A stretch of 37,761 nucleotides of DNA from Paramuribaculum intestinale. Lineage in GTDB: Bacteria > Bacteroidota > Bacteroidia > Bacteroidales > Muribaculaceae. This document shows, piece by piece, positions 1 to 37,761 of the stretch (position 1 is the first letter of the stretch; the number at the start of each line of letters is the position of its first letter). The position numbers were made by a program, and so were the translations under genes. The notes below the pieces were generated by a model. It had not been told where the DNA came from and ran no database searches. It saw only the letters and a list, made by a program, of their open reading frames with translations. The stretch is taken from the NCBI RefSeq assembly GCF_003024925.1, contig NZ_PUED01000005.1:1-37761 (forward strand). Direction: 5' to 3'.

Positions 1-68
1 CATTCGTCTATCGGTTAGGACGCAAGATTTTCATTCTTGAAAGAGGAGTTCGATTCTCCTATGGGCTA
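1..68 (+). tRNA. tRNA-Glu (UUC), first copy, cut by window edge
   Basis: The D arm, anticodon arm and T arm fold completely. The anticodon loop TTTTCAT places TTC at positions 34-36, which is Glu. The bases are identical to the complete copy at 427-498. By that alignment the first four acceptor bases (GGCC) lie just outside the window. CCA is not encoded; the gene is followed by CT. The rpsT start codon lies 37 bases downstream, so the two are probably cotranscribed. Confidence 0.95.
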
Positions 69-105
69 CTCAATAAAAATTCACGACAATTTTGACATAA
101 CAGAA

Positions 106-363
106 ATGGCAAATCACAAATCATCGCTGAAGAGAATCCGTCAGACCGAGTCGCGCCGTCTGCGCAACCGCTACTACGCCAAGACTGCACGCAACGCCGT
201 GCGTCGCCTGCGCGCCATGACCGACAAGGCCGAGGCTCAGGCCGCTTTCGTGGGTATCACCAAGATGCTCGACAAGCTGGCTGCCAAGAACACGATCTCC
301 AAGAATAAGGCATCAAACCTCAAGAGCAAGCTCGCCCTCCACATCAATAAGCTGGGCGCTTGA
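106..363 (+). CDS. rpsT: 30S ribosomal protein S20
   Basis: Primary rRNA-binding protein of the small ribosomal subunit, which contacts 16S rRNA during early 30S assembly. The 85-residue product begins [13 protein letters not shown], the usual S20 start, and is rich in Lys, Arg and Ala along its length, as expected for this all-helical protein. The reading frame is open further upstream, but that extension runs into the tRNA-Glu gene, so the ATG at 106 is the real start. The gene lies between two identical tRNA-Glu genes and shares the terminator at 529-568 with the second, which suggests a tRNA-rpsT-tRNA transcript cut apart by tRNA processing. Length and sequence are normal for the family. 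Confidence 0.97.
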
Positions 364-426
364 TCGCTGAGGATAGCTGACGGCGGAGCGCAGGCTTCTG
401 TGCTGCGATCCGGGTCAAATCCGACC

Positions 427-498
427 GGCCCATTCGTCTATCGGTTAGGACGCAAGATTTTCATTCTTGAAAGAGGAGTTCGATTCTCCTATGGGCTA
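427..498 (+). tRNA. tRNA-Glu (UUC), second copy
   Basis: Complete 72-base cloverleaf. The acceptor stem pairs GGCCCAT with ATGGGCT, with one G-U at the end. The D stem is GTCT/GGAC, the anticodon stem CAAGA/TCTTG with loop TTTTCAT (anticodon TTC), and the T stem AGGAG/CTCCT. The discriminator is A; CCA is not fully encoded. It matches the first copy base for base over the shared 68 positions. A rho-independent terminator follows 30 bases later. Confidence 0.97.
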
Positions 499-528
499 CA
501 CAATTTTCCCCCTTAATTGTTTCTGGAC

Positions 529-568
529 TGATGCGCCGTGAGGTGCGTCATTCCTTTTTTTGTTTTTT
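529..568 (+). terminator. Rho-independent terminator of the tRNA-Glu/rpsT unit
   Basis: TGATGCGCC and GGTGCGTCA form a 9-bp stem (two G-U pairs) closed by the loop GTGA at 529-550. A T-rich run follows at 551-568. It sits between the second tRNA-Glu and the leuS promoter, so it separates the two units. Confidence 0.85.
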
Positions 569-819
569 GGGGTTAAGAATATGTTTGATTTTGACATATG
601 GCTGTGTGTCCGGCGGGCGTGTGGCTGTCGGTGGCGGCGATGGATGCGGTGATGTCGTTGATGGTCTTTTTTTTTGGCGAGTCGGCGCGCTAAATTTGAC
701 CACTTACCGACTTTTGATTAACTTTGTAGGCCTGCAATACAGACTGCGGGCGGCGCGCCTGCGTGACCATGATGTCGCAGGCTGTCAAGTATATCCGAAA
801 TTTACACATTTATCCTACA
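569..819 (+). other. Intergenic leader region upstream of leuS
   Basis: About 250 bases without a credible gene. The only recognisable element is the promoter at 695-726. A start site near 733 would give leuS a 5' leader of roughly 85 bases. I see no T-box or other known riboswitch in it. Confidence 0.6.
695..726 (+). promoter_or_regulatory. Bacteroidetes-type promoter for leuS-rdgB-porZ
   Basis: TTTG at 695-698 and TAACTTTG at 719-726 match the Bacteroidetes primary sigma consensus (TTTG / TAnnTTTG) exactly, with a 20-bp spacer. Transcription should begin a few bases after 726. This is inferred from sequence alone. Confidence 0.82.
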
Positions 820-3597
820 ATGGAATACAATCATAAGGAAATAGAGAAGCGGTGGCAGGCCTACTGGAAAGAACAAGGCACTTATCGCACAAGAGAGGAC
901 GGCTCGCGCAAGAAGTTTTATGTGCTCGATATGTTTCCGTATCCTTCGGGAGCGGGATTGCACGTGGGTCATCCGCTCGGCTATATAGCTTCCGACATAT
1001 ATTCGCGCTACAAGCGTCTGCAGGGCTTCAATGTGCTGCATCCGATGGGCTACGACGCCTATGGTCTGCCCGCGGAGCAGTATGCCATACAGACCGGTCA
1101 GCATCCGGAAGTGACCACAGTCAACAATATCGAGCGCTATCGCAGTCAGCTCGACAAGATAGGTTTCAGCTATGACTGGGACCGCGAGGTGCGTACCTGC
1201 TCGCCCGACTACTACAAGTGGACGCAGTGGGCGTTCATACGCATGTTTAACTCCTACTACGACACGGCTCTCGACAAGGCGATGCCCGTGGCGCGGCTTG
1301 AAGAGCATTTTGCCAAGCATGGCACGGAGGGCGTGAGGGCCGCATGCGGCGAGGAACTGACTTTCACGGCCGATGAATGGAACGCCATGGACGAGAAGCA
1401 ACGTTCGGAGACGCTGATGAACTACCGCATAGCTTATCTTGGAAATACGATGGTCAACTGGTGTCCGAAGCTCGGCACTGTCCTGGCCAATGACGAGGTG
1501 AGCGAGGGTGTGTCGATACGCGGCGGCTATCCCGTGGAGCAGAAACTGATGTATCAGTGGTGTCTGAGGGTGTCGGCCTACGCGCAGCGTCTGCTTGACG
1601 GACTCGACAAGCTCGACTGGACCGACTCGCTGAAGGAAACACAGCGCAACTGGATAGGCCGTTCGGAGGGTGCGGAGATGAAGTTTTCCATCGACGGACG
1701 CGACGACGGTCTGGCGCTTGAGATATTCACAACGAGAGCCGACACGGTGTTCGGGGTTACGTTTATGGTGCTGGCGCCGGAGAGCGACTATGTGGCCATG
1801 GTGACCACTCCCGAGCAGAAGGAGGCTGTCGACAGCTATATCGACAGCATCCGCCACAAGACCGAGCGTGAGCGTATGATCGACAAGAAGGTGAGCGGCG
1901 TGTTTACGGGCGCTTATGCGGTCAATCCCCTTACGGGCAAACGCATCCCGGTGTGGGTGAGCGACTATGTGCTTGCCGGCTACGGCACCGGCGCCATCAT
2001 GGCTGTGCCTGCCCACGACAGCCGCGACTATGCTTTCGCGCGTCATTTCGATCTGCCGGTAGTGCCGCTGATCGAGGGTGCCGACGTCAGCGAGCAGAGT
2101 TTCGACGCCAAGAGCGGCCGCATGATCAATTCGGCCGGAGCCGATCTCGATCTCAACGGCATGGAGGTGAAGGATGCCATAAAGGCCACCAAGGACTATA
2201 TATCGCGCAAGGGCATAGGCAAGGTGAAGATAAACTACCGTCTGCGCGACGCCATATTCTCGCGTCAGCGCTACTGGGGCGAGCCGTTCCCGGTGTACTA
2301 CAAAGACGGTGTGCCCCACATGCTGGCCGACGAGTGTCTGCCGCTCGAATTGCCCGAGGTCGACAAGTTCCTCCCCACCGAGAGCGGCGAGCCGCCGCTG
2401 GGACGCGCCCTCAACTGGGCCACCCCCGAGGGTTATCCGTTTGAGCTGTGCACGATGCCCGGATTTGCCGGATCGTCGGCCTACTACCTGCGGTATATGG
2501 ATCCCCACAATGACACGGCTCTCGTGGGACGCGAGGCCAATGAATACTGGCGCAGCGTCGATCTTTATATCGGCGGCACCGAGCATGCCACCGGCCATCT
2601 GATATACAGCCGTTTCTGGAATAAGTTTCTGTATGATCTGGGATTCGTGTGTGAGGACGAGCCTTTCAGGAAGCTCGTCAACCAGGGCATGATACAGGGG
2701 CGCAGCAACTTCGTTTACCGCATAAAGGACACCAACCGCTTTGTCAGCGCGGGGCTGAAGGATCGTTACGATGTCACTCCGATACATGTCGATGTCAACA
2801 TAGTCAGCAACGATATTCTTGATCTCGACCGTTTCCGCGCATGGCGTCCGGAATTTGCCGACGCCGAATTCGAGCTGGAGGATGGCCGCTACGTGTGCGG
2901 CTACGCGGTGGAGAAGATGTCGAAGTCGATGTTCAATGTGGTGAATCCCGACGACGTGGTCGACCGCTACGGCGCCGACACCCTTCGACTCTATGAAATG
3001 TTCCTCGGCCCGCTCGAGCAGAGCAAGCCATGGGATACCAACGGCATCGACGGTGTCAACCGCTTCATCCGCAAGCTCTGGAATCTCTTCTACAAGGGCG
3101 ACGAGCTGCTGCTGACCGACGGCGAGCCTACGGCCGACGAGCTGAAGTCGATCCACAAACTGATCAAGAAGGTGACCTCCGATATCGAGGCATTCTCCTA
3201 TAATACTTCGATAGCCGCTTTCATGATATGTGTCAACGAGCTTACGCAGCTCAAGTGCCACAACCGCCAGGTGCTCTCGCAGCTTGTGGTGATCCTGGCG
3301 CCTTTCGCGCCTCACGTGAGCGAGGAGCTGTGGCACGCGCTTGGCAATGACACGACGGTGTGCGATGCACAGTGGCCGTCGTTCAACGAGGAGTATCTCC
3401 GCGAGGATACGGTCAACTATGCGGTGTCGTTCAACGGCAAGGCCCGCTATAATATCACCGTAGCTGCCGACATGGATCCGAAGGATGTGGAGGCGGCCGC
3501 GCTCGGCCATGAGAATGCCGCCCGCTGGATCGACGGCAAGCAGGTGGTGAAGGTGATCGTGGTGCCCCGTAAGATAGTCAATGTGGTGGTGAAATGA
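820..3597 (+). CDS. leuS: Leucyl-tRNA synthetase
   Basis: Class I cytoplasmic enzyme that attaches leucine to tRNA-Leu. The 925-residue product has the HIGH-type motif HVGH at 48-51, a CP1 editing domain with the usual TRADTVFG and MAVPAHD-type segments, and KMSKS at 699-703. Between the catalytic core and KMSKS there is an extra segment (around [19 protein letters not shown]), which I recall as typical of Bacteroidetes LeuRS. The start at 820 is chosen because [16 protein letters not shown] is the family N-terminus; the frame continues 19 codons upstream to 763, but that part does not look like LeuRS. It is the first gene of the unit, and its last bases overlap the rdgB start (ATGA at 3594-3597), implying coupled translation. 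Confidence 0.97.
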
Positions 3598-4175
3598 GGC
3601 GCAGGATTGTATTTGCGACAAACAACGCCCACAAGCTCGATGAAATAAGGGCTATAGCCGGTGACAGACTCGAGGTGCTGTCGCTGGCCGACATAGGCTG
3701 TCATGACGACATACCCGAGAACGAGCCTACGATAGAGGGGAATGCCATTGCTAAAGCCCGCTGGGTGCGCGACCGCTACGGCTACGACTGTTTCGCCGAT
3801 GACACCGGTCTGATGGTCGATGCTCTCGGCGGTGAGCCCGGAGTGCGCTCGGCCCGCTATGCCGGTCCGGGGCATGATTCGGAGGCCAACGTGGCTCTTC
3901 TGCTGGAGCGTATGGATGGGGTCGCCGACCGCAGGGCGCATTTCACTACCGTGATAGCGCTGACCGAAGGCGACGAGACCCGGGTGTTCGAGGGTCGTGT
4001 CGACGGTGAGATACTGACCGTGCGCGAGGGCGAGGATGGCTTCGGCTATGATCCGGTGTTCCGTCCCGAGGGGTGCGCCGTGTCGTTTGCATCGATGAGC
4101 GCAGATGAGAAAAACGCCATAAGCCATCGCGGGCGTGCTACGGCACGGTTGCTTGAATATTTCAATTCGCTCTGA
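3594..4175 (+). CDS. rdgB: RdgB/HAM1 family XTP/dITP diphosphatase
   Basis: Cleans the nucleotide pool by hydrolysing non-canonical purine triphosphates (dITP, XTP) to monophosphate and pyrophosphate. The 193-residue product has the normal family length. Visible landmarks are the TNN nucleotide-binding start (9-11), the acidic IEGNA segment around Glu48, the FADDTGL motif with Asp69 and Asp70, the glycine-rich [13 protein letters not shown] stretch and the C-terminal SHRG motif (177-180). The ATG lies inside the end of leuS (ATGA overlap), and its TGA overlaps the porZ start by one base (TGATG), so all three genes appear translationally coupled. Confidence 0.96.
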
Positions 4176-6589
4176 TGAGATCGCTGCTGTCGCTCTGTCT
4201 GTGGCTGCTCTGCGTGGCTCTGTGCCGGGCCGATATGGTGCCGGGCAGCTGGCGTGTGCGTCCGGTGTGGTCTGGCGCGCCGCAGTCGGTGGTTGAGACT
4301 CCGGAGAAGGTCTATTTCATGATAGGCGGCTCTCTGTTTGAACGCGACAAGGAGAGCGAGGAGCTGAAAGCATACACGGTGGCCGAGGGGTGTGGTGCCT
4401 ACGGCGCGGTGAAGATGGCTTATTCGACATCGGCCAAGATGCTTGCTGTGGCATACGAATCAGGGCATGTGGACCTTATAGACCGCGACGGCACGATTGT
4501 TCCGATGCCGGAGATACGCGATGCCGAGGATGTCGACGACCGCACGATAAACGATATGACGGTGGATGGCGATGATTGCTATCTGGCGACGGCGTTCGGT
4601 GTGGTGAAGATCAATCTGCGCACCCGCCGGGTGACCGATTCGGGCCGTTATGGTCGCGATGTAGAGCTTGTGACAGTGATGGGCGACTGGCTTGTGGTGA
4701 AGAGCGGCGATGATGTGATGGCTGCTCCCAAGGGCGGTCCGCTGCGGCGTTTTGGCGTTTACCGGCCTGTGACACAGCGTGGAGGTGCGGTCGGACTGAC
4801 CGGCCTCGGCGCGTCGCGTCTGCTGATAGTGATGGATCGAATCGCCGCGCTGGCCGAGGTGGATCCGGAGTCGGGTCTGTATAAAGAGAGAGCCTGGGTG
4901 GAAACTGCCGGCGGAGTGATAGTCACGGACGGCTCCGGCACGGCATGGCTTCCCGGCTCGGACGGCCGGATATGGAGCGTGAGTGCCGACGGCCACACGG
5001 CCAGTGTGGCTGAGATGCCGGCGGATGCCCTCGGCCGGACGACAGTCGTATCGTCGACCGATCCGGCTTCGAGGCTGTGGGTTCTCTCCGCCGAAGGAAT
5101 ATCGCAGCTGACGGCAGCCGAAGGAGGGTGGCGGACGACAGTGGAACGCTTCATTCCGCAGGGGTGTGTGTTTACCCGCGATGTGTCTATGATAATTCCC
5201 GATGCCTCGGGGCAGAGGGTCTATGTGAGCAATCAGGGCGCCTCGAACTACCGTATGTATCCCGCCGACCGCGAGGGTGAGCCTCAGACCACCACATTGA
5301 TGGAGGATGGCGATGCAGTCAATATCTCGGCTGTCGATGTCATGGCTGTCAATGCCGTTGCCGCGCGTTATCAGAAGAGTGCCGGCCCTGTGGCTCTCTC
5401 TCCCGAGAGAATAGCGCAGGATCCCGACGATCCTTCGACATATTATCTGGCTACGGCCAATGACGGAGTGTATCGCATCACCGACCGCCGTCTGACCGGA
5501 CGCTACGACGGATCGAACGCTCCGCTTGAGGATCACTACGGTTGGCGCGTGTATGATCTGTCGTTTGACAGAAGCGGAAATCTGTGGATGGGATCGACGA
5601 GCGAAGGAGGAGATGCCGGCGTGGCCGTACTCCCTGCCGCCAAACGCCGCGGGCCGTCGGAGTCAGTCGGGCGGTCGGACTGGGTGACGTTTGACCTGCA
5701 GGGAGCGGTGCTGCACAAGGATGTCAGGGTGTTTCACTGCAGGAAGTCAAATGTGACATTCGTGTTTGACTCACATGGTCCAAGCGGGCTTATGGCGGTG
5801 GACCGCGGTGCGACTGACTCGGATCTGACCGATGACAGACTGGTGAGATTGACAGAGCTTGTGGATCAGGACGGTGTGGTATTCACGACGGATTACTTCA
5901 CGTCCATAGCCGAGGACCGCAACGGAAGCGTGTGGATCGGCGCCGAGGGCGGGGTGATCGTGATAGACAATCCTTCCGGGGTGTTTGATCCGGGCATGAG
6001 GGTGCGCAGGCTGAAGGTGTCGCACGACGACGGCACCGGTCTGGCCGACTATTTCCTTGAAAGCGACATGGTGACCGACATATCGGTGGACGGCGGCAAC
6101 CGCAAGTGGGTGGCCACGGGCTCGTCGGGGCTATATCTGCTGTCGGCCGACGGCTCTGAAGCTGTGGAGCATATTACCGCTGACCGCTGCCCGCTGCTTG
6201 ATGACAACGAGGTGAAGGCCGTGTATGCCTCTGCGGTCGACAACACAGTGCTGATAGGCACCCGCAACGGATTGCTCGAATATGGCGGCACTGCCTCGGC
6301 TCCGGCCGAGAGCTACTCGGCGGTGAAGGTGTATCCCAATCCGGTGACTCCCGAAACGAGCGGTGATGTGACTGTGTCGGGACTGACCGAAGGCTCGCTT
6401 GTGAAGATCTCCGACGCGTCGGGTCGTGTGGTGTGGCAGGGTCGAGCCGAGGGCGGAATGCTCCGGTGGCCTGTGGAAAACTCCGCCGGAAGGCGCGTGG
6501 CCTCGGGTGTGTATTATGTGCTCGCTTCAAGCGGGCGTGATGTAACTCCCGCGCGCGGAGCTGTGGCGCGGATACTGGTGGTGAACTAA
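4175..6589 (+). CDS. porZ: PorZ-like type IX secretion protein with beta-propellers and C-terminal sorting domain
   Basis: 804 residues. Residues 1-19 form a signal peptide ending in CRA. The body is beta-propeller in character, with repeated DxxGNLWxG / DRNGSVWIGA blades of the two-component-regulator propeller type. Residues 719-804 are a Por-secretion (type IX) sorting domain: VYPNP at the start, SGVYYV near the end and a terminal ILVVN. In Porphyromonas, PorZ is a cell-surface part of the attachment complex that moves cargo onto anionic LPS. The N-terminal WSGAPQSVVETPEKVYFMIG region and the domain order fit PorZ better than a random secreted propeller protein. It overlaps the rdgB stop by one base. 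The family call is firm; PorZ specifically is an inference, since no other type IX gene is in the window. Confidence 0.78.
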   Translation: MRSLLSLCLWLLCVALCRADMVPGSWRVRPVWSGAPQSVVETPEKVYFMIGGSLFERDKESEELKAYTVAEGCGAYGAVKMAYSTSAKMLAVAYESGHVDLIDRDGTIVPMPEIRDAEDVDDRTINDMTVDGDDCYLATAFGVVKINLRTRRVTDSGRYGRDVELVTVMGDWLVVKSGDDVMAAPKGGPLRRFGVYRPVTQRGGAVGLTGLGASRLLIVMDRIAALAEVDPESGLYKERAWVETAGGVIVTDGSGTAWLPGSDGRIWSVSADGHTASVAEMPADALGRTTVVSSTDPASRLWVLSAEGISQLTAAEGGWRTTVERFIPQGCVFTRDVSMIIPDASGQRVYVSNQGASNYRMYPADREGEPQTTTLMEDGDAVNISAVDVMAVNAVAARYQKSAGPVALSPERIAQDPDDPSTYYLATANDGVYRITDRRLTGRYDGSNAPLEDHYGWRVYDLSFDRSGNLWMGSTSEGGDAGVAVLPAAKRRGPSESVGRSDWVTFDLQGAVLHKDVRVFHCRKSNVTFVFDSHGPSGLMAVDRGATDSDLTDDRLVRLTELVDQDGVVFTTDYFTSIAEDRNGSVWIGAEGGVIVIDNPSGVFDPGMRVRRLKVSHDDGTGLADYFLESDMVTDISVDGGNRKWVATGSSGLYLLSADGSEAVEHITADRCPLLDDNEVKAVYASAVDNTVLIGTRNGLLEYGGTASAPAESYSAVKVYPNPVTPETSGDVTVSGLTEGSLVKISDASGRVVWQGRAEGGMLRWPVENSAGRRVASGVYYVLASSGRDVTPARGAVARILVVN

Positions 6590-6745
6590 CGGCCGTCCGG
6601 CGCGGTTAGAATCAATAGGCGGCGATGCCGTAAGATAACGGAACTCCGTCACAATCGGTTGAAACGTCCGGAAGTGCAGATGGTAAAACGAAATTCTTTC
6701 AGCAGGTCACGACAGTCCCTGCCAAACAATATAAACCGAAGAGAT

Positions 6746-7270
6746 ATGGAAAAACTGAGTTATACGAACGAAGACGACAAGTGCTACGGCGCCACCGGCA
6801 TGGCCATAGGCATAGTGGTGTTTGACGGCGAGGACAAACTGGCCGGCGTGGGACTTGATGCCGATCCGGGCGATATGATGGAGATGCACAGCAGTTTTTA
6901 TTTTTCAGGAAATCCCGGGCTCTCGGCCAAGTCGGCATGGGCGGAGATGCGTGAGAATTTCAGTCTTTCGGTGGCTATGATGATAAGCAATGTCATGTGC
7001 CGCCGCATGGTGCTCGACCGTACACTTGTGGCGCCGGAGGTGCGTCAGGGACTTCAGGACACTGTCGTGGAGGAGGGGCGTGATGCATGTTCGCTCGAGG
7101 AGGATGAGGTGAGGCGCATATTCGACAAGGAATATACGTATCTCTTCAGGGTTTTCAATCATCAGGGCGTGCACCGCGTGGCGCATGAGTTTGCCGACGC
7201 GCTCAAACGCCGGCGTCATCTTTCGCGTCTGGAGGTGCTGGAGGAACTTAGGGCTCTTTCGTCGCTGTGA
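6746..7270 (+). CDS. Conserved Bacteroidales protein of unknown function
   Basis: 174 residues, function not recognised. The N-terminal half looks globular, with a GMAIGIVVFDGEDKLAGVGLDADPGD segment and an FYFSGNP motif; the C-terminal half is charged and helical. There is no signal peptide or membrane helix, so it is probably cytoplasmic. The frame is open up to 6659, but the ATG at 6746 follows a purine-rich GAAGAGAT and gives the ordered start MEKLSYTNEDD, so it is preferred. It lies 156 bases after porZ, with no terminator or clear promoter between, and 71 bases before the nucleoside kinase. I believe similar proteins occur elsewhere in Bacteroidales, but that is memory rather than a search. 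Confidence 0.8.
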   Translation: MEKLSYTNEDDKCYGATGMAIGIVVFDGEDKLAGVGLDADPGDMMEMHSSFYFSGNPGLSAKSAWAEMRENFSLSVAMMISNVMCRRMVLDRTLVAPEVRQGLQDTVVEEGRDACSLEEDEVRRIFDKEYTYLFRVFNHQGVHRVAHEFADALKRRRHLSRLEVLEELRALSSL

Positions 7271-7341
7271 TGGAGGAGGTGACTTTCAAGTCTCGGGGAT
7301 AATTCATGTTTTGACAATGGCCGCGGAGGGCTTAAACAGAT

Positions 7342-9015
7342 ATGAGCGACAGACTTAAGATATATTGTGTCAACATCAAGGAATATGTCGATATAGAGGG
7401 TGGCGAAACGCTGCTCGACGTGTATGGACGCATAGCGGGTCGTGTGGGCTTCACGCCGATATGCGCGAGGGTCAACTATAAGACCGAGGATCTGAGTTTC
7501 CCGGTATATGCTCCCAAGATGGTGGAGTATCTGCCTGTGGAGAGCGATTCGGGACACCGCACTTACATAAGATCTCTGTGCATGATGCTCTACAAGGCTG
7601 TCAACGACTGTCTGCCTGGTGCGCGGCTTCAGATAGTGCATTCGCTTGCGCGGGGCTATAACTGCCGTGTGACTGGCGGGGATGTGACTCTCGACGAGCG
7701 GACGGTGGAGCGTCTGAAGTCGTATATGAAAGATCTTGTGGGGCGCGACATCAGGTTTGAGCGTAAGGAGCGTCTGACGTCGGACGTCGCAGAGATTTTC
7801 CGCCGTCAGGGGATGGATGACAAGGTGCGCCTGCTTCAGACGCTTCATGACCTGTATACGGTGTATTACCGTCTGGACGGTCTGTGCGATTCGTACTACG
7901 GGCAGCTTGCTCCGTCGACCGGTATGCTCGGAGTGTTTGATCTGCAGCTTTACAAAGACGGGTTGCTGCTGCTCGGCCCTGATCCGGCCAATCCGTCGGA
8001 ACCGCGCCGTCCGGTGAGTCAGGAGAAAATGTACAAAGCGTTCACCGATTACCTGCGCTTCAACTCCATCGTTGGCGTCAGCAACTGCGGCGAACTTAAC
8101 GAAGCTGTGGCCAACGACCGGACGGCGATGCTGATCAATGTCAGCGAGGCGCTCCATAACAACCGCATAGCCACTCTGGCCGACGAGATATCGCGACGCT
8201 TCAACGAGGGGGGAGCCAGGATAGTGTTGATAGCGGGGCCTTCTTCGAGCGGCAAGACGACGTTCACGAAGCGTCTGGCCATACAGCTGATGACTTGTCT
8301 GCTGCAGCCGCAGATGATATCGCTCGACGATTATTTCGTGGATCGCGAGCATACGCCCCGCGACGAGTCGGGCGACTATGACTATGAGTCGATCTATGCG
8401 TTGGATATCAAACAGTTCAATGCTGATCTAAACCGTCTGCTTGCCGGCGAAGAGGTGGAGCTTCCGTATTATAACTTCTCGACCGGGATGCGTGAGTACC
8501 GCGGCAACAGGATAAAGCTTGGCGACCGCTCGATATTGCTCATAGAGGGTATTCATGGTCTGAACCCCGAACTCACGGCGAGTGTGGATCCGTCGATGAG
8601 ATACCGCATATACGTGTCGGCGCTGACCACGATAGCCATCGATGACCACAACTGGGTGCCTACTACCGACAACCGTCTGCTGCGGCGGATCATCCGCGAT
8701 CACAAATATCGGGGTGCTACGGCGGTGGACACCATCAGACGGTGGCCGAGCGTGAGGCGTGGCGAAGAGCGCTGGATATTCCCGTTTCAGGAGAATGCCG
8801 ACGCGATGTTCAATTCGTCGCTGCTGTTTGAGCTTGGCGTGATCAAGGAGGAGGCCGACGGTGTGCTTGCCGGAGTGCCCCGCGACATACCGGAGTATGC
8901 CGAGGCTTTGCGGCTGAGGAGATTCCTGAGCTATTTTGCTCCGATCGGCAAGGAGTATGTGCCGTCGACGTCGCTGATACGCGAGTTCATAGGCGGCTCT
9001 TCGTTCACTTACTGA
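7342..9015 (+). CDS. Nucleoside (uridine-type) kinase with ThrRS-like N-terminal region
   Basis: 557-residue cytoplasmic protein. Residues 1-60 resemble a TGS domain, and residues 70-150 resemble the second N-terminal domain of threonyl-tRNA synthetase. From about 290 onward it is a P-loop kinase of the uridine kinase/phosphoribulokinase family: Walker A GPSSSGKTT (299-307), ISLDDYF (327-332), then the PYYNFSTGMR and LIEGIHGLNPEL segments. It presumably phosphorylates a nucleoside or similar small molecule with ATP; the true substrate cannot be read from sequence. The architecture is a known but poorly studied bacterial family. The gene ends 13 bases from the convergent carbonic anhydrase-like gene. 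Confidence 0.88.
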   Translation: MSDRLKIYCVNIKEYVDIEGGETLLDVYGRIAGRVGFTPICARVNYKTEDLSFPVYAPKMVEYLPVESDSGHRTYIRSLCMMLYKAVNDCLPGARLQIVHSLARGYNCRVTGGDVTLDERTVERLKSYMKDLVGRDIRFERKERLTSDVAEIFRRQGMDDKVRLLQTLHDLYTVYYRLDGLCDSYYGQLAPSTGMLGVFDLQLYKDGLLLLGPDPANPSEPRRPVSQEKMYKAFTDYLRFNSIVGVSNCGELNEAVANDRTAMLINVSEALHNNRIATLADEISRRFNEGGARIVLIAGPSSSGKTTFTKRLAIQLMTCLLQPQMISLDDYFVDREHTPRDESGDYDYESIYALDIKQFNADLNRLLAGEEVELPYYNFSTGMREYRGNRIKLGDRSILLIEGIHGLNPELTASVDPSMRYRIYVSALTTIAIDDHNWVPTTDNRLLRRIIRDHKYRGATAVDTIRRWPSVRRGEERWIFPFQENADAMFNSSLLFELGVIKEEADGVLAGVPRDIPEYAEALRLRRFLSYFAPIGKEYVPSTSLIREFIGGSSFTY

Positions 9016-9028
9016 GGATCGCGTCCGC

Positions 9029-9571
9029 TCACTGAGGATCCGTGGCGTTGTCGGGATCGGTGTACCAGCGCGAGTACATCAGATAGTTGCGAGCTATCTT
9101 GATGTTGAGTTCGCGCGCCTGATCGGGGTCGACCATCTTGATGAATTTGGCGGGTGCTCCGCCCCAGAGCTCGTTGGGGCCGATCTGTGTGCGCGAGAGC
9201 ACTACCGATCCGGCGGCTACGAGCGCCCCTTCGCCGACCACGGCGTCGTCCATCACCACGGCTCCCATGCCTATGAGCGCGAAGGGACGGATGTGGCATC
9301 CGTGAAGAGTGACGTTGTGTCCGATCGACACATCTTCGCCGATCTCTATGGTGGATTTCTGATAGAGTGTGTGGAGGACGGTGCCGTCCTGTATGTTGAC
9401 GCGGTCGGCGATGCGAATGGAGTTGACATCGCCGCGTATGACGGTGTTGAACCATATCGAGCAGTCGCGTCCGATGACGACGTCGCCGATGATCGATGCG
9501 TTGGGTGCGACGAATGTTCCTTCGCCGATGCGGGGTGTGAATCCCCTGACAGGGATTATGGTTGCAGACAT
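9029..9571 (-). CDS. Gamma-carbonic anhydrase family left-handed beta-helix protein
   Basis: 180 residues, made largely of hexapeptide repeats forming a left-handed beta-helix (for example IGEGTFVAPNASIIGDVVIG). Members are trimers that bind a metal between subunits. The three expected His ligands are present: His67 in TVLHTLY, and His85 and His90 in IGHNVTLHG. Many members of this family have no shown carbonic anhydrase activity, so the reaction (CO2 hydration) is possible but unproven. It lies 53 bases downstream of pepP on the same strand and is probably cotranscribed with it. Confidence 0.93.
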   Translation of the reverse strand: MSATIIPVRGFTPRIGEGTFVAPNASIIGDVVIGRDCSIWFNTVIRGDVNSIRIADRVNIQDGTVLHTLYQKSTIEIGEDVSIGHNVTLHGCHIRPFALIGMGAVVMDDAVVGEGALVAAGSVVLSRTQIGPNELWGGAPAKFIKMVDPDQARELNIKIARNYLMYSRWYTDPDNATDPQ

Positions 9572-9624
9572 GTTTTGTCGATGTTTGGTGGGTTATACAT
9601 GGGTGTGCGGTGCGGATCGTTGGG

Positions 9625-11388
9625 TCACAGTGGCATTGTGCGTTCGGTCAGCCATGCGTTTTCTTCAGGCGAGAGCAGCGGCGACAGCTCGCGTCGTACC
9701 TTGTCATGGTATTCGTTGACCCATTGGATCTCCTGGGGTGTCATGATAGAGAGGTCGAACAGCTTGCGGTCGAAGGGGAACAGTGTGAGCGTCTCAAATT
9801 TCAGGAAGCGGCCGAACTCGGTGGTCCTGGCCGGCACGGTCAGCACGAGGTTTTCGCAACGGATTCCATATTCTCCCTCGCGGTAGAGTCCCGGCTCGTC
9901 GGAGGTGATCATTCCCGGACGGAGCGGTGTGGGATTTTCGTTGAGGCGTATGCTCTGCGGTCCCTCGTGGACGTTGAGGAAGTGTCCGACGCCGTGTCCG
10001 GTGCCATGCAGGTAGGAGAGTCCGTGCTGCCATAGGAACTGGCGGGCAAGCGCGTCGAGCTGTGCTCCGCGTGTTCCTTCGGGATATACGGCTGCCGCGA
10101 GTGCGATATGTCCTTTCATGACGAGGGTGAAGTCGGTGCGCTGACGTTCGGTGGGTTGTCCGAGCGCTACGGTGCGTGTTATGTCGGTGGTGCCGTCGAG
10201 ATAGTTGGCTCCTGAGTCGATGAGCAGCAGATTGTCGGTGCGGATGCGGGCGTCGGTGTCTGGTGTGGCCGAATAGTGGACTATCGCTCCGTGGGGGCCG
10301 TATCCTGCGATGGTGTCGAAACTCTGGTCGAAATAGAGCGGTTGCTGCGAACGGTAATGTGTGAGCAGGTCGGCAATGCCCATCTCGGTGAGGGGCCGCT
10401 GTGCGGCGACGTCGGCCTCGATATGCATGAATGCCTTGACGAGGGCGGCTCCGTCGCGGCGCATGGCCTGGCGGATGCCTTCGATCTGAGTTTCGTTTTT
10501 GCATCCTTTGAGGATGGCGACAGGCGAGTCGTGGCGCACTGTGCGGTTTTTGCCGAGTGCGCAGGCGACATCGCCGGCGGTCTGCGAGGGGCTGACGAGC
10601 ACGCGCGCCGTGTCGGGGAGGGCGGCGAGGAACGGCAGTGTCCGGTCGTAGGGCTGCGTGGCTATTCCGCAACTGTCGAGGTGGGCGATGACTTCAGGTG
10701 TGAGCTTTCGGGGGTCGACAAACAGCGTGGAGTCTGTTTCGGAGAGGTAGAGGAAGGATATCGCCACGGGGTTTGACTCGACGTCGCGCGAGCGGATGTT
10801 GAGGGTCCATGCTATCTCGGCGAGATCGGAGATGAATATTGCGTTGGCTCCGCAGCGGAATGTTTCGGCGAGTATGGCAGCGATTTTCGACGAAGGCTCT
10901 TCTCCGGCGTATTTCACGTCGTGGACGAAGATCGGCGCATCGGGGAGGGCAGGGCGGCCGGTCCAAAGCTCGCCGGCCGCGTCGAAATCTGTGTCGAGTT
11001 TGATTCCGGCCTCACCGAGCCGGCTGCGGAGCGCCTCGGTGGCGTCGATGGAGAAGAGCATTCCGTGGATTCCGACGGTCTGTCCGTCGGTGAGCCTGGA
11101 GCATATCCATTCGGTGATGGCGGGCACTTCGGGCTTGCCTTCTTCCATGACTGCGATGCCGGTGCCGGAGAGCTGTGCGGCGGCCTGCAGCCAGTAGCGG
11201 GAGTCGGCCCATACGTAGGCTTCTGTCGGTGTGACTACGAGCGCTCCGGCCGATCCGGTGAATCCTGAGAGCCATCGTCGCACTTGCCAGTGGTCGGCTA
11301 TGTATTCGCTCTGGTGTGGGTCGGTCTGGGGGAATATTGCTGCGTCGATGCCTTTGGATCGCATCAGGTCGCGGAGTTGCTTGATCAT
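9625..11388 (-). CDS. pepP: Xaa-Pro aminopeptidase (M24 family, long form)
   Basis: Cytoplasmic metallopeptidase that removes an N-terminal residue preceding proline. At 587 residues it is the long, three-domain form, like eukaryotic aminopeptidase P1: two creatinase-like N-terminal domains (about 1-130 and 150-290) and a pita-bread catalytic domain (about 300-587). All five metal ligands are visible: Asp391 (LIDSGANY), Asp402 (TTDITRT), His465 (GTGHGVGHF), Glu498 (TSDEPGLY) and Glu512 (CENLV). The spacing matches the human enzyme. Its own promoter lies at 11446-11477, and the gamma-carbonic anhydrase-like gene follows. Confidence 0.96.
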   Translation of the reverse strand: MIKQLRDLMRSKGIDAAIFPQTDPHQSEYIADHWQVRRWLSGFTGSAGALVVTPTEAYVWADSRYWLQAAAQLSGTGIAVMEEGKPEVPAITEWICSRLTDGQTVGIHGMLFSIDATEALRSRLGEAGIKLDTDFDAAGELWTGRPALPDAPIFVHDVKYAGEEPSSKIAAILAETFRCGANAIFISDLAEIAWTLNIRSRDVESNPVAISFLYLSETDSTLFVDPRKLTPEVIAHLDSCGIATQPYDRTLPFLAALPDTARVLVSPSQTAGDVACALGKNRTVRHDSPVAILKGCKNETQIEGIRQAMRRDGAALVKAFMHIEADVAAQRPLTEMGIADLLTHYRSQQPLYFDQSFDTIAGYGPHGAIVHYSATPDTDARIRTDNLLLIDSGANYLDGTTDITRTVALGQPTERQRTDFTLVMKGHIALAAAVYPEGTRGAQLDALARQFLWQHGLSYLHGTGHGVGHFLNVHEGPQSIRLNENPTPLRPGMITSDEPGLYREGEYGIRCENLVLTVPARTTEFGRFLKFETLTLFPFDRKLFDLSIMTPQEIQWVNEYHDKVRRELSPLLSPEENAWLTERTMPL

Positions 11389-11445
11389 GGCTGTAGTGTT
11401 GTTTTTGATTAGTATGGGCGGTCATGCCCGCGCATGGTTGAGATG

Positions 11446-11477
11446 CAAATGTAGCGATTATTTCTGTGGCAGACAAC
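11446..11477 (-). promoter_or_regulatory. Bacteroidetes-type promoter for pepP
   Basis: On the minus strand, TACATTTG (11446-11453) matches the -7 consensus TAnnTTTG exactly. GTTG (11474-11477) is a one-mismatch -33 element with a 20-bp spacer. The pepP start codon is about 58 bases downstream of the -7 box. Confidence 0.68.
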
Positions 11478-11567
11478 AGATGAAGCTGGTAAGTGGTAGA
11501 AATATGTCTGACAATCAGGTGAAAATGCTGTTTTAGGATAAATTTTTGCAAAAAAAATGCCGGGATG

Positions 11568-11599
11568 TTTGGAGATATGGAAAATGGGTTGTAATTTTG
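11568..11599 (+). promoter_or_regulatory. Bacteroidetes-type promoter for the tRNA-tuf operon
   Basis: TTTG (11568-11571) and TAATTTTG (11592-11599) match the -33 and -7 consensus exactly with a 20-bp spacer. The first tRNA begins 48 bases after the -7 box. This is probably a major promoter for the tRNA-tuf unit. Confidence 0.85.
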
Positions 11600-11646
11600 C
11601 ATCGCTTTTGAGCCGAATGCGCTAATGCGTCAGCAGCTCAATCCTT

Positions 11647-11720
11647 GCCTCTTTAGCTCAGTTGGCCAGAGCACGTGATTTGTAATCTCGGGGTCGTTGG
11701 TTCGAATCCGACAAGAGGCT
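11647..11720 (+). tRNA. tRNA-Thr (UGU)
   Basis: The 74-base cloverleaf has acceptor stem GCCTCTT/AAGAGGC and anticodon loop TTTGTAA, giving anticodon TGT (Thr). The T stem GTTGG/CCGAC surrounds TTCGAAT. CCA is not encoded. It is the first of four tRNAs upstream of tuf. Confidence 0.96.
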
Positions 11721-11818
11721 CTTCTGAAAGACAGCGGGACGCCCGCGGCGGGGAAGGAGTTCTCCGTGATCCGGTGTTAAAACGTCGGACGGGTTGCAAA
11801 AGTTTGTTTTGAATTCAA

Positions 11819-11901
11819 GGGCGAATACCAGAGTGGCCAAATGGGGCAGACTGTAAATCTGCTGGTTTTTACCTTCGGTGGTTCGAATCCATCTTCGCCC
11901 A
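11819..11901 (+). tRNA. tRNA-Tyr (GUA)
   Basis: 83 bases with acceptor stem GGGCGAA/TTCGCCC and anticodon loop CTGTAAA (anticodon GTA, Tyr). The long variable arm is as expected for bacterial tRNA-Tyr. The discriminator is A. Confidence 0.96.
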
Positions 11902-11962
11902 CACCGGTCGGCCGGTTTTTGAGCAGCGGTTGCGCTGTCGAGATCCGGGGTGGCTGCAGAAT

Positions 11963-12035
11963 GCGGAAGTAGCTCAGTTGATAGAGCATCAGCCTTCCAA
12001 GCTGAGGGTCGCGAGTTTGAGCCTCGTCTTCCGCT
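11963..12035 (+). tRNA. tRNA-Gly (UCC)
   Basis: 73 bases with acceptor stem GCGGAAG/CTTCCGC and anticodon stem TCAGC/GCTGA with loop CTTCCAA (anticodon TCC, Gly). The discriminator is T, and CCA is encoded at 12036-12038. Confidence 0.96.
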
Positions 12036-12048
12036 CCATTTTTGAAAT

Positions 12049-12120
<72 letters not shown>

Positions 12121-12217
12121 CCAGAAAGACTCAGACGCTGCCCCGATGGTGCATCCACCGTCGCGGCGTTTGTGGCTAAAAGAGATAACAAACTAACAAA
12201 GAAAATAAAGCAGAGTT

Positions 12218-13402
12218 ATGGCTAAAGAAAAATTCGAAAGAACGAAGCCGCATGTAAACATCGGCACGATCGGCCACGTGGACCACGGTAAGACCACGCT
12301 GACCGCCGCTATCACCACTGTACTGGCCAAGAACGGTCTTTCGGAGGTGAAGTCGTTCGACCAGATCGACAACGCTCCCGAGGAGAAGGAGCGCGGTATC
12401 ACCATCAACACTTCGCACGTAGAGTATGAGACAGCCAACCGTCACTACGCTCACGTTGACTGCCCGGGACACGCTGACTATGTGAAGAACATGGTTACCG
12501 GTGCCGCTCAGATGGACGGCGCTATCATCGTGGTTGCCGCTACCGACGGCCCGATGCCCCAGACTCGCGAGCACATCCTTCTCGCCCGCCAGGTGAACGT
12601 TCCCCGTATCGTTGTGTTCCTGAACAAGTGCGATATGGTTGACGACGAAGAGATGTTCGAACTCGTGGAGATGGAGATGCGCGATCTGCTTTCTTCGTAT
12701 GAATATGACGGTGACAACACCCCCATCATCCGTGGTTCGGCTCTCGGCGCTCTCAATGGCGAACCCCAGTGGGAGGCCAAGGTGATGGAGCTGATGGAAG
12801 CTGTCGACAACTGGATTCCCCTGCCTCCGCGTGACGTGGACAAACCCTTCCTGATGCCTGTCGAGGACGTGTTCTCGATCACCGGTCGTGGTACTGTTGC
12901 CACAGGCCGTATCGAAACCGGTATCGTGAAGGTTGGTGACGAGGTTCAGATCATGGGTCTGGGCGCTGACATGAAGTCGGTAGTCACCGGTGTGGAGATG
13001 TTCCGCAAGCTTCTCGATCAGGGCGAGGCCGGCGACAACGTAGGTCTGCTTCTCCGCGGTATCGACAAGAAGGATATCAAGCGTGGTATGGTAATCTGCC
13101 ACCCGGGTGTCGTTAAGCCCCACAGCAAGTTCAAAGCTTCTGTATATATCCTGAAGAAGGAAGAGGGCGGTCGTCACACTCCGTTCCACAACCACTATCG
13201 TCCGCAGTTCTACATCCGCACACTCGACGTGACCGGTGAGATCACTCTTCCGGAGGGCGTAGAGATGGTGATGCCCGGCGACCACGTTGAGATCATCGTT
13301 GATCTCATCAACCCGGTAGCCTGCGACCAGGGTCTGCGTTTCGCCATCCGTGAGGGCGGCCGCACCGTAGGTTCGGGTCAGATCACCGAGATCCTCGACT
13401 AA
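12218..13402 (+). CDS. tuf: Elongation factor Tu
   Basis: GTPase that delivers aminoacyl-tRNA to the ribosomal A site. The 394-residue product is full length. It shows the P-loop GHVDHGKT (19-26), the RGITI switch I segment, DCPGH (about 81-85) and NKCD (about 136-139), followed by beta-barrel domains 2 and 3. Downstream of the four tRNAs it forms the same thr-tyr-gly-thr-tuf order as the E. coli tufB operon. A long-stem terminator follows 34 bases after the stop. Codon use is biased toward the codons of highly expressed genes. Confidence 0.99.
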
Positions 13403-13436
13403 TATCCGGATTGTATCCAGATAAGATAAAAATCAT

Positions 13437-13490
13437 AAAAGCGGCAGGCCGTCTACGAGGCCATGCTGAAGCAGAGCGCCTGCCGCTTTT
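13437..13490 (+). terminator. Terminator-like hairpin after tuf
   Basis: AAAAGCGGCAGGC (13437-13449) pairs perfectly with GCCTGCCGCTTTT (13478-13490), a 13-bp stem with a 28-base loop. The 3' arm ends in a short T run. It lies between tuf and tRNA-Trp. The long loop and short T run suggest partial read-through into tRNA-Trp-secE, for which I found no separate promoter. Confidence 0.7.
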
Positions 13491-13496
13491 ACCTAT

Positions 13497-13569
13497 ACAG
13501 GACTAGCTCAGTCGGTAGAGCACCGGTCTCCAAAACCGGGTGTCGGGAGTTCGAGCCTCTCGTCCTGTG
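13497..13569 (+). tRNA. tRNA-Trp (CCA)
   Basis: 73 bases with acceptor stem ACAGGAC/GTCCTGT and anticodon stem CCGGT/ACCGG with loop CTCCAAA (anticodon CCA, Trp). The discriminator is G, and CCA is encoded at 13570-13572. secE starts 14 bases after the discriminator, as in many bacteria. Confidence 0.97.
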
Positions 13570-13583
13570 CCAAAAGAAAAATA

Positions 13584-13784
13584 ATGAAAAAACTGAAACT
13601 ACTTACGGATATCGAGGAGTCGTATACCGAGTTGCGGTATAAGACTTCTTGGCCGACCAAAGGTCAGCTGATCAAAAGCGCGATTATAGTAATGATTGCT
13701 TCCATCATAATCGCTTTTATAATCTGGTGCATGGATCAGGTGGTCGATAATCTGATGCATTTCATCTACAGTCTGGGTAAGTAA
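13584..13784 (+). CDS. secE: Preprotein translocase subunit SecE
   Basis: Small essential membrane subunit of the SecYEG channel. At 66 residues it is the short, single-span form. It has an amphipathic N-terminal helix ending in the family motif SYTELRYKTSWPTKGQL, then one transmembrane helix at about residues 32-54. It lies between tRNA-Trp and nusG, the classic arrangement, with nusG 23 bases downstream. Confidence 0.96.
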   Translation: MKKLKLLTDIEESYTELRYKTSWPTKGQLIKSAIIVMIASIIIAFIIWCMDQVVDNLMHFIYSLGK

Positions 13785-13807
13785 AAACAACATCTAACAA
13801 GGAGTCA

Positions 13808-14392
13808 ATGGCTGAATCGAAGTCAAAGTCCGACGTTGCGAAGCGTCCTGTGCGAGCATGGTATGTGCTTCGTGCGATATCGGGCAAAGAAGCGAAAGTC
13901 AAGGAGGTGCTTGACGCGGCAATACGCAACACCGACCTTGGCAAATACGTTTTTCAGGTGCTGATTCCCACGGAGAAGGTTCTTACCGTGCGCAACGGCA
14001 AAAAGGTGATCAAGGAGAAAAACCTTTATGCCGGCTATGTGTTTGTAGAGGCAATCCTTGTGGGTGAGGTCATCCATGAGCTTCGCAATACGACCAACGT
14101 GATCGACTTCCTTAGCGTGAAGGATCGCGGAACGAACGTTCCGGAGCCTCTTCGCCAGAGCGAGGTGACGCGTATGCTGGGCACGCTCGACCAGATGGTG
14201 GACGAGACGGCCGACGGCGCTAACGATTATATCGTAGGCGAGTCGGTAAAGGTCAATTTCGGACCGTTCACCGGTTTTACCGGGGAGATCGAAGAGGTGG
14301 ACCGCGAGCGAAAGAAGCTGAAGGTTATGGTCAAGATATTTGGCCGCAAGACTCCTTTGGAGCTGGAGAATTCGCAAGTAGAACGCGTGTGA
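13808..14392 (+). CDS. nusG: Transcription termination/antitermination protein NusG
   Basis: Binds RNA polymerase, affects pausing and Rho action, and links transcription to the ribosome. The 194 residues comprise the NGN domain (about 17-130, starting RAWYVLRAISGKEAKV) and a C-terminal KOW domain (about 138-194, GESVKVNFGPFTGFTGEIEE). Position between secE and rplK is standard. A gap of about 100 bases separates it from rplK; no promoter consensus was found there. Confidence 0.97.
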   Translation: MAESKSKSDVAKRPVRAWYVLRAISGKEAKVKEVLDAAIRNTDLGKYVFQVLIPTEKVLTVRNGKKVIKEKNLYAGYVFVEAILVGEVIHELRNTTNVIDFLSVKDRGTNVPEPLRQSEVTRMLGTLDQMVDETADGANDYIVGESVKVNFGPFTGFTGEIEEVDRERKKLKVMVKIFGRKTPLELENSQVERV

Positions 14393-14494
14393 TCCTGCCG
14401 GGCCGGAAGATGCTGTTACGGGCATGTGTTCCGGTTTGTCTGTGATAAGTCACGCAAACCAAAAATCACCAATATCTAAAATTTCAGAATCAAA

Positions 14495-14938
14495 ATGGCT
14501 AAAGAAATTGCTGGACAGATCAAATTGCAGATAAAGGGTGGAGCAGCCAATCCTTCACCCCCCGTCGGTCCCGCTCTGGGTTCGAAGGGCATAAACATCA
14601 TGGAGTTTTGCAAGCAATTCAATGCCCGCACCCAGGACAAGGCCGGCAAGGTTCTGCCAGTAGTGATCACGTATTACTCTGACAAGAGCTTTGACTTCAT
14701 TGTCAAGACGCCTCCGGTAGCGATACAGCTGCTGGAAGCCACCAAGATCAAGAGCGGCTCGGCTCAGCCCAACCGCAACAAGGTGGCTGAGGTGACCTGG
14801 GATCAGGTGAAGGCTATCGCAGAAGACAAGATGCCTGATTTGAACTGTTTCACCATTGAATCGGCAATGAAGATGGTTGCCGGCACTGCCAGAAGTATGG
14901 GTATCACCGTGAAAGGTGAGCAGCCCTGGAATAACTGA
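14495..14938 (+). CDS. rplK: 50S ribosomal protein L11
   Basis: Protein of the GTPase-associated centre that binds 23S rRNA with the L10-L12 stalk. The 147 residues include the proline-rich N-terminal segment [22 protein letters not shown] and the C-terminal rRNA-binding domain ending KGEQPWNN. It starts the rplKAJL run; rplA follows after 19 bases. Confidence 0.98.
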
Positions 14939-14957
14939 TAAAAACTTCAATTGAACA

Positions 14958-15653
14958 ATGAGTAAACTTACAAAAAACCAAAAGTTGGCTTTAGAGAAGA
15001 TTGAAGCTGGAAAGTCTTATTCGCTGGCTGAGGCAGCCGAGAAGGTCAAGGAGGTGAACTACGCCAAGTTTGATGCTTCTCTGGACATCGACGTGCGTCT
15101 GGGTGTTGACCCCCGTAAGGCCAACCAGATGGTGCGCGGCGTTGTCACGCTTCCTCACGGAACCGGCAAGCAGGTGCGCGTACTGGTGCTCTGTTCCGCC
15201 GATGCCGAGGCCGGTGCCAAGGCAGCCGGAGCCGACTATGTGGGTCTTGACGAGTATATCGAGAAGATCAAGGGTGGCTGGACTGACATTGATGTGATCA
15301 TCACTCAGCCTGCCATCATGGGTAAGATCGGTGCTCTGGGACGCATCCTTGGTCCGCGCGGCCTGATGCCCAACCCCAAGAGCGGCACTGTGACCATGGA
15401 TGTGGCCAAGGCTGTCGAGGAGGTAAAGAAGGGCAAGATCGACTTCAAGGTAGACAAGAACGGTATCGTTCATTCCTCTATAGGCAAGATGAGCTTCACT
15501 GCAGAGCAGATGAAAGACAACGCCAAGGAGTTTATCAACACTCTGATCAAGCTGAAGCCCGCTGCCGCCAAAGGCACCTATATCAAGAGCATTTATCTTT
15601 CGAGCACGATGAGCCCGGGCATCAAGGTTGATACCAAGGGTCTCGACGACTAA
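14958..15653 (+). CDS. rplA: 50S ribosomal protein L1
   Basis: rRNA-binding protein at the ribosomal E site, which in many bacteria also represses its own operon. The 231 residues have normal length, with the conserved GTGKQVRV and [15 protein letters not shown] segments. It lies 19 bases after rplK and only 21 bases before rplJ. Confidence 0.98.
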
Positions 15654-15674
15654 CCTCACAAAACAGGAAAGAAA

Positions 15675-16199
15675 ATGAAAAAGGAAGATAAAATCAAGAT
15701 CATAGAGCAGATAGAGGAGACGATCAAGGCTTATCCGAGCTTCTATCTGGTAGAGACAGCCGGACTCAACGCCGAGCGCACGAGCGAGCTTCGCCGTGCA
15801 TGCTTCAAGGCGGGTGTGAAACTGATGGTGGTGAAGAACAAGCTTCTCCACAAGGCTCTCGAGAACCTCGAGGGTGACTACTCCGAGCTTTATCCCGCTC
15901 TGAAGGAGTCGACCTCTCTGATGTTCACCGAGGTGGCCAACGCTCCCGCCAAGCTTCTTAAAGACTTCGTCAAGAAGGACGATGTTCTTCCGAAGCTCAA
16001 GGGCGCATACGTAGAGGAGACTGTCTATATGGGTGCCGACCAGCTCGACACTCTGGCTACCATCAAGAGCAAGAACGAGCTCATCGCCGACGTTGTGGCT
16101 CTGCTGCAGTCGCCTGCGAAGAATGTCATCTCGGCCCTCACATCGGGTGGCTCGAAGCTCCATGGCATCCTCGAAACTCTCTCTCACAAAGAAGACTAA
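15675..16199 (+). CDS. rplJ: 50S ribosomal protein L10
   Basis: Base of the ribosomal stalk, anchoring L7/L12 dimers to 23S rRNA. It has 174 residues. The N-terminal rRNA-binding domain has the expected SFYLVETAGLNAERTSELR stretch, and the C-terminal helix (about 135-174) carries L12 dimers. The gap from rplA is only 21 bases, so a long E. coli-type L10 leader does not fit between the genes. Confidence 0.97.
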   Translation: MKKEDKIKIIEQIEETIKAYPSFYLVETAGLNAERTSELRRACFKAGVKLMVVKNKLLHKALENLEGDYSELYPALKESTSLMFTEVANAPAKLLKDFVKKDDVLPKLKGAYVEETVYMGADQLDTLATIKSKNELIADVVALLQSPAKNVISALTSGGSKLHGILETLSHKED

Positions 16200-16247
16200 A
16201 CACAACCAACCAATCCAGTAAAAACAAACAATTAAATCATAAACAAA

Positions 16248-16622
16248 ATGGCAGATTTAAAAGCTTTTGCAGAACAACTTGTTAACCTCTCGGTAAAGGA
16301 AGTAAACGAACTTGCTCAGATCCTGAAGGAAGAGTACGGTATCGAACCCGCCGCTGCAGCTGTTGCCGTAGCCGCTGGTCCCGCCGCAGCCGGCCCCGCT
16401 GCTGAAGAGAAGACTTCGTTCGACGTAGTGCTGAAAAACGCCGGAGCCAACAAGCTCAATGTCGTGAAGGTAGTGAAAGGTGAGACCGGTCTTGGCCTGA
16501 AGGAGGCAAAAGAACTCGTAGACGGCGCTCCCAGCACTGTCAAGGAAGGTCTGGCCAAGGCTGAGGCCGAGGCTCTGAAGAAGGCTCTCGAAGAGGCCGG
16601 CGCCGAAGTGGAACTTAAATAA
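16248..16622 (+). CDS. rplL: 50S ribosomal protein L7/L12
   Basis: Stalk protein that recruits translational GTPases. The 124 residues comprise an N-terminal dimerisation domain (1-35), an Ala/Pro/Gly-rich flexible hinge (about 37-55) and the C-terminal factor-binding domain ([19 protein letters not shown] onward). The 48-base gap from rplJ is A-rich. A strong hairpin terminator follows 23 bases after the stop. Confidence 0.98.
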
Positions 16623-16645
16623 AATTGCCTGTCAATCAGGTACTC

Positions 16646-16686
16646 AGGTTAAGTATCGCCCTGTCGGGCGGATACTTAACCTTTTT
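16646..16686 (+). terminator. Terminator or attenuator between rplL and rpoB
   Basis: A 16-bp stem (16646-16661 with 16666-16682, one bulged G at 16670) has loop TGTC and is followed by a T run (16682-16686). No promoter consensus lies between it and rpoB, so it probably works as a partial terminator that sets the ratio of ribosomal protein to RNA polymerase transcripts. Confidence 0.85.
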
Positions 16687-16844
16687 GTGTTAATATTTCA
16701 GCAGGTATGGGTCGTGCACGGCCCGAATGGAAGATTCAACACATTGGCCGACAGCTGTGTAGTTGTCGGATGATATGGCCGGCTGCAGTCGGTCGGAAAC
16801 AAGTTATCCTGCCTTATTTGAGTTACGTTAACGTATTTTATTAG
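16687..16844 (+). other. rpoB leader region
   Basis: 158 bases without a gene. A perfect 6-bp hairpin CCGACA/TGTCGG occurs at 16748-16769, with further GC-rich sequence around it. No TTTG/TAnnTTTG promoter pair was found. It may act as a 5' leader or RNA processing region for rpoBC. Confidence 0.4.
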
Positions 16845-19800
16845 ATGTCAGTAACAACAAAAAAACCTCGCGTAAACTTCGCTTCGGTGAAGAACCCGTT
16901 GCCTTATCCTGACTTTCTGGAGGTGCAGCTGAAGTCGTTCCAGGACTTCCTGCAGCTTGACACTCCTCCCGAGAAGCGCAACAATGAGGGCCTGTACAAG
17001 GTCTTCGCGGAAAACTTCCCGATCGCGGACACCCGCAATAACTTCGTGCTCGAATTTCTCGACTACTATATCGACCCTCCCCGCTATACGATTGAGGAGT
17101 GTCTGGAGCGTGGTCTGACCTACAGCGTGCCTCTGAAGGCCAAGCTGAAGCTTTATTGTACAGACCCCGATCACGAGGATTTCGATACGGTGATCCAGGA
17201 TGTGTATCTGGGTCCGATCCCGTATATGACGGAAAAGGGCACTTTTGTGATCAACGGTGCCGAGCGCGTGGTGGTGTCGCAGCTCCATCGTTCGCCGGGC
17301 GTATTCTTCGGCCAGAGCACTCATGCCAATGGTACGAAGCTCTACAGCGGCCGTATCATCCCGTTCCGCGGTTCGTGGATCGAGTTTGCGACTGACATCA
17401 ACAATGTGATGTATGCCTATATCGACCGCAAGAAGAAATTGCCGGTGACTACGCTTCTGCGTGCCATCGGTCTGGAGAGCGATAAGGACATCATCGACAT
17501 ATTCGGTCTGGCCGAGGAGGTGAAGGTGACCAAGAGCGCCCTGCAGGCAGCCAAGGGACGTCGCCTCGCAGCCCGTGTGCTCCGTTCGTGGGTGGAGGAT
17601 TTCTCCGATCCCGACACCGGTGAGGTGATGACGATGGAGCGCAACGAGGTGGTCGTGGACCGTGAGGAAACGCTTTCTGACGAAAACATAGAGCATATCC
17701 TCGAGTCGGGCATCAAGAGCATTCTGCTCCACCGCGAGGATGCCAACACCAACGAGTATTCGATCATACTCAACACCCTGCAGAAGGATCCCACCAACTC
17801 CGAGCGCGAGGCCATCCAGTATATCTACCGGCAGCTCCGCAGCGCCGAGGCACCTGACGACGCCAGCGCACGCGAGGTGATCACCAACCTTTTCTTCTCG
17901 GAGAAGCGCTATGATCTGGGTGAGGTGGGCCGCTACCGCATCAACAAGAAATTAGGGCTGACGACTCCTATGGACGTGAAAGTGCTCACGAAGGAGGATA
18001 TCATAGCCATCATAAAATATCTCATCGAGCTGATCAACTCAAAGGCCGACGTGGATGATATCGACCATCTGTCGAACCGCCGCGTGCGTACGGTCGGCGA
18101 GCAGCTCTACAATCAGTTCGGCGTGGGTCTGGCCCGTATGGCCCGCACGATCCGCGAGCGCATGAACGTGCGTGACAACGAGGTGTTCACGCCGATCGAT
18201 CTGATCAACGCCAAGACTATCTCGTCGGTGATCAACACTTTCTTCGGCACGAACGCTCTGTCGCAGTTCATGGACCAGACCAATCCTCTGGCCGAAATGA
18301 CTCACAAGCGCCGTATGTCGGCTCTCGGTCCCGGCGGTCTGTCGCGTGAGCGCGCCGGCTTCGAGGTGCGCGACGTTCACTATACCCATTATGGCCGTCT
18401 GTGTCCGATCGAGACTCCTGAAGGACCCAACATCGGTCTGATCTCCTCGCTCTGCATCTATGCAAAGATCAATGATCTGGGCTTTATCGAGACTCCTTAC
18501 CGCAAGGTGGAGAACTCTAAGGTGGAGCTCAACAACGACGAGATCGTCTATCTGACGGCCGAAGTGGAGGAGGGCAAGGTGATAGCGCAGGGCAATGCGC
18601 CGCTTAACGACGACGGCACTTTTGTGCGCGACCGTGTGAAGGCGCGTCTTGACGCCGACTTCCCCATCGTGCCTCCGACCGAGGTGGAACTGATGGACGT
18701 GTCGCCCACACAGATCGCTTCTATCGCTGCCGCTCTTATCCCCTTCCTGGAGCATGACGACGCCAACCGTGCGCTGATGGGATCGAACATGATGCGTCAG
18801 GCCGTGCCGCTGCTGCGCAGCGAGAGCCCGATCGTGGGCACCGGCCTGGAGGGTCAGCTGATCCGCGACTCGCGCACGCAGATCATGGCCGAGGGCGAGG
18901 GTACGATAGAGTTTGTCGACGCCACTGTGATCCGTATCCGCTACGACCGCACCGAGGAGGAGGAGTACGTGGCATTCGAAAGCGCCGTCAAGGAGTACCA
19001 TATACCGAAGTTCCGCAAGACCAACCAGAATACCACCATCGACCTTCGTCCGATCTGCGAGAAGGGTCAGCGTGTGAGCAAGGGCATGATCCTCACCGAG
19101 GGTTATTCGACCGAAAACGGCGAGCTCGCTCTGGGACGCAACCTCAAGGTGGCATTCATGCCCTGGAAGGGTTATAACTATGAGGACGCCATCGTGCTCA
19201 ACGAGCGCGTGGTAAAGGAGGATTTACTGACTTCGATCCATGTCGACGAGTTCTCGCTCGAAGTGCGCGAGACAAAGCGCGGTGTGGAGGAACTGACCTC
19301 GGATATTCCCAATGTCAGCGAGGATGCCACGAAGGATCTCGACGAGCGCGGTATCATCCGCGTGGGCGCGCATGTCGGCCCGGGCGACATCATGATCGGT
19401 AAGATCACACCCAAGGGCGAGAGCGATCCCACTCCCGAGGAGAAGCTGCTCCGCGCCATATTCGGTGAGAAGGCCGGCGATGTGAAGGATGCTTCGCTGA
19501 AGGCCACTCCGTCGCTGAAGGGTGTGGTGATCGGCACCAACCTGTTCAGCCGTGCCGCCAAGCAGCGTCGCACCAAGAGCGCCAACGCCCAGCTGCCCAA
19601 ACTCGACGAAGAGTATGAGAGCAAGCAGACCGAGCTGAAGAATCTGCTTGTGAGCAAGCTCATGAAGCTTACCGACGGCAAGTCCTCGCAGGGTGTGAAG
19701 GATTTCCTCGGCTCTGAAATCATAACGAAGGGCGACAAGTTCACAGCTGCCCGTCTGCGCGACATAGACTACGATACGATCAATCTGAGCAAATGGACAG

Positions 19801-20657
19801 CCGATGCCCACAGCAACGACCTGATCCGCTCTACGATCGTCAACTATCTGCGCAAGTCGAAGGAGATCGACGCTGAGTTGCGCCGCAAGAAATTCGACAT
19901 CTCGATCGGCGACGAGCTACCTTCGGGCATCATGCAGATGGCCAAGGTGTATGTGGCCAAGAAGCGTAAGATCAGCGTCGGCGACAAGATGGCCGGCCGC
20001 CACGGCAACAAGGGTATCGTCAGCCGCATCGTGCGTCAGGAGGATATGCCCTTCCTGGCCGACGGCACTCCGGTCGACATAGTGCTCAACCCTCTGGGTG
20101 TGCCTTCGCGAATGAACCTCGGACAGATCTTCGAGACCGTGCTCGGATGGGCAGGCCGCGAGCTGGGCGAGAAGTTTGCCACTCCGATCTTCGACGGCGC
20201 CGATCTCGACGACCTCAACGCCTGGACCGACAAGGCAGGCGTGCCGCGCTACGGTAAGAGCTACCTCTACGACGGCGGCACTGGCGAGCGTTTCGACCAG
20301 CCGGCCACCGTGGGTGTGATCTACATGCTCAAGCTCGGCCACATGGTCGAGGACAAGATGCATGCGCGCAGCATCGGTCCGTACTCGCTGATCACGCAGC
20401 AGCCTCTGGGCGGTAAGGCCCAGTTCGGCGGCCAGCGTTTCGGAGAGATGGAGGTGTGGGCGCTGGAAGCTTTCGGCGCATCGCACATCCTTCAGGAGAT
20501 ACTGACTATAAAGAGCGACGATGTCACCGGCCGTTCGAAGGCCTACGAGGCGATAGTCAAGGGCGATCCTATGCCGCCGGCCGGCATCCCCGAATCGCTC
20601 AACGTGCTGCTCCACGAGCTGCGCGGCCTCGGACTGAGCATCAATCTCGAGCAGTAA
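16845..20657 (+). CDS. rpoB: DNA-directed RNA polymerase subunit beta
   Basis: Catalytic-core subunit of RNA polymerase. It has 1270 residues, and the start [18 protein letters not shown] fits Bacteroidetes RpoB. The rifampicin pocket segment reads [19 protein letters not shown], then SALGPGG. Ser, Asp and His at the E. coli 512, 516 and 526 equivalents, and Ser at the 531 equivalent (about residue 492 here), are unchanged, so the sequence predicts rifampicin sensitivity at those sites. Downstream are the [13 protein letters not shown] and [21 protein letters not shown] signatures. rpoC begins 37 bases after the stop. Confidence 0.99.
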
Positions 20658-20694
20658 GCATTAATCCCAACGACTCTCATCCAAAATCAATATA

Positions 20695-24999
<4,305 letters not shown>

Positions 25000-25013
25000 A
25001 TCGCCTGTGGTGT

Positions 25014-25047
25014 GCCGGAGCGGATCCTTCGCCGGACCCGCTCCGGC
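25014..25047 (+). other. GC-rich hairpin after rpoC
   Basis: GCCGGAGCGG (25014-25023) pairs perfectly with CCGCTCCGGC (25038-25047), giving a 10-bp stem and 14-base loop. No T run follows, so it is more likely an RNA-end stabilising or processing structure than a terminator by itself. Confidence 0.6.
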
Positions 25048-25106
25048 AGCGCCCCTCCGAAGCCCGTGTGACGGACGTTGTTACCGGCGTTCGTGATTAT
25101 GATACA

Positions 25107-25140
25107 AAGCCCCTGCGTCCATGATGCGACGCAGGGGCTT
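25107..25140. terminator. Strong, probably bidirectional terminator between rpoC and the beta-barrel gene
   Basis: AAGCCCCTGCGTC (25107-25119) pairs with GACGCAGGGGCTT (25128-25140), a perfect 13-bp stem with an 8-base loop. It lies between convergent units, and its A/T ends suit termination from either side, although the flanking T runs are short. Confidence 0.85.
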
Positions 25141-25173
25141 GCTTTCTATGGGTAAAGCCCGGTGGGATTGAGG

Positions 25174-25785
25174 TCAGAATGTGATGGACGCGCCGATTTC
25201 GAGACGGCGGAGGGATGCGTCGATGATCCAGTTGCCCCGTCCGAGGCATCCGGGTGCTTCGGCCTTGTAGGAGCGCTCCGAGTGGTTGAAGCCAATGAAA
25301 AGATAGCGCAGTTTGAGATCTACCGGACTATTGGCGATGCGATAGGCTATACACGGTGTAAATCCGACCTCTGTCATGTCGGTATGCTTATATGGATATG
25401 TATTATTATATCCGTTGATAAGGTATCCGTTTGAATCGTAGGTATTAAATGTGGCGTGAGCTTCGGTGATGAGGCGAAGTCCTGAAGCAAATCTCATGAA
25501 GCTCTATTCTCCATATATGCCGACCCCGACATACTCGTTGTAATCTTTGAATTTTTCATATCTGAAAAATGCACCGGCCTCCCAGTCAGCGTTGAATTTA
25601 TATCCGATACGCGGCGAAGCTACCAGACCATAGTGGTTGTCGCTGTGATGATTGAAAGAGCGATGGCTGTGGCTGACTCCGAACAGTGCCGATACGGTGA
25701 TTCCTCGGTCGTCGCTGAAGTCGATGGCTTGGCTCTGGTATATAGCACAAAAAGCGGCCATGATTGTAATAATAAGTCTTTTCAT
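25174..25785 (-). pseudogene. Outer-membrane beta-barrel protein broken by an in-frame TAG
   Basis: One reading frame interrupted by a single stop (TAG at 25504-25506, codon 94). Without it the product would be 203 residues. Residues 1-20 are a signal peptide (MKRLIITIMAAFCAIYQSQA). The rest alternates polar and aromatic residues, as in small porin-like or OmpA-like barrels (GYKFNADWEAGAFFRYEKF, CIAYRIANSPVDLKLRYLF), and ends in Phe (GASITF), the usual signal for insertion by BAM. The reading GIYGE-stop-SFMRF suggests a Tyr codon changed to TAG. Both halves keep barrel-like sequence, so the change is recent, is a sequencing error, or is read through. The specific function is not recognisable. 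Base composition is more AT-rich than the surroundings. Confidence 0.8.
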
Positions 25786-26078
25786 GGAGAAAGTGTGAAT
25801 TAGATGGGTTATTTACGATGTTTATATTGTCGACCGGATGGTAAGTATATTCTGATAGTTATTGGATTGGGTTTTGCGCAAAGTTGTAGAATTTAATTCT
25901 GAAAATCAAGGTTTAATATTGTTAAATAAGATTAATAACAGTAAGGCGTGTTATGATATTCACAACATATTAGCTGAATGGGTAATACGCCCGTTGGACG
26001 TTGTGCGGCGTCGGGATCGGATGCGCGTAGCGAAGGGTAATGGTGACTATGCAGCGGGATGATGGTGGTGTGGGATAG
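25786..26078. other. AT-rich intergenic region without a recognised gene
   Basis: 293 bases between two minus-strand genes. The middle (about 25800-25980) is clearly AT-rich compared with the GC-rich neighbours. I found no convincing promoter, hairpin or tRNA. A 66-codon plus-strand frame (25862-26062) has no family resemblance and is not accepted as a gene. Confidence 0.5.
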
Positions 26079-27164
26079 TCAGAGGGAGTGATAGAGGTCG
26101 AGGACGGCGGCGGCGATGCGATCCCAGTCGTAGTCGGCGAGGTTGTAGGTGCGGCGTGCATGGCGCGCGGTCTTGTCGAGAATAAGTGCGGTCAGGGCGG
26201 CGGCGTCGCCGGGAGGAAAAAAGTCGGCGGGAGCAAGCTGCGGCAGGCGGCACGATTCGATGTCGCTCACAGCTACGTCGAGGCTGTGGCTCATGGCTTC
26301 GAGGAGTGCTATGGGGAGTCCTTCGTGGAGCGATGGCATTACAAACAGGGCTGCATCGGCCAGCAGGGCGTTGATGTGTGATCGGTCGACGGCTCCTGTC
26401 ATCACCACTCCGGATTCGGCTGCGAGCCGTGTGAGTGCCGCCGAGTAGGCTGTCGGATGGTCGGCTCCTCCGGCCACTACGATGCGCAGGCCGGCTTCGC
26501 GCAGTGCGGGGGCTGTTTCTATAAGTGTGTGGAGGCCTTTTTCGGGCACGAGGCGTCCGACGGCCACGACGTAGCGGCGCGGCTTTAGTCCGAGCGACGA
26601 GATCCATTGCGGGTCGGATGCTCCGGCGTCGGGAGGGTTGACTCCGTTGGGTATTGTGAGGAGTCTCCGGTGAGAGCCGTAGCGTGAGGTCAGTGACTCT
26701 GTGATAGGCCCGGAGATGGATATGACGGCGTTGCTTGTCAGCATTGCCGCGCGCTCTCCGAGGCGCAGTGCGAGGCGTGCGATGCGTCCCCATTTAGCGC
26801 GGTTGTAGTCGTGGCCGTGGAGTGTGGTGACCACTTTCATGCCGAGCAGACGTGCGATGGGCGCCATGAGAGCCGGTCCGCAGGCGTGGAGGTGGATTAT
26901 GTCGGCTCCGGCCATTCGTGCCTTTACGACGGCCAGAAATGTGTGTATGATAGTTTCGGTCGACTGCCGTCTGGGGGAGTAGAGTGTGTCGAGCCTCACG
27001 CCACGGTAGGCGGTGCCGGCATCGGGCGACATATACGGACGGCGGCACATCACAGTCACATCGACTCCCCGGGCGGCTATCCGCGTATAAAGCTCGCGGC
27101 AGTGGGTCTCGACGCCTCCCTGTATGCCGGGAAATCCGCGTGTGCCTGCTACTGCGATCTTCAT
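26079..27164 (-). CDS. GT4 family glycosyltransferase
   Basis: 361-residue cytoplasmic, GT-B fold, retaining glycosyltransferase. The N-terminal acceptor domain begins KIAVAGTRGFPGIQGGVETH, the glycine-rich loop of GT4 enzymes that extend capsule or exopolysaccharide units. The C-terminal nucleotide-sugar domain has VGRLVPEKG (202-210) and the E(x7)E motif at Glu281 and Glu289 (HEGLPIALLEAM). The donor sugar and linkage cannot be read from sequence. Its ATG overlaps the stop of the upstream chain-length gene (ATGA), so it is the last, translationally coupled gene of the exopolysaccharide cassette. It is the cassette's only glycosyltransferase. Confidence 0.93.
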   Translation of the reverse strand: MKIAVAGTRGFPGIQGGVETHCRELYTRIAARGVDVTVMCRRPYMSPDAGTAYRGVRLDTLYSPRRQSTETIIHTFLAVVKARMAGADIIHLHACGPALMAPIARLLGMKVVTTLHGHDYNRAKWGRIARLALRLGERAAMLTSNAVISISGPITESLTSRYGSHRRLLTIPNGVNPPDAGASDPQWISSLGLKPRRYVVAVGRLVPEKGLHTLIETAPALREAGLRIVVAGGADHPTAYSAALTRLAAESGVVMTGAVDRSHINALLADAALFVMPSLHEGLPIALLEAMSHSLDVAVSDIESCRLPQLAPADFFPPGDAAALTALILDKTARHARRTYNLADYDWDRIAAAVLDLYHSL

Positions 27165-29230
27165 GTGGTGGAGATAGCTATGATGAGGTGCTTCGGATCA
27201 AAGCCTTCGAGCTGTCGTATCAGGTGTCGGCGGCCGGTGGTGTTCCGGCCTACGATGAGGAGCAGCGCAGCGCCGTCGGCGTCGGCAAGGGTGTGCAGTT
27301 CGTCGAAGTGTCCGGGATCGGGCACTTCGACGAACAGATAGTGTCCGGCCGACGTCGCGGCTTTTGCCCGCGAGTCGAATGCCGGCGACAGTAGGGTGTC
27401 GTTGTCGGTGACGTCGTTGATGATGTCGGCTGTCATTCCGGCGCGCTGCATGGCGTCGGTGATGGCCGTGATCGCTTCGCCGGGGGCGTCGATCAGGGCT
27501 GTATAGATGGTCAGCGGAGTGCGTCCGGCGGTGATGAGGGAGCGGAGTGTGCGCGCTCCGTCGCGGGGTTTGGTGAGGTCGATGACGGATGTGCGCTCTT
27601 CAAGTCCGCATCGCCTGAGGTCGAACGGGTCGGCGAGGCGGTCGCGGCATCGCAGGGTGAGCGACACTCCGGCGCCGATGAATCCGAGCATTGCCACAAG
27701 TGCGAGCGCGGTAACTGTCAGTGGTCGTCTGGCCGAAGGCTTGAGGGCTGTTATGGCCGGGTCGATGATGAAGCCGGTGGTGTTCTCCGAGTGGTATTGC
27801 AGCAGGGCGTTCTCGCGTTTCTGCAGCAGGAATGTGTAGAGTTCGTTCTTGATGTTGTTGTCGCGGAATATCTCCATGAACTCGCGCTCGTACGAGGGGA
27901 GTGCGTGGAGGTGGGAGTCGAGCGCTCCGGTGGCGCCCTTGCGGCGGTCTTCGGCCATTCGTGCTCCTTCGAGGAGCTGTGTGAAGGATGAGATGATACT
28001 CGTGCGCAGCTGGTCGATGCGCTGTTCGGCGGCGATAAGGGCGGTGTTGCCGGGCTTGGCTGAGCGCAGCAGTTCCTGTCGGAGCATCACCTGCTCGTTG
28101 TAGGCAGTTATGAAGGCGTTGGGTCCGCTCTCGGAGCCTGCGCTCGCCGACGATCCGGGGATGACTACTGCCGGAAGGAGTCCGGTGTGTCCTTGCCGGA
28201 GTGTGTTGAGTATCTGTTCGAAGTAAGCTATCTCTGCTGTGGTCTTGAGTGTCTCTTCGTGGGAGTCGAGGCTTTTCTCAAGAAGAATGGGGGCTTCGTT
28301 GCCGATGCTGATGAAGTTGGCCTTGGTCTTGAATTGTTCCACTCGCTTTTCGCTTTCGGTCAGTTCGGAGAAGATGTCGGCTATACGTTCGTCGAGAAAG
28401 CGTATCTCGGCCTCGGCGATCAGGTGTGTGCGTTCAAGTCGCTTGATATTGTACTGTCGCATGACCTCGTCGAGTATGGCGCGCCCGCGGTCGCGTCCCA
28501 CGTCGGTGATAGTGAGGCTTATGGCGTCGGACATCTTGTCGGCTATTTCGATAATCACCTTTTTGTAGAGCATGGCGGATGCTTCCGGCGTGCCTGTGAG
28601 GGCTGCAACAAACCGGCGTGAGTCGGTCGATGCGGTGTCGAGCGATGGCCCCGGGGCGATGGTGACATCTCCGAGCGGTGTGGGGATGCTGACGGGCAGC
28701 TTCGCGTCAGAAACCTGGGCGGAGTATTTTCCGGCTTTGAGCGATGCGGAAACCTTGCCGTCAGGGTGCAGGGTGATCTCGGCCTTGACCGGGACGGTGA
28801 GTGTGTCGAGAACGCTCCGTGCCATGCCGACGAGCAGTGGAGGCTCGGCAAACAGCAGGAGTTTGCGCAGTCCGTGGCGTTCGGAAAGCTCCGTGTTGAG
28901 GTTGAGCGCCGTGACGGTGCGCCGCATCACGTCCATGGTGTTGACGAGCATTATCTCGTTGTCGACGCTTGTGGTGGAGGCGCCTCCGATGGAGAATGTG
29001 CGCATCATCTGTGCCATGGGGTTGGCTGTCTGCGCTGGTTCGGACGAGCTGTCCTCTATGAGCATAGTGGCTGTGGATTCGTAGCGCGGCTGGGTGATGC
29101 AGCAGAATGCCGTGGCCATGGCCGCTATGAGGGCGCATCCGCCAAGATAGATCCATCTGTGGGAGCGTATGGCGCGCGCTATGCGTCGCAGGTCGATTTC
29201 GTTCTTGTCAGTGGTGGTGTTGGTTGCCAT
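27161..29230 (-). CDS. Wzz/Wzc-like polysaccharide co-polymerase with a degenerate BY-kinase domain
   Basis: 689-residue inner-membrane protein that should control polymer length and connect to the Wza channel. TM1 is at about 26-46; it is followed by a Wzz domain (PRYESTATMLIEDSS), a long coiled-coil periplasmic region and a GNVR-type segment before TM2 (about 503-525). Cytoplasmic residues 540-689 resemble a bacterial tyrosine kinase in order and length, but the Walker A site reads GEAIT (584-588) instead of GEGKT/S. The A' segment is ADIINDV without the usual Asp pair, and the Walker B position reads FVEVPDP. There is no tyrosine-rich tail. I infer a dead or non-kinase domain. It starts 27 bases after the Wzy-like gene and overlaps the GT4 start. 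Confidence 0.9.
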   Translation of the reverse strand: MATNTTTDKNEIDLRRIARAIRSHRWIYLGGCALIAAMATAFCCITQPRYESTATMLIEDSSSEPAQTANPMAQMMRTFSIGGASTTSVDNEIMLVNTMDVMRRTVTALNLNTELSERHGLRKLLLFAEPPLLVGMARSVLDTLTVPVKAEITLHPDGKVSASLKAGKYSAQVSDAKLPVSIPTPLGDVTIAPGPSLDTASTDSRRFVAALTGTPEASAMLYKKVIIEIADKMSDAISLTITDVGRDRGRAILDEVMRQYNIKRLERTHLIAEAEIRFLDERIADIFSELTESEKRVEQFKTKANFISIGNEAPILLEKSLDSHEETLKTTAEIAYFEQILNTLRQGHTGLLPAVVIPGSSASAGSESGPNAFITAYNEQVMLRQELLRSAKPGNTALIAAEQRIDQLRTSIISSFTQLLEGARMAEDRRKGATGALDSHLHALPSYEREFMEIFRDNNIKNELYTFLLQKRENALLQYHSENTTGFIIDPAITALKPSARRPLTVTALALVAMLGFIGAGVSLTLRCRDRLADPFDLRRCGLEERTSVIDLTKPRDGARTLRSLITAGRTPLTIYTALIDAPGEAITAITDAMQRAGMTADIINDVTDNDTLLSPAFDSRAKAATSAGHYLFVEVPDPGHFDELHTLADADGAALLLIVGRNTTGRRHLIRQLEGFDPKHLIIAISTT

Positions 29231-29257
29231 TGTCGGTTGGGGAGGATATGATTGACT

Positions 29258-30499
29258 TTATGACTGATTTCCTGAGGTGTGCGATCCGTAGGTGGCGGGA
29301 GTCGCGGAGCAGATGATGCCGAGGAGCATCATGCTTACTACTCCGGGTGGCTGTACGAGGGTGGTGCTGGCTATGCTTTCGATCAGCATAAACAGTATGA
29401 TGATCCATGCGATGGCGAAAAGCGCCTTGCCTTGTGCCAGTGTGCGTCGGATGCGTCGCAGCTTTGCGGCTACGTATATCCAGAAGGCAATGAATAGCGC
29501 CACGCCGGCGAGTCCCAGCTGTGCGAGCGAGGGGTAGTAGGCGTCGCAGATGAAGTCGGGTTGCGCGGGCGTGAGTCCGTAGACGTGGTTGAGACCATAT
29601 TCATAGTAGACCTTCGAGTAGTGGATCTCGCCCGATGCATGGGAGGCGAACGATGCGAGTCCGCTGCCGAAGGGGATGCGCGAGATCATGATCAGGAGGG
29701 CTGCGGCATAGAGTGCGGGGCGTGCGAGGTTTTCGATCCCTCCGCCACCGCCTCGGAGGTCGTAGCCGAGGTCGATGAAGTAGAAGCGGAATTTATTCCA
29801 TCCGACTGCCGCCACCAGTCCGCCGACCACAATGGCTGTCAGTAGCTGTCGGCTCGGTCTTATCGGTCGTCGGATTCGCATGTAGACGAGGATGAAGTAT
29901 AAGCTCACCACGCATGTGCCGAAGAATTTGGCTCGGCCGGAGGGGAGTCCGAGGGCGAGGAGCATGAATGCCATGGCTTTGTCGGTGGCCGATATGCTTC
30001 CGTCGGGACGGATGGAGCAGAGCAGCCACACGGCGAAGCTGATCACGGCGGTGATGCCCACTATGCTGATATGCATGATCAGGAGCTGTACGGTCTGGTT
30101 GCTGAAGGCCGATATGGCGGCTGCGGTGATCGCGTTGACCACGGCTATAGCGCGGAGTATCCGGCGGTCGGCGTCGGTGAACCGCGGCCCGACTGCCACG
30201 AATACGGCGAAAGCTATGTAGGGTTTGAGTTGTATGAGGTAGTCGACGGCGATGGCGTAGGGGGTGTTGTAGCTGACGGCTGTGATCGAATAGGCGGCAT
30301 AGAGGGCCATGATGCCCGTCATTACCCACAGCAGGCTGTAGCGGCACCATGCGCTGTTGACGGCTGAGTCGGTCAGTGCCAGGGCTATGAGGGCTATGAC
30401 AGTAAGCTCATCGACAGGCTTGACCAGCTGCGTGGATGGGAGCAGCAGAGCCAAGGCGAGGATGAGTATCCATGTGCATATTCGGTCGGTTTTGAGCAC
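29258..30499 (-). CDS. Wzy/O-antigen-ligase-like polysaccharide polymerase
   Basis: 413-residue polytopic inner-membrane protein with about 10-12 hydrophobic helices, starting with ICTWILILALALLLP. A large loop (about 240-330) contains GGGGGIENLARPALY, RIPFGSGLASFASH and a Tyr-rich YSKVYYEYGLNHVYG segment, then more helices. This layout, with a large periplasmic loop after the middle helices, fits the Wzy/WaaL/RfaL superfamily, which joins undecaprenyl-linked sugar units. Polymerase is favoured over ligase because the gene sits between the Wza and Wzz genes. Sequence conservation in the family is low, so the exact role is inferred from position. Confidence 0.85.
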   Translation of the reverse strand: MLKTDRICTWILILALALLLPSTQLVKPVDELTVIALIALALTDSAVNSAWCRYSLLWVMTGIMALYAAYSITAVSYNTPYAIAVDYLIQLKPYIAFAVFVAVGPRFTDADRRILRAIAVVNAITAAAISAFSNQTVQLLIMHISIVGITAVISFAVWLLCSIRPDGSISATDKAMAFMLLALGLPSGRAKFFGTCVVSLYFILVYMRIRRPIRPSRQLLTAIVVGGLVAAVGWNKFRFYFIDLGYDLRGGGGGIENLARPALYAAALLIMISRIPFGSGLASFASHASGEIHYSKVYYEYGLNHVYGLTPAQPDFICDAYYPSLAQLGLAGVALFIAFWIYVAAKLRRIRRTLAQGKALFAIAWIIILFMLIESIASTTLVQPPGVVSMMLLGIICSATPATYGSHTSGNQS

Positions 30500-30560
30500 T
30501 TTGTCGAAAGGTGGTAGGGTGAGGTCGGTAGTGTAGTGTTTCGGTGGCGTCTGTTGACGG

Positions 30561-31385
30561 TCAGTGGACGGCGAGGGCTATCACCAGCGATGCGATGACC
30601 GATATGGCTCCCACTACGGTGGAGATCACCGATAGCTTGAAGGCACTGTGCTGGTTGTATCGTGAGTTGGCCTGACGTATTTCGTTGGGTTCGACGATTA
30701 TCACGTCGTTCTGTTTCAGATAGTAGTAGGGCGAGGCTGTGATGGCCGGATCACGAAGGTCGAGCCGGACATATCGGGCGCTGTCGGCCTCTTCGCGTAT
30801 GATGGTTACATTGTCGCGGCGTCCGTACTCGGTCATGTCGCCGGCGGCGGCGAGTGCGTCGAATATCGAGAAGCGCTGCGATGGCACATGTATGCGGTGG
30901 GGGTTGCGCACCTCGCCCATGACATTGACGTGGAAGTTGGTGATAAGCACTCTGACGTTGGGATCCTTGACATGCTGTCCGATCCGCTCTATGAGCATGT
31001 CGCGGAGCTGCGACGTGGTCATCCCGGCTGCGTGGATGGTGCCGAGTTTCGGGAATTCGATGTTGCCTTCTCTGTCGACGAAGTATGACTGCTGCTGGCT
31101 GTCGGTGATGAGGTTGCCGACTCCGGTGGAGAATGAGGCGTTGCTGTTGGGGAGGTTATACTCCGATGTCGCGGCCGGTATGGCAGAGGTGACGATGATC
31201 TGGAGTTCGTCCTCGGGCTGTATGGTCACTTTGTAATCGGATTTTGACAGTGTGCCCTGGCGAGAGTCGCCGAGCTGTTCCATGTAGGTGAGATGGCTGG
31301 AGTGGCGTCCGGTGCGGCATGAGGCCATGGTCAGTACTATGGCTGTGATGAGCGCGATGCGTGTGATAATGGATCGGTTGTTCAT
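30561..31385 (-). CDS. wza: Wza-type outer-membrane polysaccharide export lipoprotein
   Basis: 274 residues. The N-terminal signal ends in the lipobox LTMASC, with the acylated Cys near residue 23. It is followed by the Poly_export domain (YKVTIQPEDELQIIVTS...) and one SLBB domain (VNVMGEVRNPHRIHVP..., DALAAAGDMTEYGRRDNV). A C-terminal hydrophobic helix ends SLVIALAVH. The product should form the outer-membrane channel of a Wzy-dependent exopolysaccharide system. The frame is open to 31496, but that extension crosses the terminator at 31480-31519 and would bury the lipoprotein signal, so the ATG at 31385 is the start. It is the first gene of the cassette; no clear promoter consensus was found upstream. 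Confidence 0.95.
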   Translation of the reverse strand: MNNRSIITRIALITAIVLTMASCRTGRHSSHLTYMEQLGDSRQGTLSKSDYKVTIQPEDELQIIVTSAIPAATSEYNLPNSNASFSTGVGNLITDSQQQSYFVDREGNIEFPKLGTIHAAGMTTSQLRDMLIERIGQHVKDPNVRVLITNFHVNVMGEVRNPHRIHVPSQRFSIFDALAAAGDMTEYGRRDNVTIIREEADSARYVRLDLRDPAITASPYYYLKQNDVIIVEPNEIRQANSRYNQHSAFKLSVISTVVGAISVIASLVIALAVH

Positions 31386-31479
31386 TTGTCGGTCGTGATG
31401 GCGCGGTGGCGCCTGATTCTCTGTTTGAGATAACGTCGAAGGTGTTCCGATATTGTGGAATGGCGGCTGAGGGGGTGAT

Positions 31480-31519
31480 AAAAAAGATCCGGCCACCTTT
31501 CTATCAAGGGAGCCGGATC
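31480..31519 (-). terminator. Rho-independent terminator of the glycogen operon
   Basis: On the minus strand an 8-bp GC-rich stem (GATCCGGC/GCCGGATC, 31486-31493 with 31512-31519), extended inward by five more pairs, is followed by a run of T (31480-31485). It separates the GH57 gene from wza. Confidence 0.88.
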
Positions 31520-31523
31520 CTTC

Positions 31524-31545
31524 GGCATCATGCTGAGATGATGCC
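31524..31545. repeat. Perfect 8-bp inverted repeat between the glycogen and polysaccharide operons
   Basis: GGCATCAT and ATGATGCC are separated by 6 bases. It lies next to the terminator, in the 264-base gap 31386-31649. It could be a second RNA hairpin in the 3' end of the GH57 transcript or a protein-binding dyad. Apart from these elements the gap holds nothing I can identify. Confidence 0.6.
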
Positions 31546-31649
31546 AGATGTTGTCTTAGGTTGAATTATATCTGTTGTATTGTTGTCATGTCTTTCTGAC
31601 CTTAGGCGCCTTGGCGGACGGCTGTCGGTCAGATCGACGGGAGCTGTTC

Positions 31650-33053
31650 TCAAGCCTTTTTGGCCGCGGGTTTGCGCCCGGGTTTCTTTTTGGCGGGAGC
31701 CGGCTTTTCGGCAGTCTCGGTCTGCTTCTGGCGGAGGAGATGTTCCTCGTTGTAGTGTTCAAGGTTCTGCCGCATGGAGCTGACTTCCTTGTTGAGCTGT
31801 TCTATCTCGCGCTCCTGGTTGCGTATGGTGGTCAGGAGTGAGTTGAGCTCTTCGTTGTCGATGGTGAGGGGGTACTGTTCCTCGACCCTGACGATGAAGT
31901 CGGCCAGCACGTTCATGTAGTTGGTGAACGCCTGGAAGGGTGTGTCGTAGGGCGAGAAGTGGGAGTGGACGGCTCCGTCGGCAAAATGCTTTGTGGCCAT
32001 GTAGAAGAAATGGTCGGATGCCTGGAGGTAGTTCCAGTCCTGTTTGAGGCGGCGGTCGTCGCAGAGTCTGACGCGTTCGGCCACGGAGTATAGCTTGTCG
32101 AACGCTTCCTGCTGGAGCTTGTTGCCGAGCCATGCCGATGTGTCGCGTGCCTCGTCGGCCCACGATATGGGGTGCATCACCGACAGTTCGCCCACGGCCT
32201 TGAGCTTCTGCACGGCTTCGGAGGGTGTCCAGAAGTCGATGCCGCGCTCTCTGGCGAAGCGCGGGAGCGCTTCGAGGAACTGGAATATGCCTGTGTCACG
32301 GCTCTGCATCTCGCCGAAGGTCTCGAGGTTCATGAACAGGTTGATGATCTGCTCGTCGGCGGGTGTGGATGCGATCCAGTCGATGTATTTGTCGGCTGTG
32401 AGGGGATATGCGTCCCATTCGGGGTTGGAGAAGCGGAACGAGATGTCGTCGCTCAGCTTGGAGTTTTTCAGCAGGAGCTTGAGCTTTGGCTGAGTGGCCG
32501 CGGCGTAGACGTAGTTGGGGCTCTTCCATCCGAGTATGTGCTTTGCGCCCTCGGTGATCACTCCCTTGTAGCCCATGGAGTAGATGTGCGGAGCCATTTC
32601 GTCGCAGTAGATCAGCTCGGTGTTGCGGAGCACTTTGGGCTTCACGCCGAAGAGCTGCTCTATCTTGTCGTCGTGGGCCTTGACCTGTGCGGCGAATTCC
32701 TCGGGGTCGGCAAGCGACGAGAGGGAGTGGGCGTAGGTTTCGGCGAGGAACTCGCACTTGCCGGTCTCGGCGAGGCGTTTGAGCAGGTCGATGAATTCAG
32801 GCACGTAGTGCTCAAACTGCTCGAGGGCGGTTCCGGTGACGGAGATGGCGCAGCGGAACGCTCCCTTGCTCTCGTCGATCATCCTGAGGAGGCTTTCGGC
32901 GGCCGGTATGTAGGAGTTGCGCGCTATGCGGCTGACTATGTCGTCGTTGGCGAAATCGTCGTAGTAGTAGTGGTCGTTGCCTATATCGAAGAAGCGGTAG
33001 CGCTTGAGGCGAAACGGCTGGTGAATCTGGAAATAGAAACAGATCGCTTTCAT
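31650..33053 (-). CDS. GH57 family alpha-amylase-like protein
   Basis: 467 residues, no signal peptide, so cytoplasmic. The GH57 (beta/alpha)7 barrel is clear: region I IHQPFR (10-15), AETYAHSL (104-111), and the nucleophile segment RNTELIYCDEM with Glu146. Region IV reads MNLETFGEM (241-249). The family acid/base Asp precedes xExFG, so here that position is Asn242 (codon AAC). Residues 405-440 form a coiled coil, and the last 20 are Lys/Pro/Ala-rich (KKKPGRKPAAKKA). It is the last gene of the glycogen operon, after the debranching enzyme and GT4. GH57 members act on alpha-glucans, but loss of the acid/base would leave hydrolysis doubtful. I consider the family certain and the activity uncertain. 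Confidence 0.93.
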   Translation of the reverse strand: MKAICFYFQIHQPFRLKRYRFFDIGNDHYYYDDFANDDIVSRIARNSYIPAAESLLRMIDESKGAFRCAISVTGTALEQFEHYVPEFIDLLKRLAETGKCEFLAETYAHSLSSLADPEEFAAQVKAHDDKIEQLFGVKPKVLRNTELIYCDEMAPHIYSMGYKGVITEGAKHILGWKSPNYVYAAATQPKLKLLLKNSKLSDDISFRFSNPEWDAYPLTADKYIDWIASTPADEQIINLFMNLETFGEMQSRDTGIFQFLEALPRFARERGIDFWTPSEAVQKLKAVGELSVMHPISWADEARDTSAWLGNKLQQEAFDKLYSVAERVRLCDDRRLKQDWNYLQASDHFFYMATKHFADGAVHSHFSPYDTPFQAFTNYMNVLADFIVRVEEQYPLTIDNEELNSLLTTIRNQEREIEQLNKEVSSMRQNLEHYNEEHLLRQKQTETAEKPAPAKKKPGRKPAAKKA

Positions 33054-33101
33054 GATTGATTATGGTGAAGTTTTTTGTTTTCTAAGGTGTTGTCACGGCG
33101 C

Positions 33102-34358
33102 TCAGTGCACGTAGCGCTTGTAGATGTCGATCACTTTTTGTCCGGCTTTGTCCCAGGTGATTTTGTTCACTTCCTCGAGTCCGTCCTGCCGGAGCTGCTC
33201 ATACATGGCCGGATAGGTGATGATGGAGTTCATGGCGTCGGCCATTGCGTCGATATCCCAGTAGTCGGTCTTGATCACGTTGTCGAGTATCTCGGCGCAT
33301 CCGCTCTGCTTGGATATGATCGATGGGCATCCCATCTGCATGGCTTCGAGGGGCGAAATGCCGAACGGTTCGGAAACGGAGGGCATCACATAGACGTCGC
33401 TGGCCTTGAGCATCTCGTAGACCTGTTTGCCGCGCTGGAATCCGGGGAAGTGGAAGCGGTCGGCTATGCCGCGCTCGGCGGCGAGCTGTATCATCTTGTC
33501 CATCATGTCGCCTGAGCCTGCCATGACGAAGCGCACGTTGTGATTGTTCTTTAGCACTTTGGCGGCGGCTTCGACGAAGTATTCGGGGCCTTTCTGCATG
33601 GTGATGCGTCCGAGGAAGGTGATCACCTTGTCCTTCGACTTGTGTTCGGGCACGTCCTTCTGCTCGTCGGTGAGCGGTGTGACGGCGTTGTGGACGGTGG
33701 TCACTTTTGCGGGGTCAACTCCGTAGTTGTTGATGACGATGTCGCGTGTGTGGTTGCTGACGGTGATGATGTGGTCGGCGTGGTTCATGCCGTCCTTCTC
33801 TATGCCGAACACCGTCGGGTTGGGCTTGCCTCTGGAGCGGTCAAACTCGGTGGCGTGGACATGGATCACCATCGGCTTTCCGGTCACCTGCTTGGCGTGG
33901 ATGCCTGCGGGATATGTCAGCCAGTCGTGGGAGTGGATTATGTCGAAGTCGAGCGTGCGGGCCACGACGCCTGCCACGATGGAGTAGTTGTTGATCTCCT
34001 CGAGGAGGTTGTCGGGGTAGCGTCCGGAGAATTCGAGCGCGCCGAGGTCGTTGGTGCGCATGTAGTTGAAGTCGGCGTAGATGTGGTCGCGCAGACGGAA
34101 GTAGAGGTCGGGATCCATCAGTCGGCCTATGCGCTGCTCGACGTAGTCGCGGTTGACGTCGCGCCATGCGATTGGCACCTGCGATGCGCCGATGATGTGG
34201 GCGAACGTCTTGTCTTCGTCGCCGAAGGGTTTGGGTATGACGAATGTGATGTCCATGTCGCCACACTCCCACATTCCTTTGGTGAGTCCGTAGCTGGCGG
34301 TGCCGAGTCCGCCGAGGATATGGGGCGGGAATTCCCACCCGAACATTAGAGCTTTCAT
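33102..34358 (-). CDS. GT4 glycogen-synthase-like glycosyltransferase
   Basis: 418-residue cytoplasmic GT-B enzyme. The N-terminus ALMFGWEFPPHILGGLGTASYGL has the glycine-rich loop typical of glycogen/starch synthase-like GT4 proteins. IIHSHDWLTYPAG (140-152) follows, and the C-terminal domain has FLGRITMQKGPEYF (Arg251, Lys256) and E(x7)E at Glu330 and Glu338 (SEPFGISPLEAM). It lies 15 bases after the debranching enzyme and 48 bases before the GH57 gene, a cluster I recall as conserved in Bacteroides. It probably makes or extends alpha-1,4-glucan from a nucleotide-glucose donor; the donor is not readable from sequence. Confidence 0.93.
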   Translation of the reverse strand: MKALMFGWEFPPHILGGLGTASYGLTKGMWECGDMDITFVIPKPFGDEDKTFAHIIGASQVPIAWRDVNRDYVEQRIGRLMDPDLYFRLRDHIYADFNYMRTNDLGALEFSGRYPDNLLEEINNYSIVAGVVARTLDFDIIHSHDWLTYPAGIHAKQVTGKPMVIHVHATEFDRSRGKPNPTVFGIEKDGMNHADHIITVSNHTRDIVINNYGVDPAKVTTVHNAVTPLTDEQKDVPEHKSKDKVITFLGRITMQKGPEYFVEAAAKVLKNNHNVRFVMAGSGDMMDKMIQLAAERGIADRFHFPGFQRGKQVYEMLKASDVYVMPSVSEPFGISPLEAMQMGCPSIISKQSGCAEILDNVIKTDYWDIDAMADAMNSIITYPAMYEQLRQDGLEEVNKITWDKAGQKVIDIYKRYVH

Positions 34359-34373
34359 GGAGCGTTGTAGGGT

Positions 34374-36320
34374 TTACAGATTGAATTTTTTGAGTGTGGT
34401 GAGCGTGCGGAGTATCTCGGCTATGTTGGTGACATGGCTGATGGCTCCTCGGCCGGAGAATGGCGGGTTGCCGTCGTAGAGCTGCGAGAGCGATCCGATG
34501 CACTGGTTGGTCATCTCGTCTTCGTAGCCGATGAGCATGCGGTCGAGATAGCCCACTCCGCTGACTCCGAACACGCGCAGATAGGCGTCGGCGTAGAATC
34601 CGAAGAGCCATGGGCGTGCGGGGCCGTTGTGGAGCGCCATCTCGCGTTCTTCAGGCGATCCGAGATAGAAGGGACGGTAGCCGAAGCTTTTCGGCGAGAG
34701 CGTGCGCAGTCCTTTGGGGGTGAGCAGCTCGCGGGTCACCACGTCGAGCACTCCCTTGCGCTGGCGGCGGTCGAGCGGCGAGTAGTCAAGTCCGATGGCC
34801 ACGGCCATGTTGGGACGCACCGATGGATCGGCATACGTGCCGTTGACGTAGTCGTAGAGATAGCCGTAGTCGTTGAGGAAGGTGTCGATGAACGACTGTT
34901 TGAGCTTTTCGGCCGTCGACACCCAGAGCTGACGCTGCGGGGCGTCGGCCTCGGGCAGCTCTTCGGTGAGCGATGCGCACCACATCAGGGCGTTGTACCA
35001 TAAGGCGTTGAATTCGACCATGTAGCCTGAACGCGGAACGAGCGGGCGTCCGTAGAGCGAGGCGTTCATCCAGGTGACCGGTGTGGCTGTGCCGATGGAG
35101 TAGACCAGGCCGTTATCCTCCACCCGCAGGTTGGGGTGGCGGTTGGAGATGATATATTCCATGATCTCCTTCACGAGCGGGAGATAGCGTTTGATGGTGT
35201 CGTCTTTGCCGTAGGCTTTGGCATATTGCTGCAGAGCCCAGATACACCAGAGCGGTATGTCGGGCAGGTCGATGCCTCCGATGCGCTGCGAGAGTTCGCC
35301 CGTGTTCATGAAGTGGACGAGCGCTTCCCGTCCGCTCTCCATGATGGCCTCGAAGTCTTCGCGGTGGTTGATGGCTATCGTGGCTCCGGGCAGTGCCATG
35401 AATGTGTTGCGGGCGAGTACTTTGCCCCAGGGATATCCCGAGAGCAGGAACATTCCGTCCTTGTCCTTGAAGTAGCACTGCTTGACGGCGTTTTTCAGAC
35501 AGTTGAAGAACGAAGTGCGGCAGGTGCGGGTGGCTATCTCGGTCTCATACATCTTGCTGATGGAGCGTGGCGACACTTCGCTGACTCCGGCCGAGAATAT
35601 GATCGATTCGCCTTTTTTTATCGGTATGTCGAAATATCCGGGCACCCACAGGTCCTCGGTGTAAGGCACGCCGCGCTCAAGATCCTTCAGATACTCGAAG
35701 CCGTTGTACCAGTTGGGCTGATAGTGCCATTCGGGTTTGTGGTTAAACTGCATGTAGAGCCTCGGATAGCCTTGGTAGAGGCAGCAGCTGACTCCGTTGG
35801 GGGCGTCGTCGACCTGGGTGTTGATGGCGTCGTTGGCCATTACCAGGGCGTTGGCTTCGCGGAACGCAAGCATCGGGCGGAAGCGGAGTGTCGTGGGTGA
35901 ATGTGCCTCGACGAGGGTGTATCTTACGAGAATGCGGTTTTCATGGGATATGAACATCTTCTCCTTGGTGAGGATCACGCCGCCCACGCGGTAAGTGGTG
36001 CGGGGCACGCTCTCGCAGTCAAACTCGCGTATGTATTTGTGGCCGTTTGGACTGTATACGCCTCCGCTGTAGCGGTGGAGTCCGAGATTGAACTCCGCTC
36101 CATGCTGTATGACGGTGCAGTCGAGCGACGACAGCAGTACGTGTGACGAATTGCCCATCTCCGGGATGGGTATCACGAGCATGCCGTGCTGTTTGCGGGT
36201 GTTGCAGTCTACCACAGAAGTGCAATGATAAGCACCTGACTGATTGGTGCGGAGCATTTCCTTCATCAGACTCTGCTCCAGATTAATCATGAGGTTTTTA
36301 TCAAATTTCAAGTAGCTCAT
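34374..36320 (-). CDS. Glycogen debranching enzyme (amylo-alpha-1,6-glucosidase type) with Asn at two conserved Asp sites
   Basis: 648-residue cytoplasmic protein. Residues about 28-250 match the N-terminal GDE domain, and about 285-645 the (alpha/alpha)6 GDE_C domain that removes alpha-1,6-glucose branches. GDE_C landmarks are recognisable: SGYPWGKVLARNTFMALPG (294-312), VTWMNASLYGRPLVPRSG (415-432) and VEFNALWYNAL (435-445, Glu436 retained). The usual GDE_C signatures are RDT and TWMD; here these positions are Asn305 and Asn419, both AAC codons. The start at 36320 lies 48 bases past a good promoter (36368-36399). It is the first gene of the operon with the GT4 and GH57 genes. Confidence 0.92.
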   Translation of the reverse strand: MSYLKFDKNLMINLEQSLMKEMLRTNQSGAYHCTSVVDCNTRKQHGMLVIPIPEMGNSSHVLLSSLDCTVIQHGAEFNLGLHRYSGGVYSPNGHKYIREFDCESVPRTTYRVGGVILTKEKMFISHENRILVRYTLVEAHSPTTLRFRPMLAFREANALVMANDAINTQVDDAPNGVSCCLYQGYPRLYMQFNHKPEWHYQPNWYNGFEYLKDLERGVPYTEDLWVPGYFDIPIKKGESIIFSAGVSEVSPRSISKMYETEIATRTCRTSFFNCLKNAVKQCYFKDKDGMFLLSGYPWGKVLARNTFMALPGATIAINHREDFEAIMESGREALVHFMNTGELSQRIGGIDLPDIPLWCIWALQQYAKAYGKDDTIKRYLPLVKEIMEYIISNRHPNLRVEDNGLVYSIGTATPVTWMNASLYGRPLVPRSGYMVEFNALWYNALMWCASLTEELPEADAPQRQLWVSTAEKLKQSFIDTFLNDYGYLYDYVNGTYADPSVRPNMAVAIGLDYSPLDRRQRKGVLDVVTRELLTPKGLRTLSPKSFGYRPFYLGSPEEREMALHNGPARPWLFGFYADAYLRVFGVSGVGYLDRMLIGYEDEMTNQCIGSLSQLYDGNPPFSGRGAISHVTNIAEILRTLTTLKKFNL

Positions 36321-36367
36321 GTTATTGTATTGTTAAGGTAAAAATTTCAAGGGTATGATTTATTGAG

Positions 36368-36399
36368 CGAATGTAGCCAATTTTTTGATGAAGTGCAAA
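36368..36399 (-). promoter_or_regulatory. Bacteroidetes-type promoter for the glycogen operon
   Basis: On the minus strand, TTTG (36396-36399) and TACATTCG (36368-36375, one mismatch to TAnnTTTG) are separated by 20 bp. Transcription would start near 36361, about 40 bases before the debranching enzyme start codon. Confidence 0.72.
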
Positions 36400-36459
36400 T
36401 TTTTCTTGAATTTTGGCTGAAAAAACCCTTTATTATGCCGTCGACGGGTAGCTGTGGCG

Positions 36460-37761
36460 TCATTTTGTCGCTTTTGTGCCGGCAAAGCAAGGCAGTGGGG
36501 CGGCCGGTAGCCGCCGCAGCTGAAAAGCTATCATCAGAGCGGTGACGATGGTGGCCATCACGTCGCTCGACGGAAACGAGAGCCAAACGCCGTCGAGTCC
36601 GAGCCGGTCGGGCAGCGTCAGCAGGAGCGGTATGAGGAATATCACCTGGCGGGTGAGGCTGAGGAATATCGACTTCCCGGCTTTGCCGATCGACTGGAAG
36701 AAAGTTGTGGCCACGATCTGGAAGCCGACCGCCCAGAATGCGAGCAGCGACAAAGAGAGCGCTCGCGAGGTGACCGCTATCAGTGTCGGGTCGGTGGTGA
36801 ATGCGCGGGCTATGAGTCCGGGCCATAGCAGCCCGAAGGCGCATCCGGCGGTCACTATGGCTGTGGCGGCTCCGGTGGCGAGCCAGTAGCATCGCTTCAG
36901 ACGACCGTAGAGTCCGGCGCCATAATTGTAGCCGAGGATCGGCTGCATGCCCTGGCACAGTCCCACGACCACCATCACCAGCAGCGACGTGTAGGTGGTG
37001 AATATTCCAGAGGCCGCCACGGCGTTGTCGCTTCCGTGGGTATAGAGCGAGGTGTTGACTATCACGTTGATGGCGCTTCCGGCCAGATTGACGAGGCTCG
37101 GGGCGGCTCCGATGCTTATGATGCCGGCGATTATGCGCCAGCGCAGCCGGTAGATGCCGCGGGTGAAGCGCAGTGTGCTGTCGCGGCGCATGAAGTGGGC
37201 CATGACGAATATCATGGAGCATGTCATGGCTATGTCGGTGGCTATGGCCGCTCCCTTTATGCCCCAGTCGAATACGAATATGAATATAGGGTCGAGGATC
37301 ACGTTGATGCCCGCTCCGATAAACATCGTGAGCATGGCGCGGGCCGGATAGCCCGATGCCCGCATGATGTTGTTGAAGCTGAACGATATGTTCATCACCA
37401 TCATGCCCGGCAGCAGGCAGACCATGAAATCGCGCGCGTAGGGTAGCGTGGCCGGGCTGGCTCCGAAAGCGAGCAATATGTCGTCGAGAAAAATCCGGAA
37501 GAGGGTCAGATATACCAGAGCGTTGACGACGATCAGCACCAGCGCGTTGCCGAGCACGAGCTGCGCGCCGCGCCGGTCGGAGGCTCCGAGCATTATTGAA
37601 ACGCGCGCGGATGCGCCCGCGCCTATCAGCACTCCGATGGCCGTCGACACGTTCATGACCGGAAACGTGATGGCGAGTCCGGCGATGGCCTCGGTGCCCA
37701 CGCCCTGGCCTATGAATATGCGGTCGATCACATTATAGAGCGAAGTCACCACCATGCCCAC
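36460..37761 (-). CDS. MATE family efflux transporter, N-terminus cut by window edge
   Basis: At least 434 codons remain, and the frame is open through the window end, so the start lies outside. The first visible residues (VGMVVTSLYNVIDRIFIGQGVGTEAIAGLAITFP) are the conserved TM1-TM2 region of MATE proteins, so only a short N-terminal piece is missing. About 12 transmembrane segments, in two similar halves, are visible. The second half repeats the pattern with NVIVNTSLYTHGSDNAVAASGIF. It should export cationic drugs or metabolites using a Na+ or H+ gradient; the sequence resembles the MepA/DinF side of the family, but the substrate cannot be assigned. It is not linked in function to the glycogen operon, whose promoter starts in the gap downstream. 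Confidence 0.93.
   Translation of the reverse strand: MGMVVTSLYNVIDRIFIGQGVGTEAIAGLAITFPVMNVSTAIGVLIGAGASARVSIMLGASDRRGAQLVLGNALVLIVVNALVYLTLFRIFLDDILLAFGASPATLPYARDFMVCLLPGMMVMNISFSFNNIMRASGYPARAMLTMFIGAGINVILDPIFIFVFDWGIKGAAIATDIAMTCSMIFVMAHFMRRDSTLRFTRGIYRLRWRIIAGIISIGAAPSLVNLAGSAINVIVNTSLYTHGSDNAVAASGIFTTYTSLLVMVVVGLCQGMQPILGYNYGAGLYGRLKRCYWLATGAATAIVTAGCAFGLLWPGLIARAFTTDPTLIAVTSRALSLSLLAFWAVGFQIVATTFFQSIGKAGKSIFLSLTRQVIFLIPLLLTLPDRLGLDGVWLSFPSSDVMATIVTALMIAFQLRRLPAAPLPCFAGTKATK

Follow-up and report, generated by a model that had tools for sequence, protein, structure and literature searches.

Background

The closest described counterparts of the protein analysed here are EcpK/EpsV and HfsB/HfsA, in which a BY-kinase fold without Walker motifs or a tyrosine tail is found together with a PCP-2 in a Wzx/Wzy-dependent pathway, and for which PMC12004946 puts forward EcpK and HfsB as phosphorylation-independent scaffolds. 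In both systems that paper describes the pseudokinase as a separate protein, whereas here it is fused to the co-polymerase and spans only 150-171 aa. Fused PCP-2/BY pseudokinases are also on record: the cases of Cuthbertson et al. cited in PMC12004946, S. meliloti SMc01795, Brucella ceti BCETI_6000729, Mesorhizobium Mlr8439 and V. vulnificus VV1_2305, likewise carry PCP and pseudokinase in a single polypeptide. These named cases are non-Bacteroidales and known here by that citation. According to this source, BY pseudokinases, fused ones included, are thus already known.

E. coli Wzc, Etk and BceF (PCP-2a) and S. aureus CapAB (PCP-2b) share domain plan and fold with the protein described below, but their active P-loop, EX2RX2R motif and tyrosine cluster are all missing from it. 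As presented in PMC3795738, the EX2RX2R motif in helix 2 forms one half of the octamer interface and the Y-cluster the other, and the motif is essential for trans-autophosphorylation and polysaccharide synthesis. Oligomerisation of the kinase domain is thought to drive Wza engagement, and Wzz, which has no kinase domain, octamerises via its periplasmic helical part (both as given in PMC12881504). In the study of capsule assembly it is still an open question how much of what Wzc does depends on cycles of phosphorylation.

The co-polymerase gene and its neighbours

The window (the whole stretch of DNA analysed, 37,761 nucleotides from Paramuribaculum intestinale) belongs to a genome of 2.87 Mb that is 99.4% complete. 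Four of its genes, all on the same strand, concern us here:

30561-31496, minus strand: outer-membrane polysaccharide export protein (OPX; Pfam Poly_export and SLBB), a conserved neighbour
29258-30499, minus strand: Wzy-type polymerase gene, between the OPX and PCP genes, marker of the kinase-degenerate clade
27161-29230, minus strand: PCP-2 (Wzz/Wzc-like polysaccharide co-polymerase), 689 aa, with a fused collapsed BY pseudokinase domain (open reading frame, Pfam, orthologues)
26079-27164, minus strand: family-4 glycosyltransferase (open reading frame, Pfam)

The OPX and Wzy-like genes lie upstream of the PCP gene in the same direction, and the glycosyltransferase gene lies downstream, its start overlapping the PCP stop by 4 bases. 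The Wzy_C match of the second gene (26 bits) falls below the Pfam cut-off of 31.7, and its assignment draws also on distribution and cassette. The best explanation of this arrangement is that the PCP serves as co-polymerase of a Wzy-dependent exopolysaccharide system ordered OPX-Wzy-PCP-glycosyltransferase. Its nearest named relative, L079, comes from a Paramuribaculum MAG and is 83% identical.

Within the PCP, the following parts were delimited:

28991-29203, minus strand: Wzz domain, residues 10-80 (Pfam), containing TM1 at about residues 25-45
27671-27889, minus strand: GNVR-type region running up to TM2 and into it, residues 448-520 (Pfam, model)
27164-27649, minus strand: collapsed BY pseudokinase domain, residues 528-689, 162 aa (AlphaFold2 model, structure matches, lengths)

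The protein follows the PCP-2a (Wzc-type) plan of a Wzz domain, two TM helices, a long periplasmic part and a fused cytoplasmic domain of BY-kinase type, the TM helices being those of the predicted full-length model (TM1 at residues 25-45, the TM2-region helix at 501-528) and GNVR standing just under cut-off (25.1 bits against 27.7). The Wzz match is above its cut-off, at 33.2 bits against 25.5. No AAA or BY-kinase domain was found in the PCP by Pfam, nor did NCBIfam match its 179-aa C-terminal piece.

The C-terminal domain is predicted to adopt a BY-kinase fold

We modelled residues 528-689 with AlphaFold2 from an alignment with 18 orthologous domains and obtained a mean pLDDT of 96.5 and a pTM of 0.91; the full-length PCP model is less certain (pLDDT 79.9, pTM 0.51). 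Both fold alignments omit L091 (ambiguous letters) and L092 and L093 (no domain), and the full-length one also omits L094 (partial). With Foldseek, the best 20 PDB rows were all Wzc, with a best E of 4.2e-4 and TM of 0.67-0.73 on the query. With VIA-align, the best 17 rows were all BY-kinases (Wzc, Etk, CapA1B1, CapAB, CapA2B2 and BceF; Z 9.7-12.6 over 154-160 of the 162 residues), including Z of 11.2-12.6 to 7nhr, 3la6, 3cio, 6z0p, 4jlv and 4jmp, and the next row was a designed ATPase at Z 7.4. The comparison with BY-kinases proposed in the initial annotation thus yields a BY-kinase as the predicted fold.

At the profile level, direct comparison of the collapsed domains with canonical BY-kinases was weak but better than chance, scoring 27.1 against a best of 23.7 and a mean of 13.7 in 30 column shuffles. 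A chain through intermediates of the same family (classes A and B, described below) gave higher values: 79.7 for collapsed to B, 64.0 for B to canonical, 77.3 for B to A and 173.5 for A to canonical. The profile of the domain found no credible match among PDB sequences (best E 0.42). This failure of sequence search alone to recover the PDB BY-kinases is an observation that counts against the explanation preferred below.

Catalytic and octamer motifs are lost from the domain

The positions of the former motifs and of the best kept residues are as follows:

27542-27544, minus strand: Arg563, retained in 31/32 orthologue rows, once the final Arg of the EX2RX2R octamer motif
27467-27481, minus strand: pseudo Walker A position, GEAIT, residues 584-588, Ile587 replacing the catalytic Lys
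27410-27430, minus strand: pseudo Walker A' position, ADIINDV, residues 601-607
27377-27406, minus strand: DNDTLLSPAF, where conservation within the domain is highest, with D611 in 29/32 rows
27314-27334, minus strand: pseudo Walker B position, FVEVPDP, residues 633-639

The initial annotation had named the strings GEAIT (at the coordinates above), ADIINDV and FVEVPDP, had read the domain as following BY-kinase order without the Walker A Lys, the A' or the Walker B motif, and had seen no tyrosine cluster. Strings and coordinates proved exact, and the rest of the description also held: only 2 Tyr occur in residues 528-689, one of them in the last 60. DNDTLLSPAF, on our reading of the sequence, would correspond to NPSELLLSxxF/V in the canonical proteins. 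The domain is also much shortened, with 150-171 aa in the 32 collapsed rows compared versus 251-267 aa in 12 canonical relatives.

Active BY-kinases carry GxxxxGK[S/T] at Walker A; the window protein has Ile at the Lys position, and the survey of this Lys suggested by the initial annotation showed GxGK[S/T] at the P-loop in 0/32 clade rows (a GK[S/T] string occurs elsewhere in 5). The Walker A' pattern of four hydrophobic residues and DxDxR is replaced by ADIINDV, in columns unconserved over the 32 rows. At Walker B (four hydrophobic residues and DxxP) the window protein has Glu in the Asp column, where Asp appears in a single row of the 32. Of the final 25 residues, 0-2 are Tyr in the collapsed rows and 2-4 in the 12 canonical relatives. 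A complete EX2RX2R was present in 11/12 canonical, 1/3 intermediate-A, 0/8 intermediate-B and 0/32 collapsed proteins, so that all 32 collapsed rows have lost both known halves of the octamer interface, EX2RX2R and the tyrosine tail. A BY-kinase fold without the three Walker motifs or the tyrosine tail is what characterizes pseudokinases of the EcpK/HfsB kind, and by sequence and model the domain would belong with them.

Could the altered P-loop still bind nucleotide in an unorthodox way? The loop of L043 does contain a Lys (GGKADT), and Lys occupies the Ile587 column in 4/32 rows. The loop at the P-loop position nevertheless varies in length and letters over the 32 rows and, as seen above, GxGK[S/T] is absent from it, and we regard cryptic activity as extremely unlikely. 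The letters of the pseudo-motifs are unconserved across orthologues, so that GEAIT shows where Walker A would lie without being a motif in itself. What is kept lies elsewhere: D537 (32 of the 32 collapsed rows), R563 (31), D611 (29), and E544, P637 and R667 (27 each). The pseudokinase reading withstands both refuting conditions named in the initial annotation: the predicted fold is that of a BY-kinase, and a P-loop GxGK[S/T] is absent from the orthologues of the clade (32 rows). Thus the C-terminal domain is, by model and sequence, a real and conserved relic of the BY-kinase fold that is apparently catalytically dead.

Distribution and selection

Of the 198 Muribaculaceae genomes, 24 matched the domain profile, with no internal stops listed; they belong to 4 of the 30 genera. 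This rules out a single damaged copy, and orthologues elsewhere, including those from a scan of the collection with a 7-row alignment, rule out restriction to the species of the window. Nor does the domain occur widely across Bacteroidales: an order-wide sample of 393 genomes gave 3 matches, two of them in Muribaculaceae and the third weak (E 1.9e-4, in a 1104-aa frame). Among the matches listed from outside Muribaculaceae, PCP frames are nearly all at least ~760 aa, with few shorter, and GK[S/T] was found in the kinase region of 19/19 PCP proteins from outside the family.

Omega was determined separately for the domain and the rest of the protein. Between the window protein and L079, one of its two nearest relatives, it was 0.31 for the domain (95% bootstrap 0.18-0.47) and 0.11 for the rest; with L080, the other, 0.38 (0.23-0.57) and 0.15. 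The highest domain value came from L079 and L080 (0.52, 0.34-0.73). Five of the 10 pairs tried were saturated in the domain or the partner region and gave no full ratio, and the bootstrap of L033/L040 was saturated in 20/500 draws. The collapsed domain is under purifying selection, but with omega some 2-4 times as high as in the rest of the protein the constraint on it is weaker.

Kinase decay tracks a single gene layout

We examined which PCP stands beside a Wzy gene of the window type. Such a gene was detected in 43/198 genomes, 42 of them with strong matches (E up to 7e-46); the 43rd (G130, E 7e-9) is weak and was left outside the count, as were G083, whose PCP is cut by a contig end, and G131, which has a different, 214-aa mini-PCP. 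In all 40 readable genomes the adjoining PCP is degenerate or kinase-less and in none is it canonical: 24 have the collapsed domain; 10 belong to intermediate-B, which lacks the P-loop (179-195 aa in the 8 with a measured length); 3 are intermediate-A, with 222-225 aa and GK[S/T] kept in 2 of 3; and 3 have no such domain. The last (G021, G062 and G018; L041 and L042 being the loci of the first two) keep the same OPX-Wzy-PCP layout. This order is present in 20 of 21 named loci, the exception being L094, where the contig begins inside the PCP gene. At the 9 canonical loci read with their flanks, OPX adjoins PCP in all and window-type Wzy is present in 0/9; it is also lacking at G159, a short-frame locus (540-aa frame). 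Thus kinase decay follows one gene layout, with the Wzy gene between OPX and PCP.

In a tree of the periplasmic and TM parts (57 rows; L019, which has the same sequence as the window protein, and L062, truncated by its fetched stretch or contig, were dropped), the collapsed rows form one group (94/92). A rooted tree placed the 40 degenerate rows in a single clade (SH-aLRT 99) among kinase-bearing PCPs, with intermediate-A branching first, then intermediate-B, then a kinase-less pair and the collapsed group (83); the intermediate-B outlier L046 is not firmly placed. This tree includes 14 of the 19 outside kinase-bearing proteins. Separately, the rows L026, L033, L089, L091 and L097 were dropped from it as near-duplicates or for ambiguous letters. 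Its outgroup is not one clade, five outside rows falling with proteins of the family, four of these beside canonical ones. The topology fits stepwise decay of an ancestral kinase over repeated gain.

Such a ladder within one clade, from P-loop-bearing to P-loop-less to absent, is also what would be seen if the domain were a decaying remnant, the kinase having become useless once the cassette came to be controlled in another way, with the domain now heading for loss under folding constraints only. The relaxed omega and the three domain-less PCPs of the same cassette point the same way, and together they suggest that any function of the domain may be weak or dispensable. Against this, the frame is open in all 32 collapsed rows examined, omega is clearly below 1, and D537, R563, D611, P637 and R667 are near-invariant. 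We consider such a remnant an unlikely account.

Separate kinases and phosphatase

The initial annotation had offered, as one of two possibilities, pairing with a separate kinase: a BY-kinase encoded elsewhere would phosphorylate the PCP or co-assemble with it. In the genome of the window, the BY-kinase model TIGR01007 has no match over cut-off, and the three better weak matches are two ParA-like ATPases and Mrp/ApbC. Across the family, 171 of 198 genomes have a BY-kinase over cut-off (the 27 below were assigned from listed E-values); it is absent from 12/24 collapsed-domain genomes versus 15/174 others (Fisher p 3e-6, uncorrected for relatedness). The other 12 of the 24 do carry one, which could in principle act in trans, and the phosphatase search proposed at the outset found an LMW tyrosine phosphatase, intact and with the loop CLGNICRS, on another contig of the window's own genome. 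Since no BY-kinase is detectable in that genome or in half of the domain genomes, pairing is disfavoured; the tyrosine tail that such a kinase would phosphorylate is absent as well. Regulation in trans is accordingly very unlikely in our judgement.

Proposed assembly without phosphorylation cycles

The other possibility raised by the initial annotation, phosphorylation-free control, is the one we favour from the sequences. Because the relatives show the kinase dismantled stepwise, these machines probably run without a kinase switch. We judge it probable that the window protein is a PCP-2 working independently of phosphorylation, in which the structure of a BY pseudokinase relic has been preserved. 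In such a scheme, oligomerisation would need no phosphorylation cycles and would proceed through the periplasmic and membrane parts of the PCP, as in Wzz, which has no kinase. The collapsed domain might stay under the ring as a structural base or docking surface, to which, for instance, the TM helices could attach by their cytoplasmic ends or Wzy and glycosyltransferases could bind. Wzz (PCP-1) and the relatives in G021, G062 and G018 resemble the window PCP as co-polymerases without a cytoplasmic kinase, but it differs from them in keeping a cytoplasmic domain that is predicted to be folded. More tentatively, and with somewhat more doubt than conviction, we propose that the co-polymerase of this clade is switch-dead as well as kinase-dead, that the Wzy-PCP pair supports kinase-independent assembly and chain length, and that the relatives preserve the steps of kinase removal.

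Given the EcpK/HfsB precedent and the cited fused cases, proteins of this kind have been described before. New are the clade in Bacteroidales, the tie to a gene layout and the decay ladder and, probably, how far the domain has collapsed and the disappearance of its octamer motif. Among the matches listed in literature searches on Muribaculaceae exopolysaccharide or capsule with Wzc or tyrosine kinase, and on degenerate Bacteroidetes Wzc, no title or abstract concerned the collapsed domain. The clade offers a natural dissection, from full kinase to P-loop only, collapsed domain and none, the last three sharing the gene layout. PMC9601211, in its passage on classification, assigns PCP-2 by the presence of a tyrosine-kinase domain; where the class is called by a recognisable domain of this type, surveys would misfile proteins of the window type.

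Probable kinase-dead intermediates and a mini-PCP in related genomes

The kinase domains encoded at two loci, L045 (genome G066) and L057 (G046), have retained the GEGKS P-loop string. In both, the A' motif (LLDLTSE or AVDLSPS) and Walker B are altered and the C-terminal tail carries few tyrosines; judged from these sequences, they are P-loop-bearing, probably kinase-dead intermediates between canonical BY-kinase polysaccharide co-polymerases (PCPs) and those with a collapsed domain.

At a further locus, L120 (G131:C85, 2492-4353), a mini-PCP of 214 aa, devoid of most of the periplasmic region, adjoins a Wzy polymerase of the window type. No outer-membrane polysaccharide export protein (OPX) of the window type was found within this stretch.

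Additional loci in the window's own genome

Features of the window and its own genome
25174-25785 (window), minus strand: candidate outer-membrane barrel gene, split; weak BCSC_C match
7265-7738 (L070, own contig C20), minus strand: LMW tyrosine phosphatase, intact
2967-7752 (L069, own contig C319): kinase-less Wzz, 820-aa OPX and WecA-like transferase

No BY-kinase was detectable in the own genome, which does carry the LMW tyrosine phosphatase. A second chain-length system was also observed there, at L069, and its OPX contains several SLBB domains.

The window gene at 25174-25785, for which no homologue was found among the related loci searched, is split by a single in-frame TAG stop into two in-frame pieces of 93 and 107 aa. 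Its product is possibly an outer-membrane barrel, as the weak BCSC_C match would suggest.
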